Part shown: piece after piece, positions 1 to 64,000 of the stretch | How the letters are laid out: each line of letters opens with the position of its first letter | Numbering within the stretch: the stretch's first letter is position 1 | Assembly: GCF_006546835.1 (NCBI RefSeq) | Contig: NZ_VICB01000004.1 | Span: forward strand, 124,001 to 188,000 | Direction: 5' to 3' | Source: Actinomyces johnsonii | GTDB taxonomy: Bacteria > Actinomycetota > Actinomycetes > Actinomycetales > Actinomycetaceae | DNA: 64,000 bases | Translations under genes and position numbers: made by a program | Notes under the pieces: generated by a model | What the model was told of the DNA's origin: nothing | The model's input: the letters and a program-made list of their open reading frames with translations, nothing else | Databases searched by the model: none

Positions 1-2
1 AC

Positions 3-971
3 CTGTTCAACGTCCAGCGCACGATGATGGCGAGCTATCACGTCAACGATGCCGCGGAGTTCTACTCCGGTGGTGACTTCTGGAAGATCCCAGATGACCC
101 GACCACGACCAACCAGGACCAGCAGGCCCCCTACTACCTGACCCTCAAGATGCCGGGCCAGGATCAGGCGACCTTCTCCCTGTCCAGCGTCTACATCATC
201 GGCGGAAACACTAACCGCAACGTGCTCACCGGCTTCCTCGCGGTGGACTCCGAGACGTCTCCCGGAACCGGGAAGAAGGGCGAGCGCAGTCCCAGCTACG
301 GCAAACTGAGACTCCTGGAGCTGCCGAGGTCATCGAACGTCTCCGGGCCGGGCCAGGTCCAGAATATCTTCGACTCCAACCCGACGGCCTCCACGACCCT
401 GAACCTGCTCTCCCAGCAGGGCTCCCAGGTCATCAAGGGCAACCTGCTGACGCTGCCCGTGGGAGGCGGCCTGCTCTACGTCCAGCCGGTCTACGTCCAG
501 TCCTCATCCGGTACGCAATACCCGCTACTGCGCAAGGTGCTGGTCTCCTTCGGAGACAACGTCGGCTTCGCGGATACCCTCTCCGAGGCGCTCGACCAGG
601 TCTTCGGCGGCAATTCCGGGGCGACGACGGGGGAGCAGGCCGTTAACGGGGATGCCGGCGCCGCCAATGACACCAATGAGTCCACCGATGGCAACAATCC
701 GACGGCGGGCGGGGGAGCGGCCTCGCCGGCCCCCAGCGCCGAGACCACGGCCTCCGCAAGCGCACCGGCGTCCCAGTCCGCGGACCCGTCGGCTTCTGGA
801 GCCTCGGATCCGAAGGCGGAACTCAGTCAGGCCCTGTCGGACGCCCAGGCCGCGATGACCGATTCGGACAACGCCAGGAGCAAGGGCGACTGGGCCGCCT
901 ACGGTGAGGCGCAGAAGCGCCTCAGTGACGCCGTTAACCGGGCCGCCGCCGCACAGCAGAAGATGGGCTGA
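3..971 (+). CDS. UPF0182 family membrane protein, C-terminal part (5' end outside window)
   Basis: The frame is open from the first bases (…LFNVQRTMMASYHV) and stops at 969-971, so only the C-terminal part is present. The opening stretch matches the usual UPF0182 style, where a soluble domain follows several membrane helices: an 'LFxVQRxxxxxYHV' segment, then 'YYLTLKMPG' and 'GGLLYVQPVYV'. The last third (after about residue 200 of the visible part) is Ala/Ser/Pro/Thr-rich low complexity and ends in a short charged helix. Function of the family is unknown. A hairpin terminator follows directly. The call is firm for the family; the helices that would prove membrane location lie upstream of the window. 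Confidence 0.85.
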   Translation: MFNVQRTMMASYHVNDAAEFYSGGDFWKIPDDPTTTNQDQQAPYYLTLKMPGQDQATFSLSSVYIIGGNTNRNVLTGFLAVDSETSPGTGKKGERSPSYGKLRLLELPRSSNVSGPGQVQNIFDSNPTASTTLNLLSQQGSQVIKGNLLTLPVGGGLLYVQPVYVQSSSGTQYPLLRKVLVSFGDNVGFADTLSEALDQVFGGNSGATTGEQAVNGDAGAANDTNESTDGNNPTAGGGAASPAPSAETTASASAPASQSADPSASGASDPKAELSQALSDAQAAMTDSDNARSKGDWAAYGEAQKRLSDAVNRAAAAQQKMG

Positions 972-989
972 GCGCACTGCCTGCGACAT

Positions 990-1042
990 GAGGACGTGCC
1001 CTGCCACCCGCCTCACCGGGCGGTGAGCAAGGGCACGTCCTC
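990..1042 (+). terminator. Hairpin terminator after the UPF0182 gene
   Basis: A perfect 13-bp stem pairs 990-1002 (GAGGACGTGCCCT) with 1030-1042. The loop holds a second GC-rich inverted repeat. The hairpin starts 19 bases after the stop codon and is followed by GCTATTT, so it lacks a strong T-run. Confidence 0.6.
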
Positions 1043-1089
1043 GCTATTTGCCCTGAGGGCGCGACGGAGCCTAAGGTTGGTCTCGCCAA

Positions 1090-1166
1090 CGCGGGGTGGA
1101 GCAGTTCGGTAGCTCGCCGGGCTCATAACCCGGAGGTCGCAGGTTCGAATCCTGTCCCCGCTACCA
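1090..1166 (+). tRNA. Initiator tRNA-Met (CAT)
   Basis: A 77-nt cloverleaf with an encoded CCA end and anticodon CAT. It is the initiator rather than the elongator because position 1 is C and does not pair with the opposite U at position 72, and because the anticodon stem has three consecutive G:C pairs (GGG-CTCATAA-CCC). The T arm reads GGTTCGAATCC. Confidence 0.95.
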
Positions 1167-1170
1167 CTCC

Positions 1171-1206
1171 AGAGGAGCCCGGTCCTTCCCAGGACCGGGC
1201 TCCTCT
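1171..1206 (+). terminator. Hairpin after initiator tRNA
   Basis: A 15-bp perfect stem pairs 1171-1185 (AGAGGAGCCCGGTCC) with 1192-1206 around a 6-base loop, four bases after the tRNA CCA end. No T-run follows. It probably ends or processes the tRNA transcript. Confidence 0.65.
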
Positions 1207-1283
1207 GCTCTGTCTGTGCGGAGGATTGTCGGTTGGGGTTGTGGGTTGTCTGCGCGCTCGGCGGATCTGTGCGAAACTCAAGT

Positions 1284-2144
1284 ATGGCGAAGAAGCACCC
1301 CACCATGGACCGTTCCCTGTACGAGGCCGAGCTGCTGAGGCTGCAGGCGGAGCTGGTCGAGATGCAGGAGTGGGTCAGGGCCACTGGAGCCCGCGTCGTC
1401 GTCATCTTCGAGGGGCGTGATGCGGCCGGCAAGGGCGGAGCGATCAAGCGCATCACCGAGTACCTCAACCCGCGCATCGCTCGTGTGGTCGCGCTGCCTG
1501 TGCCCACCGAGCGCGAGCGCACCCAGTGGTACTTCCAGCGCTACATCGCGCACCTGCCCGCTGCTGGTGAGATCTGCCTGTTCGACCGCTCCTGGTACAA
1601 CCGCGGCGGCGTCGAGCACGTTATGGGCTACTGCACCCCGGAGGAGCACCGGCGCTTCCTCCAGCAGTGCCCGGTCTTCGAGAGGATGCTCGTCGACGAC
1701 GGCATCCTGCTGCGCAAGTACTGGTTCTCCGTGCCCCAGAAGGAGCAGTACAAGCGCTTCAAATCGAGGATGACCGACCCCATGCGCCGATGGAAGCTCT
1801 CGCCCACGGACCTGGAGGCTCTGCCCCGCTGGGAGGACTACTCGCGCGCCAAGGACGAGATGTTCGTCCACACCGACATCGACTCCGCCCGCTGGCACGT
1901 CGTGGAGTCCGCGGACAAGCGTAAGGCGCGCATCAATATGATCCACCACCTGCTGGAGTCCATCCCCTACCAGCACGTGGAACGCCCAGAGATGAAGTTC
2001 CCGAAGAAGGCCTCATTGCCGTCGACGGGCTACCGCCGTACGGATCGTTCCCTTCAGAGCGAGGTGCCCGACTACGCTGCCACTCTCAGTGAGTCTGAGG
2101 TACCCGAGCGCTACGTGGACCTTGAGGACCAGGGGATCGGTTAG
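1284..2144 (+). CDS. ppk2: Polyphosphate kinase 2 (PPK2 family)
   Basis: This 286-aa cytosolic protein transfers phosphate between polyphosphate and nucleotides. It has the single-domain PPK2 layout: Walker A 'EGRDAAGKGG' at residues 43-52, Walker B/lid 'DRSWYNRGG' at 101-109 and the C-terminal 'RWKLSPTDLEALPRWEDY' block. The start at 1284 (MAKKHPTM) is preferred over an upstream in-frame start, whose extra 17 residues look like translated leader; a later Met at 1305 is also possible. It runs convergently with the sirtuin gene, and the two stop codons overlap by 4 bases. Substrate preference (GDP, ADP or AMP) cannot be read from the sequence. Confidence 0.92.
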   Translation: MAKKHPTMDRSLYEAELLRLQAELVEMQEWVRATGARVVVIFEGRDAAGKGGAIKRITEYLNPRIARVVALPVPTERERTQWYFQRYIAHLPAAGEICLFDRSWYNRGGVEHVMGYCTPEEHRRFLQQCPVFERMLVDDGILLRKYWFSVPQKEQYKRFKSRMTDPMRRWKLSPTDLEALPRWEDYSRAKDEMFVHTDIDSARWHVVESADKRKARINMIHHLLESIPYQHVERPEMKFPKKASLPSTGYRRTDRSLQSEVPDYAATLSESEVPERYVDLEDQGIG

Positions 2145-2896
2145 GGAAGCCGCCCCAGGCGCTCCAGCTCCTGGAAGACCTGGCCGACCGGCTCGCGGAC
2201 GATGAGGTCGGCGCGGGAGTCGTAGGGAGTAGGAGTCGCGTTCATGAGGACCAGGCGCTCACCGGCGTAGTAGTCGATGAGGCCCGCCGCCGGGTAGACG
2301 ACCAGGCTCGTTCCCGCCACGATGAGCAGGTCCGCCTCCGAAATCGCCCGGACGGCGCCCTCGAGGACATCGCTGTCCAGCATTTCGCCGTAGAACACGA
2401 TGTCCGGCCGCAGCACCGAGTCGCATTCGCGGCAGCGGGGAACCGCACCGGAGCGGGCGTCGTCGACGTCGGAGAGCGAGAATCGTTCGCCGCAGCCGGT
2501 GCAGATCAGGCGCGACCAGTTGCCGTGCAGCTCGAGGACCCGCTCGGAGCCCGCTCGCTGGTGGAGGCCGTCGATGTTCTGCGTGACCACGGCCGACAGC
2601 CTCCCGGCCCTCTCCAGGTCGGCCACGAACCTGTGGGCGGCATTGGGGGCGACTCCCTCGCGGGCGTTCTCCTGGGCGAACCACTCCCAGTAGGCCTGCG
2701 GGTTCACCGTGAAGAAGTCGATGGAGAGCACCTGCTCCAGGGGGATCTCGCGGTCCTGGTGGTAGAAGCCCTTAGCGCCCCGGAAGTCCGGGATGCCGGA
2801 CTCCGTGGAGACCCCGGCGCCGCCGAAGAAGACGATGCGCTTGGACTCCGCGATCCACTGGGTGAGCAGGCCCCATTGGCTGTCCTGTTGGTCCAT
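2141..2896 (-). CDS. cobB: NAD-dependent protein deacylase, Sir2/CobB family
   Basis: A 251-aa sirtuin that removes acyl groups from lysine using NAD. Visible motifs are 'GAGVSTESGIPDFRG' (26-40), 'TQNIDGLH' (105-112), the catalytic His124 in 'ELHGNW', and a zinc site of Cys132, Cys135, Cys155 and Cys158. Length is normal for a bacterial single-domain sirtuin. It is convergent with ppk2 (4-base overlap), and a small membrane-protein gene lies 10 bases upstream on the same strand, so the two may be co-transcribed. Confidence 0.93.
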   Translation of the reverse strand: MDQQDSQWGLLTQWIAESKRIVFFGGAGVSTESGIPDFRGAKGFYHQDREIPLEQVLSIDFFTVNPQAYWEWFAQENAREGVAPNAAHRFVADLERAGRLSAVVTQNIDGLHQRAGSERVLELHGNWSRLICTGCGERFSLSDVDDARSGAVPRCRECDSVLRPDIVFYGEMLDSDVLEGAVRAISEADLLIVAGTSLVVYPAAGLIDYYAGERLVLMNATPTPYDSRADLIVREPVGQVFQELERLGRLP

Positions 2897-2906
2897 GCAC
2901 CCCAGC

Positions 2907-3362
2907 CTAACGCCGGAAGCCGCCCTGGCAGGGGCGGAGGCGGAACCCGTCGCGACGCCAGACGAGGTACAGGCTCAAGGCGCACGTGAGAGTCGACAGC
3001 GTCCCGGTGGCATAGCGCTCGAAGGCGCTGGCGGTGATGAAGAGATTGAACACCGAGGCGATAAGCAGCCACAGGGTCGAGACGTACACGATGCTGCGCG
3101 CGGTGCGATCACGTAGAGGACGGTGCAGCAGGCCGCCGTACCTGAGGTACGCCAGGGCGCAAGCTGACCAGGTCAGGAAGAAGGCCAGGTTGAGCGGCCT
3201 GAGCATGGGAGGGGAGACGGTGTAGGCCCCGCCCAGGACGAACCGTCCCAGAGGAAGACCCAGGGCCAGTAACAGCTGCAGCACACCGTTGGCGAGGAAG
3301 GAGGCGGCGCACACAGCCGCGATCACGGGTGACCTCATGAGAGCGACTGTATCGGTCCGCAT
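2907..3362 (-). CDS. Small integral membrane protein, unknown function
   Basis: A 151-aa protein with about four hydrophobic segments (roughly residues 10-35, 48-75, 85-112 and 117-136) and a basic C-terminus (RRDGFRLRPCQGGFRR). I do not recognise the family. It may start at Met9 (MRSPVIAAV) instead of Met1. It lies 10 bases upstream of the sirtuin gene on the same strand. No catalytic motif is visible. Confidence 0.7.
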   Translation of the reverse strand: MRTDTVALMRSPVIAAVCAASFLANGVLQLLLALGLPLGRFVLGGAYTVSPPMLRPLNLAFFLTWSACALAYLRYGGLLHRPLRDRTARSIVYVSTLWLLIASVFNLFITASAFERYATGTLSTLTCALSLYLVWRRDGFRLRPCQGGFRR

Positions 3363-3417
3363 CCTGACAACGTGAAGAATCGAGGAGTAGGTAGACAGCT
3401 CAGCGTTGAGTTAGGTT

Positions 3418-4014
3418 TCAGTGGATTGGCCGGTAGTTGGTGCGATCGGCCTCGGTCACGTCCCGAATTACCCGAGCCGGGTTGCCCGCAGCGATGACAC
3501 CGGGTGGGATGCTGCGGGTAACAACGCTGCCTCCTCCGACCACACTACTCGAGCCAATGGCCACGCCGGGGAGGACCGTGACGTTGCCACCGATCCAGAC
3601 GTCGTCGCCGATCGTGATCGGACGAGCTCGGCAGGCGCCGTCGGCGCGCTCACGAGGATCCAGCGCATGGTTGGAGGTGTACAGGCCGACCTTGGGGCCC
3701 AGAAGCACATTGTCTCCGATGGAGATGGGGGCGCCGTCGAGCATGACGCAGTCGAAGTTCGCAAAGAAATGGGAGCCGAGGTGGATATTGCGTCCGAACT
3801 CGCACCGGAACGTCGGCTCGAGGTTCACTTCGCGGCCCATCGACCCCACGATCCGACGCAACAAGGCCTCACGTTCCTCAGCGGGCCGACCGTAAGAGCG
3901 GTTGTAGACATCAATGGCCTGGACGGCTTCGACCCGAGCTGCAATGAGTTCGGGTGTCAGGTCATCGTACATCGCGCCAGTAGCCATATGAGCGAATTGC
4001 TCCGTCAGGTTCAT
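3418..4014 (-). CDS. Sugar O-acetyltransferase, maltose/galactoside acetyltransferase type
   Basis: A 198-aa left-handed beta-helix acetyltransferase that moves acetyl from acetyl-CoA to a sugar hydroxyl. The N-terminal helical part (to about residue 65) matches the Maa/LacA cap domain. Hexapeptide repeats follow, with the expected catalytic His in 'YTSNHALDP' and the loop 'ITIGDDVWIGGNVTVLPG'. Length fits Maa, LacA and NodL (about 185-205 aa). The sugar is unknown. The upstream spacer to 4277 shows only a 14-bp palindrome at 4138-4151. Confidence 0.9.
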   Translation of the reverse strand: MNLTEQFAHMATGAMYDDLTPELIAARVEAVQAIDVYNRSYGRPAEEREALLRRIVGSMGREVNLEPTFRCEFGRNIHLGSHFFANFDCVMLDGAPISIGDNVLLGPKVGLYTSNHALDPRERADGACRARPITIGDDVWIGGNVTVLPGVAIGSSSVVGGGSVVTRSIPPGVIAAGNPARVIRDVTEADRTNYRPIH

Positions 4015-4276
4015 GCTGACCGGTCCTATTTCCTGCTGTGTCGGTTCATCGTCTCAAAGAGACTAGACCCGATGCGGTCTCGTGGGTGATGGCATGGGAT
4101 CCGGGTAAGAAATCGAGCGATTACTACCGCCCGATTTCCCGGATATCCGGGGTGTTGATCTCAGCCTCTTTGCAGGACGCCGAGCAGAACGGCAAGGGCC
4201 CAGACCGACGGCGGAATGGTTTGGATTGTGGTCCGCCAGATCTGGGCTCTTTGCGCGCTCGCCCAGAAGAAGAGGC

Positions 4277-4492
4277 TCAGATACCGAAGCCGACCCGGCG
4301 GGGCTCGGCCTCGCCAAGCTCCACGTACGCCAGAGACCCGGCCGGGACGAAGACCTTGCGCCCCTTGTCATCGGTGAGGGTGACGGCCTTGGTCTCGGCG
4401 TCGGCCACGGCGGCCAGCACCTTCTCCTGCGAGTCGGAGGTCTCCAGCGAGAGCTCGCGGCTGGCGTGCTTGATTCCGATCGTGACCTGCAT
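4277..4492 (-). CDS. DUF3107 family small protein
   Basis: A 71-aa soluble protein starting MQVTIGIKHASRELSLET. This is the pattern of the actinobacterial DUF3107 family, whose mycobacterial member is TB9.4. The start at 4492 is chosen because AAGGAG lies a few bases upstream; an ATG 18 bases further up has no such site. In mycobacteria a DUF3107 gene also lies near the adnAB region, as here, where it is divergent from adnA. Its function is not established. Confidence 0.85.
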   Translation of the reverse strand: MQVTIGIKHASRELSLETSDSQEKVLAAVADAETKAVTLTDDKGRKVFVPAGSLAYVELGEAEPRRVGFGI

Positions 4493-4737
4493 GGGACTCC
4501 TTCGCATCATCTGTGTGCCGTATAGAGCGGCGTGCCGCCCGTCGGGGAGGGGCGCGAACCTGACCTGATCCTAGAGGCGCAAGGATGCGCCCGACGCCCG
4601 AGCGCCCTGGGAACCGCGCCGTTTCGCGTCACGCGGACATGCGAGTCGCCGACTTCCGGGGAGGGGAGGGCCTCGTCGGCGGTGACGATCCCTTAACGAC
4701 GTACGCTCATGTCAGTTGCTCGTGGTGAGATGGTCCC

Positions 4738-7700
4738 ATGTCCCAGGACCCCGTCCGTCTCCTTCCGCCCCCTGAGGCGCCGGAGCTCCCCGCTGCCGAC
4801 GCCGATGGGCAGCGGGTCCTGGATCGCGTGGCCGAGGGCACCAACGTCGTCGTCCTGGGGGCGCCGGGGACCGGCAAGACGTCGCTGGCCCTGAGACTGC
4901 TGGCCGAGGCGGTCGCCGGTGGTCGGGACGCCGTCCTGCTCGCCCCCACCCGCGCGCGTGCGGACTGGCTGCGCGGCCGGGCCGCCCACCTGCTGCGCGA
5001 GGGCCACGGTGACGGTGTTGTGCGGGTGCGCACCCCCGCCGCCCTCGCCCTGACGATCCTGACCACCTCACTGACCAGGCGACCTGACCCACTGCCGCCT
5101 CCGGTCCTCCTGGCCGGTGCGGAGGAGGACTCCGTCCTGGCCTCTATGATCAGCGCCATCAGTTGGCCGGGGCTCCCTGCCGAGGCAACCGGCTCCAGGG
5201 CCTTCCGCTCCGAACTGCGCAACCTTCTGGCGCGCGCCGGAGAGCTCGGCATCACCGCCGACGAGCTGGCCGACCTGGGGCGACGGCTCGACGTCCCCAT
5301 CTGGGGGCCGGCCGCGCAGCTCCTGCGCACCTGGGATGCGCAGGGCAGGCCCAGCGCCGACAGGAGGGCGCAGACCCGCAAGATGGACACCGCCCGCCTC
5401 CAGGACCGGGCCGTGGAATCCCTAAGGACGTGGGGCTCCGACGGCGTCACCGTGCCCCGCCCCGTCCCCGACCTCGTCATCGTCGATGACTACCAGGACT
5501 GTACGGCCGCCACCGCTCGGCTCCTGACGGCCCTGGCCACCCCGGACCCCGATGGGCACCGGGCGCAGATCGTGGTCGTGGGAGACCCGGACGTTGCGGT
5601 GGAGACCTTCCGCGGCGGCACGCCCAGTCTGCTGATCGCCGCTGAGGACAACTCGGGGTTGGGGGCCACCCGACTGCGGCTGAGTACCTGCTACCGGGGC
5701 GACCCGGTGATCGCGATGGCGGTCGCCGACCAGAGCGCCCGCGTCCCGGTGACGGGGACCGCCGCCCACCGGCGGACGACCCTGGCCCCCCGTACTCCGG
5801 TATCGCGCATCCTCCAGGCGCCCGACGAGGACCGGGCGGCGCCGGCAGGCGTCGAGGCGATCCTGGCCTCGAGCAGCTGGCAGGAGCGCGCCCACGTCGC
5901 CCGCGTGCTGCGGCTCGAGCACGTCCACCACGGAACCCCCTGGTCACAGATGGCGGTCGTCGTCCGGAGCGCCAACGAGGCTGAGGCTCTCGCCAGGGAT
6001 CTGCGCAGGAGGGGGGTGCCCCTGGCCTCCCGCACACCCGCGGTACTGCTGCGCGCAGAACCGGCCGCGGCCGCTCTTCTGGATATCGTGCGCGCAGGCC
6101 TTCGCGACCAGCTGGGGGACGGAGGCGAACCGCCGCAGCGCGAGGCCGCCATCAACCTGCTCACCAGTCCCCTGGTGGGGTTGACCACCATGGACCTGCG
6201 CCGACTGCGTCGCAGACTGCGCCAGGACCATGACGCGGCCCAGCTCGCGACGAGCACCGGAGAGGCGGAGGCATCCGGAGGAACGGACACGCGGGCCGGC
6301 GCCGACGCCGCGCTCCTGGCCCTGTTGACGGACGCCGATCGGGCCGGCGCCCTCGCCCACTCCCTGGAGGGGGAGTCCCTCGGCATCCAGGCGGGCCGGC
6401 TCCTCACCGCCTCCCGGATCATCGAGGCCCTGCGCACCGCCATGCGCGACACGGTCACCGATGCCCCTCGTGACGTCGAGGCCCTCCTGTGGGCCGCCTG
6501 GGATGCCTCCGGCAGGGCGGAGGCGTGGCGCGCCACCGCCCTGCGGCCCTCCGGCGACTCTGCGCGCTCGGTCCTGTCCGAGGCCGCAGAGCACGACCTC
6601 GACGTCGTCACCACCCTGTTCAAGCGCGCCGAGGTCTGGGCCGAGCGCCACCCGGGCCAGGACGCGAGCGGCTTCCTGGCCGAGCTCGACGCCGAGGTCC
6701 TCCCCTCCGACTCCGTGGCCCCCCAGGGCAGGCGCCCCGAGGGCGTCGCCGTCATGACCCCGGCGCGCTGTGCGGGCCAGGAATGGGAATTCGTCGTGGT
6801 CACCGGCCTGGAACGCGACCGCTGGCCCGACCTGCGTCTGCGCGATTCGCTGACCCGCACCGGCCTCCTCGTCGACGCCGTCACCGACCGCCTGCCTGTG
6901 GGAGCCGACGTCGCAGGAACCGCGGGTGATAACGGAGACGACGGAGCCATCGCGGCTGCCCAGGCGCAGGTGCGCGCCGATGAGCGGCGCATGCTCATCA
7001 TGGCTCTCTCTCGCGCCTCCCGCCGTCTCCTGCTGACCGCCACTGCCGACGCCGAGCACGCTCCCTCGCCCTTCCTGATGGAGATCGCCTGGGCCACTGG
7101 AATCCAGCTCGCCGACGATGACGGTGCACCCATCGTCACTCCCGACACCGGGGACCTCACCCTGCGCGGCCTGGTGGGGGAGCTGCGCCGTGCTGCCGTC
7201 GCCGGGAGTCTGGAGACCGCCGCCCCCGCTGAACGCCGACTCGGCCGGGCGGCCGCCGCGATGCTCGCCGAACTCGCCGACCAGAACGTCCCCGGTGCTG
7301 ACCCCGCCACCTGGATCGGCGCCGGAGGGCCCACCTCCACCACCCCGCTCGTCGCCGAGGGGCAGCGGATACGGGTCAGCCCCTCCGACGTCGAGGGCCT
7401 GTCCGCCTGCCCGCTCAAATGGTTCCTGTCACGCAACGGCGGCTCGGCCCCGGCTGGTGACGCCCAGACCTTGGGCAGTCTCGTTCATGCCGTCGCAGAA
7501 AAGGCGGAGAGGGAGCACCTGCGCGGTCCCGCCCTGCGGGAGCTCTTCGAAGAGCGCCTGGGCGACCTCGGCTACCCCGACACCTGGCAGGGCGGCCTGG
7601 CCGCTGACCGCGCCCGCGCCATGATCGAGCGCCTCGACGCCTACCTGAAAGACTGCGACGCCCTGGGCATTCGCGCCGACGTCGAGCAGCCCGTCCGAGC

Positions 7701-8349
7701 CCACCTCGACATTCCGCTGGAGGTGCTCAGCCCAGAGGTGCGCAGCCGGGTGGAGGAACGGGTGCCCGCCTCCGGACCGCGGATCCTGCCCGTGACGATT
7801 TCGGGGCGCATCGACAGGCTCGAGCACCTCGGCGAGGCCCCTCAAGACGGCCCGGACGGCGATGAGGAGAACGACGTCGTGCGGGTCATGGACCTCAAGA
7901 CCGGCCGGCGCGTCCCCAGGGCCGCCCATCGCCACCCTCAGCTCGCGGTATACCAGCTCGCCTTGAGCTCGCAGGGACTCGACGTCATCGGCGGGGCCCT
8001 CGTACTCCTGGGCAAGGAGCCCACCAGGCGGTCCGCGGACGGCTACGTCCTGGCCCCTGTGGGCGCCGCCCTCGATCCCAACCCTTACGTGCTGCACCTG
8101 CCCAGTGATGATCTCGACACCGACCCCATCGACCCGGAACTCGAGGACGAGAGCGGTGGCGGCGCCGCAGATGATGCCGAGGCCCCGGCTGAGTTCCGGC
8201 AGGACTACTGGACCGAGGATCTCGTGGCGAGTGCGGCCGTGGCCGGCCTGGGGCCCCTGATCGAGGCCCGCACCGGCGAGCAATGCCGCACCTGCATGGT
8301 CAAGGACTCCTGTCCCGTTCAGGTCGAGGGAAGGCGAGTCGTCTCATGA
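4738..8349 (+). CDS. adnA: AdnA-like subunit of an actinobacterial helicase-nuclease (UvrD-like + PD-(D/E)XK)
   Basis: A 1203-aa protein, the first of two coupled helicase-nuclease genes. AdnAB resects double-strand breaks in actinobacteria. The N-terminal motor keeps Walker A 'GAPGTGKTS' (about residues 40-48), but the other motifs are weak: 'VDDYQD' for DEFQD, 'GDPDVAVETFRGG' for the Q-containing motif III, and 'MALSRASRR' for motif VI. The C-terminal nuclease has 'LGSLVHAVAE', 'VMDLKTGRR' (about 1050) and 'LAVYQLAL'. A four-Cys iron-sulfur staple is likely: one Cys in 'LSACPLKW' (about 891) plus Cys1183, Cys1186 and Cys1192. The stop overlaps adnB as ATGA. It is somewhat longer than mycobacterial AdnA. 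Confidence 0.88.
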   Translation: MSQDPVRLLPPPEAPELPAADADGQRVLDRVAEGTNVVVLGAPGTGKTSLALRLLAEAVAGGRDAVLLAPTRARADWLRGRAAHLLREGHGDGVVRVRTPAALALTILTTSLTRRPDPLPPPVLLAGAEEDSVLASMISAISWPGLPAEATGSRAFRSELRNLLARAGELGITADELADLGRRLDVPIWGPAAQLLRTWDAQGRPSADRRAQTRKMDTARLQDRAVESLRTWGSDGVTVPRPVPDLVIVDDYQDCTAATARLLTALATPDPDGHRAQIVVVGDPDVAVETFRGGTPSLLIAAEDNSGLGATRLRLSTCYRGDPVIAMAVADQSARVPVTGTAAHRRTTLAPRTPVSRILQAPDEDRAAPAGVEAILASSSWQERAHVARVLRLEHVHHGTPWSQMAVVVRSANEAEALARDLRRRGVPLASRTPAVLLRAEPAAAALLDIVRAGLRDQLGDGGEPPQREAAINLLTSPLVGLTTMDLRRLRRRLRQDHDAAQLATSTGEAEASGGTDTRAGADAALLALLTDADRAGALAHSLEGESLGIQAGRLLTASRIIEALRTAMRDTVTDAPRDVEALLWAAWDASGRAEAWRATALRPSGDSARSVLSEAAEHDLDVVTTLFKRAEVWAERHPGQDASGFLAELDAEVLPSDSVAPQGRRPEGVAVMTPARCAGQEWEFVVVTGLERDRWPDLRLRDSLTRTGLLVDAVTDRLPVGADVAGTAGDNGDDGAIAAAQAQVRADERRMLIMALSRASRRLLLTATADAEHAPSPFLMEIAWATGIQLADDDGAPIVTPDTGDLTLRGLVGELRRAAVAGSLETAAPAERRLGRAAAAMLAELADQNVPGADPATWIGAGGPTSTTPLVAEGQRIRVSPSDVEGLSACPLKWFLSRNGGSAPAGDAQTLGSLVHAVAEKAEREHLRGPALRELFEERLGDLGYPDTWQGGLAADRARAMIERLDAYLKDCDALGIRADVEQPVRAHLDIPLEVLSPEVRSRVEERVPASGPRILPVTISGRIDRLEHLGEAPQDGPDGDEENDVVRVMDLKTGRRVPRAAHRHPQLAVYQLALSSQGLDVIGGALVLLGKEPTRRSADGYVLAPVGAALDPNPYVLHLPSDDLDTDPIDPELEDESGGGAADDAEAPAEFRQDYWTEDLVASAAVAGLGPLIEARTGEQCRTCMVKDSCPVQVEGRRVVS

Positions 8350-11300
8350 GCCCTACCAGCACCGGCGAGCTCACCCCGAAGTCACTGGCCATCGCGCTGG
8401 GGATCCACACCCCCACTCAGGAGCAGGCGCGCGTCATCGCCCACCGGCTCAGCCCGCTCCTGGTCGTCGCCGGTGCCGGATCGGGCAAGACGGCCACGAT
8501 GGCGCAGCGGGTCGTCTACCTGATCGCCACCGGACAGGTCCGCCCCGACCAGGTCCTCGGACTGACCTTCACCCGCAAGGCCACCTCCGAACTGGACCAG
8601 CGCGTCGCCTCCCGCCTGTCCGGCCTGGGAGCAGCCGGTCTGCTCCCGACCACAGCGCTGGACGGTGGGGGCATCGGCGATGCGGGCGACTTCGGAGAGC
8701 CGACGATCGCCACCTACAACTCCTTCGCCGGCTCACTGGTGCGCGACCACGGCCTGCGCATCGGCGTCGACCCCGACTCCGCCCTCATCACCCAGGCCCG
8801 GTCCTGGCAGATCGTCACCTCCCTGATTGAGGCGCGCACGCTCCCTCTGCCCAGCGAGAGCCTCGTTCACAACGCGAACGCGGCCCTGGTCCTGAGCGAC
8901 GCCCTGAGTCAGAACCTGCTAACCATTGACGAGGCCGCTGAGAACCTGGCCGACCTAAACGAGCAGTTCACGGCCCTGGCCTCCATCAAGGGCTGCAAGA
9001 CACTGGTCGGCAAGGCACCGGCCGTCATGGCCGAGTGGGAGGCCCTGTTCGACGTCGTCGCCGAGCTGCAGCGCTACAAGCGCTGCCACGGTCTGCTCGA
9101 CTTCGGCGACCAGATCGCCCTGGCCTGCACCATCGCCGAGTCCGTCCCCGAGGCAGCCGCCCAGGTACGAGCCCAGTACCCCGCCGTCCTGCTGGACGAG
9201 TTCCAGGACACCTCGGTCGCCCAGGTCCGACTCCTGTCCGCACTCTTCGCCGACTCCGGGGTGACCGCCGTCGGCGACCCGCATCAGGCCATCTACGGGT
9301 GGCGCGGGGCGAGCGCCGGAGCGCTGGACACCTTCCACCAGCGCTTCAATCCCACCGGAACCGCCCGCCTCGCCTCCGGGGAACTTCCGGCCGACGCCGC
9401 CCCCGTCCTGGAGCTGTCGACCTCCTGGCGTAATGACTCCGCTATCCTCGAGGCCGCCAATGCCGTCTCGGCGCCCCTGCGCTCCGGCGTCATCCAGGAC
9501 GGGGATCCGGTGGGAGAGCACATCGCCGTCGCGCCCCTGCGGGCCCGGCCCGTCGCCTTCGGCCTGAAGCCGGGCACGGTGCACGGAGCCTTTCTCCAGG
9601 ATCCCGTCGAGGAGGCCCGTACCGTCGCCGGCTTCCTCGCCGAGCGCTGGTCGCCCAGCGCCGAGATGGCCGTCCTGTGTCGCACTCGGGTGCAGATGGA
9701 GCCCATCGCTGCCGAGCTGGAGACGGCCGGTGTGCCCTACACGATCGTGGGCCTGGGCGGGATGCTGTACGTCCCCGAGGTCGCCGATGTCCGCGCCCTG
9801 CTGACCGTCGCCTCCGATCCCGCGCGCGGGGACCGGGTGGTCAGGCTTCTGACCGGTTTCGGCATCGGCGCCGGCGACCTGCGCGCCCTGGCGGCGTTGG
9901 CCCGTGAGGTCGTCCGCCCGGCCCCGGAGGCGAGCAGGACCGCTACGGAGAGCCGAAGTGCCCAGGACGAGGCCGACTCGCCGCTGATCAGCGAAGCCCT
10001 GGACACCCTGCTGCGATGGCACGAGGAGGGGACGGAGGACCTGGCGTCCGCTGTCGAGCTGACGCCGGCGGGGCTCGCCGTCGCCCTGCGCACCGCCCGG
10101 GCGATCAGGCGCGTCCGCGAGGCCATCGCTCTGCCCCTTCCCGACCTTGTCGCCCTGGCCGAGCAAGCCCTCGACCTTGACATCGAGATCGCCGCCCGAG
10201 TCGGCAACCCGATGGGGCACCGCGCCCTCGACTCCTTCCAGGAGACGGCCCTCGCCTTCGCCACGGACACCGACTCGGCCACGCTCACTGGCTTCCTGGA
10301 GTGGCTCGACGCCGCCGAGGAGCACGAGGACGCCATGAGCGCTCCCGAGGTCGACCCCTCGCCCGGGGCGGTCCAGCTCCTCACCGTTCACGCCGCCAAG
10401 GGCCTGGAGTGGGATGTCGTCGCCGTGCCCGGCATGGTTGAACAGGTCTTCCCCTCCTACACCAGCAGTGCCAAGGTCGACCTGAGCGTAGTGGAGACGG
10501 GGTGGATGGGCAGCACCTCGACCTTCCCGTTCCCCCTGCGGGCCGATGCCGACGACCTGCCTCCCTTCTCCGTCGGTGGTCTCGACCCCGCTGTCACGGA
10601 CAAGTCTCTTCTGGCTGAGACCATGACCATCTACAAGGAGGCCCTGGGGCGCCACAGCCTGCGCGAGGAGCGCCGCCTGGCCTATGTCGCCTTCACTCGG
10701 GCCCGCCACGAGCTCCTCCTGACCGGCTCCCACCTGTCCAAGACCGCCTCTAAATCGCGCCCGCCGTCGCGCTTCCTCACCGAGCTCCGACGGCGCGACC
10801 TGCTCGTCGTCCACGGAGACGGCTGGGTCTACTTCGACGATTCCCGCCCGAACCCGCTGGTCGCCCTGAGCCACGTGGGCACCTGGCCCCTGGACGCCGA
10901 GGAACCGGAGACGCCGGGCACCGCGGGAGAACGCGGAGACGAAGAACCTCCCGCGGACCGGGCCGTCGCCCTGCGCCGGGCCCGGCGGGCGGCCGCCGCC
11001 CAGGTCGCAAAGGCCATGAGCGACGCCGGCCCCGCCGATGCGGACCCCGCCGCGGCCATCGATGCCGGGCCAGGGGCAGAGGGGGCCGATGAGACACTGC
11101 GGCGATGGCGGCTCGAGGCGGGCCTCCTCCTGGCAGAGCGCGCCAGGGCCTCGGCGGCGACGCCCGCAGTCCGCATGCCCGAGCACCTGGCCGCCACGCG
11201 CCTGGACGACCTGCGCGCCGACCGGCTGCGCTTCGCCCTCGAACTGCGCCGCCCCCTCCCGCCCGAGCCTCGCGCCGCCGGCCGGCTGGGAACCGTCTTC

Positions 11301-11813
11301 CACGACGCCGTCGCCCAGCGCCTGAGCGCACGCGGCACTCTGTTCGACTTGGCCGAGGCGGGCGTTCCCGACGGCCTCGCCCCCCGGGATCGGGCCCGTA
11401 TCGAGCGCTGGCTGGAGACGGCCGAGAACCTGCCACTCCTGGAGGACTACGTCCTGGCCGAGACCGAGACGGAACGGGAGATCACCATCGGCGCCACCAC
11501 CCTGCGCTGCCGCATGGATGCCGTCTTCCGCCGCCTGGATGGGACCGGCTGGCTCATCGTCGACTGGAAGACCGGGCGCCGCCGGGTCCCCGTCGACCAG
11601 CTCAGCGTCTACGTCCACGCTTGGGCGGCGTCCCAGGGCGTGCCGACCGGCTCGGTGCGCGCCGCCTACGTGTACGTCGACTACCCCGGAGGACGTATCG
11701 ACGAGCTCAGCGCCGCCGGCCTGCTCGGCCTCGACCAGATCGGGGCGGCCCTGACTCCCGACTCCTCGACCAACGAGATGACGCCTCTTCCCGCACCCGA
11801 GCAGCCGGGCTAA
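8346..11813 (+). CDS. adnB: AdnB-like subunit, UvrD/PcrA-type helicase with C-terminal PD-(D/E)XK nuclease
   Basis: An 1155-aa protein with a complete superfamily 1A motor: Walker A 'GAGSGKT' (43-49), 'LLDEFQDTS' (about 282-290), 'GDPHQAIYGWRGA', 'TVHAAKGLEWDVVAVPG' and 'YVAFTRARHEL'. The nuclease domain follows with 'GTVFHDAVAQ', 'IVDWKTGRR' (about 1070) and 'QLSVYVHAW'. The start at 8346 (MSPTSTGEL) is chosen because it forms an ATGA overlap with the adnA stop, which implies coupled translation and a heterodimer. This subunit is expected to be the active motor. Confidence 0.93.
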   Translation: MSPTSTGELTPKSLAIALGIHTPTQEQARVIAHRLSPLLVVAGAGSGKTATMAQRVVYLIATGQVRPDQVLGLTFTRKATSELDQRVASRLSGLGAAGLLPTTALDGGGIGDAGDFGEPTIATYNSFAGSLVRDHGLRIGVDPDSALITQARSWQIVTSLIEARTLPLPSESLVHNANAALVLSDALSQNLLTIDEAAENLADLNEQFTALASIKGCKTLVGKAPAVMAEWEALFDVVAELQRYKRCHGLLDFGDQIALACTIAESVPEAAAQVRAQYPAVLLDEFQDTSVAQVRLLSALFADSGVTAVGDPHQAIYGWRGASAGALDTFHQRFNPTGTARLASGELPADAAPVLELSTSWRNDSAILEAANAVSAPLRSGVIQDGDPVGEHIAVAPLRARPVAFGLKPGTVHGAFLQDPVEEARTVAGFLAERWSPSAEMAVLCRTRVQMEPIAAELETAGVPYTIVGLGGMLYVPEVADVRALLTVASDPARGDRVVRLLTGFGIGAGDLRALAALAREVVRPAPEASRTATESRSAQDEADSPLISEALDTLLRWHEEGTEDLASAVELTPAGLAVALRTARAIRRVREAIALPLPDLVALAEQALDLDIEIAARVGNPMGHRALDSFQETALAFATDTDSATLTGFLEWLDAAEEHEDAMSAPEVDPSPGAVQLLTVHAAKGLEWDVVAVPGMVEQVFPSYTSSAKVDLSVVETGWMGSTSTFPFPLRADADDLPPFSVGGLDPAVTDKSLLAETMTIYKEALGRHSLREERRLAYVAFTRARHELLLTGSHLSKTASKSRPPSRFLTELRRRDLLVVHGDGWVYFDDSRPNPLVALSHVGTWPLDAEEPETPGTAGERGDEEPPADRAVALRRARRAAAAQVAKAMSDAGPADADPAAAIDAGPGAEGADETLRRWRLEAGLLLAERARASAATPAVRMPEHLAATRLDDLRADRLRFALELRRPLPPEPRAAGRLGTVFHDAVAQRLSARGTLFDLAEAGVPDGLAPRDRARIERWLETAENLPLLEDYVLAETETEREITIGATTLRCRMDAVFRRLDGTGWLIVDWKTGRRRVPVDQLSVYVHAWAASQGVPTGSVRAAYVYVDYPGGRIDELSAAGLLGLDQIGAALTPDSSTNEMTPLPAPEQPG

Positions 11814-11988
11814 CGCCGACTTCGGGCCGGCCTCGGCTTAACCACTCGGGCTGAAGCGCACTCGGTCCGGCAAACAGCTGTTGGACGGCGGCCTGCTCGG
11901 CATCGTCAACCTGGTGTGAGCCAGCGCCTTCCCGGTACTCATGAGTCGCAACCCGCTGACCTGACCCCGATAGGGGCGGGAGGCGGAG

Positions 11989-13296
11989 TCAGTCGTCCTC
12001 GTCGTCGACGCGCACCATTGCCACCGGGTTGGTGATCGCGTCGGGCTCCGCGGGCTCGCGCTCCCCGGGCACCGGCGCCAGCCGGGGCGCGGCAGGCTCC
12101 ACCAGCGGGGCATCGCCCACCTGGGCGGCCAGGTCCTCCAGCATCGCCACCGCGTCATTGATGACCGGCTTGTCCCCGGTCCTGACCCCGTGCAGGAGCC
12201 ATCGTGCCAGGCTGAGCTCACTGACCAGCTCGGCCCGCTCGCGCAGATGCCGGTCCACTCCCTCGGAGCGGGCGATATCGTAAGCATCCTCGATGGAGTC
12301 CAGACAGTCTACCGGCGCCGAGGAGTACACCCAGGCCAGGTCCTCGGCCGGATCACCCACGTGCGCCTGCGACCAGCCACGCACGGCCACGACCGTGCCG
12401 CCGGCCACCAGCACGTTCTCCTCGGCGAGGTCGCCGTGGACCACGGCGGGGCGGAACCGCCACAGGGCCGTGTCCTCCAGCGCTTGCTCCCAGCGTCCCA
12501 GCAGGGTAGGCGGGGTCTTGCCCGTCGCGGCGGCGTCGTCCAGAAGACTCAGCCAACGTCGGCGCACCTCCTCGGCGTCGTAGACCGGCATGCCCGCCTC
12601 GGAGATCACCGACATGTCCAGCTCGTGGATCTCGCCGAGGGCCTTGCCCAATCCCGCCGACATCCCCGGCCCCGGGCGGAGCGCCTCCACAGGGATCGGC
12701 TTGCCCTCCACATGGGAGCGGACCTGGATGTGGGCGCCCTGCTGGCGCAGCGACCCGCTGACGCGAGGCACGTCGAAGGAGAGCCGCCCGTCGTCGACGA
12801 CCCGGCCGATGCGCCGCAGCACTTCAGCCTCCGCCTCCAGGGACGCGCCGACGGCGTCGGTGCGCGCCTCATGAACCTCCCAGTGCCGGCCCTGGGTGTC
12901 GATGACGCCGGTGATATGCCGCTCCGGGGTCTCGGACTGCGGCAGCGCCAGGCGAGCCGGGTTGAGCCCGGCGACGGCGACGCTCGCCATCGCAGCCAGA
13001 GCCAGGGCCGAATGGCGGGGGCGGTGAGTGGCGGATTGGGTCTCCGGAGTCGGCCGGCTGTTCCTGGGCGGGCCGGCCGACGCGCCCGGTAACGGGGCGA
13101 CGACGACGGGCGCCCGGTAGTCGTCGTCATGCCCGCCGGGATGCTCGGCCTGCTGCTTGCCGTGGTCGTCATGGTCGTCGCCAGCCGGAGCCGCAGCGCG
13201 CTCGACGTCGGAGGCCGCCTCATCGGTGAGATCGTCGACACGGCCGTCGACATCGGTGCTGCCGGGGGCGTCCGGGGACTGCGGAGGCTGTGACAT
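11989..13296 (-). CDS. Phosphotransferase-like (APH/kinase-fold) protein with altered metal site
   Basis: A 435-aa protein. Residues 1 to about 80 are acidic, His-rich and disordered, followed by a hydrophobic stretch ('SALALAAMASVAVAGLNPARLALP'-type, about 19 residues around 105-125) and an aminoglycoside-phosphotransferase fold. The catalytic loop 'VVHGDLAEENVLV' is intact. The following strand reads 'VVAVRGWSQAHVGDP', where APH enzymes usually have an Asp ('V-I-D-W/F'). The 'GDPAEDLAW' end is normal. It may be a pseudokinase or a subfamily using another residue. Start at 13296 is preferred over 13323, without a strong ribosome site for either. It is convergent with adnB and divergent from tadA. 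Confidence 0.75.
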   Translation of the reverse strand: MSQPPQSPDAPGSTDVDGRVDDLTDEAASDVERAAAPAGDDHDDHGKQQAEHPGGHDDDYRAPVVVAPLPGASAGPPRNSRPTPETQSATHRPRHSALALAAMASVAVAGLNPARLALPQSETPERHITGVIDTQGRHWEVHEARTDAVGASLEAEAEVLRRIGRVVDDGRLSFDVPRVSGSLRQQGAHIQVRSHVEGKPIPVEALRPGPGMSAGLGKALGEIHELDMSVISEAGMPVYDAEEVRRRWLSLLDDAAATGKTPPTLLGRWEQALEDTALWRFRPAVVHGDLAEENVLVAGGTVVAVRGWSQAHVGDPAEDLAWVYSSAPVDCLDSIEDAYDIARSEGVDRHLRERAELVSELSLARWLLHGVRTGDKPVINDAVAMLEDLAAQVGDAPLVEPAAPRLAPVPGEREPAEPDAITNPVAMVRVDDEDD

Positions 13297-13579
13297 GGTC
13301 CAACCGTAGGCGACAGGTCCCATATCTCGCAGGACAGCCGCGCCCGTCCGCTGGCGGCAAACGTCGAGAACGGTGGGAAACAGGCCGATGAAGATTCAAC
13401 GCTTCCCGGGTTATCCACAGGCTATGCCGAGGTGGTGGCCAATTCGTGACCAGGTGCCCTAGAGTTTATCCGTGACATCGGTCACCGACCGGCCGGTGCA
13501 TCTGAGTTCAACGCAGAGCTCCTGCTCGATCCGCAATCATCTACACCCGATCCCATTCAGATACTCGCTGAGAGGCATC

Positions 13580-14830
13580 ATGGACGCTGCCGATCTCCTT
13601 CTCACGGAGGTTCGTGAGCTGGTTCGCGCTCGCGGAATCGATCCGCTCAAGGACAACTCCGACCTCGAACGGCTTGTCACCGAGGCCGAGGACGACTACT
13701 TGCGCCGCTCCGACGCCGGTCTCGTCCCGCCGCTCGTCGATCCCACGGGAGCCCGCTGTCACGTGCTGGACTCCATGGCGGGCCTGGGGCCGCTCCAGAA
13801 CTACCTTGACGACGAGTCCATCGAGGAGATCTGGATCAATGCCCCCGGTCGTGTCTTCGTCGCCCGCTCCGGGCGCCCCGAGCTGACCACCACGATCCTG
13901 GAGAACGAGGACCTCACCGTCCTGGTCGAACGGATGCTGCGGGCCTCCGGGCGCCGCCTGGACCTGTCCAGCCCCTTCGTCGACGCCCAGTTGGCGGGCG
14001 GCCAGCGCCTTCACGTCGTCATCCCGCCCATCACCTCTCAGCACTGGGCGGTCAACATCCGTAAGCACACCTCCCGCGCCTCGCGCACCAGTGACCTCGT
14101 GCGCATGGGCTCCCTGACCAGCCAGGTGGCCGCCTTCCTGGACGCCTCCGTGCAGTCCGGCCTCAACATTCTGGTCTCGGGGGCCACCCAGGCCGGAAAG
14201 ACCACGATGGTCCGGGCACTGGCCGGAGCCATCCCCGGCGGACAGCGGGTCATCTCCTGCGAGGAGGTTTTCGAACTGGCCTTGAGGAACCGGGACTGTG
14301 TGGCCATGCAGACCCGGCCGCCCAACCTCGAAGGCGTTGGCGAGATCAGCCTGCGTCGCCTGGTCAAGGAGGCCCTGCGCATGCGCCCTGACCGCCTCCT
14401 TATCGGCGAGGTCCGCGAGGCCGAGGCTCTCGACCTTCTTATCGCCATGAACTCTGGGCTCCCTTCGATGTGTACATTGCACGCCAACTCCGCGCGAGAG
14501 GCCGTCATTAAGATCTGCACTCTGCCCCTGCTGGCGGGGGAGAACGTCTCTAGCGACTTCGTGGTCCCCACCGTCGCCAGCGCCATCGATCTGGTCGTCC
14601 ACCTCGACCTGGACCGCAACGGACGCCGCACCGTCAGAGAGGTCGCCGCCATGTCGGGCAGGGTCGAGAACGGCGTCATCGAGCTCTCCGACGTTTTCCA
14701 CCGCGATTCCGCCGGCAACCTCGTGCGGGGCGCGGGTGCGCCCGGCGCCGCCGAGCGGTTCAGTCGAGCCGGCTACGACCTCACGGCGCTGTTGAACGGG
14801 CGCCCCGCCGTCGGCAAGGAGGCCTACTGA
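13580..14830 (+). CDS. tadA: TadA/CpaF-type secretion ATPase
   Basis: A 416-aa hexameric ATPase that would power assembly of a Tad-type pilus or pseudopilus at the inner face of the membrane. It shows Walker A 'GATQAGKTT' near residue 200, Walker B region 'RMRPDRLLIGEVREAEALD', and 'SGLPSMCTLHANSAREA'. The start at 13580 follows AGAGG at 13571-13575; an upstream in-frame ATG-like start adds 36 residues of non-coding character. First gene of a tight operon, with a TGATG junction to tadB. No tadZ/cpaE-like gene precedes it. Confidence 0.93.
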   Translation: MDAADLLLTEVRELVRARGIDPLKDNSDLERLVTEAEDDYLRRSDAGLVPPLVDPTGARCHVLDSMAGLGPLQNYLDDESIEEIWINAPGRVFVARSGRPELTTTILENEDLTVLVERMLRASGRRLDLSSPFVDAQLAGGQRLHVVIPPITSQHWAVNIRKHTSRASRTSDLVRMGSLTSQVAAFLDASVQSGLNILVSGATQAGKTTMVRALAGAIPGGQRVISCEEVFELALRNRDCVAMQTRPPNLEGVGEISLRRLVKEALRMRPDRLLIGEVREAEALDLLIAMNSGLPSMCTLHANSAREAVIKICTLPLLAGENVSSDFVVPTVASAIDLVVHLDLDRNGRRTVREVAAMSGRVENGVIELSDVFHRDSAGNLVRGAGAPGAAERFSRAGYDLTALLNGRPAVGKEAY

Positions 14831-15681
14831 TGGGCGCCGTCGCCGGACTCCTCGGGGGAGTGGGAATGCTGCTCATCTGGATGGCCTGCACCTCCGATCC
14901 GCCCCAGTGGCGCTCGAGACGCTCTCGTCTCCTTGCGGACATCCTGGTTCAGGCCGGTGCCGGCCGCACCAGCCCCACGATGTTCGTCCTGGGCTCGCTC
15001 GGACTGGGACTGCTCATCGGCATGGTTTTCCTGGGAATATCGCGGGCCTGGCCGGTCGCCGTCTCCTTCGCGGCCATCTTCACGGCGATTCCCTTCCTCA
15101 TCATCTCCTCGCGGGCACGCAACCGACGGACCCGCCTGCGCGAGGTATGGCCCGAGGCCGTCGATACCCTCGTCTCGGGGGTTCGCGCGGGCATGAGCCT
15201 GCCCGAAGCCCTGACCAACCTCGGAGAGCGCGGCCCGGAGGCCGTCCGTCCGCAGTTCCGGGCCTTCGCCGCCGACTATGCCGCCACAGCCCGCTTCGAT
15301 AACTCCCTGGACCGGCTTAAGGCCCGCTTCGCCGACCCCGTCGCCGACCGAATCGTCGAGGCCCTACGCCTGGCTCACGAGGTCGGCGGTACCGACCTGG
15401 GTACTCTGCTGCGCTCTCTGTCGCAGATGCTGCGCGAGGACATGCGCACCCGCGGCGAGCTCGAGGCGCGCCAGTCCTGGACCGTCAACGGCGCCAAGGT
15501 CGCCGTCGCCGCCCCGTGGTTCGTTCTGGCGCTGTTATCCACCCGTTCTCAGGCGGCGGCCGCCTACGCCACCGCGACCGGTGCCGTCATCCTTCTGGCC
15601 GGGGCCGTTGTCTCGATCATCGCCTACCGGCTCATGCTGCGCCTGGGGCGCCTCCCTGAAGAGGAGAGGATGCTGCGATGA
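14830..15681 (+). CDS. tadB: TadB-like inner-membrane platform protein (type II secretion F family)
   Basis: A 283-aa membrane protein with hydrophobic segments near residues 1-20, 50-95, 220-240 and 245-265. Between them is a cytosolic T2SSF domain with 'VDTLVSGVRAGMSLPEAL' and 'ALRLAHEVGGTDLGTLLRSL'. It forms part of the platform for pilus assembly together with TadC. Its ATG overlaps the tadA stop by one base and its own stop overlaps tadC as ATGA, so the three are translationally coupled. Confidence 0.9.
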   Translation: MGAVAGLLGGVGMLLIWMACTSDPPQWRSRRSRLLADILVQAGAGRTSPTMFVLGSLGLGLLIGMVFLGISRAWPVAVSFAAIFTAIPFLIISSRARNRRTRLREVWPEAVDTLVSGVRAGMSLPEALTNLGERGPEAVRPQFRAFAADYAATARFDNSLDRLKARFADPVADRIVEALRLAHEVGGTDLGTLLRSLSQMLREDMRTRGELEARQSWTVNGAKVAVAAPWFVLALLSTRSQAAAAYATATGAVILLAGAVVSIIAYRLMLRLGRLPEEERMLR

Positions 15682-16631
15682 CACCACTCAACGCAACATT
15701 CGTCGGAGGACTTGCGGGACTGGTGGGAGCAGTGGGGGTCCTGGTCATCATCTCGGCCGTACGCCGACGCCGGCCCACCCTCATGGCCAGACTGGAGCCC
15801 TACGTCCACCAGCAGCCCACCACCTCGGGCCTTCTGACCGCCCCGGCGGGGCTGACCTCGGACGGGCGCACCGTCGTCGGTCTGCTCATGGCCTCTACTG
15901 CCGGTGTCCTCAACCTCGGCCGGATGATGGAAACCCTGGGGTCCTCGGCGGAGTCGGTCCGTCGGCGCCTCATGCGGTCCGGATCGCCCCTTGGCCTGGA
16001 CCAGTTCCGCCTCCAACAGGTCCTGTGGTCGACGACGGCGCTCCTCCTCGTCCTGGCAACCGGTGGACTGGCGGCCCTGATCAGGTCCGTCAACGTTCCG
16101 GCACTCATCATCCTGTCCGTCTTGGCCACCGTGGCCGGGGCTGCCGCCCGCGACTGGTGGCTCAGCCGGGCCGTGGCGAAACGGCTGTCGCGAATCGAGG
16201 CCCAGCTGCCCGACGTCGTCGAGCTCCTCGCTCTGGCCGTGGGGGCCGGTCAGGGACCCGTGGCCGCCATCGAACGCGTCGTTGCGCTCGGGCGAGGCGA
16301 TCTCATCGAGGAGCTGGGTGCCACCTTGACCGACATCCGCTCCGGCACCGTCCTGTCCACCGCCCTGGACCGTATGGAGAGGCGGGTCGGTTCCGTCCAC
16401 GTCACTCGTCTGTGCGAGGCCATCGTCGTGGCTCTCGAGCGCGGTACACCTCTGGCTGATGTCCTGCGGTCCCAGGCGACCGACGTGCGCGAGGCGGCGC
16501 GTCAGGACCTCATGGAGGAGGGAGGCAGACGCGAGATTGCGCAAATGGTCCCCGTCGTCTTCCTCGTGCTGCCCATCACCGTCGTCTTCGCCCTCTTCCC
16601 GGGCCTGTTCGTCCTCAGGCTGGGGGTGTAG
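15678..16631 (+). CDS. tadC: TadC-like inner-membrane platform protein (type II secretion F family)
   Basis: A 317-aa membrane protein, the second platform subunit. It has an N-terminal membrane segment (about 8-28), a hydrophobic pair near 120-155, the T2SSF core 'PDVVELLALAVGAGQGPVAAI' (here split around residues 180-200) and a C-terminal span 'MVPVVFLVLPITVVFALFPG'. The ATG overlaps the tadB stop. An 83-base gap separates it from the small pilin-like gene. Confidence 0.88.
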   Translation: MTPLNATFVGGLAGLVGAVGVLVIISAVRRRRPTLMARLEPYVHQQPTTSGLLTAPAGLTSDGRTVVGLLMASTAGVLNLGRMMETLGSSAESVRRRLMRSGSPLGLDQFRLQQVLWSTTALLLVLATGGLAALIRSVNVPALIILSVLATVAGAAARDWWLSRAVAKRLSRIEAQLPDVVELLALAVGAGQGPVAAIERVVALGRGDLIEELGATLTDIRSGTVLSTALDRMERRVGSVHVTRLCEAIVVALERGTPLADVLRSQATDVREAARQDLMEEGGRREIAQMVPVVFLVLPITVVFALFPGLFVLRLGV

Positions 16632-16714
16632 CGCATCCATCGTCCCCTTCTGCCCTCCGGCCCTCCTCGCCCCGTCTTTTCGATCAGCTTCCCACCCGTC
16701 GCCAAGGAGCAGTC

Positions 16715-16942
16715 ATGAAGCGCATCCTTCTCTCGCCTCGTTCGTCCCGTCTCGCCCTCAGGTCGTGGTGGAGGTCTCGCCCGGCCCGGATCGATCTGAC
16801 TGACGAGCGCGGTGATGTCCCCGGCTGGGTCCTGGTGACCCTCATGACCGCCGGTCTCGTCGTGGCCCTGTGGACGGTGGCCGGCAGCACGCTGACCGAG
16901 GTCTTCCTCAACGCCATTGCGAAGGTCACGAGTGCTATCTGA
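16715..16942 (+). CDS. Small single-span protein, Flp-pilin candidate
   Basis: A 75-aa protein with a basic N-terminus, an acidic motif 'LTDERGDVPGW' and one hydrophobic helix (about residues 34-56) near the C-terminal end. Its place between tadC and the tadE-like genes is where actinobacterial tad loci carry the Flp-like pilin. The canonical G/xxxxEY prepilin site is not evident: the glutamate comes before the glycine. The pilin role is therefore inferred from position, size and the single helix. 'AAGGAGCAG' upstream of the ATG gives a good ribosome site. It overlaps the next gene by 11 bases. Confidence 0.65.
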   Translation: MKRILLSPRSSRLALRSWWRSRPARIDLTDERGDVPGWVLVTLMTAGLVVALWTVAGSTLTEVFLNAIAKVTSAI

Positions 16943-17399
16943 TCAGGATCGCCGTCGGGCGCCGTGTGAGAGCCGCGCCGCCCTTCGGGACTGTTGGCGC
17001 CGAGTGCGAGCTCAAAGCGAGTCGGGTTCGGCCGTCGTCGACTTCGTCCTGGTCGGCGCGCTCGTCATCACCGTGTTCGTGGCCCTCCTCCAGGTCGCAC
17101 TGGGCGTCTACGCGCGCAACGTCCTCACCGACGCCGCCGGTGACGGGGCCCGTCGGGCTGCCCTGGTCGGGGGGACCGAGGCCGAGGCCCGTCAGCGGGT
17201 GCAGACCCTGTCCGAGGCGGCGCTGCGTCGTGGCTACGTGGATACCATCTCTGTCGCGCGGGTCCCCTCCGGCGACCTGTCGATCGTTGAGGTGACGGTG
17301 ACGGCGCCCTTTCCGGTTCTGGGACTCTTCGGACCCGCAGGGACACTGACGGTGAAGGGACACGCGGTTGATGAGTCCTCCCTGGTCCGGGAGAAGTGA
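16932..17399 (+). CDS. TadE-like pseudopilin (first)
   Basis: A 155-aa protein with a GTG start at 16932, chosen because GAAGG lies six bases upstream; a TTG further up is the alternative. It has a basic N-terminus, then 'ESGSAVVDFVLVG' leading into one membrane helix (about 36-60), the TadE pattern. A soluble outer domain follows. It overlaps the preceding pilin-like gene by 11 bases, typical of this compact operon. TadE-like minor pilins help assemble Flp pili. Confidence 0.82.
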   Translation: MLSDQDRRRAPCESRAALRDCWRRVRAQSESGSAVVDFVLVGALVITVFVALLQVALGVYARNVLTDAAGDGARRAALVGGTEAEARQRVQTLSEAALRRGYVDTISVARVPSGDLSIVEVTVTAPFPVLGLFGPAGTLTVKGHAVDESSLVREK

Positions 17400-17405
17400 G
17401 CGCAG

Positions 17406-17972
17406 GTGATCCTCGTGGCCTTTCCCAGGATTCTCAGACGCCTTGCCTCGGGACTTCCGGGCGTGAGACGCATTGCCACAGTCGGTCTGCGCACGCGGCG
17501 GACCGTGCACCGACTCCGGTGCGTTTTCGGGGGTGTCGGCCGCTATCCCCGGGCGTTGGTGCACCGGGAGGAGGGCAACGCCGTTGTCGAGTTCATCGGT
17601 TGGAGCGTCATCCTGGTCGTACCCGTCCTCTACCTCGTGGTCGCGCTCGCTCAGATCCAAGCCACGACCTTCGCCGTCGCCTCGGCGGCCGACGCCGCCA
17701 GCCGTGTCTTGGAGGTCGACGACTCGCCATCCGCCATGGACAAGGCTCAGGTGGCGGTGGGGCTGGCCCTGTCCGATCAGGGAATCGACGCCGATCCGGC
17801 CGGATCGCTGATGGTCACCTGCGCCTACGGCTGCGCTCGAGGGCAGACCGCGGTCGTCAAGGTCGCGGTCGGCGTGGACCTGCCGGGCTTCGCCTCCCTG
17901 GGGATCGGCCGCGACGTCGTCGTCGTGGACACCGAACGGTCCATCACCTTGCCGGGCAAGGAGGAGCCGTGA
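17406..17972 (+). CDS. TadE/TadF-like pseudopilin (second)
   Basis: A 188-aa protein, probably starting at GTG 17406 six bases after the previous stop. A long basic N-terminal region (about 55 residues) precedes 'EEGNAVVEFIGW' and one membrane helix (about 64-85), the TadE-type signature. The outer domain contains the pair 'CAYGC', which could form a disulfide. Its stop overlaps the next gene as GTGA. Some of the long N-terminus could be untranslated if a later start is used. Confidence 0.8.
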   Translation: MILVAFPRILRRLASGLPGVRRIATVGLRTRRTVHRLRCVFGGVGRYPRALVHREEGNAVVEFIGWSVILVVPVLYLVVALAQIQATTFAVASAADAASRVLEVDDSPSAMDKAQVAVGLALSDQGIDADPAGSLMVTCAYGCARGQTAVVKVAVGVDLPGFASLGIGRDVVVVDTERSITLPGKEEP

Positions 17973-18475
17973 GCGGGAGGCCGGTCCCCGGGAGCGTTCT
18001 TCGACGAGTGTCGAAGCAGATGCGTCGCCTGCGCCGGGAGGAGGATGGACAGACGCTCCTGCTGGGAATCGGGCTCATCTGTATCGTCTTCGCCCTGCTG
18101 TTCATCGCGGCCTCGGCGACAGCCGTCTACCTAGACCTCAAGACTCTCACGTCGCTGGCGGATTCGGCCGCGGCCGCGGGAGCAGACGGAACGGACGCGA
18201 ACCCGTACTACGGGGGCGATGGGACGGGCGCGGCGCCCGGCGTTCTGACCGATGCGGAGGTGGGCGTCAACGCCTCTGCCGATCTGTCGGCCCAGCCGGC
18301 GGCCGCCAAGCTGGCGGGGACCACGATCATCGGCGCCCGGGCCGCCGATGGCCAGACCGCCGTGGTGACGCTGCAAGCCCGCTCCCGTCCGCCCTTCCTG
18401 CCCTGGGGCATCATCCCCGCCGATGGCTTCACCATCACCGCCACCGGTTCGGCCCGAATGACGACGACGCAGTGA
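17969..18475 (+). CDS. Tad-operon single-span protein (putative Flp-pilus helper, TadE/TadG type)
   Basis: A 168-aa protein starting at GTG 17969, with AAGGAGGAG directly upstream and a GTGA overlap with the previous stop. The motif 'EEDGQTLLLGIGLI' leads into one helix (about residues 29-52), as in the pseudopilin-like proteins that end actinobacterial tad loci. The rest is an outer domain of about 110 residues rich in Ala and Gly. It is the last gene of the operon and is followed by a terminator overlapping its stop codon. Confidence 0.78.
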   Translation: MSGRPVPGSVLRRVSKQMRRLRREEDGQTLLLGIGLICIVFALLFIAASATAVYLDLKTLTSLADSAAAAGADGTDANPYYGGDGTGAAPGVLTDAEVGVNASADLSAQPAAAKLAGTTIIGARAADGQTAVVTLQARSRPPFLPWGIIPADGFTITATGSARMTTTQ

Positions 18476-18493
18476 GCCGACAGACTCACTGCG
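18468..18493 (+). terminator. Hairpin at end of tad operon
   Basis: A 9-bp stem CGCAGTGAG (18468-18476) pairs with 18485-18493 around an 8-base loop. The left arm contains the operon's last stop codon. No clear T-run. Confidence 0.5.
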
Positions 18494-18551
18494 CCGTAGC
18501 GGGTTGGTTGGGCTGCTGCTGAGCGGGATGGTGACGGGCTGGGAGCCGTAG

Positions 18552-18908
18552 TCAGGCCTGCTCGACGAAGCCCGTTGAGACGACGGGGGAGGAGTGCCGG
18601 TGCAGGTGCATCCGGGCGCGCAGCTCCTCCTTCTGCCGACGTGAGAGCTGGGCGATGTAGGCCCGCTTCACCGTGAACAGGATGTTGATGCCCACCAGGA
18701 GGTAGAAGGCGTTGGCGATGACGCTGGGCCAGGCCCCGGAGCTCGCGCAGTTGATGGTCAGCAGTACCGAACCTGTGATGTTGAGGGCCTGGTACTTGAG
18801 GGAATCGCCCGCGATCGTGCCCTTGGAGACCAGGAAGTAGGCCACGAGGAGCTCGGCGGCACCGATCCAGCCGCCGAGAGAGATGAGGGAGGGGAGCACA
18901 TCGTTCAC
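18552..18908 (-). CDS. CBU_0592-type small membrane protein
   Basis: A 118-aa protein with about three hydrophobic segments (residues 8-28, 40-57, 62-80). The block 'GDSLKYQALNITGSVLL' followed by 'GAWPSVIANAFYLLVGI' is the recognisable pattern of the CBU_0592 family, whose function is unknown. The C-terminus is basic and His-rich (ARMHLHRHSS). It is divergent from the LysR regulator with only 73 bases between, so that regulator may control it. Confidence 0.75.
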   Translation of the reverse strand: MNDVLPSLISLGGWIGAAELLVAYFLVSKGTIAGDSLKYQALNITGSVLLTINCASSGAWPSVIANAFYLLVGINILFTVKRAYIAQLSRRQKEELRARMHLHRHSSPVVSTGFVEQA

Positions 18909-18981
18909 GGAACCGATTCTTGGCCCGTCCTCCGATGAAGGTCAATCGCATCTCTCTGCATGAGGGGTGTAGATTTACTTC

Positions 18982-19893
18982 ATGCAGGTACTGCCTCAGA
19001 GACTCTCGGTTCTATTGGCCGTCCACCGGGCCGGAGGAGTCGTCGCAGCGGCAGATATCCTTCACATCACGCCGTCCGCAGTCTCCCAGCAGATTCGCCT
19101 GCTGGAGCGCGAGTGCGGCACCCTGGTCCTGGATCGCGCACCCACCGGAGCCGTGCTCACCGTGGCCGGCAAGGTTCTGGCGGATGCGGCCGAGCGCATC
19201 GAGGACGAGCTGACCACCGTGCGCCGTGAGCTGGCGGACCTGGACGATTCCATCCCCTCAGGTGTGGTGCGTGTGGGAAGCTTCGCCTCCGCCGTCCGTG
19301 CCCTCCTGCTGCCCCTGCTGTCGTCGCTAGCGACCACCAGTCCGGAGCTGGAGGTGATCGTTGAGGAGGTCGAGGAGCGCAATGCCCTGTCCCGGCTGCG
19401 CCGGGGCGAGCTCGACCTGGTCCTCATCGAGCGCGACGAGCACACGCTTCCATCCGCGCCCCGGGGTATGGCAGATATGCCGTTGCTGGACGAGTCCTGG
19501 CTCGTCGTTGTGCCGGCCGAGCAGGCGACTCCCTCCACTCTGGCGGATTTGGTGAGGGCAACCTGGATCGACCTCGCCCCGGGGACGGCGGGCGCCTTCG
19601 CCTTGGACCGCTTGGAGCGCCAGCTGGGGACGCCGTTGACGATGCGACACGTCGCCTACGATTACGACGTCGTCCTGGCCATGGTCAGCCAGGGGCTGGG
19701 GTGCGCACTCCTGCCCGAGCTGGCCGTCTACTCCGGGCTCGTCCCGGACGAGCTCAGTGTGGTGCGCCTGCCCGGCCTGGGTGTGCGCCAGCTGGTGGTG
19801 CGCCACCGCTCGACCCGCACCGAACCGAGCCCGGCAACGCGTGCGGTGCTCGAGGCGTTGCTTGCCCAGGCCCAGGGGCTCGAGCTGGGGTGA
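18982..19893 (+). CDS. LysR family transcriptional regulator
   Basis: A 303-aa DNA-binding protein. The N-terminal winged helix-turn-helix (about 1-60) contains '[18 protein letters not shown]' and '[17 protein letters not shown]'. The rest is a LysR substrate-binding domain, including '[20 protein letters not shown]'. The inducer is unknown. LysR regulators usually control a divergent neighbour, here the CBU_0592-type gene. It ends 118 bases before prfB. Confidence 0.9.
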
Positions 19894-20011
19894 CGGATCA
19901 GACGTGCTGCAGCTTGCGGACGAGCGCCGGCGAGGGGCGATGATGGTCGGCGCCGACCGACGAGACGGCGCCGACGGCGCCCCAGGCGCGTTCTGCCGTA
20001 GACTCGTCTCC

Positions 20012-21133
20012 GTGGCCACTGACTTCTCCTCCGAGATCGAACGACTCCGACACACCTACGCCTCCATCGCCGCGGTGACCGACCCCGATGCCCTGCGCGC
20101 CCGCATCGCCGAGCTCTCCGAGCAGGCCTCCGCCCCGGACCTGTGGGATGACCCCGACTCCGCCCAAGTGGTCACCTCCGCCCTGTCCCACGCCCAGGCC
20201 GACCTCAAGCGCGTCGAGAGTCTGGGGGAGCGCATCGAGGACCTCGAGGCGATGGTCGAGCTCGCTGGTGAGGAGGAGGGGGAGGATGCCGCCGAGATCC
20301 TCGCCGAGGCCGAGTCGGACCTGACGGCCATCAGCAAGGACCTCTCCGACTTGGAAATCCGCACGCTACTGAGTGGCGAGTACGATCCGCGCGACGCCGT
20401 CGTCACCATCCGCTCGGGCGCCGGCGGCGTGGATGCCGCCGACTTCGCCGAGATGCTCCTGCGCATGTACACCCGGTGGGCCGAGCGGCACGACTATCCC
20501 GTCAAGGTCCTCAACACCTCTTACGCAGAGGAGGCGGGCCTGAAGTCGGTCACCTTCGAGGTTCACGCCCCGTACGCCTACGGGACCTTGAGCGTCGAGG
20601 GCGGCACGCACCGCCTGGTGCGCATCAGCCCCTTCGACAACCAGGGCCGCCGCCAGACCTCTTTCGCCGCCGTCGAGGTCATCCCTCTCATCGAGTCCAC
20701 CGACCACATCGACATCCCCGAGACCGACATCCGCATCGATGTCTTCCGCTCTTCGGGACCCGGCGGGCAGAGCGTCAACACTACCGACTCCGCCGTGCGC
20801 ATCACCCACCTGCCCACGGGCCTGGTGGTCTCCATGCAGGATGAGAAGTCCCAGATCCAGAACCGTGCCGCCGCGATGCGCGTCCTCCAGTCGCGCCTGC
20901 TCCTGCTCAAGCAGCAGGAGGAGGATGCCAAGAAGAAGGAGCTCGCCGGGGACGTCAAGGCCTCCTGGGGGGACCAGATGCGCTCCTACGTCCTCAATCC
21001 CTACCAGATGGTCAAGGACCTGCGGACCAACTTCGAGGTCGGCAACCCCGACTCGGTATTCGACGGCGACATCGACGGCTTCATTGACGCCGGTATCCGC
21101 TGGCGCAAGCAGCAGGAAACGGCCGAGGACTGA
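20012..21133 (+). CDS. prfB: Peptide chain release factor 2
   Basis: A 373-aa class-I release factor for UGA and UAA stops. It has the tripeptide anticodon-like 'SPF' in '[11 protein letters not shown]' and the catalytic 'GGQ' in '[16 protein letters not shown]' near residue 250. The start is GTG at 20012 ([12 protein letters not shown]), the natural RF2 N-terminus; a longer upstream frame exists but reads like leader. The gene is one uninterrupted frame without the programmed +1 frameshift found in many bacteria. A strong terminator follows. Confidence 0.96.
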
Positions 21134-21164
21134 GCGGCTCGCTTCATTAGAAGCGTCACCGGAG

Positions 21165-21199
21165 TCAGGGATCCCCCGGAGGGATCCCTGATTTCTTTT
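21165..21199 (+). terminator. Rho-independent terminator after prfB
   Basis: An 11-bp perfect stem TCAGGGATCCC (21165-21175) pairs with 21181-21191 around CCGGA and is followed by TTTCTTTTC. Confidence 0.9.
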
Positions 21200-21265
21200 C
21201 TATGTGCCCCTGGTTTCTCTGACTTGCGATTGAGGTCGCAAAATATTAGACGTACCGTGAATTTT

Positions 21266-22216
21266 ATGAGCGCATCACATGAAAAACTTCGGTCGGTGGA
21301 AGTCTCATCAACACTCTCGTCTCTCGAGTCCTCGGATCTCAGTGGGTATCGATCAGATCAAGGTCGTCACCTCACCGCAGGCGGCAAGGTTCTGCGCATT
21401 GTCATCGCGGTTGCGATGATGTTCGCCTGCGCGCTCGCTCCGCCTATACTGAAGCAGGTTCCTGTCATCCAGTCTTTTGCTCTCGCACATGAGAATCCCG
21501 TTGGTCTCGTGGAGTCATTCGCGGTGGGGTCGTGTGTGTTGCTGATCTATGGGGCGGCGGTGGTGCTCGCTCTTACCTTGTGCTACGTCTTGGGCTGTAC
21601 GCTTGACCGGGGTCGGCGTGTCGGTATGGGGCTGCGCACCGACAGACGTGCGCTGCTGTGGCTGGCAGGGATGATTCTGGCTGCGCTCGTCGTAGACCTT
21701 GTGGTGGCCGGCATGCTTCATGTCTTCGGGATTGCTGGTGGAGGCCAGCCGTTACCCCAGAGCCCAGCGTGGCTCATGATCGTCGAGTCCTTCTCCATAG
21801 CCTTCCTTCTCCAGGGAATCCCTGAGGAGATCATATGGAGGGGGTGGCTCTACTCCTCACTGGGTGAGACGCGTTTCGCAGCAGTGTCCAGCGTCCTCGG
21901 ATTCACTGCTCTTCATCTTCTCTCTCAAGGAGGTCAGCAGAATCTTCTTGAGCACCTCACATATCTCGCCTTGCCGTGCGGATTTGCGGTGACAGCATTG
22001 ATTGTTCGAATGATCTCCGGGTCGACCTGGGCGGCCATCGGCGTGCACGGGGGATTTCATGTGGCGAACGACGTGTTGTCGGATCGGTTGCATCTCCCCA
22101 GCGGGTCGATCACCTGGGTGCTCCAAGGCCTACTCTGGGCCGCGGTCGGCCTTCTCATTCTCGCCTTCCACCGCCGTCGTCAGCGGCTGGCGGCGTTGAC
22201 AGACCGGACATGTTGA
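21266..22216 (+). CDS. CPBP family intramembrane glutamic/metallo-endopeptidase
   Basis: A 316-aa protein with about seven hydrophobic segments and the CPBP (Abi) motifs in order: 'EEIIWRGWLYSSLG', 'FTALHLLS' and 'HGGFHVANDVL'. Such proteins are membrane proteases involved in prenyl-protein processing or in bacteriocin-related roles; nothing nearby identifies a substrate. The start at 21266 (MSASHEKL) is chosen over one 14 codons upstream. The 5' part and upstream region are more AT-rich than the neighbours. The last 62 bases overlap the 3' end of the convergent alkyltransferase gene. Confidence 0.85.
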   Translation: MSASHEKLRSVEVSSTLSSLESSDLSGYRSDQGRHLTAGGKVLRIVIAVAMMFACALAPPILKQVPVIQSFALAHENPVGLVESFAVGSCVLLIYGAAVVLALTLCYVLGCTLDRGRRVGMGLRTDRRALLWLAGMILAALVVDLVVAGMLHVFGIAGGGQPLPQSPAWLMIVESFSIAFLLQGIPEEIIWRGWLYSSLGETRFAAVSSVLGFTALHLLSQGGQQNLLEHLTYLALPCGFAVTALIVRMISGSTWAAIGVHGGFHVANDVLSDRLHLPSGSITWVLQGLLWAAVGLLILAFHRRRQRLAALTDRTC

Positions 22217-22706
22217 CCCCCTCCATCTCCAGGAGACGTTCCTTCCGGTCGACCCCGCCTGCGTAGCCGCGCAGGCTCCCGTCGGAGGCAAGCACACGGT
22301 GGCACGGCACGATGAGAGTGATCGGGTTGTGCCCGACCGCGCCACCCACGGCCTGGGCGGACATCTGCTTGCGGCCCAAGCGACGCGCAACCTCGGCAGC
22401 GATACGGGCATAGGTGCTGGTGGCGCCGAAGGGGACGGAGAGCATGATGGAGGTGACCATCTTCTTGAAGTCGGAGCCCTCGACCCTGATCGGCGGAGTG
22501 AATCCCGGGTCGGTGCCCTCGAAGTAGGTATCGAGCCACTGGGCCGTCTGCGTGAAGACGGGCAGATGGGGCTGGACTACCGCGTCGTCGCTGATCGTCG
22601 AACGGTCGTAGTTCTGGCCGTCGAACCACAGACCTGTCAGGTGCTCGCCATCGCCGGCCATGGTCATGGCTCCCAAGGGGGACTCGTAATGGTTGAGGTA
22701 GTGCAT
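22155..22706 (-). CDS. ogt: Methylated-DNA--protein-cysteine methyltransferase (Ogt type)
   Basis: A 183-aa suicide repair protein that moves alkyl groups from O6-alkylguanine to its own cysteine in 'IVPCHRVLASDG'. The preceding 'GGAVGHNPI' and following 'GYAGGVDRKERLLEMEGV' are the family pattern. The N-terminal domain begins 'MHYLNHYESPLGAM'. Start at 22706 is chosen because GGGGAAGGG lies upstream. A short Asp/Gly-rich tail after 'EGV' lies in the 62-base overlap with the convergent CPBP gene. Confidence 0.93.
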   Translation of the reverse strand: MHYLNHYESPLGAMTMAGDGEHLTGLWFDGQNYDRSTISDDAVVQPHLPVFTQTAQWLDTYFEGTDPGFTPPIRVEGSDFKKMVTSIMLSVPFGATSTYARIAAEVARRLGRKQMSAQAVGGAVGHNPITLIVPCHRVLASDGSLRGYAGGVDRKERLLEMEGVNMSGLSTPPAADDGGGRRE

Positions 22707-22932
22707 CGTTCCCTTCCCCTCGTTCGTCTTCCTGCTCATGGTGTCACGCTCGGGCACGGTTCTGCCTCGCATCGGCTCGCTGCGGATCCGCGTGCACCGT
22801 CTCACCTCCGCCGTCGTCGCCATTGCTCCGGGGCTCCCTTAGGCTTGGCCACGGTGCGCAGGGCGGGACCGGTCGGTCGCCGTCGTCGCGCAGAACCTCC
22901 GCTCACACCCTGACGAAAGGCGCAGACGAGCA

Positions 22933-24615
<1,683 letters not shown>

Positions 24616-24970
24616 GCCCTGAGTGATCGAGCTCCGGCTCGATCCGCCATCTCAGACAGAGACGCCATTCCCTCAGCCGACCGGCTGAGGGAATGGCGTC
24701 TCTATTACGGACAATGAGGGTGCCGCGTCATGGTGCTGAAAACCGTCATCGCTGGAGACTCTGAGACCTGCACCAAGAGCGGTGATGCCTGTGTCGGAGC
24801 GACTCAGTTCAGAAAATTGACCACGATAGTGTTTGGAGTAGGTGATCGTCAAGGGGGATTGACCGCTCTGGTGTGATTTGCAAGGTGGCTTTTATGGTTT
24901 TTTCAGGCGGTAACCTTGTGTGGCTGGGTTGCCGTCTTGAGTACTCCGCCACTTTGAAAGGACAATTATC
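24616..24970 (+). other. Intergenic region between ettA and the I36-type inhibitor
   Basis: This 355-base gap holds the ettA terminator at its left end. The right part is AT-rich compared with the rest of the window and contains two TTGACC hexamers (24817-24822 and 24859-24864) that could be -35 elements for the secreted inhibitor, but neither has a convincing -10 partner. GAAAGGACA lies just before the inhibitor start region. No gene is visible. Confidence 0.4.
24658..24703 (+). terminator. Terminator after ettA
   Basis: A perfect 21-bp stem pairs 24658-24678 with 24683-24703 around the tetraloop GACC, followed by ATTA. Confidence 0.85.
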
Positions 24971-25426
24971 ATGGGTGCAACAATGGCTCGCCGTGTCGCA
25001 AGTGCCGGCTCACTTCTCGCACTCGTCGCCGGCGCTCTCCTGATTCCGACCTCGACAGCAAGCGCTGCTGAGAGAGACGGAGTCTGTGACGAGGGGGAGG
25101 TCTGCTTCTACTACAACAGCAACGGGAAAGGATCGGTTTCCGACTTCAGTAGTTCCGTCCCAAACTATGGGGGAAGTCAGCCCAACTGCTATGAGTTCAA
25201 GGGGGACGGAAATGGTCGAGGTGAGTGTGTGAAGAACAATGTGGCCTCGGTCTGGAATCGGACGGGCCAGTCGGTGACTATTTACTACAACTCCAACTAT
25301 TCGGGGCCTAGTCAAACGATTCCTGACGGTGAGCCGGTGAACCTCCGTCCTGACCTCAAGAATGAGAATGCGTCGCATAAGATCGACAACTTTAAGTTGT
25401 GCGTGAATGGGAACTGCCCCTTGTAG
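24971..25426 (+). CDS. Secreted peptidase-inhibitor-like protein (family I36, beta/gamma-crystallin fold)
   Basis: A 151-aa exported protein. An N-terminal signal peptide (basic start, hydrophobic core about 12-28, cleavage after 'TASA') is followed by about 118 mature residues. Two related segments, 'EVCFYYNSNGKGSVSDF' and 'TIYYNSNYSGPSQTI', carry the Tyr-Asn-Ser/Gly pattern of the crystallin-like I36 family, to which Streptomyces metalloproteinase inhibitor belongs. Six or more Cys residues suggest disulfides. Start at 24971 or at the next Met (24983, MARRVAS). The target protease is unknown. Confidence 0.78.
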   Translation: MGATMARRVASAGSLLALVAGALLIPTSTASAAERDGVCDEGEVCFYYNSNGKGSVSDFSSSVPNYGGSQPNCYEFKGDGNGRGECVKNNVASVWNRTGQSVTIYYNSNYSGPSQTIPDGEPVNLRPDLKNENASHKIDNFKLCVNGNCPL

Positions 25427-25456
25427 CCTGGGCTGAGCTGATGGGGTGTCGTAAAC

Positions 25457-25498
25457 AGCAGTGCCAGTCGACTTCAACAGATGTCGACTGGCACTGCT
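25457..25498 (+). terminator. Terminator after the I36-type gene
   Basis: A 16-bp perfect stem AGCAGTGCCAGTCGAC (25457-25472) pairs with 25483-25498 around a 10-base loop. Only CTCATGATAA follows, so the T-run is poor. Confidence 0.7.
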
Positions 25499-25584
25499 CT
25501 CATGATAAACGTTCCCGATTGCGTCTCACGTGCCTTGTCCGGCAAGATTGACCGTGCTTAGAGTGCCTATTGGGAGGCGTTGCG

Positions 25585-26304
25585 ATGAGTAGGAAGACAC
25601 CGGACCTCATTCCCGAAGGCGGCGTCATAGGGAGGCTCCCGTTCGAGGGGTGGTGGCTGAGCGAGCTCAGCCCCGCGCGCCGCGTCCCGAGCCACGGGAC
25701 CGACCTGTTCGGCACCACGTACGCGCTCGACTTCCTTGTCGTCGACGATGACGGTCGCACGGCGCCTGCTCGCAGCCTGCGCACGGTCTTCGCCACCGAA
25801 CCGCCAGAGCTCTTCTACGCCTTCGGGCGCCCCCTGTACTCGCCCATCGCAGGAACCGTGGTGTCTGTTCACGACGGCGAACCCGACCACGAGGCGCGCC
25901 GCTCGATACTGACGCTCATCCCGTACGGGTTGAGTCAGCCCCGGAGGATTCGACGGGGACTGACCGCGATCCTTGGGAATCACGTCATCATCCAGGTTGC
26001 AGAAAGCCCTTACTACGTTGGACTCGTACACCTTCAGCGAGGCTCCGTTCAGGCGTCGGCTGGTGACCGGGTGAGCGCCGGCGATCAGATCGGCAGATGC
26101 GGCAACTCCGGGAACTCCACGCAGCCCCATCTCCACATTCAAGCGATGGACAGCCCTGATCCCTATGCCGCGAAGGGTGTGCCGCTCCGTTTCGACGAGT
26201 TCCAGCAACACCGCCCGAGGCAAGGTGCCCCGTGGACGCTGCGTGAGCAGGCCTGCCCGGAGCAGGGCTCGGTCGTCGCTCGCCTTGATGACGCCATAGA
26301 ATGA
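25585..26304 (+). CDS. M23-like peptidase (LytM domain) without signal peptide
   Basis: A 239-aa protein with a LytM-type zinc site: 'SHGTDLFGTTYALDF' near residue 40 and the HxH motif in 'GNSGNSTQPHLHIQ' near 185. The segment 'LYSPIAGTVVSVHDG' and the later 'GDRVSAGDQIGRCGNSG' are the usual M23 core. The first motif deviates from the standard HxxxD spacing. No signal peptide or membrane helix is seen, which is odd for a wall hydrolase. Start at 25585 follows GGGAGG at 25572-25577. Confidence 0.8.
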   Translation: MSRKTPDLIPEGGVIGRLPFEGWWLSELSPARRVPSHGTDLFGTTYALDFLVVDDDGRTAPARSLRTVFATEPPELFYAFGRPLYSPIAGTVVSVHDGEPDHEARRSILTLIPYGLSQPRRIRRGLTAILGNHVIIQVAESPYYVGLVHLQRGSVQASAGDRVSAGDQIGRCGNSGNSTQPHLHIQAMDSPDPYAAKGVPLRFDEFQQHRPRQGAPWTLREQACPEQGSVVARLDDAIE

Positions 26305-26583
26305 GTCTCAGATCCGGCGTGACGATCCGTTGCGGTGCTGCTGCGGCCTGATTACGACGAGAAGTAGGGGATGAGCCTACGGCGCGGTGCGCTGGTTCTG
26401 ATCGGGGACGTACTTGTACGGCGAGGACTGCGTCTTCCTGCAAACCTCTGAGGCCCGGTGGCAGTCGTTTGTCGGAAAAGTACGTCCTGGACGGACAACG
26501 CAGTTCCCGCCCCGTACCGAGTCGCTGAGGCCACACAGGGGAACAGTGAAGGCAGCAGTGACTCCTATGAGGAAACCTTTATT

Positions 26584-26940
26584 TTAGGCATGCCATGCCA
26601 TAGTGCCGTGAATGATTGCCGCGATTGATGGACCAACGATCATGGCCGGCTCTCTGCGTCGGATACCGATACCGACGTCGACGATTTGGACCACCGTTGC
26701 AGCAATGAGGACCAGTCTCACGGTAGTAACGTCTAAAGCTGCGACGAAAGGCACGACTGCGGTGACTATGCCAAAGGGAACCGCTCGAGCCGCATACATC
26801 TGAGCGAAGAACCTCTCCCCGGGGCTGACCTCTCGCGACTTACTCATGATCTGAGGTCGGAAGACAATCAGCAGCGACGACGTCATGCTGATAGTGGCAG
26901 CAATGGCGTTGAGGACCTGAAGCATAGCAATCACCGCCAT
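26584..26940 (-). CDS. Small membrane protein, unknown
   Basis: A 118-aa protein with about four hydrophobic segments: residues 3-23, 48-68, 70-90 and 98-114. A short loop 'SKSREVSPGERFFAQMYAAR' follows the first helix. I do not recognise a named family with confidence; it resembles small four-helix proteins of the DUF4267 kind. Start at 26940 (MAVIAMLQ) has no clear ribosome site; the Met six codons later is an alternative. Hydrophobic composition supports coding. Confidence 0.6.
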   Translation of the reverse strand: MAVIAMLQVLNAIAATISMTSSLLIVFRPQIMSKSREVSPGERFFAQMYAARAVPFGIVTAVVPFVAALDVTTVRLVLIAATVVQIVDVGIGIRRREPAMIVGPSIAAIIHGTMAWHA

Positions 26941-26975
26941 GAACCGTTTGAGACGATAGAAATGCAGAAAAGGCG

Positions 26976-27956
26976 TCAGTCGGGGAGCGTGCTGCCGTCG
27001 TCGCCCTCGCCCATGCGGATCCGCCAACGGCCCGATCCGGCGCCGGTCGCTGAGTCCGTGGGTATGCGGACCATGCCCTCCTGGGCGATGGTCGACACGA
27101 GCCTGCCGGATGAGTCGAAGACCTGGGCTCGCGCCATGCCCCGGCCACCCTGTGAGGAGGGGGAGTCCTGCACGTAGAGCAGCCAGTCGCCCATGTCCAC
27201 GTCCCGGTGGAACCACTGTGCGTGGTCAAGGGTTGCCAGACTCATGCCCTCACTGCGCCAGGACAGCCCCTGGCTGCGCAGCACCGGCTCCAGCATCACC
27301 TGGTCACACACATAGGCCAGCAGCGCCCGGTGCACGGTCTGAGAGGTCTGCGTCGGGATACGACTGCGCGAACGCATCCACAGATGTTGGCGGCCGGCTC
27401 GCTCCTTGGCAGGGCGCAGATAGAGGTTGCCCTCCACGTGCCTGAGGTCGAATGCCGCCGTGCGCCCCAGAAAGCGCGCCACCGGGTGATCGATGGTGCG
27501 GAAGATCTCCAGGGCGCTCGTCAGGTCCTCAGGCCGCGGCACTGAGGGAGCAGTGACGTGAATGTCAGCCCCCTCCTGCTCCTCCTGGAAGGAGGTGAGC
27601 ATCGTGAGGATCGGTGTGCCCTCCTGAGACGCCGCGGTGCGTCTCTGAGAGAAGGAACGCCCGTCATGCAGCCGCTCGACGGCGAAGCTGATCGGCTTGT
27701 CCGGCTGACCGCCCCGCATGAAGAAGGCGTGGACCGAGTGCGGCAGACGTTCCCCGTCTCCGTCGTCTTCGACCGTGGCGGCTGCGGCGAGCATGCCCTG
27801 GGCAACCACCTGGCCGCCATAAACCCGACCCGAGAGCTGGGGCAGAGATCCGCCAGTGAAGACGTCCCTCCCGTCTCCCGCCGCCAGGCCGAGGACCCGG
27901 GTCACCGAACCGAGGGGTTCCTCCGTGGCGGCGGGGACGGGATACGGGACCGTCAC
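26976..27956 (-). CDS. tesB: Acyl-CoA thioesterase II (TesB, double hot-dog)
   Basis: A 326-aa enzyme that hydrolyses acyl-CoA to fatty acid and CoA. The N-terminal hot dog has 'GRVYGGQVVAQGMLAA' and 'HSVHAFFMRGGQPDKP'. The C-terminal hot dog has 'SLATLDHAQWFHRDV' and 'WLLYVQDSPSSQGGRGMA'. These are the TesB signatures. The start is GTG at 27956, which forms a GTGA overlap with the end of ptsI; an upstream Met would lie inside ptsI. Coupling of a thioesterase to ptsI is unusual in functional terms. Confidence 0.92.
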   Translation of the reverse strand: MTVPYPVPAATEEPLGSVTRVLGLAAGDGRDVFTGGSLPQLSGRVYGGQVVAQGMLAAAATVEDDGDGERLPHSVHAFFMRGGQPDKPISFAVERLHDGRSFSQRRTAASQEGTPILTMLTSFQEEQEGADIHVTAPSVPRPEDLTSALEIFRTIDHPVARFLGRTAAFDLRHVEGNLYLRPAKERAGRQHLWMRSRSRIPTQTSQTVHRALLAYVCDQVMLEPVLRSQGLSWRSEGMSLATLDHAQWFHRDVDMGDWLLYVQDSPSSQGGRGMARAQVFDSSGRLVSTIAQEGMVRIPTDSATGAGSGRWRIRMGEGDDGSTLPD

Positions 27957-29650
27957 AGACCGAGCTCCTCCAGGATCGGCAGCTTGGCGCGCACGGCTGT
28001 GTGGGCCTCCTCGGCGGTGGCCGCGGCGATGGCGATCTTGGCCAGCTCCCGGCACTCGTCGAGGGTGACGGACTTCAGAACGGCGTCGACGTCGGGCAGG
28101 GCACGTGCCGTCATCGACAGTGAGGCGACACCCAGGCCCACCAGCACGGTTGCCAGTGCCGGGTCCGCAGCGGCCTCACCGCATACGCCCACCGGGCGGC
28201 CATTGGGGGAGGCTCCCTCGCATGCTGTGCCGATCAGACGCAGCACGGCCGGTTGCCAAGCCGTGGACAGGTCCGCCAGTGAGGACAGCAGGCGGTCGGC
28301 CGCCATGACGTACTGGGTGAGGTCGTTGGTACCCACGGAGGCGAAGTCCGCATGCTCGAAGAGCTTGTCCGCCATGAGCGCGGCGGAGGGCACCTCGATC
28401 ATCATCCCGGCCGTCTTCAGGCCGTAGGAGCGCGCCTTCTCCGTGAACGCCTTGGCCTCATCCGCTGTGGAGATCATCGGAGCCATGACCCACACCTTGG
28501 CCTCGGTGGCGGCCTCGGCCTTGGCCAGCGCCTCGAGCTGGTGCTCCAGCACCTCGGGGTCGCGGCGCGTGGTCCGGTAGGCGCGCACGCCGAGCGCCGG
28601 ATTGGCCTCGGTGGCATCGGTCAGGAACGGCAGCGGCTTGTCAGCTCCGGCGTCGAGGGTGCGCACGACGACCTTTTTGCCGGGGAAGGCCTCCAGAACG
28701 CCCTGGTAAGCCTCCACCTGAGCCTCCACCGTGGGCTCCTCGGGCTGGTCGAGGAAGCAGAACTCGGTGCGGAACAGGCCGACTCCCATCGCGCCGGCCT
28801 CCGCAGCACTGCGGGCGCCGGCCGCATCGCCGACATTGGCCAGCAGCTGGACCTCGTGGCCGTCCTTGGTGGCGCCGTCGCCGTTGAAGACACGCACGCG
28901 CGAGGCCAGCTCGCGGGCCCGGCGCAGGGCATCCTCGGAGGGGTTGATGGTGATCGTTCCCTTGGTGCCGTCCACCAGGACGATGTCGCCCTCGGCCAGC
29001 GCATCGGTGACCTCCTCGCCGGTACCGACGATCGCCGGCATACCCAGGGCCCTCGCCAGGATGGCGGTGTGAGAGGTGGGCCCGCCCTCGGAGGTGATGA
29101 AGGCGATGACCTTCTCCGGATCCAGCAGCGCGGTGTCGGCCGGGGCCAGGTCGGCGGCCACGAGCACGAAGGGCTCGGGCAGACGGGGGATGCCTGGCAT
29201 GGGGGACTCGGTCAAGACGGCGACGATACGGTCGCGCACGTCCTGCACGTCACGAGTGCGCTCAGCCATGTAACCGCCCAGCGACTCCAGCATGGTGGCC
29301 AGTGTCCCCGCAGACTCCCACACGGCACGCTCGGGAACCAGGCGCTTCTCTCGCACCATCGCCTGCGCCGTCGAGGTCAGAGTGGGGTCGGCCGCCATCT
29401 GCGCGGTGGTCTCAAGGAGTGTGCGAGCCTCAGCCTTAGCCTCGGCAGCGGACAGCTCCAGGCCCTTCTTGACCTGCTGAGCCGCCAGTGCGATGCGCTC
29501 GCACTCCTTCTCGATGTCGCGGCTGGGCTCGAGTGTGGCGATCTCGGGTTCAGGAATAGGGGGCGCCATCCTGGCGACGGGGCCGGCCACAAGGCCAGGG
29601 CTCACACCGATGCCGGACAGGGTTGTGGAAGTGGTGTCGGACGCTGTCAT
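27953..29650 (-). CDS. ptsI: Phosphoenolpyruvate--protein phosphotransferase (PTS enzyme I)
   Basis: A 565-aa cytosolic enzyme that passes phosphate from phosphoenolpyruvate to HPr, starting sugar uptake by the PTS. The phosphorylated His is His194 in 'GGPTSHTAILARALG'. The PEP-binding barrel shows 'VGLFRTEFCFLD', 'RTLDAGADKPLPFL' and Cys490 in 'GVCGEAAADP'. Length matches the family. It is translationally coupled to tesB downstream. No HPr gene is in the window. The start at 29650 has GGAGCACCAC upstream. Confidence 0.96.
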   Translation of the reverse strand: MTASDTTSTTLSGIGVSPGLVAGPVARMAPPIPEPEIATLEPSRDIEKECERIALAAQQVKKGLELSAAEAKAEARTLLETTAQMAADPTLTSTAQAMVREKRLVPERAVWESAGTLATMLESLGGYMAERTRDVQDVRDRIVAVLTESPMPGIPRLPEPFVLVAADLAPADTALLDPEKVIAFITSEGGPTSHTAILARALGMPAIVGTGEEVTDALAEGDIVLVDGTKGTITINPSEDALRRARELASRVRVFNGDGATKDGHEVQLLANVGDAAGARSAAEAGAMGVGLFRTEFCFLDQPEEPTVEAQVEAYQGVLEAFPGKKVVVRTLDAGADKPLPFLTDATEANPALGVRAYRTTRRDPEVLEHQLEALAKAEAATEAKVWVMAPMISTADEAKAFTEKARSYGLKTAGMMIEVPSAALMADKLFEHADFASVGTNDLTQYVMAADRLLSSLADLSTAWQPAVLRLIGTACEGASPNGRPVGVCGEAAADPALATVLVGLGVASLSMTARALPDVDAVLKSVTLDECRELAKIAIAAATAEEAHTAVRAKLPILEELGL

Positions 29651-30017
29651 GTGGTGCTCCTCATCGGAGACGAAAGGGGATCATCGTTCATTGTGCCCCG
29701 ACTACGGCCTGAATGAGACGTTTCCGCCAGGGGAATAAAGTTTCCTCCAGTGCCGGTTCCAAGGCATCTATCGCGTTTCCATAAGGTTATGCGAAGGAAC
29801 GTCGCTAGGGGAGGGGCGTCTGCCGGTGGAGCCGTTCTTCGTGCGGCAAAGTCGCCTCATCCCCACCGCTGCCGCTTCGCCGTCTCGAGTCCGTGCCCTC
29901 GCCGCGAGTGGCGCGGAGGTGGGATAAAGTGATCGTGACCACGAAGAGCTTCAGCCGCCCGGCCGACCGCATGACAGACGGGAACTGCGTGAGGACGGGA
30001 ACCGAGAAGGAGTAGCC
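29651..30017. other. Divergent intergenic region between ptsI and EIIB
   Basis: These 367 bases must hold the promoters of ptsI (leftward) and the lone EIIB (rightward). A possible -10 TAAAGT at 29925-29930 and the ribosome site GAGAAGGAG just before 30018 serve the EIIB. The stretch 29725-29790 is AT-richer than its surroundings. No convincing small gene and no clear DasR-type palindrome are visible. Confidence 0.4.
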
Positions 30018-30245
30018 ATGAGCACTGCATCTGACATCGTCGCCGGTCTTGGCGGCCAAGAGAACATCACCGACCTCGAGCCGTGCATCACGCGTCTGCG
30101 CGTGGAGGTCGCCGACCAGGCGAAGGTTGACGAGGAGGCGCTGCGGGCGGCCGGTGCTTTCGGCGTGGTGCGCTCGGGTCGCGTCGTCCAGGTTGTCGTC
30201 GGTCCGACGGCGGACACCCTCGCCTCAGAGATCGCGTCCCTCTGA
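30018..30245 (+). CDS. PTS EIIB domain protein, glucose/GlcNAc family (stand-alone, first copy)
   Basis: A 75-aa single-domain EIIB. The phosphorylated cysteine is Cys23 in 'DLEPCITRLRVEV', and the rest follows the family ('LRAAGAFGVVRSGRVVQVV', 'GPTADTLA'). It accepts phosphate from EIIA and hands it to sugar in the EIIC channel. It has its own ribosome site GAGAAGGAG. It is clearly related to the second EIIB at 33494-33724; EIIC lies about 4.7 kb away. Which EIIC it serves is unknown. Confidence 0.93.
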   Translation: MSTASDIVAGLGGQENITDLEPCITRLRVEVADQAKVDEEALRAAGAFGVVRSGRVVQVVVGPTADTLASEIASL

Positions 30246-30648
30246 CAGGGGGCCGCCCGTCGATGCCTCCCGGGACGCCTGGTTCCAATATCCGCATGTT
30301 GGAACCGGGCGACCCGCCATTGGCCCGACGACGTCGGGGCGGGGCTCGGGCAACCGTCCCACCAGTCGTCTAATCGAATGCGGTCCTAGACACACGGGGC
30401 CGCCGCTCATCATCTGCGGCGGCGCGATCCCAGGGTGCGATGGTGAAACTGTTGCAGCAAAACATCAGCCGACACGGTGCGGCAGGGTGCACAACTGTGA
30501 GTAGCTAGGGCACACTTGGACATTGCTAGTCCTCCTAGCGCCCGTGTCCCGTTCCAACCTACCAGTCCCCCTAGGGTTGACGGCGGAGCGCACAACATGC
30601 TCCACGGCGCCCACCGCACATCTGCTCACGCAAGGCTGACCCACGCAC
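30246..30648 (+). other. Intergenic region upstream of malQ
   Basis: This 403-base stretch separates EIIB from malQ. It contains a TTGACG hexamer at 30577-30582 that could be a -35 element, without a good -10, and several CCTAG-type short repeats around 30530-30575 (CTAGTCCTCCTAG, CCCCCTAGGG). No gene with plausible composition and no clear terminator were found. Confidence 0.35.
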
Positions 30649-32862
30649 ATGAACGAGTTCAACGACGACCAGTTACCTGCTTCTGAGAGCCTCAAGCATC
30701 TTGCTGAGGCATATGGTGTCTCCACCGAGTACTGGGACTACCACGGCAACCTTGCCTCGCCTTCAAGCGCCACCCTCAAGGCCGTGCTCGCCGCACTCGG
30801 CGTGCGGGCGCGTACCGACGAGGAGATCGAACAGTCCTTGAGGGGGGTCGAGGATGCCCCCTGGCGTCAGACGCTCGCCCCCACCGTGGTCACACGCGGC
30901 GGCGTGGAGTCCACTGTCCCCGTCTACGTGCCCGACGGCGCCAAGGTGCGGGTTCGGGTCGAACTCGAGGACGGCGAGGTCCGCGAGCTGACCCAGACCG
31001 AGGACTGGACCGTGCCCAGGGAGGTCGACGGGGTCAAGCGGGGGCGCGCCTCCTTCATCCTGGGCTCCGATCTGCCCCTGGGCTGGCACCGAATCGTCGC
31101 CGAGGTTAGCCCCGGCTCCGCTGACCAGGCAGCGCTCCAGGGGGCGCACGCCGCCCCGCCGGCTGATGCCGATTCCGAAACGGTCACGGTGGCCTCGGCC
31201 CTCGCGGTGACTCCCAACCACCTTGATCTACCCAAGGCGCTCGGAGATCGCGGTTGGGGAGTCATGACCCAGCTCTACTCGATCCGTTCGCGGGCCTCCT
31301 GGGGGACCGGCGACACCGATGACCTCACCGAGCTCGTTTCCTTCCTGGGAGACCAGGGGGCCGACTTCCTGCTCATCAATCCGTTGCACGCCGCCGAGCC
31401 CGTGGCGCCGATGACCCCCTCGCCCTACCTGCCCGTCACCCGGCGCTTCGTCAACCCGCTCTACATTCGGCCGGAGAACATCCCGGAGGTCGCCCGACTG
31501 TCCGGGCCCAAGCGCTCGCTGGTGCAATGGGCCTTTGAGGAGGTCAAGGACAGCGATCTGAGCGCCGAGCCTATCGATCGCGACGCGGTGTGGAAGGCCA
31601 AGCGCGAGGCGCTGGAGGTCATCTTCGCCGCTGGCCGCTCTTACTCCCGCCAGCGCGACTTCGAACGTTTCCGGGCCGAGCAGGGCGAGGGGCTGGAGCG
31701 CTTCGCCCTGTGGAGCGCGCTGGTGGAGAAGCACGGCCCCCTGGAGACGTGGCCCGCCACCTTGCGGGAGGCGGACTCCGCTTACGTGGCCAACGAGGCC
31801 CATCTGCTGGCCGAGCGCATCGACTTCTTCGCCTGGCTGCAGTGGATCGTCGACGAGCAGTTGGCCCGCGCCCAGGCCGAGGCCCTGGCATCGGGAATGG
31901 CCCTGGGCGTCATGGACGACCTCGCCGTGGGGGTGCACTCCCAGGGAGCGGACGTGTGGTCCAACCCGGAGGCCTTCGCTTCCGGCGTCACCGTGGGCGC
32001 TCCGCCGGACATGTACAACCAGCAGGGGCAGAACTGGTCTCAGCCGCCGTGGAACCCCGAGTACCTGGCTCGCACCGCCTACGCCCCACTGCGAGACATG
32101 GCGCGGACGGTACTGCGTCACGCCGGCGCGCTGCGCGTGGACCACGTCATCGGCCTGTTCCGCCTGTGGTGGATTCCCGAGGGAATGGGGGCCGACCATG
32201 GCGCCTATGTGCGCTACGACCACGAGGCCATGCTCGGCGTCGTCCTCCTGGAGGCCCATCGGGCCGGTGCCGTCGTCATCGGCGAGGATCTGGGAACCGT
32301 GGAGCCCTGGGCCCGAGACTATCTGGCCAGTCGGGGCGTGCTGGGCACCAGTGTGCTGTGGTTCGAGAAGCAGCACGACGGCTGGCCCCTCCAGCCCCAG
32401 GACTACCGCCGCCTGGCCCTGTCCACGGTCAGCACCCACGATCTTCCCCCGACCGCCGGCTACCTCGCCGACGAGCACGTCGAGCTGCGCGAGAGGCTCG
32501 GACTACTCACCGAGCCGGTCGAGCAGGTGCGCACCGAGGCGCGCATCGAGCGCGACCGGATGACGGCCCGGCTGCGCGAGCACGGTCTGCTGGGGGATTC
32601 ACCCACGGAGCGCCAGGTGGTTGAGGCCCTGCACCGCTACGTGGTGCGCACCCCCTCGGTCCTGGTCGGCATCGCACTGGTCGACGGAGTGGGGGAGCGG
32701 CGCGCCCAGAACCAGCCCGGCACCGACCAGGAGTACCCCAACTGGAGGATCCCCCTGGCCGACGGCGCAGGCGAGGTCGTCCTGGTCGACGACCTGCCCG
32801 GGAACACCCGGCTGGGAAGTCTCCTGTCCGCCGTGCGCGAGGAAATGACCTCACAGGACTGA
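30649..32862 (+). CDS. malQ: 4-alpha-glucanotransferase (amylomaltase, GH77)
   Basis: A 737-aa enzyme that transfers maltosyl and longer glucan units between maltodextrins and releases glucose. An N-terminal extension of about 190 residues precedes the GH77 barrel, as in the longer actinobacterial MalQ type. Motifs include 'QLYSIRSRASWGTGD', 'PYLPVTRRFVNPLYI', the nucleophile Asp in 'ALRVDHVIGLFRLWW', the acid/base Glu in 'VIGEDLGTV' and 'STVSTHDLPPTAGY'. It sits among PTS genes for glucose-type sugars, consistent with maltodextrin use. A strong terminator follows. Confidence 0.95.
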   Translation: MNEFNDDQLPASESLKHLAEAYGVSTEYWDYHGNLASPSSATLKAVLAALGVRARTDEEIEQSLRGVEDAPWRQTLAPTVVTRGGVESTVPVYVPDGAKVRVRVELEDGEVRELTQTEDWTVPREVDGVKRGRASFILGSDLPLGWHRIVAEVSPGSADQAALQGAHAAPPADADSETVTVASALAVTPNHLDLPKALGDRGWGVMTQLYSIRSRASWGTGDTDDLTELVSFLGDQGADFLLINPLHAAEPVAPMTPSPYLPVTRRFVNPLYIRPENIPEVARLSGPKRSLVQWAFEEVKDSDLSAEPIDRDAVWKAKREALEVIFAAGRSYSRQRDFERFRAEQGEGLERFALWSALVEKHGPLETWPATLREADSAYVANEAHLLAERIDFFAWLQWIVDEQLARAQAEALASGMALGVMDDLAVGVHSQGADVWSNPEAFASGVTVGAPPDMYNQQGQNWSQPPWNPEYLARTAYAPLRDMARTVLRHAGALRVDHVIGLFRLWWIPEGMGADHGAYVRYDHEAMLGVVLLEAHRAGAVVIGEDLGTVEPWARDYLASRGVLGTSVLWFEKQHDGWPLQPQDYRRLALSTVSTHDLPPTAGYLADEHVELRERLGLLTEPVEQVRTEARIERDRMTARLREHGLLGDSPTERQVVEALHRYVVRTPSVLVGIALVDGVGERRAQNQPGTDQEYPNWRIPLADGAGEVVLVDDLPGNTRLGSLLSAVREEMTSQD

Positions 32863-32900
32863 ACCGATCGCCTCGTACTTCCTGGGGTCGATGACGCATC

Positions 32901-32935
32901 GCGGTGCCGGCCGTCATCCAGACGGCCGGCACCGC
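32901..32935 (+). terminator. Terminator after malQ
   Basis: A 15-bp perfect stem GCGGTGCCGGCCGTC (32901-32915) pairs with 32921-32935 around ATCCA, followed by ATCATCCGTTTATCTT. It could also serve the leftward EIIA transcript. Confidence 0.8.
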
Positions 32936-33035
32936 ATCATCCGTTTATCTTCGGCCCCTGGCTCAGGTGTGCGCGCCGTTGGATCTCGCCTCCGCGAGGA
33001 CAGGTGAGCCCGGGCGCGGAGGTGCGCACTCGGCC

Positions 33036-33497
33036 TCAGACCCAATCCATGAGCGTGTCGCCCGCTGCCACTTTGCGTCCGAGCAGGGTGGGCCCCAGTG
33101 CGGACTCATCGCCCTCCAGGGCGATGACAGGGACGATCGGGTTGAGGCCATGCTCCTCGATGTAGGCGGGGGACCAGGTGACGACGGGCTGGCCGGCGTC
33201 GACCGCCTCGCCCTCACCGGCCAGGAGGGTGAAGCCCCTGCCCCCCAGACCCACGGTGTCCAGCCCCAGGTGGACCAGGACGCTGCGCCCCTCATCGGTG
33301 GAGATGATGTAAGCGTGGGGGTGGATCTTGGCAATGGTCCCGCCGACCGGGGCCAGGGCTGCCACCTCCTCACCGCTAGCACGATCCGGGGCGACGGCCA
33401 CTCCCGGGCCGACGATCCGGCCTGAGAACACGGGATCGGGAACGGAATCGAGGCCGACGACGACGCCGGCTACGGGGGACCGGACGGTCAGGCTCAC
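33036..33497 (-). CDS. crr: PTS EIIA domain protein, glucose family
   Basis: A 153-aa EIIA(Glc)-type protein. The phosphorylated residue is His76 in 'VLVHLGLDTVGL', with the partner His61 in 'KIHPHAYIIS'. It takes phosphate from HPr and passes it to EIIB. The start is GTG at 33497, overlapping the EIIB stop as GTGA, so EIIB and EIIA are co-translated. Such an EIIA could also act in carbon-source regulation. Confidence 0.94.
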   Translation of the reverse strand: MSLTVRSPVAGVVVGLDSVPDPVFSGRIVGPGVAVAPDRASGEEVAALAPVGGTIAKIHPHAYIISTDEGRSVLVHLGLDTVGLGGRGFTLLAGEGEAVDAGQPVVTWSPAYIEEHGLNPIVPVIALEGDESALGPTLLGRKVAAGDTLMDWV

Positions 33498-33724
33498 CGC
33501 AGGTCCTCGATGTCTTCTGCGAGCGTGTCTGCGTTGGGTCCGACGACGACCTGAACGATCTCGCCGAGCTTGACGACCCCGTGTGCACCTGCGGCCCTCA
33601 GGGCAGGCTCATCGATCAGGGAGCCGTCCTCGAGTTCGCAGCGCAAGCGAGTGATGCAGGGTTCGATCTCGACGATGTTGTCGAATCCTCCGAGGGCGTC
33701 GACGATACTCTGGGCTTGGGACAT
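33494..33724 (-). CDS. PTS EIIB domain protein, glucose/GlcNAc family (second copy)
   Basis: A 76-aa single-domain EIIB with Cys23 in 'EIEPCITRLRCELE', a paralogue of the protein at 30018-30245. Ribosome site AGGAGG precedes the ATG at 33724. It forms an operon with the EIIA gene. A promoter at 33869-33896 and a palindromic operator at 33848-33863 lie upstream, between this gene and the GntR regulator. Confidence 0.94.
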   Translation of the reverse strand: MSQAQSIVDALGGFDNIVEIEPCITRLRCELEDGSLIDEPALRAAGAHGVVKLGEIVQVVVGPNADTLAEDIEDLR

Positions 33725-33847
33725 AGGTTCCTCCTGGGTGGGCCGGACGGGTGCCGGGATTGGGTGCGTAATAGTGCCGGGGTGGGTCGTCGGGAAGTGG
33801 AGAAAGGGATGCGCTGTCGGGTGTGGCCCCTTCGCCGGTGACGGACT

Positions 33848-33863
33848 AGTGGTCCATACCAGT
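33848..33863. promoter_or_regulatory. DasR/dre-like operator upstream of EIIB-EIIA
   Basis: AGTGGTCCATACCAGT is an imperfect palindrome matching 13 of 16 bases of the dre consensus AGTGGTCTAGACCACT as I recall it. It lies directly downstream of the proposed leftward -10 box, where a bound repressor would block transcription. The GntR/UTRA regulator encoded next to it is the likely ligand. Confidence 0.6.
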
Positions 33864-33868
33864 AATCC

Positions 33869-33896
33869 ATGTTACAGGCCGTCATGTACTTGTCCA
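33869..33896 (-). promoter_or_regulatory. Promoter of the EIIB-EIIA operon
   Basis: Read leftward: -35 TGGACA (33896-33891), 16-base spacer, -10 TAACAT (33874-33869). The predicted start of transcription falls in the dre-like operator. Confidence 0.5.
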
Positions 33897-33917
33897 GTGT
33901 CGATCGACGACTGTTTT

Positions 33918-34667
33918 TCAAGACGAGGGGCGGGAGGGGCGGAAGGCCGGTTTTGGGGCGGCCACCGGAACCCACAGGGTGTAGCGATCGGCGCGGAACA
34001 GGGTACGCGAGTAATCGATGGCGCAGTGCTCGTGGAAGGTGCGTCGTGTGATGTCCAGCGTCGGGGCGTCCTCCGGGACCGACAGCAGTGCGGCCTCCTG
34101 GGCGGTGGCCGCGTGGGCCTCGATCATGTCCTCGCCCCATTCGGGCGCCAGACCGGCCCGGGCCAGCTCGGCGTAGACCGAGAAACTCGGGCTGGTGCGA
34201 AGCAGATCGGGAAGAAGTGCTGCGGGGATCCAGTTCTCCTCGATGGCCATGGGGATCGCATTGGCGGTCAGCAGGCGACGCAGGTGGTGGACCTCGGCTT
34301 CCGCTTCCAGTTCAAGCGCCTCCGCCACGGTCTCGCCGGCGGGGACGGTCTCCGCCAGCAGCATGACGACTCCGGGCTCCATTCCGCGACGTTGCATCTC
34401 CTGGGTGAAGGAGGTCAGCCGAATCTGCAGATCGAGTTTCGGGGGTGCAACGAACGTGCCCTTGCCCTGATGGCGCTCCAGGATGCCGTCAACGACGAGC
34501 GTGTCGATGGCCTGGCGCACGGTCATCCGGGAGACCTCGAACCGCTCGCACAGCTCGCGCTCGGAGGGGACTGGGGAGCCGTTGGCGAGTCCGTTCCTGA
34601 CCAGCTCCAGCAGGTGGTTGCGCACGATGACGTACTTCGCCAGTCTCTTGCCTGGGTTCTTGGGCAT
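33918..34667 (-). CDS. GntR family regulator with UTRA domain (HutC/DasR type)
   Basis: A 249-aa regulator. The N-terminal winged helix carries 'GSPVPSERELCERFEVSR' and 'MTVRQAIDTLVVDGILER', and the C-terminal UTRA domain senses a small ligand, in DasR-like proteins a phosphorylated amino sugar. Start at 34667 (MPKNPGKRL) follows GGGGAGCCC; an in-frame start 20 codons upstream is less likely. It sits between the EIIB-EIIA operon and the divergent EIIC gene, each with a dre-like palindrome, so it most likely controls both and itself. Confidence 0.9.
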   Translation of the reverse strand: MPKNPGKRLAKYVIVRNHLLELVRNGLANGSPVPSERELCERFEVSRMTVRQAIDTLVVDGILERHQGKGTFVAPPKLDLQIRLTSFTQEMQRRGMEPGVVMLLAETVPAGETVAEALELEAEAEVHHLRRLLTANAIPMAIEENWIPAALLPDLLRTSPSFSVYAELARAGLAPEWGEDMIEAHAATAQEAALLSVPEDAPTLDITRRTFHEHCAIDYSRTLFRADRYTLWVPVAAPKPAFRPSRPSS

Positions 34668-34838
34668 GGGGCTCCCCTGGTCGACAGTGGGTGGAGGTGG
34701 TCGGAGAGGTGAACTGGTCGTGACCATTGTTTTCGCTCCGGCGCGTCCTTCATTATGGCTGAAGAGCGCTTTTAATGCTTGACATTGAAGGTTCCATAGG
34801 TTTTTCTGGTGGCACTGGACCAGACGTGCTCGGTGTCG

Positions 34839-34854
34839 ATCCGTCTAGACCACC
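34839..34854. promoter_or_regulatory. DasR/dre-like operator upstream of EIIC
   Basis: The 16 bases centred on CGTCTAGACCAC match 12 of 16 dre consensus positions. The right half (TCTAGACCAC) is perfect. It lies about 65 bases before the EIIC start. A TTGACA hexamer at 34779-34784 may be the -35 of the EIIC promoter, though its -10 is poor. Confidence 0.5.
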
Positions 34855-34917
34855 ACCGTCATGGTGACTATCTCTGACGCGGCAGTGCTGCCGCTTGATT
34901 CCACTTTGGAGAACATC

Positions 34918-36366
34918 ATGTCAGACAAGAAGAAGACGAGCGGTGCCTTTGCCCTCGCTCAACGGCTGGGGCGGTCACTGATGCTGCCCATTGCCACCCT
35001 TCCGGCTGCGGGTTTGCTGGTGCGCCTGGGGCAGGCGGACATGCTGGGAGCCGACGGGCTCGCCCGGAATCTGTCCTGGCTCCAGCCAGTTGCAGACATC
35101 TTCGCCGCAGCCGGCGGGGCGGTTTTCGACAACCTGCCCCTCATCTTCGCCGTCGGCGTGGCCGTCGGCTTCGCCAAGAAGGCTGACGGCTCCACCGGGG
35201 TGGCTGGCCTGTTCGGCTACCTCATCTATCGCGCAGTGACCTGGATCATGTCCCCCATCGTCATGGGCAAGCCCGAGCCCCTGAGTCAGGAGGCCCTCGA
35301 CTGCCTGCACAGCTTCGATCCAGCCAAGGGGGAGATCGTTCAGGTGGGACCCTGGAACCAGGGCATCAAGCTCTGCGACATCCCCACCCAGACGCCCATC
35401 AACTACGGGGTCCTCGGCGGCATCATCATCGGAGTCGTCGCCGCTCTGCTCTGGCAACGGTACTACCGGATCAAGTTGCCTGACTGGCTGGCCTTCTTCG
35501 GTGGGCGCCGGTTCGTCCCGATTGTCACCTCCGGCGCGGCGCTCATCATCGCCCTGGTCATGTCGGGGCTCTACCCCGCCTTCAACTGGCTCATCAACGA
35601 CCAGCTCGGCGGCTGGCTCATCGACGCCGGAAACTCCAAGGGCGCCGCCGGCGCCTTGGCGGTCTTCGTCTTCGGCACCGTCAACCGCCTACTCATCCCC
35701 TTCGGCCTGCACCACCTGCTCAACTCGGTGCCCTGGTTCCAACTCGGTTCCTGCCAAACGGCCTCCGGAGGTACCGCCCACGGTGACCTCACCTGTTTCT
35801 TCCAAGGGGTGGACGGCTCGAACTCGTGGACCGGAAGCTTCATGACCGGTTTCTTCCCGATCATGATGTTCGCCTTGCCCGCCGCCGCGCTGGCCATCTG
35901 GCACACCGCCAAGCCCGCCAAGCGCAAGGCGACCGGCGCCCTCATGATTTCTGTGGCCCTGACCGCCTTCATCACCGGCATTACCGAGCCCCTCGAATAC
36001 GCCTTCGCCTACGTGGCCTTCCCGATCTACGCCGTCCACGCGGTCCTGACCGGTTCCTCCCTGGCGGTCGCCAACCTCCTGGGCGCCAAGGACGGCTTCT
36101 CCTTCTCCGCCGGGGCGATCGACTACCTGCTCAACTTCGGCAAGTCCGCCGAGCTCTCCGGCGGCGTGGTACGCGGACCACTCATGATCGTCATCATGGG
36201 TCTGGTCTACGCCGTTATCTACTACTTCCTCTTCCGGTTCCTCATCATCAGGTTCAACTTCAAGACTCCCGGCCGGGAGGATGATGATGTCGACGCCTTC
36301 GCCGCCGCCCAGGCCGCTGCCGCCAAGTCCTCGGGCAAGCGGGACGAGGATCCGCACCAGCGCTGA
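34918..36366 (+). CDS. PTS EIIC permease, glucose/GlcNAc family
   Basis: A 482-aa membrane transporter with about ten hydrophobic segments. 'GRSLMLPIATLPAAGLLVRLG' at the start (residues about 18-38), 'LFGYLIYRAV', 'FGTVNRLLIPFGLHHLLNSV', and 'ITGITEPLEYAFAYVAFP' are EIIC(Glc) family blocks. The EIIB and EIIA domains are absent and are encoded separately. Start at 34918 (MSDKKKTSG) is chosen for GGAG six bases upstream. Sugar could be glucose, N-acetylglucosamine or maltose; the DasR-type regulator favours an amino sugar, malQ nearby favours glucose. Confidence 0.93.
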   Translation: MSDKKKTSGAFALAQRLGRSLMLPIATLPAAGLLVRLGQADMLGADGLARNLSWLQPVADIFAAAGGAVFDNLPLIFAVGVAVGFAKKADGSTGVAGLFGYLIYRAVTWIMSPIVMGKPEPLSQEALDCLHSFDPAKGEIVQVGPWNQGIKLCDIPTQTPINYGVLGGIIIGVVAALLWQRYYRIKLPDWLAFFGGRRFVPIVTSGAALIIALVMSGLYPAFNWLINDQLGGWLIDAGNSKGAAGALAVFVFGTVNRLLIPFGLHHLLNSVPWFQLGSCQTASGGTAHGDLTCFFQGVDGSNSWTGSFMTGFFPIMMFALPAAALAIWHTAKPAKRKATGALMISVALTAFITGITEPLEYAFAYVAFPIYAVHAVLTGSSLAVANLLGAKDGFSFSAGAIDYLLNFGKSAELSGGVVRGPLMIVIMGLVYAVIYYFLFRFLIIRFNFKTPGREDDDVDAFAAAQAAAAKSSGKRDEDPHQR

Positions 36367-36391
36367 CTGATCCGGCGATCAGCACAGAGGC

Positions 36392-36428
36392 GGCCGGGGC
36401 CGGGCACATGATGTGCTCGGCCCCGGCC
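36392..36428. terminator. Bidirectional terminator between EIIC and pepN
   Basis: A long GC-rich stem: 36392-36408 pairs with 36412-36428 with one G:T pair and a 3-base loop. It sits between two convergent genes. Confidence 0.7.
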
Positions 36429-36468
36429 AGTCCGTCTCTCGATCCCCGCCGGGCGGGACCCGGCGCGG

Positions 36469-39063
36469 TTACTGGCCGCTGATCTCAGCGGCCTGAGCCC
36501 TGGCCGTGCGCTGGGTGTCGTCGAGGTTTTCGCGCACGATCCGTCGCAGGGCCGCTGGTGCTTCGGCATGGGAGCCCAGCCACCCCTCCAGGGCGGCGGC
36601 CGGGTCAACCCCGTCCAGGCCAACCGTGACGCAGGACCACAGGCCCGTCAGCAGGTTCTCCGCCATGTGGAAGGTTCGCGAGGACCACACGGAGTCGATG
36701 GCGTCCACGTACTCGGCCACGAAGGGCTTCAGCAGCTCGGGATGGCGCTCGACGTTTGCCAGGCCGCGCAGCACGCGCACCTGGGTCTCGTTGGGCATGG
36801 AGGCGTCATCGACGAGCGCCCTCCATGTGCTCTGCTTCGCCTCCGGCGTCGGGATGGCGGCGCGGGCCTCGGCGGCGCGCTCACGCCCCGTGGTCGTGCG
36901 GTCCCGGTTCTCCTCGGTGCGGATCTGCTCCTCCCCGAAGCGGCCGGCAGCCACCAGTCCGGTCAGCAGGTCCCAGCGCAGGTCCTGGTCGACGTCGAGC
37001 CCGTCAAGAGCTGTGGTCCCCTCCAGAAGGCCGGTGACGGCGTCGAGCTGCTCGTCCGTCACCGCGTGGGCGGACAGAGCCCGCACCAGCTGGAGCTGCT
37101 TGTCGCTTCCGGCCGTGGCTGCCCGGGCCAGCTCCAGTAGCCGGTCGGCGGTCCCCGGGGCGAGGTCGCGGCGCACGGCCGGGGGCAGGAAACCGGACAG
37201 ACAGGTGGTGATCCGTCCCAGGAGTCCCTGGATGACTGAGGAGTGCTCCTCCACGCTCAGTGCCCGCAGCGCCGCCTTCAGGAAATGGGAGGCCGCGAGT
37301 TCGCCGTCGCGCACCATGTCCCAGGCCGACGCCAGGACGATCGAGCGCGGCAGGGACTCGGTGAAGGCCTCGATATGGGCGAGCCCCTGGGCAAGCGAGT
37401 CCTCGTCCAGGCGGACCTTGGCGTAGGTGAGGTCGTCGTCGTTGAGGATCAGGATGTCGGCCCGCCTGGTGCCGACCAGTTCGGGAACCGGTGTCAGCTC
37501 TCCAGCGACGTCAAGCTCGATGCGGCCGGTGCGCTCCAGACGTGCCTCGGCGCCCTGGCCAGTCAGGCTGTAGGAACCGATCGCCACCCGGTGCGGGCGC
37601 AGGGAGGCGGGCGAATCGGCCGGGATCTCCTGGCGGATGGCCGCCTGGGTGATGATGCCGTCGGCGTCGGCGATAACCTGGGTGCGCAGGGTCGTCACCC
37701 CCGCCTCCTGGAGCCACAGATGGGTCCATGCGCTCAGGTCGCGGCCCGAGACCGCCTCCAGTTCTCGGAGCAGGTCGCTCAGTTCGGCGTTGGCGTAGGC
37801 ATGCGCCGCCAGGTAGCGCTGGATACCGGCGAAGAAGTTGTCCCTGCCCACGTATCCCACGAGTGCAGCCAGGACCGAGGCGCCTTTGGCGTAGGTGATG
37901 CCGTCGAAGTTGACCTCGACGTCGTGGAGGTCGTTGATCTCTGCAGCCACCGGATGGGTGGAGCTGAGCTGATCCTGGTTGTAGGCCCATCCCTTCTCCA
38001 GAGTCTGGAAGGTCGTCCAGGCCTGGTTCCATCGGGTGATCTCGGCGGTGGCCAGGGTGGAGGTGAACTCCGCGAAGGACTCGTTGAGCCACAGGTCGTT
38101 CCACCAGGTCATGGTCACCATGTCTCCGAACCACATGTGGGCCAGCTCGTGCAGGATGGTCACGGCTCGCCGCTCGACGCGGGCCTCGACGGGCTGGGAG
38201 CGGAAGATGTAGTCGTCGCGGTGGGTGACGCAGCCGGCGTTCTCCATCGCCCCGGCATTGAACTCGGGCACGAAGATCTGGTCGTACTTGGTGAAGGCGT
38301 AGGGCGTTGCGAACAAGTCCTCGTAGTAGGCGAAGCCCCGTTTGGTCAGGTCCAGGATCTCCTCGGAGTCCATGTACTCGACCACGCTCTTGCGGCAGTA
38401 GACCCCCAGGGGCACGGAGCGCCCGTCGCTGGCCACGTACTCGTCTGTGGTGCCGACGTAGGGGCCTGCCACGATGGCCGTGACGTAGGAGCTCATCGGC
38501 TCGGTGGGGGCGAAGGCGAAGGTACGGGCCTCTCCCGAGCCGTCGGACGCCTTCGCCCGGGTCGGCTCGGGGGTGGGGGAGTTGGACAGCACCGTCCAGT
38601 TCGCCGGGGTGGTGACGGTGAAGGTGAAGGAGGCCTTGAGATCGGGCTGCTCGAAGACGGCGAAGACGCGCCGTGAGTCGGGCACCTCGAACTGGCTGTA
38701 GAGGTAGGTCTCGCCGTCGGCCGGATCGGTGAAGCGGTGCAGGCCCTCTCCGGTGTGCATGTAGGCGCAGTCGGCGTCGACGACCAGCTCGTTGTCCGCG
38801 GCCAGGTCCATCAGCGCGATCCGTGAGTCCTCGTAGACCTCGGTGGGGTCGAGGGCACGCCCATTGAGAGTGATGGAGTGGACGGTTGGCGCGATCAGGT
38901 CGATGAACGTGGAGGCTCCTGGCGTGGCCGTGAACCGTACGGTGGTGGTGGACCGGAAGACCGTCTCACCGTGCGTGAGGTCGAGGACGACGTCGTAGCT
39001 CCGGGTATGCACCGTCGCGCTGCGCTTCGTGGCCTCGAGGTGAGTCAGGTTCTGACCAGGCAT
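36469..39063 (-). CDS. pepN: Aminopeptidase N (M1 family)
   Basis: An 864-aa cytosolic zinc aminopeptidase that trims N-terminal residues from peptides. The substrate motif 'GAMENAG' lies near residue 270 and the zinc motif 'HELAHMWFGD' with the distal Glu in 'WLNESFAEF' near 305-330. The C-terminal ERAP1-like helical domain is complete. Length matches actinobacterial PepN (about 850 aa). Monocistronic, with a terminator shared with the convergent EIIC gene. Confidence 0.96.
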   Translation of the reverse strand: MPGQNLTHLEATKRSATVHTRSYDVVLDLTHGETVFRSTTTVRFTATPGASTFIDLIAPTVHSITLNGRALDPTEVYEDSRIALMDLAADNELVVDADCAYMHTGEGLHRFTDPADGETYLYSQFEVPDSRRVFAVFEQPDLKASFTFTVTTPANWTVLSNSPTPEPTRAKASDGSGEARTFAFAPTEPMSSYVTAIVAGPYVGTTDEYVASDGRSVPLGVYCRKSVVEYMDSEEILDLTKRGFAYYEDLFATPYAFTKYDQIFVPEFNAGAMENAGCVTHRDDYIFRSQPVEARVERRAVTILHELAHMWFGDMVTMTWWNDLWLNESFAEFTSTLATAEITRWNQAWTTFQTLEKGWAYNQDQLSSTHPVAAEINDLHDVEVNFDGITYAKGASVLAALVGYVGRDNFFAGIQRYLAAHAYANAELSDLLRELEAVSGRDLSAWTHLWLQEAGVTTLRTQVIADADGIITQAAIRQEIPADSPASLRPHRVAIGSYSLTGQGAEARLERTGRIELDVAGELTPVPELVGTRRADILILNDDDLTYAKVRLDEDSLAQGLAHIEAFTESLPRSIVLASAWDMVRDGELAASHFLKAALRALSVEEHSSVIQGLLGRITTCLSGFLPPAVRRDLAPGTADRLLELARAATAGSDKQLQLVRALSAHAVTDEQLDAVTGLLEGTTALDGLDVDQDLRWDLLTGLVAAGRFGEEQIRTEENRDRTTTGRERAAEARAAIPTPEAKQSTWRALVDDASMPNETQVRVLRGLANVERHPELLKPFVAEYVDAIDSVWSSRTFHMAENLLTGLWSCVTVGLDGVDPAAALEGWLGSHAEAPAALRRIVRENLDDTQRTARAQAAEISGQ

Positions 39064-39155
39064 AAGAACTCCTGTCTGAAAGGGGCGTGTGGCTCATAGG
39101 CGCCGGGCGATTGTCTCACCTTCCGATTCAGGAGGGAGTATCGGCAGTCCATGAC

Positions 39156-39198
39156 GACGCCGGGGAGACGACGCAATGCGTGTCGTCTCCCCGGCGTC
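39156..39198 (-). terminator. Terminator after the LAHTG surface-protein gene
   Basis: A 17-bp perfect stem pairs 39156-39172 with 39182-39198 around a 9-base loop. It contains CGGGGAGACGAC, a motif also present in the hairpin after the paralogous surface-protein gene. Confidence 0.75.
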
Positions 39199-39246
39199 AG
39201 AGGCAGTTCCGGTGGTGCAGGAAATGTTGAGAGTTGAGAAGAGTGA

Positions 39247-40401
39247 TCAGGCCTTGTTACGACGGCGGAGGAACAGGACCGCCCCGCCGATTGCCACGAG
39301 CAGTGCGGCGATCCCGCCGAAGATCAGGCCGTTGGCACCGGTGTGTGCCAGGGACTTGCCGTTGTTGGTGTTCGTCTCACCGGCGGCCCTGGTGTCGGAG
39401 GAAGACTCCTTCGTACCCGAGCTCACGCTCTTACTGCGGTTGGTCTGGTTGTTGACCTGCTGATCGGTTGTGGTTTTGTCCTCGCCACCGCCGTTGGTCT
39501 GGGTCTCCCCGCCACCACCGTTGTTCTCGGTGGTCTCGTTCTCGCTGGTGGAGCGCTCCGAGTTGATGGTGAAGGTATGGTTGGAAACCGTGGTGATGGT
39601 CTTGCTGGTGGCCGTCTCACCGTGGTGGGAGCCGGTCAGAACCAGCAGGTACTCACCGTCGGCAGCATCGGTGGGCGCGGGTAGGTTGCCCACCAGGTTG
39701 CCGTTGGCGTCGACCGTCAGCTCTCCAAGGGTGTAGCGAATGCTGGAGTCGCTCTTGTGCTTCAGGAGCACAGTCACCGTCTCACCGGCGTAGAACCCCT
39801 GGGCGTTGAAGGTGAAGGTCTGGGACTGTGTCTCCGTGCGGGCGGACACCTCGTAGGAGCCGGAGATGCGCGTGTCGTCGAAGAAGATCTGGGTCTGCTG
39901 CTGAGTGGTCGTCTGCACAGTCTCGGTCTTGCCGCCGTAGGTCATGCATCCGGCGCCGATGGTCCACCCATCGGTGGTGGTCGCGGTGGAGGAACCGATG
40001 GACTTGATCAGTGCGGCCAGATCGAGATCGGTGGACCAGCTGCCGTCCGCGGCTGCCTCGGTCTTGACGATGTCGGAGACGGTGCCGTCCGGGGCGTACA
40101 GTGCGATGCCGACGGTGGCTTGCTGTCCAGTGCAGCCGGTCCCGGAGACGGTGAAGGAACTGTTGGTGCTGGCGGAGACGAAGGTCTTCTCCTGAGTGAT
40201 CCTGAAGCTGCTGCTCGAGTGGCTCTCGCTGGAGCTGCTGGGGCTCGGGGCGTTCTCACTGGGGCTCGGGCTGCTGGAGCTGGTCGGGCTGCTCGTGCTG
40301 TTCCTGTTGGAGTCGTTGGCGAGAGCGGGGGAGGCAATGAGAGAGGCTCCGGTCATTGCGGCCACCGCGCTCGCTGCGGCCAGGGGACGTCCAAGACGCA
40401 T
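39247..40401 (-). CDS. Cell-wall-anchored surface protein, LAHTG sorting signal (GspA-like paralogue)
   Basis: A 384-aa exported protein. Residues 1-28 form a signal peptide (cleavage 'SPALA'), residues 30-70 are a Ser/Pro/Asn-rich stretch, and two beta-sandwich-like regions follow, the first with 'SGTGCTGQQATVGIALYAPD' and a second Cys in 'GAGCMTYGG'. A second Asn/Thr/Ser-rich spacer leads to 'LAHTG' (351-355), a hydrophobic helix and RRRNKA. The LAXTG signal is a sortase substrate. It is a paralogue of the 41865-42824 protein and has longer Ser/Thr-rich spacers, which suits glycosylation. Confidence 0.88.
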   Translation of the reverse strand: MRLGRPLAAASAVAAMTGASLIASPALANDSNRNSTSSPTSSSSPSPSENAPSPSSSSESHSSSSFRITQEKTFVSASTNSSFTVSGTGCTGQQATVGIALYAPDGTVSDIVKTEAAADGSWSTDLDLAALIKSIGSSTATTTDGWTIGAGCMTYGGKTETVQTTTQQQTQIFFDDTRISGSYEVSARTETQSQTFTFNAQGFYAGETVTVLLKHKSDSSIRYTLGELTVDANGNLVGNLPAPTDAADGEYLLVLTGSHHGETATSKTITTVSNHTFTINSERSTSENETTENNGGGGETQTNGGGEDKTTTDQQVNNQTNRSKSVSSGTKESSSDTRAAGETNTNNGKSLAHTGANGLIFGGIAALLVAIGGAVLFLRRRNKA

Positions 40402-40617
40402 GTGTCCTCCTAGGTCTACGGGGAACGAAGGCTGCCGGTGATCCGATTCTTCACCGGCTTGTTATCTACCGTAACGAGGAATGGGTCAAGGGCGTAGGTC
40501 TCAAATGTGATACCGGTCACTTCGGGAGGTGTCGTCACTCACGTGAGAAAGGCGATGTATGTTGAAGGTGCGCGCGTAACGTTGCGGTGATGCGGAACTC
40601 TTGTGGTGGTGGAAGGA

Positions 40618-41706
40618 TCAGGAGCTTGCCGGGCGGCAGGTCTTGGGAGCGTACCCGTAGTGGGCCAGCAGGTCCCGCGACTCCTGATTGGGTGAGACGA
40701 TGATGGACTCGTCTCGAGGCCCTGTTGGAAGATCGATGATCGTGGTGGAGCCGGCCTTCTTGGCCTTCGACACGCGACGTCCCAATGCGATCAGATCGCC
40801 GAGGCTGGTTCCCGAGTCGAGCGTGATGTTGCCGGCGACCGTGTGCGCCAGCTGATGGAGCGCCAGGGGATTGCCGGATTTCTGTCCGACGGCGGACAGG
40901 ACCGCCTGCATCACCATGGTGGTGGACTCGCTGCGGCGCTGGGCGCCGTCGGCCTCGCTCATGGCTACCCAGGTGCCGTCGCGCAGGATTTCCGGGTGAC
41001 GGGAGCGGACGAGGGCAAGGGCGTCGATGCCCGAAAGCCGGCGGGTGCCGGCGGAGGTGAGGTTCAGTCCGGTGTAGGCGTCCCGCACCGGCTCGGGAAT
41101 GTCCACTTCAATACCGCCCAGGGAGTCGATGATGTCGGCGAACTGGGCCATGTCGATGGTGACGAGATGAGTGGTGGGGACTCCCAGGCCGGTGCACAGT
41201 GCGTTGACTGTGTTCTGTGGTCCGGGGATGTAGGTGGTGGCCAAACGGTCCAGCTCCATGCCCTTGCTGTTGACGGTCAGGTCCCGGGGCAGGTTGATGA
41301 CCGTGAGCCCCGCCTCCGACGGGCGCATCAGGGCGATGACATCGGCGCGCGAGCCCTCCACGTCCTGAATGGTCCCGTACCGGTTCTGATCTCCCGGCAC
41401 GGTGGCGCGGGAATCCGTTCCCAGGATCAGCCAGGTCTCGCCCGCTGTCGGCGATGAGGTCGAGGGCATGGCGATGTCGACGCGCGTGGGGCGATGAACC
41501 AAGACGGCCACATCGGCTCCCAGGGCAATAGCGACTACAGCCACCGCGGAGGTCAATGCAACGGTGACTTTCCGGCGTTTCGACCAGTGCCGTGGTCCTC
41601 GACCACGACGGGTCCGCTGATGGAGGTGGGAGACGGCGTCGACGGTGTTGTCCTCGGACGTCGTTGGGGAGTTGTCGGTGCTCTCGTCGTCGGAGGTGGA
41701 GTCCAT
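40618..41706 (-). CDS. lcpA: LytR-CpsA-Psr family glycan transferase (LcpA-like)
   Basis: A 362-aa membrane-anchored enzyme that transfers glycan from a lipid carrier. A cytosolic acidic then basic N-terminus precedes one helix (about 48-70). The LCP domain has 'LILGTDSRA', 'GSRADVIALMRPS', 'VINLPRDLTV' and 'IPEPVRDAYTGLNLTSAGTR'. Cys171 and Cys357 could form the disulfide described for A. oris LcpA, which glycosylates the surface protein GspA. The neighbouring LAXTG proteins fit that role. Other LCP roles (wall teichoic or capsule attachment) remain possible. Confidence 0.88.
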   Translation of the reverse strand: MDSTSDDESTDNSPTTSEDNTVDAVSHLHQRTRRGRGPRHWSKRRKVTVALTSAVAVVAIALGADVAVLVHRPTRVDIAMPSTSSPTAGETWLILGTDSRATVPGDQNRYGTIQDVEGSRADVIALMRPSEAGLTVINLPRDLTVNSKGMELDRLATTYIPGPQNTVNALCTGLGVPTTHLVTIDMAQFADIIDSLGGIEVDIPEPVRDAYTGLNLTSAGTRRLSGIDALALVRSRHPEILRDGTWVAMSEADGAQRRSESTTMVMQAVLSAVGQKSGNPLALHQLAHTVAGNITLDSGTSLGDLIALGRRVSKAKKAGSTTIIDLPTGPRDESIIVSPNQESRDLLAHYGYAPKTCRPASS

Positions 41707-41793
41707 GGTCTCAGTGTCAGCCCCGGGGGAAGGTTCGTGGCGTCGTGCGCGGTCGCCTGTGTGCCGCGCACCGTCTACGGGTGGTGAAGCTCA

Positions 41794-41829
41794 TCGGGGA
41801 GACGACGCGCGGCGGCGCCGTCTCCCCGA
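41794..41829 (-). terminator. Terminator after the LAKTG surface-protein gene
   Basis: An 11-bp stem TCGGGGAGACG (41794-41804) pairs with 41819-41829 around a GC-rich 14-base loop. It shares GGGGAGACGAC with the hairpin at 39156-39198. Confidence 0.65.
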
Positions 41830-41864
41830 CGGGAAGTGTTCCCAGTCATGCTGGGAAGATGCTG

Positions 41865-42824
41865 TCAGGCCTTGCGGCGACGCACGATCAGGACGCCACC
41901 ACCGATGGCCACGAGGGCCGCGGCGATGCCGCCGAAGAGAAGACCGTTGGCACCGGTCTTGGCCAGCGGCTTGTTAGAGGTGGAAGCGGCCTGGGTAGCG
42001 CCGGTGTTGGCCGGGGCCTTCGCGCTGTTGCTGGGGGTTGTGGGGGCGCCCGTGGCGTTGCCGTTACCGTTACCGCCAATGCCGTTGTCGGCGGCCTCGC
42101 CGAGGTCGAAGGCCCCGTTCTTGACGGTGATGACCCTCTTGCTGGTGGCGGCCTCGCCGTAGCGGGCGCCCTCGAGGGTCAGCAGGTACTGACCGTCGGC
42201 AACACCGGTGGGAGCCGGCAGGGTGCCATGCACCTTACCCGTGGCGTCGGCGGTGACCTTACCGATGTTGTAGGTGATGCTGGGGTCGTCCTTGCCAACG
42301 AGTGAAACGGTGACCTCCTCATTGGGGGAGAATCCGGTGGCGTCAACCGTGAAGGTCTGGGTGCCGTTCGGGTCGGTGTTGATCTCGAAGGTGCCGTCGA
42401 CGTCGGTGTCGTCGAAGGCGATGGCCTTCTGGTCCTGGCCCTGCTGCTGGCCGCCGTAGGTGACGCATCCTGCGCCGATGGACCAGCCGTCGGCTGTGCC
42501 ATCCGTCTTGGCCTCAACACCGGTTGACTTGACCAGCTCAGGAATGTTCAGCGTGGTGGACCAGTTGCCCTCGGCGGTGGGCTTCGTGCTCACGACGGTG
42601 GACATGGTGCCGTCAGGGGCGTACAGGGCGATGCCAACAGCCGCTTCCTTGCCGGTGCAGCCGGTTCCGGCCACCGAGAAGGCGGTGTCGGAGGGGTTGA
42701 CGATGTTCTGCTGGTCGTCAGCGAACTTGATAGTGCCGTCGGCCAAGGCGGGGGAGGCGGCAAGGGAGGCGCCAATTGCTGCGGCCATTACGCTCGCGGC
42801 GGCAAGGGGGCGTCCGAGACGCAT
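41865..42824 (-). CDS. gspA: Cell-wall-anchored surface protein, LAKTG sorting signal (GspA-like)
   Basis: A 319-aa exported protein with signal peptide (about 1-28, 'SPALA'), two beta-rich regions ('AGTGCTGKEAAVGIALYAPD', 'GAGCVTYGGQQQ' and 'DATGFSPNEEVTVSLVG'), an Ala/Thr/Asn-rich spacer, and the sorting signal 'LAKTG' (287-291), hydrophobic helix and RRRKA. It lies directly upstream of the LCP gene on the same strand, the gene order I recall for gspA-lcpA in A. oris. Start follows AGGAGT. The symbol is assigned from context, not from a search. Confidence 0.8.
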   Translation of the reverse strand: MRLGRPLAAASVMAAAIGASLAASPALADGTIKFADDQQNIVNPSDTAFSVAGTGCTGKEAAVGIALYAPDGTMSTVVSTKPTAEGNWSTTLNIPELVKSTGVEAKTDGTADGWSIGAGCVTYGGQQQGQDQKAIAFDDTDVDGTFEINTDPNGTQTFTVDATGFSPNEEVTVSLVGKDDPSITYNIGKVTADATGKVHGTLPAPTGVADGQYLLTLEGARYGEAATSKRVITVKNGAFDLGEAADNGIGGNGNGNATGAPTTPSNSAKAPANTGATQAASTSNKPLAKTGANGLLFGGIAAALVAIGGGVLIVRRRKA

Positions 42825-43009
42825 GAGTACTCCTAGGTGTACGGGGAAAACAGGTGGTAACCGGTGAGCCGGGGTATCACCGCGTTATGTTCCACCCTAG
42901 CGTTGAATTGGAAGAGGATCCATCGTTATCTGTGAATGAGGTATCCGTTTCGGTATAGAACGCCGTGATCCCGCTCACGGAAGTCGATGAATCAAGATGC
43001 GCGGGTCGT

Positions 43010-45181
43010 CTACCAGATGGACACCCGCTCGTCCGGTGCCAGCCACAGGGCGTCGTCGGGCCGGACCTCGAAGGCGCGGTAGAAGGCCTCGACGTTGCGC
43101 ACGATTCCGTTGCAGCGGAACTCTGCCGGCGAGTGCGGGTCCACGGTCAGCAGCAGTTCAGCGTAGTCCGGACGGTTCTTGGAGCGCCAGATCCTCGCCC
43201 AGGAGTAGAAGAAGCGTTGCAGGCCGGTCAGTCCGTCGACGACGGGGGCCTCATCGACCGAGCCGATGCCTGCGTCGGCCAGTGCCAGGGCGTAGGCCTT
43301 GAGGGCGATTCCCAGACCGCCCAGGTCGCCGATGTTCTCTCCAATGGTCAGGGCGCCGTTGACGTGCGGAATCTCCCCCTCCGGCGTGCCCACGGCCTTG
43401 TGTTTGGCGGTGACGACCTCGGGCGTGTAGGCGTCGTACTGGCTGATGAGCGCACTGGTGCGTTCGGTGAAGGCCTCCCGGTCCTCCCGGGTCCACCAGT
43501 CGCTGACCTTTCCCGTGCCGTCGAAGGTGGATCCCTGGTCGTCGAAGCCGTGGCCGATCTCGTGGCCGATGACGGCGCCGATGCCCGCGTAGTTCACGGC
43601 GTCGTCCGCCTGCGGGTCGAAGAAGGGCGGTTGAAGGATCGCGGCGGGGAAGACGATCTCGTTCATCGTGGGGTTGTAGTAGGCGTTAACCGTCTGCGGC
43701 GTCATATGCCACTCGTCCCGGTCTACCGGCTTGGTCAGCTTGTCCAGCGAGTAGGCCATGTCGGCCCGTTCCACACTGCGCACCGAGGTCAGGACGTCCC
43801 CGGGGGTGATCTCGACGGCGGAGTAGTCGCGCCAGCGCACCGGATAGCCGATCTTGGGGGTGAACAGCGCCAGCTTGTCCAGGGCGCGTGCCCGCGTGGC
43901 CGGGCTCATCCACTCCAGAGAGGAGATGGACTGGCGGTAGGCCTCGATGAGCCGGCCGACCAGTATCTCCATCGCTGACTTGTGCGACGGCGGGAAGTGG
44001 CGTTCCACGTAGATCTCGCCCAGCGCCTCGCCCAGGCAGGACTCCACCAGGGCGACGCCGCGCTTCCAACGGGCCCTCAGCTCGTCGGTTCCCTGGAGCG
44101 TGCGGCCGTAGAAGTCGAAGTTTTCCTCCACGAAGGCGCCTGAGAGCAGGGTCGCCCGCCCGTGAACGATGTGCCATGCCGCCCAGGCCTTGAGGTCCTC
44201 CAGGTCGGTTTCCTGCCAGATTCTGGCCGCGTGGGGCAGATAATCGGGCTGAGTGACGATGGCCTCGTCGAGGAAGGTGGTCTGCTCGATTCCGGCGGAT
44301 CGGGCCGCCGACCGAATCCCCTCGCGCCATTCCCTCCAGGGCAGGGTCGGCGCCGAGTCCACGATCTCCTGCCAGGACATCGGATTGTTCATTTTCTCTA
44401 CGTCGCGGCAGGTGACCCGGTCCCAGTGGCCCTTGGCCAGATCGGTCTCCACGGCCATGACCCGCTCGGCGAGGTCCTCAGCGGAGGTGCCGAAGGCGTC
44501 TGTGAGATCCGCCAGTTGAAGCATTCTGGCCACGTGCGCCACATAGGCCCGGCGCAGCGGCGCCTGAGCCTCTTCGCGGTAGTAGGACTCATCCGGCAGG
44601 CCCAACCCCGATTGGCCGACCCAGCTCGTGTAGCGCTCCGGATCGTTGATGTCGACCTCGACGTCGGCGCCGACGACGCCCATGAACCCGATCGGCGTCA
44701 TCCCGCCGAGCACCCGGGCCAGCTCCTCCTTGGAGGCGGCGGCCAGCACCGGTGTCAGCTCACCGGCCAACGGCCCGGCTCCGAGCGCCTCGAGGTGCTC
44801 GTCGTCCATGAAGGCCGCATAGAGGGCGCCGACACGGCCCCGGTTCGTGGCCAGCGCCCGGGAGGCCTCCTCGGAGGAAGCAGCGGAGAAGCTGTCGGCG
44901 AGCTCCTCGACGATCTGACGGCAGGCCGCCTCGGCCTCGTCCCGCAGCACGGTGAAGGCACCGCTGCCGGGACGGTCCGCCGGGATCTCGGCCGTGGCCA
45001 GCCACCCGCCGTTGACGAAGCGGAACAGGTCGTCCTGGGGGCGGATGGAGGAGTCGGTGGCGGCTGTCTCCAGGACGCCGGCCAGAACCTCACCGGCGGG
45101 GCTATCCGGTTGTCCGGTGGACGGGGATGATGAGTCGGAGGAGGGGGAGGGGCCGGTCTGGATCGGAGAGGCGTCAGTCAT
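43010..45181 (-). CDS. M13 family zinc metallopeptidase (PepO/neprilysin type)
   Basis: A 723-aa endopeptidase for oligopeptides. The zinc site is 'VIGHEIGHGFDDQGS' near residue 536 and the third ligand lies in 'TIGENIGDLGG'. The conserved 'NAYYNPTMNEIVFPAAILQP' and C-terminal 'RVSIW' are typical. A Ser/Pro/Gly-rich N-terminal stretch of about 40 residues has no signal peptide, so the enzyme is probably cytosolic. Start at 45181 (MTDASPIQ) over an in-frame codon three residues upstream. It is divergent from rpiB. Confidence 0.94.
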   Translation of the reverse strand: MTDASPIQTGPSPSSDSSSPSTGQPDSPAGEVLAGVLETAATDSSIRPQDDLFRFVNGGWLATAEIPADRPGSGAFTVLRDEAEAACRQIVEELADSFSAASSEEASRALATNRGRVGALYAAFMDDEHLEALGAGPLAGELTPVLAAASKEELARVLGGMTPIGFMGVVGADVEVDINDPERYTSWVGQSGLGLPDESYYREEAQAPLRRAYVAHVARMLQLADLTDAFGTSAEDLAERVMAVETDLAKGHWDRVTCRDVEKMNNPMSWQEIVDSAPTLPWREWREGIRSAARSAGIEQTTFLDEAIVTQPDYLPHAARIWQETDLEDLKAWAAWHIVHGRATLLSGAFVEENFDFYGRTLQGTDELRARWKRGVALVESCLGEALGEIYVERHFPPSHKSAMEILVGRLIEAYRQSISSLEWMSPATRARALDKLALFTPKIGYPVRWRDYSAVEITPGDVLTSVRSVERADMAYSLDKLTKPVDRDEWHMTPQTVNAYYNPTMNEIVFPAAILQPPFFDPQADDAVNYAGIGAVIGHEIGHGFDDQGSTFDGTGKVSDWWTREDREAFTERTSALISQYDAYTPEVVTAKHKAVGTPEGEIPHVNGALTIGENIGDLGGLGIALKAYALALADAGIGSVDEAPVVDGLTGLQRFFYSWARIWRSKNRPDYAELLLTVDPHSPAEFRCNGIVRNVEAFYRAFEVRPDDALWLAPDERVSIW

Positions 45182-45279
45182 AACCAACACGCTAACCCGG
45201 CCCGGTCTTTTCCGGCGTCTTGACGACGCTCATGCCCTCATGGTGCGTACCGCTGTTCGCGTGAGGCACAATTCAGCCC

Positions 45280-45792
45280 ATGCGCATCCATATCGCCTCC
45301 GACCACGCCGGCTTCGATCTCAAGAGCGCCGTGATCGAGCATCTGCGGGAGGTGGGCCATGACGTCATCGACCATGGAGCCCACTCCTACGACCCAGATG
45401 ACGACTACCCCGCCTACTGCCTGGCCTGCGGAGAGGCCGTGGTGGCCGACGCCGGAAGTCTCGGCATCGTCCTTGGCGGAAGCGGCAACGGGGAGCAGAT
45501 CGCCGCCAACAAGGTCGACGGGGTGCGCGCCGCTCTGGCATGGTCAATCGAGACCGCCCAACTGGCCCGCCAGCACAACAACGCCAACGTCGTCGCCCTG
45601 GGTGGACGTATGCACGACCTGGCAGCGGGCCTGGCGATCATCGACGCCTTCCTCGCCGAGCCCTTCAGCGGAGATGAGCGCCACGTGCGCCGTATCGCGC
45701 AGCTCGCTGACTATGAGATGCGCACCCACGACGGAGCCGCCCCCGCCGGAGGCCCCTCCGGCGCTCCCACCATCACCCCCGCCGGGGCCTGA
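45280..45792 (+). CDS. rpiB: Ribose-5-phosphate isomerase B
   Basis: A 170-aa enzyme of the pentose phosphate pathway that interconverts ribose 5-phosphate and ribulose 5-phosphate. 'HIASDHAGFDLKSAV' at the start and 'LGIVLGGSGNGEQIAANKV' are the RpiB/LacAB motifs. The usual Cys position in the second motif is Ser here, giving 'GGSGNG', as in actinobacterial RpiB. The last 25 residues are a Pro/Ala/Gly tail. The Nei-type gene begins 12 bases downstream, so they form an operon. Confidence 0.95.
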   Translation: MRIHIASDHAGFDLKSAVIEHLREVGHDVIDHGAHSYDPDDDYPAYCLACGEAVVADAGSLGIVLGGSGNGEQIAANKVDGVRAALAWSIETAQLARQHNNANVVALGGRMHDLAAGLAIIDAFLAEPFSGDERHVRRIAQLADYEMRTHDGAAPAGGPSGAPTITPAGA

Positions 45793-45804
45793 TCGGGGCG
45801 TCGC

Positions 45805-46827
45805 ATGCCGGAGGGCCACACCATCCACCGGCTCGCCGCAGCCCTGAACGAGCTCTACGGCGGACAGAACCTGCACACCTCCTCCCCGCAGGGACGCTTC
45901 GCCGACGGAGCGAGCCGTCTGGACGGCCAGGTGCTCCTGGGCGGTCAGGCCCACGGCAAGCATCTCTTCCTCCCGTTCGGGCCCCGCCCCGACATGCCCC
46001 TTGACGACGCCTCCGTCACCTGGCTGCGAATTCACCTCGGCCTGTACGGCTCGTGGACCTTCGACGGCGACCGCGAGTTCACTGCACCCCATGCCATCGG
46101 CGCACCCCGCAGACGTGTCGGCGAGCGCGGCGAACATGCCCTCAAGGGAGGAGGAGGCTCCGCCCTGGCCGGACTCAAGGGCGGATCCGTCGGCGTCGAT
46201 CCTGGTGAGGACACCGAGAGAACGGGCGCCGACAGTCGCGGCTGCCCGGCTCCCGACGAGTGGGAGCCGCCCGAGCCGCGTGGCGCGGTGCGGTTGCGGC
46301 TCCTCGGACGCCACGGTGTGGCCGACCTGACGGGACCGGCCGCCTGCGAGCTGCTGGATGCCGAGGGCGTGGCCGCCGTGCGCCGCAGGCTCGGGCCGGA
46401 CCCGCTGCGCCCCGACGCCGATGTGGAGGTTTTCGTGGCCAAGGCGCGCTCGCGGCGCAAGAGCATCGGCGAGTTGCTCATGGACCAGGCCGTCATCTCC
46501 GGGGCTGGCAACATCTACCGGGCCGAGACGCTCTTCCGGGTGGGGGTCTCACCCTTCCGGGCCGGCAACCGCATCAGCGAGGAGCGGTTGCGGGCCATCT
46601 GGGAGGATCTGCGCCCTCTCATGGAATACGGTGTGGCCACCGGGTTCATCACCACCGTCGACCTCGACGATGTTCCCGACCCCCTGCCGCCGGACGACCC
46701 CGAAGCCGGACGGTGGTACGTATACCACCGCGCCGGGCGGCCCTGCCTGCGTTGCGGAACCCCGGTGGCGGAGCGGGAGATGGCGGCCCGCCGCCTCTTC
46801 TGGTGCCCCTCCTGCCAGGCCCGCTGA
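45805..46827 (+). CDS. Fpg/Nei family DNA glycosylase (Nei type) with long insertion
   Basis: A 340-aa base-excision repair enzyme. The N-terminus 'MPEGHTIHRL' supplies the catalytic Pro2 and Glu3, and Lys52 lies in 'HGKHLF'. The helix-two-turn-helix region is 'QAVISGAGNIYRAE' (about 228-241), and the zinc finger uses Cys314, Cys317, Cys334 and Cys337. Residues about 90-158 are a Gly/Arg/Glu-rich insertion that makes it about 60 residues longer than usual. The insertion is in frame and in a loop of the N-terminal domain. Second gene after rpiB. Confidence 0.93.
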   Translation: MPEGHTIHRLAAALNELYGGQNLHTSSPQGRFADGASRLDGQVLLGGQAHGKHLFLPFGPRPDMPLDDASVTWLRIHLGLYGSWTFDGDREFTAPHAIGAPRRRVGERGEHALKGGGGSALAGLKGGSVGVDPGEDTERTGADSRGCPAPDEWEPPEPRGAVRLRLLGRHGVADLTGPAACELLDAEGVAAVRRRLGPDPLRPDADVEVFVAKARSRRKSIGELLMDQAVISGAGNIYRAETLFRVGVSPFRAGNRISEERLRAIWEDLRPLMEYGVATGFITTVDLDDVPDPLPPDDPEAGRWYVYHRAGRPCLRCGTPVAEREMAARRLFWCPSCQAR

Positions 46828-46907
46828 GATTCGGGCAGTTCGTTTCCAGGACGCCCGGATACCAATATGGTCGCCGGACACAAGTATAGGGGGCCTAGGG
46901 TTGCGGC

Positions 46908-48206
46908 ATGTCGAATGCCTCGCCCCTCCTGCGCTCCTCGAACTGGTCCTCCTCGACCACTGGGCTGCTGATCCGGCACCACCACCTGAGCGTGCCCTTG
47001 GACCGCAGCGGCCAGGGAGACCTTGCCCCCGATGGCTCGGACTCCATCACCGTCTACGCCCGCGAGGTCTCGGCTGCGGGCATCGAGCCGCTCTCCCGGC
47101 CACCACTTGTCTTCCTCCAGGGCGGGCCCGGCTGCGAGGCGCCCCGTCCCAGCGCCGACGCCGGCCTCAGCTGGCTCGGCGCGATCCTGGAGCACTACCG
47201 AGTCATCCTCATAGACCAGCGCGGTACCGGTGCCTCCAGCCCGGTGGACCGGCCCGATGCCGCCGGTAGTCCCGCGGCCACCGCCCGGTTGCTCACCCAC
47301 CTGCGCGCCGACGAGATCGTCGAGGACTGCGAGGATCTGCGCAGCGCCCTAGGCCTGGAGCGATGGAGCCTGCTGGGACAATCCTTCGGAGGATTCTGCG
47401 TCACCCGTTATCTGTCCGAGCATGCCGAGAGTCTGGAGACCGTCTACATCACCGGAGGCCTGCCCGCCGTCGGACACAGCATCGATGAGGTCTACGCCCT
47501 CAGCTATGAGGCAATGCGCGCCAAGAGCGAGGAGTACTACGACCGTTACCCCAAGGACCGCGACCGGATGTCCCACCTGTCCGAGCTGGCCGGCCGCGGC
47601 GAGCTGACGACGGCGGGCGGGGACATCGTCGGGCCCGAGCGCCTGCGCTCGCTCGGCGCCCTGTTGGGAGGGGCAGGGGGTGCGGACACCCTCCACCACC
47701 TTCTGGAACGCGATCCCGATTCCTGGACCTTCCGCTACGACCTGGGGCACTCATTGGCCTTCGGCGGGCGGTCCCCGCTCTACGCCGTCATCCACGAGTC
47801 CTGCTGGGCCGATGCCGGTACCACCGACTGGGCCGCCCAGAGGGCCCGGCCCGCGGTTTTCGAGGACGACCCCACGCTGCTGACCGGTGAGCACGTGCGC
47901 CGCGAGAGCTTCGCAGAGGACACCGGCCTTCGCCCCTGGCTGGCGGTGGCCGATCTTCTGGCCGCGCATGAGTGGCCTGCGCTCTACGACCCGACCCGAC
48001 TCAAGGCCACCACGACTCCTGGAGCCGCCGCCGTCTACGCCCGTGACGTGTTCGTGCCGATAACCACCTCACTGGAGACGGCTGCGCTTATCCCCGGTCT
48101 GCGCACTTGGATCACCAGCGAGTACGAGCACGACGGCTCGCGCGCCTCCGGCGGCAAGGTCTTCAACCGTCTGCGCGACCTGGCCGCGGGAATGATCTCC
48201 CGCTGA
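46908..48206 (+). CDS. Alpha/beta hydrolase, prolyl aminopeptidase-like (S33)
   Basis: A 432-aa cytosolic hydrolase that probably removes N-terminal proline or similar residues. The oxyanion motif 'FLQGGPGCEAPRP' lies near residue 66, the nucleophile Ser in 'LLGQSFGGFCVTRYLSEH' near 158, and the C-terminal part carries 'SEYEHDGSRASGG', where the catalytic His is expected. The length matches the larger S33 prolyl aminopeptidases. A TATAGG box at 46885-46890 close to the ATG may be the -10. A 16-bp terminator covers the stop codon. Confidence 0.88.
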   Translation: MSNASPLLRSSNWSSSTTGLLIRHHHLSVPLDRSGQGDLAPDGSDSITVYAREVSAAGIEPLSRPPLVFLQGGPGCEAPRPSADAGLSWLGAILEHYRVILIDQRGTGASSPVDRPDAAGSPAATARLLTHLRADEIVEDCEDLRSALGLERWSLLGQSFGGFCVTRYLSEHAESLETVYITGGLPAVGHSIDEVYALSYEAMRAKSEEYYDRYPKDRDRMSHLSELAGRGELTTAGGDIVGPERLRSLGALLGGAGGADTLHHLLERDPDSWTFRYDLGHSLAFGGRSPLYAVIHESCWADAGTTDWAAQRARPAVFEDDPTLLTGEHVRRESFAEDTGLRPWLAVADLLAAHEWPALYDPTRLKATTTPGAAAVYARDVFVPITTSLETAALIPGLRTWITSEYEHDGSRASGGKVFNRLRDLAAGMISR

Positions 48207-48238
48207 CCGTGCGCAGCAGGCGCGGTCAGCGGGAGATC
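48194..48238 (+). terminator. Terminator after the S33 hydrolase gene
   Basis: A 16-bp perfect stem pairs 48194-48209 with 48223-48238 around a 13-base loop. The left arm contains the stop codon. Confidence 0.65.
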
Positions 48239-48269
48239 CGGGTGGTTTGAAACCGTCAGAAGAGGTGTC

Positions 48270-48845
48270 TCAGATGTAGATGGTCGGGTCCATCATGAGC
48301 TCGGGGTCGGTGCGAGGGTCTCGGGCCCGGCTGGGGACACCCACTGCGACGTGCCCCTGCGGCAGGTTCTTCACCAGTACCGCGTTGGCTCCGACCTTGG
48401 CGCCATCCTCGACGATGACCGGCCCCAGAACCTTGGCGCCGGCGCCGATCTGCACGTTGTTGCCGATGGTGGGATGACGCTTGCCGGGACTCATGGACAC
48501 TCCGCCAAGAGTCACTCCGTGGAACAGCAGGACGTCGTCGCCAACTTCGGCCGTCTCACCGATGACCACTCCCATACCGTGGTCGATGAAGAAGCGCTCG
48601 CCGATGACTGCGGCTGGGTGGATCTCGATGCCGGTGAAGTTTCGGGCGGCCTGGGACAGGGCGCGTGCGGCGAAGCGGTGCCCTTTGTGCCACAGCTTGT
48701 GGGCGGCTCGGTGCGCCCACAGAGCGTGAACGCCGGGATAGAGGAGTGCAACCTCCAGGTTGGACCGGGCGGCGGGGTCGCGTCTGCGGGCCGTGGCCAG
48801 GTCCTCGCGGGCCAGGTCCAGCAGGGACCGTTTGGAGTTGTGCAT
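48270..48845 (-). CDS. cysE: Serine O-acetyltransferase
   Basis: A 191-aa enzyme making O-acetylserine from serine and acetyl-CoA, the substrate of CysK. It has the short N-terminal helical region of CysE and a hexapeptide beta-helix: '[19 protein letters not shown]', with the catalytic His in '[19 protein letters not shown]' and the later 'LFHGVTLGG'. It lies 129 bases downstream of cysK on the same strand. A hairpin in between may reduce read-through. Confidence 0.95.
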
Positions 48846-48930
48846 GGTTGTGCTCCTCAGTTGGGGGGGTGACAGTGCGGTCCCGGTCTACTCATGAGTC
48901 CGCACCGCACCCGCTGCGCCGGTGACAACA

Positions 48931-48969
48931 CCGACGGCGGCTTGCCTGTTCCGGGCTTACCGCCGTCGG
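48931..48969 (-). terminator. Hairpin between cysK and cysE
   Basis: A 10-bp perfect stem CCGACGGCGG (48931-48940) pairs with 48960-48969; the 19-base loop holds a short inner stem. It lies 5 bases after the cysK stop. Without a T-run it may be a partial terminator or an mRNA stabiliser. Confidence 0.5.
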
Positions 48970-48974
48970 AGTCG

Positions 48975-49904
48975 TCAGTCGAGGAAGTCCTTGTACAAGG
49001 GCGTGCTCAGGTAGCGCTCACCGGTGTCCGGCAGGACGGTGACGATGGTCTTACCCGCCAGCTCGGGGCGCCTGGCCAGCTCGCTCGCGGCGGCCAGGGC
49101 AGCGCCTGAGGAGATGCCTACGAGGAGGCCCTCCTCCGCGGCGGCGCGGCGTGCGTAGGTGATGGCGACGTCGGACTCGATGTGGAGCAGCTCGTCCCAG
49201 ATTTCCTGGTCGAGGATCTCGGGAACCACGTTGGGTCCGAGGCCCTGGATCTTGTGGGGAGCGGCCTTCCCCTCGCTCAGCAGCGGGGACTCGGAGGGCT
49301 CGACGCCGTAGATCTTCACCCCGGGCTTCTCCTGACGCAGGACCTGGCCCACGCCGGTCAGCGTGCCCCCGGTGCCGATTCCGGCGACGAAGACGTCGAT
49401 GTCGCCCTCGGTCTGCTCCAGGATCTCCCGGGCCGTGGCCTCTCGGTGGACCTTGGGATTGGCGGGATTTGTGAACTGGGAGGCCAGGATCGAGTTGGGG
49501 GTGGCCGCCTGGATCTCCTCGGCGCGTTTGACCGCACCGGCCACGCCGCCCTCGGAGGTCAGCACCAGCTCGGCGCCGAAGGCCCGCATAATGGCCCGTC
49601 GCTCCTTGGACATGGTCTCAGGCATGGTGATGATGACCTTGTAGCCCAGGGCCGCTCCCACCATGGCCAGGCCGACGCCGGTGTTGCCGGAGGTCGCCTC
49701 CACGATGGTGCCGCCGGGTTTGAGGGCGCCGGAGTCCTCCGCGGCGCGGACGATGGACAGGGCGATACGGTCCTTGACCGAGGAGGCCGGCTCGAAGGCC
49801 TCGACCTTGGCCAGAACGGTGGCGGGCGCGCCATCGGTCACGCGGTTGATACGAACCAGCGGAGTGTTGCCGACCAGGGCGGTTGCGTCGGGTGCGTAGG
49901 TCAT
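48975..49904 (-). CDS. cysK: Cysteine synthase A (O-acetylserine sulfhydrylase)
   Basis: A 309-aa PLP enzyme that makes cysteine from O-acetylserine and sulfide. Lys44 in 'SSVKDRIALSIV' binds PLP; 'EATSGNTGVGLAMV' and 'GIGTGGTLTGVGQVLR' bind substrate and phosphate. The C-terminus 'STPLYKDFLD' is normal. The start at 49904 follows AAAGGAC. Its long leader (about 255 bases from the upstream small frame) holds a Met/Cys-rich reading frame and hairpins, which suggests control by sulfur amino acids. Confidence 0.96.
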   Translation of the reverse strand: MTYAPDATALVGNTPLVRINRVTDGAPATVLAKVEAFEPASSVKDRIALSIVRAAEDSGALKPGGTIVEATSGNTGVGLAMVGAALGYKVIITMPETMSKERRAIMRAFGAELVLTSEGGVAGAVKRAEEIQAATPNSILASQFTNPANPKVHREATAREILEQTEGDIDVFVAGIGTGGTLTGVGQVLRQEKPGVKIYGVEPSESPLLSEGKAAPHKIQGLGPNVVPEILDQEIWDELLHIESDVAITYARRAAAEEGLLVGISSGAALAAASELARRPELAGKTIVTVLPDTGERYLSTPLYKDFLD

Positions 49905-50077
49905 AGTGATGTCCTTTGAGGTTTGCGGGTTGAATGAGCCCTCGGTGCCGATACCGGCGCCTTTCCGAGACGAGGTGGCGCCGGGCCCGCGGGAGAGCCC
50001 GTGAGAATGACAAAAGAGGTGGGGGGAGACGGTCCGCGTCCGTCGTCAATGGGCAGCCATACTGCGTCGAGTGGGTG

Positions 50078-50102
50078 AAAACAGCAGGAGAGACCGCCTG
50101 CT
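50078..50102 (-). terminator. Attenuator-like terminator in the cysK leader
   Basis: Read leftward, AGCAGG (50102-50097) pairs with CCTGCT (50088-50083) around an 8-base loop, followed by G and TTTT (50081-50078). It is a short intrinsic terminator lying between the leader peptide and cysK, 4 bases beyond the first leader hairpin. Confidence 0.5.
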
Positions 50103-50106
50103 CCGG

Positions 50107-50160
50107 GAGCGCCGGGCATGCGCGCAGCGGTACGCGCACGGATGTCGTGGCCTGGCGCTC
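50107..50160 (-). promoter_or_regulatory. Leader hairpin beginning at the stop codon of the small frame
   Basis: Read leftward, GAGCGCC (50160-50154), whose first base is the last base of the TAG stop, pairs with GGCGCTC (50113-50107). Inside, GGC pairs with GCC and GTGCGCG with CGCGCAT. A ribosome stalled on the final Cys codons would cover the 5' arm. The freed 3' arm (GCTC) can instead pair with GAGC at the foot of the terminator hairpin. Confidence 0.5.
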
Positions 50161-50228
50161 TACCTACACCGGCAGCATCGACACATGGACATGGGGGACA
50201 TGGCGCACATGGCGGTCATGGCCATCAT
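50160..50228 (-). CDS. Met/Cys-rich leader peptide upstream of cysK
   Basis: A 22-codon frame with Shine-Dalgarno AGGAGG at 50232-50237. Two consecutive ATGs start it; the second (50225) has the better spacing of six bases. The peptide has 7 Met and 5 Cys and ends MSMCRCCRCR before TAG. That composition is extreme and its position before cysK points to a regulatory peptide whose translation senses Cys (and perhaps Met) supply. Cys-rich small frames act as cysteine-responsive attenuators in mycobacteria; those are leaderless, unlike this one. Function is inferred. Confidence 0.68.
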   Translation of the reverse strand: MMAMTAMCAMSPMSMCRCCRCR

Positions 50229-50427
50229 GGTCCTCCTGTCCTCGGGGCGGCTGACTGCGCCTGCCCGTGTCTGGGCTGCTCGTGAACTGATCCGGGACCG
50301 TTCCGGCCCGGCTTTCGCTGAAACACTACCCCGTGTCCCGCTGCGATGACCGCATTCTGGGGTCGACTGTGTCACATCGCGGTGGGCCCTGAAGCTCTGG
50401 AGGCGTGCGGATCGTGTGTCGGCCATG

Positions 50428-51195
50428 TCATGCAGACGATGGCAACGGGACCTCGACCAGACGGCTTCCGGCGGGCTCGGCAATCCCCTCGCCCCGCGTA
50501 AGAGCGGCCAGCGGCTCCCGTAGGAGAGCCGGGTCGGCGAAGGGTGTTGCCAGGATGAGAACGGCGTGGGTCGGCCCCCAGATGGTCTCCTCCACCTGGA
50601 TCGAACGATGACCGTCATGGTCGCCGCCGGTGACATCGCGGGAACGCAGTTCGGCCTCGATCCTGCCGGCCTGGGCGACCGGTACCCGCAGGTCCCACAG
50701 GTGACGCCGGATCAGCTCGACGCGCGAGGCGCGGGCCAGTGCCCGGGCAGTGGCCTCCGAGTAGGCGCGCACCAGGCCTCCGGTCCCCAGAAGCGTCCCA
50801 CCGAAGTAGCGGGCGACGACGACGGTCGTGTTGGCTAATCGCGTTCCCCGCAGTGTCTCGAGCATGGGCTGGCCCGCCGTACCCGAGGGCTCGCCGTCGT
50901 CGTTGGAGCGCTCAGTAGGGTGGTGCGACGCGGTCGGGGCGCCGGACTCGGAGAGCACGGTGACAGTCATCGCCGAGCAGTGATGACGCGCATCGGGGTA
51001 AGCGGAACGCACTCGTGCGATGAACTCGCGGGCCTCGTCCATGGTGTCCGTGCGGCGGGCTCTCGCCAGGAAGTGCGACCTCTTGATCTCCAGGTCGATC
51101 TCAGGCTGCTCGCCATGAGCCAGCGTGACCAGCCCACGGGGGCCATCGTTGCGAGCAGGTCGGCGGGAGGATGTGCCGGGGGCGTGTGAGGCCAT
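50428..51195 (-). CDS. YigZ/IMPACT family protein
   Basis: A 255-aa soluble protein. The UPF0029 (IMPACT) N-terminal domain carries 'IKRSHFLARARRTDT', 'ARHHCSAMTV', 'SNDDGEPSGTAGQPML' and 'VVVARYFGGTLLGTGGLVRAYS', which is diagnostic. The C-terminal DUF1949-like part follows. Related proteins are linked to translation regulation, but the role in bacteria is unclear. A Pro/Arg/Gly-rich N-terminus of about 30 residues may be shorter if a later start is used. Divergent from rpmF. Confidence 0.9.
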   Translation of the reverse strand: MASHAPGTSSRRPARNDGPRGLVTLAHGEQPEIDLEIKRSHFLARARRTDTMDEAREFIARVRSAYPDARHHCSAMTVTVLSESGAPTASHHPTERSNDDGEPSGTAGQPMLETLRGTRLANTTVVVARYFGGTLLGTGGLVRAYSEATARALARASRVELIRRHLWDLRVPVAQAGRIEAELRSRDVTGGDHDGHRSIQVEETIWGPTHAVLILATPFADPALLREPLAALTRGEGIAEPAGSRLVEVPLPSSA

Positions 51196-51350
51196 GGAAG
51201 GATCTTCGCACGGGCGGGCGCGGGATCGATGTCACACGGGTGGAGACGGTCATGGACTGGAAGCGGTCGGGCGAATGTCGTTATGGTGTCCCTCGGTCCA
51301 GTTTCGAGGGGTCGCCTGACCCCTTTGGTTCATGAGAGAGGAGCGGGCCC

Positions 51351-51515
51351 ATGGCAGTGCCGAAGCGGAAGATGTCCCGCAGCAACACCCGCAACCGCCG
51401 CTCACAGTGGAAGGCCAAGCTCACCGAGCTCAACACCATCCGCGTTCAGGGCCGCGAGATCGCCGTGCCCCGCCGTCTTGTGCGGGCCTACAAGGAGGGC
51501 CTCATCGAGCAGTGA
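51351..51515 (+). CDS. rpmF: 50S ribosomal protein L32
   Basis: A 54-aa basic protein, '[18 protein letters not shown]' at the start, typical of L32. It has no cysteine, so it is the zinc-free form. The start at 51351 follows GAGAGAGGAGCGG. Two tRNA genes lie downstream on the same strand. Confidence 0.96.
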
Positions 51516-51549
51516 GGCTGCAGGTGGAGGGTGAGAGCCCTTCATCCAT

Positions 51550-51620
51550 GCGGGTGTAGCTCAATGGTAGAGCCTCTGCCTTCCAAGCAGATTGCGCGGG
51601 TTCGATTCCCGTCACCCGCT
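51550..51620 (+). tRNA. tRNA-Gly (TCC)
   Basis: A 71-nt cloverleaf: acceptor GCGGGTG pairs with CACCCGC, anticodon loop CTTCCAA gives TCC, T arm GGTTCGATTCC. CCA is not encoded. Confidence 0.95.
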
Positions 51621-51628
51621 CTGTGAGC

Positions 51629-51661
51629 CGAAAGGGGCCGCCTCCTCGGCGGTCCCTTTCG
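51629..51661 (+). terminator. Hairpin between tRNA-Gly and tRNA-Pro
   Basis: A 14-bp stem (one G:T pair) pairs 51629-51642 with 51648-51661 around a 5-base loop, 8 bases after tRNA-Gly. Confidence 0.65.
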
Positions 51662-51669
51662 CCACGTCA

Positions 51670-51743
51670 CGGGCTGTGGCGCAGTTTGGTAGCGCACCTG
51701 CTTTGGGAGCAGGGGGCCGCGGGTTCAAATCCCGCCAGCCCGA
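51670..51743 (+). tRNA. tRNA-Pro (TGG)
   Basis: A 74-nt cloverleaf: acceptor CGGGCTG pairs with CAGCCCG, anticodon loop TTTGGGA gives TGG, T arm GGTTCAAATCC. CCA is not encoded. Confidence 0.95.
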
Positions 51744-51815
51744 CCGTTCGCCCTACGGGCGAGGGCGTCGTGCGCTTGCTTCAAGTGCTGTCGCGGTGAG
51801 CACTACGCTGGAGTC

Positions 51816-52112
51816 ATGCCCTCGTACCGATCGATTCTTACGGTGAACGCGCTCAAAGCGGGTCACAGTCCCAAGGATGTCGAGTCCGCCGCCCGCAGCG
51901 CTGTCAAGCAAACCACTGTTCTGGAGTCGTTCCAGATCGATGTCGTGCGCGCGGAGCCCCGGGTGACGGTCCGCTTCACCGGTTCTGACGACGCTGAGGC
52001 CCGCGACGTTCACGCCGACGTCGTTGATGCGGTTGGGCGGGTTGCCCGGGTTGAGCGGGCTTGGCAGGCCGTCGTTGTCGGAGGGCGGAGCGTGCCACTG
52101 AGCCCGAGGTGA
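51816..52112 (+). CDS. Hypothetical small soluble protein
   Basis: A 98-aa protein I do not recognise. The predicted order (strand 'RSILTVNAL', helix 'PKDVESAARSAVKQ', strands, helix 'DVHADVVDAVGRVARV', strand 'QAVVVGG') suggests a ferredoxin-like alpha/beta fold. No catalytic motif or signal peptide. It lies between tRNA-Pro and the trigger factor gene on the same strand. Confidence 0.65.
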   Translation: MPSYRSILTVNALKAGHSPKDVESAARSAVKQTTVLESFQIDVVRAEPRVTVRFTGSDDAEARDVHADVVDAVGRVARVERAWQAVVVGGRSVPLSPR

Positions 52113-52283
52113 TGACAGGTCTTGCCCTTGTGTCCAGAGTCATGCGCCAGGTGGGGATGCATCATCGATCCCACTGGCCGTTTGCCCTAAGATGGCACGG
52201 ATTGACGCCACAGACGCGCGTCCGCCGAACGCTTCAGAACGCTTCGGTGTTACCGCAGAACTCAGACCTTGGGAGCAACCCCC

Positions 52284-53660
52284 GTGAAGACCACTGTCGA
52301 GAATCTCGACCCCAGTCGCATCAAGCTGACCGTCGAGGTCCCCTATGAGGAGCTCAAGCCCAGCCTCGATGCCGCCTACAAGGAGATCGGCTCTCAGATC
52401 CAGGTTCCCGGCTTCCGCCGCGGCCATGTCCCCAACCGGGTCATCGACCAGAGGGTCGGCCGTGGGGCCGTCATCCAGGAGGCCGTCAACAACAAGCTCT
52501 CCGACTTCTACCGGGACGCCATCACCGAGGCCGAGCGGGTCCCCATGCTCCAGCCCGAGGTTGACGTTGTCGAACTGCCCAACGCCACCGGTGAGAACGG
52601 CGGCCAGCTTGCCTTCACCGCCGAGGTCACCGTCCGTCCCGTCATCGAGCTGCCCGAGCTGAGCAAGACCGAACTGACCGTCGACGCCGTCGAGGTCACC
52701 GACGAGGACGTCGACACCGAGTTGGACAACCTGCGCGCTCGTTTCGGCTCCCTGAAGTCCGTGGGCCGCAAGGCCAAGACCGGTGACTTCGTCACCATCG
52801 ACCTCAAGGCGGTCATTGACGGTGAGGAGGTCGACTCCATCTCCGGCGTCTCCTACGAGATCGGCAAGGGCAACATGCTCAAGGGGCTGGATACCGCTCT
52901 GCGCGGTCTCAAGACCGATGAGTCCGCCACCTTCACCACCGAGCTGGCCGGCGGCGAGCACGCGGGCGAGGAGGCCGAGGTCACCGTGACCGCCACCGCC
53001 GTCAAGCAGCGCGAGCTGCCCAAGGTTGACGATGAGTTCGCCCAGCTCGCCTCCGAGTTCGACACCGTTGAGGAGCTGCGTGAGGACCTCGTCAAGCAGG
53101 TCTCCGAGCGCAAGACCGGTGAGCAGGCCGTCGCCGCCCGTGACGCTCTACTCGAGCATCTGCGCGGTGAGGTGTCCTTCGACGTCCCCGAGGCCGTTGT
53201 CGAGGCCGAGATCGCCCAGCACCTCCAGGCCGAGGGCAAGGAGAGCGACGAGGAGCACGCCAAGGAGATCCGGGACGACATCGTCACCGGTGTGCGCGAC
53301 CAGATCATCCTCGACGTCCTGGCCGAAGACCTCAAGGTCGGCGTGGCTCAGGACGAGCTCCTCGAGTTCCTCTTCCAGACCGCTCAGCAGTACGGCATGG
53401 AGCCCGCCCAGTTCCTCCAGGGAGCCCAGCAGGCTGGGCAGATTCCTGCCTTCGTCTCCGAGGTTGCTCGCAACAAATCCTTGGCCATGGCCCTGCGACA
53501 GGCCAAGGTCGTCGACTCCAAGGGAGAGGTCGTGGACCTGTCGGCCTACATCGGCTCCGATGAGGACGATGCTGCCGCGGCCGCCGAGGCCGCTGCGGCG
53601 GCCGTCGCTGAGGCCGCTGACGATGACAGCGCCGACTCCGCCGAGAGTGGCGAGGAGTGA
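52284..53660 (+). CDS. tig: Trigger factor
   Basis: A 458-aa ribosome-bound chaperone. N-terminal ribosome-binding domain with 'QVPGFRRGHVPNRVIDQ' (about 40-56), FKBP-type isomerase domain starting 'GDFVTIDLKAVIDGEEV' (about 170), then the helical chaperone domain and an acidic Ala/Asp tail. The start is GTG at 52284, the natural 'MKTTVENL' N-terminus, after GGGAGC. A strong hairpin terminator follows. Confidence 0.96.
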   Translation: MKTTVENLDPSRIKLTVEVPYEELKPSLDAAYKEIGSQIQVPGFRRGHVPNRVIDQRVGRGAVIQEAVNNKLSDFYRDAITEAERVPMLQPEVDVVELPNATGENGGQLAFTAEVTVRPVIELPELSKTELTVDAVEVTDEDVDTELDNLRARFGSLKSVGRKAKTGDFVTIDLKAVIDGEEVDSISGVSYEIGKGNMLKGLDTALRGLKTDESATFTTELAGGEHAGEEAEVTVTATAVKQRELPKVDDEFAQLASEFDTVEELREDLVKQVSERKTGEQAVAARDALLEHLRGEVSFDVPEAVVEAEIAQHLQAEGKESDEEHAKEIRDDIVTGVRDQIILDVLAEDLKVGVAQDELLEFLFQTAQQYGMEPAQFLQGAQQAGQIPAFVSEVARNKSLAMALRQAKVVDSKGEVVDLSAYIGSDEDDAAAAAEAAAAAVAEAADDDSADSAESGEE

Positions 53661-53693
53661 GCTGATTCCGTTCCCGGGTACGGCATACCATTA

Positions 53694-53727
53694 GCGGGCC
53701 CACCTTCTTCTGAGAAGGTGGGCCCGC
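53694..53727. terminator. Terminator between tig and the glycosyltransferase gene
   Basis: A 15-bp perfect stem GCGGGCCCACCTTCT (53694-53708) pairs with 53713-53727 around TCTG, followed by CAATTTGG. It sits between convergent genes and may work in both directions. Confidence 0.8.
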
Positions 53728-53785
53728 CAATTTGGTTCGCTTGTTCGCGTCTTCCGGATGTTATTCCTGGGCTGCTGCGAGGAGA

Positions 53786-54919
53786 TCAGCTCGCAGGCAC
53801 CAGCTCTTTGCGCTTGGGACGGATGACTCCGAAATTGCGCTCCGGAATCGCCATCTTGAAGTAGTAGGCCACACCAATGGGCACGACGATGAGACTGACG
53901 AAGAGGCAGTAGAAGGGTTGGAAGATGAGCCACTTGTTCCCGTGGTCCCAGTGAAGCCACACGATAGCCGCGTAGTAGATGAACAACGCGAGCAGTAGAG
54001 TCCAGCCGGGAGAGATGACGGCGATCCATCTGAGGACGAACATGCTGATCACGACGATACCGCTGTACATCCACAGGAACGGATGCTGGAAGACGAATCT
54101 GAAGTTGATGATGAAAAGCCTGAAAGAGCCGCCACTCCACGCAATCCGTTGACGCCACCAGGCGTACAGCGTGTCCGGCGCGTTGGTGTTGACGTGGGCA
54201 AGAATATGAACGGCCTTGTATCCAAGGGCGTCCCCGATGATCCCGGACTCGATGTCATTGCCCTGGAAGAACAGCGAGTGACGAGCCATGATCTGGCGCA
54301 TCACGTCGGTCTTACCGATATGAAGGGCTCCGCTGAGAAGCCACGGCATGATTCGACGAGCGCGCATGGAGACAACGTACTCGTGACGCTGCATCTGGAC
54401 GATGAAGGGCCCCTTCTTCTGCGGGACGATGGTGACCGAGGCGAAGTCCGCCTTGTTGGCCACCAGGGCGCCGACGATGTGGGTCAGTGACTCCTGTGCC
54501 GTGGTGTCGGCGTCAAGGCAGACCGTGTAGGAGTTGAGCGGTGCGGCCAGCAGCGCGTCTCGAACAACCGTGTCACGAGTGATCCCCGAGGTGCTCCGTT
54601 TGCGTCCCACTTTGCGCGGAACGTACTCGCTGCGGAAGATCCTGAATCCGTAGCGGATGGCAATGTCCTCAAGGTCGCGGTAGAACTCTTCGGACTCGCC
54701 GGAGGTTGTGCACAGGACCACCCGATCACCGTAGGGGTGCAGATAGTCCGCGTTCTGGAGATACTTGACGTTGCCGTAGATCGGCACGAGGACGCTGAAG
54801 TCTTCAGAGATAACGTCGGGGTGGAGTTCTACCGCCTTGTACCACTTCGAGGTGATGCCGGCCCATATGTCAATCCCGATCCAGAATAGGATTCCCACCA
54901 GAAGGGTGATGACAATCAT
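53786..54919 (-). CDS. Membrane glycosyltransferase family 2 (processive-synthase-like)
   Basis: A 377-aa protein with an N-terminal membrane segment (about 2-20), a GT-A domain with the DxD motif Asp136/Asp138 in 'CLDADTT', the acceptor motif 'WWRQRIAWSGG' near 250, and three or four C-terminal helices. This is the layout of hyaluronan/cellulose-synthase-like enzymes that polymerise and extrude sugars. No polysaccharide genes surround it, and its base composition is more AT-rich than its neighbours, which suggests acquisition. Substrate unknown. Confidence 0.85.
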   Translation of the reverse strand: MIVITLLVGILFWIGIDIWAGITSKWYKAVELHPDVISEDFSVLVPIYGNVKYLQNADYLHPYGDRVVLCTTSGESEEFYRDLEDIAIRYGFRIFRSEYVPRKVGRKRSTSGITRDTVVRDALLAAPLNSYTVCLDADTTAQESLTHIVGALVANKADFASVTIVPQKKGPFIVQMQRHEYVVSMRARRIMPWLLSGALHIGKTDVMRQIMARHSLFFQGNDIESGIIGDALGYKAVHILAHVNTNAPDTLYAWWRQRIAWSGGSFRLFIINFRFVFQHPFLWMYSGIVVISMFVLRWIAVISPGWTLLLALFIYYAAIVWLHWDHGNKWLIFQPFYCLFVSLIVVPIGVAYYFKMAIPERNFGVIRPKRKELVPAS

Positions 54920-55493
54920 GCGGCGTTCCTCTCTGGTGCATGGAATTGTGCGGGCTTGCTGAACACTGGTAACCCCTTACTGGGTGGTGCGGCAGGCGGA
55001 AGACGTGGAGACCGGGCGGGGATGGGGTTATTGAAAACTAAAAGAATGTGGTAGGGTAGTTGAGAGGGGAACTAGGGTTTGGGGTCGGTAGACATACAGA
55101 CTCTCTTACTGTTCCCTGCGTTCTCTGGGCGGATAAAAGCGATGGTGCCACGCCCGTCTTCCCTATGCCACGGTGTGGGAAGCGAGTCACGTCAAGATCT
55201 CGGGCATCCACAATCTATTCTATGGAAGGTTTAGTTTTCCTACAAGGGTGCGTGAGTTGGCTTACCGTTCCGAGTTGTCACGGGAACTGCGTGAGGCGCG
55301 ACACCATGCGTGATGCTCCGGGTTGGGCGGAATCGCCCGGTGCTACGAACCCTCCGGATGAGGCACCTGTTTTTGCGGATGTCACAAGAAAGCGGGACGG
55401 GGTGCGGAGCCCTCTGCGCTCCGCACCCCGCCTCTACGTGGTACTTGCCGCCGGTCGGCGGCTCCGTCGACGGTTGTGTCGTTCTGCCCCGCG
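54920..55493. other. Long intergenic region between glycosyltransferase and cupin genes
   Basis: A 574-base, relatively AT-rich stretch. It holds a 10-bp inverted repeat (GAAAACTAAA at 55033-55042 and its complement at 55230-55239), TTGAAA at 55031-55036 as a possible -35, and the cupin-side terminator at 55398-55430. Open frames here have no plausible protein character, so I call no gene. Confidence 0.4.
55398..55430 (-). terminator. Terminator after the cupin gene
   Basis: A 13-bp perfect stem CGGGGTGCGGAGC (55398-55410) pairs with 55418-55430 around a 7-base loop. Read leftward it is followed by TCCCGCTTTCTTG. It ends the ABC/cupin operon. Confidence 0.75.
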
Positions 55494-55862
55494 CTACTCC
55501 GCTGCTGTCGTGTCGATCTTGTCGACATCGACCATCACCAGTTGCATGCGGCATGGCGACACGGCTGTCAGAGCGTGACGGTCTCCGGGGGCCAGGTAGA
55601 TGACGTCGCCGGCACTCATCCGCTCAACGCGCTCGCCGATGGAGAAGTCCATCTCGCCCTCCAGGAGCGTGACGACCACGGCGCGAGGGGAGGTGTGTTC
55701 GGTCAGGAGCTGACCGGTGTCGAAGGTGAAGATGACGGTGCGCAGGATGTCATTGTTGACGACGACTCGTGAGGTGGTGGCCTCATCGGAGATGGGCAGG
55801 GCCTCGTTGAGTCCGAGCCGGAACAGGGATTCGGTGGACGGGGTGCTGGCTGAGGGTGACAT
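55494..55862 (-). CDS. Cupin domain protein
   Basis: A 122-aa small beta-barrel protein. 'LLTEHTSPRAVVVTLLEGEM' and 'MSAGDVIYLAPGDRHALTAV' match the two cupin motifs, with the likely metal ligands His in 'EHTSPRA' and in 'GDRHAL'. The start at 55862 follows AAGGAGCACAC. It is the last gene of the ABC-importer cluster, 58 bases after the permease, and may bind or process the imported compound. Confidence 0.85.
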   Translation of the reverse strand: MSPSASTPSTESLFRLGLNEALPISDEATTSRVVVNNDILRTVIFTFDTGQLLTEHTSPRAVVVTLLEGEMDFSIGERVERMSAGDVIYLAPGDRHALTAVSPCRMQLVMVDVDKIDTTAAE

Positions 55863-55920
55863 GTGTGCTCCTTCGGTGTTGAGTGATGAGAACTGCAAGA
55901 ATGAACGAGGATTACGAGGA

Positions 55921-56685
55921 TCAGGTCGTCAGGCGGCGTCGAAACGGGCGCAGGACGCACAGCTCGAGCACCAGCGTCAGCGCGGCCATGATGACGGATA
56001 GGGCGAAGACGTCGGCGGTTTCCAGATTTGTGCGGGCCTGCTGGACCTCTGCGCCAAGGCCCGTCGGGGTGCTCAGAAGCTCGGCCATGACCGTGACCCT
56101 CACGGACTGGCCGACGGCGACTGTCAGAGCAGACAGTACCGGTGGCGCTACCGCTGGCAGAATGATCCTGCGGATCGTCCACGGGCGGGACTTGGAGAAG
56201 ACCGTCGCCATTTCCAGCAGGTCGCCGTCGACGTTGAGGACCGCGTCGCGCATGGAGGCGACGAGCAGAGGCAGCGTGACCAGAGCGACCACCAGGATGA
56301 CGACGCCCGTCGTCGGTCCGAGCCATATCATCCCGACCACGACGAGCACGATCGGCGGTACCGCCATAAGGATCTGGACCCAGGAGTCCAGCAGCTCACG
56401 CAGCCAGGTCCAGGTGCCCAGGGCCCAGCCCGTCGGGATGCCGATGAGACAGGACAGCCCCAGACCGACGACGGCTCTGGACAAAGTGAGCCACAAGGTC
56501 CATCCCAGCGCTCCGTCGTCGATCAGCCCCAGGAAGGCGCTCCAGGTCGCCGCCGGACCGGGAAGGGCGTACTCGGGCTGGTCCAGTGCGGCCCAGTACC
56601 AGATGAGGATGGCCAAGCCGATACCGGCCCACCACAGAAGACGTGCGCGCCAGCGAACGAGGGGTGATGGCGGGCCCGGGGTCAC
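55921..56685 (-). CDS. ABC transporter permease (TauC/SsuC-like)
   Basis: A 254-aa permease with about six helices, typical of the BPD_transp_1 family that imports taurine, sulfonates, nitrate or related small compounds. The EAA-like loop 'VTLPLLVASMRDAVLNVD' is visible. The start is GTG at 56685, overlapping the stop of the binding protein as GTGA, which shows tight coupling. Confidence 0.88.
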   Translation of the reverse strand: MTPGPPSPLVRWRARLLWWAGIGLAILIWYWAALDQPEYALPGPAATWSAFLGLIDDGALGWTLWLTLSRAVVGLGLSCLIGIPTGWALGTWTWLRELLDSWVQILMAVPPIVLVVVGMIWLGPTTGVVILVVALVTLPLLVASMRDAVLNVDGDLLEMATVFSKSRPWTIRRIILPAVAPPVLSALTVAVGQSVRVTVMAELLSTPTGLGAEVQQARTNLETADVFALSVIMAALTLVLELCVLRPFRRRLTT

Positions 56686-57773
56686 CGGGGGTCTTTCAGG
56701 TAGAAGTCGTCGGCGGGCATCTTGCCGCCGACGATGTCCGGGCTGACGGTGGACAGACGGGTGTAGAAGTCGACCAGCTGGTCCTTGGCCCGGGCCGCCG
56801 GAACCAGATTCAGCTGGAGGCGGGGGATCACCTCGGTGACGATCGGTGCGGGGACCTCGGTCTTCTGGGAGATGGCATTGATAGTCTCCTCGGATTTCGC
56901 GTTGGTGGCCGCGATACAGGCCTCCACCTCATTGAGGACTGCCCCGACCGCCTGAGGGTTGGAATCCGTGATCTCCTGCGGCATGACCAGTCCGGCCATG
57001 GGGAACTTCGCCTCCCCGCCGGTCACCTCCGCCCAGATCTGCTGGAGATCGGCCGTGCGCTCCAGGATTTTGCCCTGCTGCTTGGCTTTGGCCAGGCTGA
57101 CGCTGGCGGGGTGCTCGGGAAGGACCGCGAACTCGGCGTTGCCCGCCAGGAGGTTGGATAGTGCTTCCTGGCCATCGGTGTAGCTCTGGATCGTCAGGTC
57201 CTTGCTCGTGTCCCAGCCCTTCTGGCCCAGCAGGTAGCGGAAAACGAGGTCCGGCATGTTGTTCGGCATGGGCACGGCCACCGTCTTACCGCGCAGGGCC
57301 TCAAGGCCCTGCTCCGAGGTTCCCTCGGGACCGATGATGTAGAGCATGCCCCACACCTGCATCGCGACCAGGCGCAGTGGGACGCCCTTGTTGAACAGGT
57401 TCGCCGCCGCGTAGGAGGGTGTCGCGGCCAGGTCGGTCTGCTTTTGCATAAGCAGCGTCTTCATCGCGTCGATACTCGACCAGTTCTCCACCGTGGCCTT
57501 GCCGATCGTCGGGGCCAGCTTGCCCTGGCCACCGAAGAGCGTCATCGGCGCCATGTAGGCCAGAGTTGTGGGAACGTGGACGCGCAGGGTGTCAATGTGA
57601 CCGCCGGTCCCGCTGGATGAGGCCTTGCCCGAACGCGATGAACAGGCTGACAGGATCGCCGGGGAAAGGGCGCCGAGACCGGCCAGGGTGATGAGTGAGC
57701 GGCGCCTGATCGGTGCTCCTGGCCTACGAGCGGTGCTTGCGCGTGAAGTGTGTGAGTTCGTGTGGTTGCCCAT
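56682..57773 (-). CDS. ABC transporter substrate-binding lipoprotein (TauA/SsuA-like)
   Basis: A 363-aa exported binding protein. The N-terminus carries 'RRRSLITLAGLG', a possible Tat-type or Sec signal, and the lipobox 'LSAC' with Cys44. The body resembles the NMT1/SsuA family, e.g. 'NWSSIDAMKTLLMQKQTDL' and 'GKTVAVPMPNNMPDL'. It captures the substrate for the permease-ATPase pair. Ligand unknown. Confidence 0.85.
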   Translation of the reverse strand: MGNHTNSHTSRASTARRPGAPIRRRSLITLAGLGALSPAILSACSSRSGKASSSGTGGHIDTLRVHVPTTLAYMAPMTLFGGQGKLAPTIGKATVENWSSIDAMKTLLMQKQTDLAATPSYAAANLFNKGVPLRLVAMQVWGMLYIIGPEGTSEQGLEALRGKTVAVPMPNNMPDLVFRYLLGQKGWDTSKDLTIQSYTDGQEALSNLLAGNAEFAVLPEHPASVSLAKAKQQGKILERTADLQQIWAEVTGGEAKFPMAGLVMPQEITDSNPQAVGAVLNEVEACIAATNAKSEETINAISQKTEVPAPIVTEVIPRLQLNLVPAARAKDQLVDFYTRLSTVSPDIVGGKMPADDFYLKDPR

Positions 57774-57859
57774 GGTGCTTCGTTGTCCTTCGTCGTCGGG
57801 GTATGCAGAGGTATGAGAGGAGGTCGTGGAGCGTGGGGGTGCCGTTGGCTGCCCGGCCC

Positions 57860-58534
57860 TCAGCCGGACAAGTGCCAGGTTCCCGGAGGGCCATCGAGGT
57901 GGAGGTGGAGGTGAGAGACCTCCTCGGCCTCGTCGGGGTCGTGCGTGACCCAGACGGTGATGACGTCCTGGTCGGCGAGCAGGTCGGTGAGATCGGCCCT
58001 CAGCGCCTTGGCCAGGGGACGGTCCAGGGCGGAGAATGGCTCATCGACTAGGAGCAGACTCGGCCCGGTCGACAGCGCCCGGGCGATGGACACCCGCTGA
58101 CGCATACCTCCGGAGAGCCGGGTCGGCGGGAGGTGTCCGGCAGAGGCGAGGCCCACCCTTTCCAGCCATTGGGCGGCCGTCAGATCCGGCGTCGGGCCGC
58201 CGACCACCAGGGAGATGTTGCGGTGGGCTGAGTACCAGGGCATGAGCCGCGGCTCCTGGAATACCTGGGCCAGGCCCCCCGTCGGGCGGGAGACGGAGCC
58301 GGAGTCGGTGTCCGACAGGCCCGAGATCGCCCGCAGCAGTGTGGTCTTGCCGGCTCCGGAGGCCCCGGTGACCGCCAGGGTCTGTCCAGGGACGACCGTC
58401 ACGGACAGATCCTCCACCAAGGTCAGGCCCCGGCGGATCATCGTGACGTGATCCAGTCTGAGCTCGCCGCGGTCCCCATGCCGTTGAGCCTGCTGGTCCG
58501 TCACGTTCGAGGAACTGGTCGCAACATCCGTCAT
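57860..58534 (-). CDS. ABC transporter ATPase (TauB/SsuB-like)
   Basis: A 224-aa ATPase: Walker A 'GASGAGKTT' (57-65), signature 'LSGGMRQRVSIARAL', Walker B 'LLLVDEPFSALD', and switch His in 'VWVTHDPDEAEEV'. It powers the adjacent permease. Its ATG overlaps the stop of the gene before it as ATGA. The gap to the binding-protein gene is 86 bases. Confidence 0.93.
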   Translation of the reverse strand: MTDVATSSSNVTDQQAQRHGDRGELRLDHVTMIRRGLTLVEDLSVTVVPGQTLAVTGASGAGKTTLLRAISGLSDTDSGSVSRPTGGLAQVFQEPRLMPWYSAHRNISLVVGGPTPDLTAAQWLERVGLASAGHLPPTRLSGGMRQRVSIARALSTGPSLLLVDEPFSALDRPLAKALRADLTDLLADQDVITVWVTHDPDEAEEVSHLHLHLDGPPGTWHLSG

Positions 58535-58866
58535 GAGGTCGGAGCCTCTCGGCCAGAGGCGCCGCCGGCGTCTTCGGCGGCATCAGGCTCCTGAACCGCC
58601 CTGGCGTTCTCGGCGGGGCTCTCGGTGGGGGAGTCCGGCTTTCGTGCGACCGTGCCAATGGCATGAAGAGCCTCGCCCTGAAGCCGGAAGCTTTGCCGCA
58701 TCGCGTAGCGTCCGCCCGGGGTCAGGATGCGTGCCGCTTCTACGAGGATCTCGCGCTTGTGGTTGTCGGACTGGATCGTCAGCATCGCCTCGCCGACGAT
58801 GTGGTCGGCCGATGTCGGCCCGGCGGGAGGTGCGGTCTCGGATTTCGGGGGCTGGTGCGCGCTCAC
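58531..58866 (-). pseudogene. Probable truncated SAM-methyltransferase-like fragment
   Basis: A 111-aa frame with a GTG start at 58866 after AGGAGGACGAACC. The middle ('VGEAMLTIQSDNHKREILVE', then 'AARILTPGGRYAM') matches the post-nucleotide-binding segment of class I methyltransferases. The SAM-binding glycine motif that should come first is missing, and the C-terminal part is a Glu/Ala-rich tail. It looks like a remnant kept in frame, or a small protein derived from one. It is coupled to the ATPase gene by ATGA. Expression is plausible; methyltransferase activity is not. Confidence 0.55.
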
Positions 58867-59164
58867 GGTTCGTCCTCCTCGGTCCGGCTGCCTTCGGGGT
58901 GTGCAGATCACATCCACGTAAATACGTAACGACACCTTATCCTATTTGTTTATGCTGACAGGTTCGTGTGTCGTGAGTCGCGTCGCTGCGGCATCCGGAC
59001 TGTTTGGAAGGGGTGCTTGGCGCGGGGGTGGCCGGTTGTTGCGGGGGTGCCGTGATTCCGGGGTCTTCGTGGCCCTTGCTCTTGCCGTCTTGACCGTCTT
59101 GACCCGCTCCGTCGATTGGGGCGCGCTACTGCGGGTGCGGGTATGGGTGCGGGCCGGGACGCCG

Positions 59165-59193
59165 TTGACGGCGCGGATGGAAGCACTTACTCT
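59165..59193 (+). promoter_or_regulatory. Promoter of the tetR-exporter operon
   Basis: -35 TTGACG (59165-59170), 17-base spacer, -10 TACTCT (59188-59193). The expected transcription start falls just before the AGTCAT repeats. Confidence 0.5.
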
Positions 59194-59201
59194 GTGACTC
59201 A

Positions 59202-59225
59202 ATAGTCATATGACTGGATAGTCAT
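59202..59225. promoter_or_regulatory. Probable TetR operator
   Basis: A 12-bp perfect palindrome AGTCATATGACT (59204-59215) overlaps a direct repeat of ATAGTCAT (59202-59209 and 59218-59225). It lies between the -10 box and the ribosome site, ideal for autorepression. Confidence 0.65.
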
Positions 59226-59236
59226 AGGAGGTTCTC

Positions 59237-59926
59237 ATGCCCCGTTCCACCTTCTTCAACCTTCCCGAGGACAAGCGCGCCCGCGTCGTCGAGGCCCTCA
59301 AGGTCGAATTCGCCGCCCGCCCCTACGCCCGGGCGTCGGTCGACCGCGTCATCGGTGCCGCCGGCGTGTCCAAGGGCAGCTTCTACCAGTATTTCGACAA
59401 CAAGGAGGACGCCTACGCCCACCTGGTGCGCGAACTCGTGAGCGCGAGTGTCGACCTGGCGGGGGCCGCCGTGCCCGAGGCCCCCTTCGAGGAGGTGCTC
59501 GCCGGCATCGTGCGGGGCAGCCGCGACTTCCACCTGCGCGACCCGCTGGGATGGGCCGTGCTCGCGCGCACCCTGGCCGACGACGCTCCGCCGATGCTCG
59601 AGTCCGACCAGTCCGTCTCCGGCAGCGTCCACCGATGGGCGGTCGCCGCCATCGCCGCCGGGCAGACGTCCGGTGAGCTGCGCGAGGACATTGATGCCGA
59701 GACCGCCGCCTGGATGATCGAGCGCGTGCTGCTTGGAACGCCCCACTACGTCATGAGCCGTTTCAACGTGGACCCCGAGCGCGTCGCCGCCGACAGCAGC
59801 GCCTTCGACCGGCCCGAGATCGACCGGGTGGCCGATGACGTCGTCGCTTTGCTGGTCTCCGCCCTCAAGGCGCCGTGCGTCCGCGAGGACCGGAATGGTG
59901 GCTACGGGGGCGAGGACCGTGCCTGA
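59237..59926 (+). CDS. TetR family transcriptional regulator
   Basis: A 229-aa regulator. The helix-turn-helix 'VDRVIGAAGVSKGSFYQYF' lies around residues 34-52, and a C-terminal helical ligand domain follows. The start at 59237 follows AGGAGG. It overlaps the exporter ATPase gene by 8 bases, so it is the first gene of the operon and most likely represses it until a drug or other ligand binds. Confidence 0.92.
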   Translation: MPRSTFFNLPEDKRARVVEALKVEFAARPYARASVDRVIGAAGVSKGSFYQYFDNKEDAYAHLVRELVSASVDLAGAAVPEAPFEEVLAGIVRGSRDFHLRDPLGWAVLARTLADDAPPMLESDQSVSGSVHRWAVAAIAAGQTSGELREDIDAETAAWMIERVLLGTPHYVMSRFNVDPERVAADSSAFDRPEIDRVADDVVALLVSALKAPCVREDRNGGYGGEDRA

Positions 59927-60770
59927 GACGATTGCGGTCCGCGGGCTCTCCTTCACCTACCGGGGCTCGGCTCATCCCGCGCTGGACGGCGTCGGTCTGT
60001 GCGTCGCCGAGGGCGAGATTCTCGGGCTACTGGGGCCCAGCGGTGCGGGCAAGTCCACCCTTCAGAGGATCCTGACCGGTCTGCTCACCGGGTACCGGGG
60101 CTCGGTGCGAGTGCTCGGCCGCGAGATCCGTGACTGGGGGCGCGAGGTCTACGAGCGCATCGGGGTCGCCTTCGAGACGCCCGTCTCCTTCAGGCACCTT
60201 ACCCTGCGCGAGAACCTCGCCTACGTCGCCCGCCTATATCGCGGATCCGTCCGGGATCTGGAGGGCGTACTGGCCGCCGTCGGCCTCGCCGACGACGCGG
60301 ATCTGCTCGCTGCGCACATGAGCAAGGGCATGGGCGTGCGCTTCAACGTTGCCCGTGCCCTCCTGCACGAACCCGAGCTGGTATTCCTCGACGAGCCCAC
60401 CGCCGGCCTCGACCCGGTGGGGGTGCAGAGGATGGAGAAGCTCATCGCCGTTGAACGTGACAGGGGGCGCACCATCGTCGTCACCACCCACGATATGACC
60501 CTCGCTCATCGTGCCTGCGACCGGGTCGGATTCGTCGTCGACGGGCATCTCGTCGAGATCGGCATCCCGGGGGAGCTGTGCCGGCGCCACGGCAAGCGGG
60601 AGGTCCGCGTCACCTGGGACGGGGGTGGCAGCGTCTACCCCCTGGACGGTCTCGCCGATGATGCCTCCTTCTACGAGGTGCTGCGCACCCGGACGGTGCG
60701 CACGCTCCACTCGCGAGAGGCCGACCTGGCCGAGGTCTTCGCGTCCGTCACCGGTCGGGAGCTGTCATGA
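59919..60770 (+). CDS. ABC exporter ATPase (fluoroquinolone-exporter-like)
   Basis: A 283-aa ATPase with Walker A 'GPSGAGKST', signature 'MSKGMGVRFNVARAL' and Walker B 'LVFLDEPTAGLD'. The divergent signature and C-terminal extension are typical of ABC-2 exporter ATPases; the three-gene layout resembles mycobacterial Rv2688c-Rv2687c-Rv2686c, linked to fluoroquinolone export. Start at GTG 59919 is preferred (8-base overlap with tetR); ATG 59895 is possible. ATGA overlap with the first permease. Confidence 0.88.
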   Translation: MPETIAVRGLSFTYRGSAHPALDGVGLCVAEGEILGLLGPSGAGKSTLQRILTGLLTGYRGSVRVLGREIRDWGREVYERIGVAFETPVSFRHLTLRENLAYVARLYRGSVRDLEGVLAAVGLADDADLLAAHMSKGMGVRFNVARALLHEPELVFLDEPTAGLDPVGVQRMEKLIAVERDRGRTIVVTTHDMTLAHRACDRVGFVVDGHLVEIGIPGELCRRHGKREVRVTWDGGGSVYPLDGLADDASFYEVLRTRTVRTLHSREADLAEVFASVTGRELS

Positions 60771-61498
60771 CCGGGACCGGGGCGAGGCGTGCCACCGCAA
60801 GGCGCACTGCCGCCACTCTTGTACTCGACCTGCGGCGGCAGGCCGCGGCGGGGTATTGGTTCGTAGCCCTGCTCGCGGGGCTGACGGTCGGCGCCGTCCT
60901 GCTCTCGCTCGCCGGGGACCCGCTCCGCTGGTGGCCGCTCGTGGTCCTGTCCGAGCTGTCCATCACCTCGTTCTACTTCGCCGCCGTGCAGATCCTGCGC
61001 GAGCGGGGTGAGGGCATCCTCGCCGCCCAGGCCGTCACCCCGCTCGCGCCGGGGGAGTACCTGGTCGCGCTCGCCGGCTCCCTGTGCCTGCTCGCCTTCG
61101 CCGAGGTTGGTGCGCTGGTCCTCGCGGCCCACGGCGCGGCGGTGCTCTGGCCGGTCCTGGCCATCGGCGTGGCCCTCGTCTCCTGCCTCTACGTCCTCTA
61201 CGGCGTCATCGTCGTTGCCGATTACGAGACCATAGGGGCCTTTCTGCTGCCCTCGGGGTTGTGGACCCTCGTCCTGGGCGTCCCCCTACTGCCCCTCCTC
61301 GGAGTCCCGGACGGGTGGTGGCTGTGGTGCCACCCGCTCCAGCCCGCCGTCGTCCTCATCGAGATCTCCTTCGGGACGCGCCCGGTCTGGGCCGCCGCGC
61401 CCTGCGCGCTGCTCGGGACCATCTGGTGCGCACTCCTCGCCCTGGCCGCCCGGGCGAGGCTGGTGCGCGCCGTCATCCCGAGAGGTGCGACGTCATGA
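60767..61498 (+). CDS. ABC exporter permease (first), ABC-2 type
   Basis: A 243-aa membrane protein with about six helices and a short cytosolic N-terminus rich in Arg and Ala. 'ILRERGEGILAAQAVTPLAP' resembles the loop seen in ABC-2 permeases. It is coupled to the ATPase upstream and to the second permease downstream by ATGA overlaps, so the two permeases probably form a heterodimer. Substrate unknown. Confidence 0.85.
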   Translation: MTGTGARRATARRTAATLVLDLRRQAAAGYWFVALLAGLTVGAVLLSLAGDPLRWWPLVVLSELSITSFYFAAVQILRERGEGILAAQAVTPLAPGEYLVALAGSLCLLAFAEVGALVLAAHGAAVLWPVLAIGVALVSCLYVLYGVIVVADYETIGAFLLPSGLWTLVLGVPLLPLLGVPDGWWLWCHPLQPAVVLIEISFGTRPVWAAAPCALLGTIWCALLALAARARLVRAVIPRGATS

Positions 61499-62217
61499 GA
61501 TTCCGCGCCGTGCTGGGGCTGTTGCCCGCCGATCTGCGCCGTCTGGCCCGTGACGAACTGCTGGTATGGATGCCCGCTGTGCCCCTCGCCATGGCCCTGG
61601 CCGCGCGACTCGGTGTGCCAGCGCTCCTGGGGTCCGTCGGCCCGGGCGGGGCAGGAGCCCGGGAGTGGACCGCCCGCATCGACGTGACCGCCTTCGCCAT
61701 CGTCGTGCCGGTGCTGGTCGGGACAGTCGTGGGTTTCATGCTGCTGGGGGAGAAGGAGGACGGGGTCTGGTCGGTCCTCGCCGTCACGCCGGTGTCCCTG
61801 CGAGGCTACCTGATCTGGAGAGCCGCCGGCGCGGTGATCGTCGCGGCCGTCGCTTGCGGGGTATGCGTGTGGCTCGCCGACCTGAACGATCTGGGAGCGG
61901 CGCCCGCCGCCATCCTCGCCGCCACCGGCGCGCCCCTGGCCGGTGCCGTCGCCCTGGGACTGGCCGCCTGGGCGGGGGACACGATCCAGGGATTCGCCGC
62001 CGTCAAGCTGACCCTGATAGTCCTCGTTCTACCCGCCGTAGTGTCCCACGGTGCAGGGGCGTGGCAGTGGCCGCTCGCCGCGATTCCGAGCTGGTGGCCG
62101 GTGCGGGCCTACTGGGATCTGATCGACAAGGGGACCTGGTGGCCGGCATGGTTGTTGGGGGCCATCGCGGTCAACCTTACGGTCGTGGCGCTCGGGTGGC
62201 GCCGGGTCGTGCCGTGA
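61495..62217 (+). CDS. ABC exporter permease (second), ABC-2 type
   Basis: A 240-aa membrane protein with about six helices. 'LLGEKEDGVWSVLAVTPVSL' is the equivalent of the first permease's 'RERGEGILAAQAVTPLAP' loop, so the two are distant paralogues. Start at 61495 (MRFRAVLGLLP) overlaps the previous stop as ATGA; longer upstream frames are not coding. Last gene of the tetR operon. Confidence 0.87.
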   Translation: MRFRAVLGLLPADLRRLARDELLVWMPAVPLAMALAARLGVPALLGSVGPGGAGAREWTARIDVTAFAIVVPVLVGTVVGFMLLGEKEDGVWSVLAVTPVSLRGYLIWRAAGAVIVAAVACGVCVWLADLNDLGAAPAAILAATGAPLAGAVALGLAAWAGDTIQGFAAVKLTLIVLVLPAVVSHGAGAWQWPLAAIPSWWPVRAYWDLIDKGTWWPAWLLGAIAVNLTVVALGWRRVVP

Positions 62218-62702
62218 GCTGCGGCGAAACCGTGAACCAGGCGGTTCTGGCGGCATTCGTGAGACGTTCCGGACCGGCGGACCCGGACGGAAAGGGGCCA
62301 GTCGTGCCCACACCTGTGACGAAGCTTCTGACTGAACCGTCGCCGGCGCAGGAAATCGCATGATTGACAGGGCTCTTGCTGGGGGTGGCGAGGAGCGCTG
62401 AAGGTCCCTTCGCAACAGACTCGGACGCACCCATCACCATCCGTACTTGATGAGCACCCCGCGCCCAGGATCGCCACCCCCTGTCACCGTTACCACGACC
62501 CCACCGCGCCGCCCCATCGACGCGATCTCCAAGCCCGCCCCTGTCGCGCCGATGGGTACCCTTCCCGCGGTTCCTGCGGTACTGCCCGGGCCGCCGACCT
62601 GCGGGCGGGAGCCTGCGCCGTGGGCGAAAAGGGCGTCATGGCGGGCATAGCGGACGGGGGCGTCGCGTTAGCGTTGGCGATACCGAACATGAGAGGACTG
62701 AC
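62218..62702 (+). other. Intergenic region upstream of clpP1
   Basis: A 485-base gap. TTGACA at 62364-62369 is a perfect -35 hexamer without a good -10, and CGCGTTAGCG lies at about 62666 close to the clpP1 start. A Pro-rich open frame (62447-62650) has no supporting features. No clear terminator for the exporter operon was found. Confidence 0.35.
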
Positions 62703-63341
62703 GTGAGCGAGCTCTATACACCCGCTGCGGTCGCCCCGCCCCAGGCAGCCGACGTCAACGGTGCAGGCTTGGGGCTGACCGACTCCATCTACAACCGCCT
62801 CCTCAAGGAGCGCATTATCTGGCTCGGCTCCGAGGTGCGTGACGACAACGCCAACGCCATTTGCGCCCAGATGCTGCTGCTGGCCGCCGAGGATCCCGAG
62901 CGGGACATCTACCTCTACATCAACAGTCCCGGCGGCTCGGTCACCGCCGGCATGGCCATCTACGACACGATGCAGTACGTCCAGCCCGACGTCGCTACCG
63001 TGGCCACGGGCCTGGCCGCCTCCATGGGGCAGCACCTGCTGTCGGCAGGCGCCAAGGGCAAGCGCTATCTCACCCCGCACGCCCGCGTGCTCATGCACCA
63101 GCCCTCGGGTGGCGCCGGGGGGTCGGCCACGGACATCCGCATCAACGCCGACCTCATCATCAAGATGAAGCAGGAGCTCGCGGAGATCACGGCGGCCAAC
63201 ACCGGGCACACGGTGGAGGAGATCATCGCCGACTCCGACCGGGATCATTGGTTCTCGGCCCAGGAGGCCCTCGAGTACGGCTTCGTCGACCACATCGTGC
63301 GCTCCAGCCGGGAGATCGGCAAGCAGAACGGAGACAACTGA
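62703..63341 (+). CDS. clpP1: ATP-dependent Clp protease proteolytic subunit (ClpP1)
   Basis: A 212-aa serine protease subunit that degrades proteins with ClpX or ClpC. The catalytic triad is Ser107 in '[11 protein letters not shown]', His132 in '[12 protein letters not shown]', and an Asp near 181 in 'DSDRDHWF'. The start is GTG at 62703 after GAGAGGACTGAC. Directly followed by clpP2, the arrangement in actinobacteria where ClpP1 and ClpP2 form a mixed ring. Confidence 0.96.
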
Positions 63342-63342
63342 C

Positions 63343-64000
63343 ATGTCCTCGACCCGTCCCTACTTCGAGGCCGTCGCCCGCCAGGCCGGCGCCATGCCGC
63401 AGGCCCGCTACGTACTGCCCCAGTTCGAGGAGCGCACCGCCTACGGCTTCAAGCGTCAGGACCCCTACGCTAAGCTCTTCGAGGACCGCATCGTCTTCAT
63501 GGGTGTTCAGGTCGACGACGCCTCGGCCGACGACATCATGGCCCAGCTGCTGGTCCTGGAGTCCCAGGACCCCGACGGCCTCATCACCATGTACATCAAC
63601 AGTCCCGGCGGATCCTTCACGGCACTGACGGCCATCTACGACACCATGCAGTACATCAAGCCGCAGGTGCAGACCGTCTGCCTGGGGCAGGCCGCCTCCG
63701 CCGCCGCCGTCCTGCTGGCCGCTGGAAGCCCGGGCAAGCGCCTTGCCCTGCCCAACGCGCGCGTCCTCATCCACCAGCCCGCCATGGAGGGGATGCAGGG
63801 CCAGGCAAGCGACATCGAGATCGTTGCCGACGAGATCGACCGCATGCGCTCCTGGCTCGAGGACACCCTGGCCGCGCACACCGGCCAGGACCGCGAGAAG
63901 ATCCACACCGATCTTGAACGGGACAAGATCCTCACGGCCGCGGCCGCCAAGGACTACGGGATCGTGGACCAGGTGCTCACCTCCCGCAAGGCGCCCGCCT
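63343..64000 (+). CDS. clpP2: ClpP2, truncated by the window end
   Basis: 219 visible codons, open to the window end. '[20 protein letters not shown]' followed by '[19 protein letters not shown]' is the ClpP2-type N-terminus. Ser119 in '[11 protein letters not shown]', His144 in 'VLIHQPAME', and Asp about 194 in 'DLERDKIL' complete the triad. It begins one base after the clpP1 stop codon. Start ATG 63343. Confidence 0.95.

Follow-up and report, generated by a model that had tools for sequence, protein, structure and literature searches.

The window, by which we mean the whole stretch of 64,000 nucleotides analyzed here, harbors on its minus strand the genes cysK and cysE, preceded by a short leader ORF and by a hairpin that starts at the leader stop codon (Table 1). 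The gene upstream of the leader encodes a YigZ/IMPACT relative scoring below the family cut-off, and 255 bases lie between the leader stop and the ATG of cysK (49904). The leader peptide (50228-50160, minus strand) is MMAMTAMCAMSPMSMCRCCRCR, followed by the stop, and contains 7 Met and 5 Cys. The initial annotation had described this 22-codon minus-strand frame with its AGGAGG, two ATG codons, Met and Cys content and distance from cysK, and all of these were confirmed when the coordinates were read again; it had overlooked the main part of the element, the hairpin. A mechanically called ORF of 158 aa (50160-50636) shares the frame of the leader. It was taken as not real; where it begins, it runs across the upstream gene in a different frame. 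Peptides of this kind are overlooked by genome annotation.

Table 1. Features of the cysK-cysE leader region, in window coordinates
Feature	Coordinates	Strand	Remarks
Possible -10 element, TAGTGT	50323..50328	minus	found by eye; about 95-105 bases before leader ATG; by analogy to 29/47 relatives; weak
Leader Shine-Dalgarno, AGGAGG	50232..50237	minus	3 bases 5' of first ATG
Leader ORF	50160..50228	minus	22 codons (21 from second ATG) plus TAG; kept across relatives
Terminal Cys codon, UGU	50166..50168	minus	invariant, 116/116 loci
Hairpin	50107..50160	minus	begins at G of stop codon; RNAalifold, pair counts, covariance searches
Spacer, hairpin to cysK	49917..50106	minus	C-rich, G-poor
Local hairpin in spacer, AGCAGG/CCTGCT	50083-50102	minus	
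Palindrome in spacer, GACGG-ACGCGGA-CCGTC	50028-50044	minus	hairpin or DNA operator
cysK Shine-Dalgarno, AAGGA	49912..49916	minus	
cysK, cysteine synthase A	48975..49904	minus	TIGR01139 above cut-off
cysE, serine O-acetyltransferase	48270..48845	minus	TIGR01172 above cut-off; next gene after cysK

Across the window, 19 short frames (12-45 codons) preceded by a Shine-Dalgarno (SD) sequence were counted. Only two of these entries have at least 3 Cys within the last 8 residues, and both are the leader frame, counted twice, so that it is the sole SD-led short frame with a Cys-rich end in the window. In 20 triplet-shuffled windows none of 316 SD-led short frames had such an end, which bears out the earlier claim that chance would rarely produce one. 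The leader frame in front of cysK is genuine and not a product of chance; its conservation across the genus, described below, is stronger evidence for this than the chance test within the window.

Leader and hairpin in Actinomyces

The initial annotation had proposed comparing the frame and its Cys codons with other Actinomyces, and both proved to be conserved, at 47 loci. Among 49 Actinomyces genomes searched, 48 have a cysK orthologue, and in 47 of these it is preceded by leader and hairpin. In the remaining one (G047) cysK is present and the element was not found; in the cysK tree the branch of this genome (L124) is longer than those of the remaining Actinomyces rows. In G037, an assembly 89% complete, only weak cysK paralogues were detected and no orthologue. 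The cysK of G028 has an internal stop in the sequence as assembled, and by cysK the closest genome of the genus set is G017 (98% identical). The leaders have 16-31 codons, all with an SD and an open frame, and usually follow the pattern V-M-[RC]-x-M-S ... C-C-x-C-R, then UAG. An SD word of at least 4 bases stands at the best in-frame start in 47/47 loci, and at least 2 Cys occur in the last 8 residues in 46/47. The V-M-[RC]-x-M-S part (50228-50190 in the window) is kept inside the genus and not outside it.

Of the 47 loci, 29 carry a promoter-like site of the form TTGAC-N(16-21)-TANNNT, lying 71-167 bases upstream of the leader start; shuffles would give 0.10 such loci. The window locus is outside these 29, having no such site, and a sigma-70 scan of it gave 0 promoters. 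Together, the SD words and the promoter-like sites upstream suggest that translation of the leader probably starts from an SD behind an untranslated 5' region, and is not leaderless.

The outer helix of the hairpin pairs AGCGCC-A-GGC with GCC-C-GGCGCT, plus G50160 with C50107, and carries a one-sided bulge; in the inner helix GTGCGCGT is paired with GCGCGCAT. Unguided RNAalifold on a MAFFT alignment of the 47 loci (A1) returned one structure, a two-part hairpin of 17 pairs from the stop codon, with a small covariation term (-0.67 of -29.69). Pair counts were made on two further alignments. In a MAFFT alignment (A2), 99.5% of cells are paired and 6 of the 17 pairs show changes on both sides, a level reached by 0 of 500 shuffles. 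In alignment A3 (54 sequences from 54 loci, genus and family), which was fitted to the model and so leans toward the structure, both-side changes occur in 14/17 pairs and 71 cells, compared with at most 6 pairs and 9 cells in slid controls and with 0/500 shuffles as high. The predicted hairpin is therefore backed by compensatory changes. Within Actinomyces its outer helix and GUGCG/CGCAU part are more constant than pairing requires, and in other families (f8, f9, f12) the outer helix persists but the apical portion has changed. Searches with Rfam 15 gave three tRNAs and no match to the hairpin over the whole window at the gathering score, and no match over 49850-50430 at E up to 1. A pairing between the leader end (CAGUGUC-like) and the bulge (GACACUG-like) is perfect in some species, but was rejected, as its pair counts were no better than those of shuffles. 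No conserved downstream partner for the 3' arm was found in the alignments read. Stretches resembling (G)ACGG-NCGCGRA-CCGT(C) recur at the position of the spacer palindrome in many, though not all, Actinomyces loci.

Distribution of the element and sequence of the leaders

The family was searched with a covariance model (R1) and with a second one trained additionally on family members (R2). R1 matched 92 of 213 family genomes at E 0.1, and R2 matched 111 of them, in 18 of 36 genera, at E 0.001. When second copies within the same genome were sought, R2 gave a single strong match, the next having an E of 1.2. Outside the genus, 42 of 45 first-round family matches lie upstream of cysK, as do 4/4 later family matches; L112, L121 and L122 lack cysK and were dropped as false. 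Leader and hairpin thus precede cysK, mostly as cysK-cysE, in 46 checked loci from other genera of the family. In the order, 396 genomes were searched and 107 matched at E 0.05, of which 24 are members of the family. Outside the family 25 of the 83 genomes, mostly the best-scoring, were inspected, and gave 23 loci upstream of cysK and 2 false matches. These 23 loci belong to the families coded f8, f9 and f12, the last with one locus.

At the level of the class, 27 of 394 genomes matched at E <=0.05, which is about chance level, and cysK is downstream in 0 of the 27 loci inspected (L161 being outside the 27). A scan of 29 cysK upstream regions, from 178 class genomes, for SD-preceded frames with a Cys codon two before the stop found two frames, neither of this kind; the criterion overlooks leaders with an extra codon. 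By eye, leaders of another known type (RRR..D..R...C.C) were seen upstream of cysK in L248 and L255. The latter matches NF042934 above the cut-off, and the former matches NF042933 weakly. The class holds two kinds of cysK leader.

A pattern scan returned 35 records: 24 from Actinomyces, 8 from Georgenia, 1 from Oceanitalea and 2 from Gordonia. Both Gordonia records have leader and hairpin directly 5' of cysK-cysE. In the family of Gordonia, 151 genomes were searched, with 5 matches, of which 2 are true, and a third Gordonia-group genome of this family also has leader and hairpin directly before cysK-cysE. In a tree of 56 cysK proteins, these three Gordonia-group rows (L204, L226, L235) and a class-level cysK lacking the leader (L241) nest with a member of the Actinomyces family (L098; support 95/96), and this group joins Georgenia-type rows (support 88/94); the root of the tree is arbitrary, and 2 of 7 Actinomyces rows were left out as their loci were too short. 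L198 was left out of the analysis, being from the same genome as L142. The tree suggests that the Gordonia-group leader-cysK was likely acquired by horizontal transfer, with leader loss in L241, other readings being possible.

The checked loci number 116, namely 47 from the genus, 46 from the rest of the family and 23 from other families of the order. All 116 have an SD word of at least 4 bases at the best in-frame start. This, with the promoter-like sites in 29/47 Actinomyces, upholds the earlier view that the leader is SD-led, unlike the leaderless frames of mycobacteria. At least 2 Cys are found among the last 8 residues in 105/116 loci, and UAG stands two codons past the terminal Cys in 103/116. 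The terminal Cys codon is UGU in every locus, compared with 70 of the 330 remaining Cys codons of the same leaders, a contrast to be read with the preference of the search model for UGU at this position, where the weight of a single base is small beside the scores. Single-Cys leaders exist (L094 and the three Gordonia-group leaders), so that such leaders do not require several Cys codons in a run. In eight loci (L079, L095, L106, L116, L120, L141, L197 and L019) a sense codon replaces the stop after the terminal Cys, and the frame ends 5 codons on, within the hairpin.

The initial annotation had also suggested that the leader reads both Cys and Met. At least 2 internal Met occur in 45/47 Actinomyces leaders, but in only 5/46 from other genera of the family and 9/23 from other families, while the terminal Cys codons are kept. 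Since only the Actinomyces leaders are rich in Met, sensing of both Cys and Met is unsupported and this part of the proposal was dropped.

Predicted control of cysK

The ORF, its SD, the Cys codons, the hairpin and the linkage to cysK are conserved. As the pair of leader and hairpin recurs in many relatives, it is probably a switch that raises cysK output at low cysteine, and we consider it probable that the region acts on the cysK-cysE operon as a cysteine-responsive attenuator, read by an SD-initiated ribosome. We infer leader translation, pausing at the Cys codons and the direction of the response. The ribosome would initiate at the strong SD and make a short peptide ending in Cys codons, the last being the UGU two codons before the stop. 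With ample Cys-tRNA, it would reach UAG, cover the 5' arm of the hairpin and then depart. With scarce Cys-tRNA, it would pause at the Cys codons shortly before reaching the hairpin, which would then fold alongside transcription. The state of the mRNA when RNA polymerase and the next ribosomes meet the spacer would set cysK output, high if cysteine is short.

The outer helix was modelled without a ribosome, with a paused ribosome (placed two codons before the terminal Cys) and with a ribosome at the stop. Its mean probability in these states was 0.61, 0.75 and 0 in the genus (47 loci), 0.90, 0.88 and 0 in the family set (42 loci) and 0.93, 0.95 and 0 in the order set (25 loci), the zero at the stop being imposed by the mask. 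Placing the ribosome on the terminal UGU gave a genus mean of 0.21, and in 16/47 Actinomyces loci the helix had a probability below 0.5 in the full leader. The hairpin is modelled as present both free and paused, and thus thermodynamics alone cannot separate these two states. The modelled geometry fits attenuation read by a ribosome.

For the output step in the window species, we would guess at Rho-dependent termination in the C-rich spacer with a confidence approaching an even chance; control of cysK translation is possible, and something else is rather unlikely. A C-rich, G-poor stretch before the gene is a feature of composition shared with Rho-dependent leader attenuators. The C-G skew of the spacer averages 0.264 in the genus (47 loci, lowest 0.15) and 0.281 in the family (35 loci). 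In 37 leader regions of the window it averages 0.024 (sd 0.157), but this control has a strand effect, its minus-strand regions averaging about 0.10. The skew of the window spacer itself (0.20) is not exceptional among minus-strand leader regions. In a matched control with 30 Actinomyces loci, which are related and so do not give independent comparisons, the spacer had a skew of 0.258, compared with 0.041 in the cysK-cysE gap (exceeded in 30/30 pairs) and 0.037 in the stretch before the leader (exceeded in 28/30). In some low-GC relatives the spacer from hairpin to cysK is as short as 38-45 bases, which leaves little room for Rho loading.

Control of translation could take the form of attenuation in which the cysK SD is held in a pairing with the leader end, and a ribosome paused on the Cys codons frees it. 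This relief of leader-SD pairing is the mechanism reported for mycobacteria, and we regard it as a tentative reading here. In a permutation test that ignores kinship, pairing of the cysK ribosome-binding region with its own leader was stronger than with permuted ones in 40 loci from other genera of the family (-11.86 versus -10.66, sd 0.36, p 0.0012), but not in 46 Actinomyces loci (-11.82 versus -12.53, p 0.99). Against shuffled leaders, 14 low-GC loci had a mean p of 0.24, with 5 at <=0.1, whereas 26 high-GC loci had a mean p of 0.60, the GC split having been chosen after the data were seen. One leader, L119 (G050), has a 13-base perfect complement to its cysK ribosome-binding region. At the window locus, the SD is unpaired with a probability of 0.32 when free and 0.55 with a paused ribosome, and 0/40 shuffled leaders were as low; this is one among 114 loci, over which accessibility with real and shuffled leaders was 0.44/0.44, 0.50/0.47 and 0.48/0.48, at mean percentiles of 0.53, 0.60 and 0.49. 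L047 was left out of the permuted-partner and accessibility tests, L079 and L116 out of the permuted-partner and GC-split tests, and loci with cysK more than 260 bases away out of the accessibility test. In these models, hiding of the SD is backed in part, in some low-GC relatives only, and not in Actinomyces.

It is unlikely that the hairpin is a regulatory element in itself, such as a protein- or ligand-binding or RNA-processing site, to which the leader merely delivers ribosomes. The excess constancy of the outer helix and GUGCG/CGCAU sequence in Actinomyces and the fixing of the terminal UGU at the RNA level would agree with such a role, but the bulge and apical part vary between families, which leaves no constant binding pocket, and the Cys codons next to the hairpin are kept while the remaining peptide changes. 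Classical attenuation of the trp/his type, with an intrinsic terminator after the hairpin, seems more improbable still. Although its geometry is present, with a leader ORF and stop and then a hairpin that would have to give way to a terminating ribosome, and in the window the local AGCAGG/CCTGCT hairpin is followed by GTTTT, a pattern scan of 49880-50450 found 0 intrinsic terminators, neither a second hairpin nor a tail is common to the 40 Actinomyces loci viewed (of 47), and by eye several low-GC relatives with spacers of 38-45 bases lack a terminator. That the peptide itself acts, for example in metal binding or redox through its Met and Cys, is very improbable, since the richness of Actinomyces peptides in these residues is set against leaders outside the genus that have little in common apart from SD, terminal Cys and position, with Met not kept, and against linkage to cysK throughout the checked true loci.

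We return to the cysteine-responsive attenuator read by the ribosome. With some hesitation, we put forward that it may form a new class, in which a single UGU, fixed two codons before the stop, is set against a stop-codon hairpin. Rho or cysK translation would be gated by where the ribosome stands on this junction rather than by a Cys run or a terminator/antiterminator exchange, and the cassette with cysK-cysE would have moved horizontally into Gordonia.

Relation to known leaders

The polycysteine leaderless short ORFs of mycobacteria were reportedly tested by Canestrari et al. 2020 (Mol Microbiol). That study is cited in passages of PMC9031893 and PMC13236596, and passages of PMC4633059 show that these ORFs were first proposed in 2015. 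In its passages on cysteine, PMC1262725 (Seliverstov et al. 2005) predicts Cys leaders in Mycobacterium, Propionibacterium acnes and Bifidobacterium longum cbs; like the present leader, these are Actinobacterial and have runs of Cys codons close to the stop. According to the same passages the Mycobacterium leaders are not followed by conserved hairpins, and Rho is proposed; they give no leader for Actinomyces naeslundii, which is in the genome list of that paper. Annotated Actinobacterial leaders like the present one are also represented by the NCBIfam models NF042933 (Ms5788A family Cys-rich leader peptide) and NF042934 (putative leader peptide); the window peptide, four other leaders of its kind and the Gordonia leader gave no match to either at E up to 10. 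A metNIQ leader of S. lividans with Cys and Met codons is reported in a passage of PMC8079986. In the literature searched, where subscription papers were thinly covered, we found no report of the present leader or hairpin in Actinomyces.

Attenuators of the trp/his type resemble the present element in having a leader ORF, regulatory codons near the stop and a hairpin whose 5' arm is covered by the terminating ribosome. They differ from it in their intrinsic terminator and competing hairpin: here the pattern scan found no terminator, and the one candidate competing pairing was unsupported. The junction of the fixed UGU and the hairpin offers a clear handle on the coupling between ribosome pausing and output where an intrinsic terminator is lacking, in a simple, testable design of leader, hairpin and cysK. 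The element also adds a conserved RNA structure that is absent from Rfam 15.

The closest likeness is to the mycobacterial polycysteine ORFs, in which Cys codons also stand at the end of a short ORF upstream of cysteine genes, and cysteine is proposed to be sensed through ribosome speed. Those ORFs are leaderless, whereas the leader of the Actinomyces type is SD-led with an untranslated 5' region. The present element further differs from them in its hairpin at the stop, its terminal UGU, its linkage to cysK-cysE and the lack of support for SD hiding in Actinomyces. The SD-led start, the hairpin at the stop codon and the invariant UGU set the element apart from the known Cys leaders. With it this kind of cysteine leader, leaderless in mycobacteria, comes to include SD-led examples from the family of Actinomyces and from neighbouring families.
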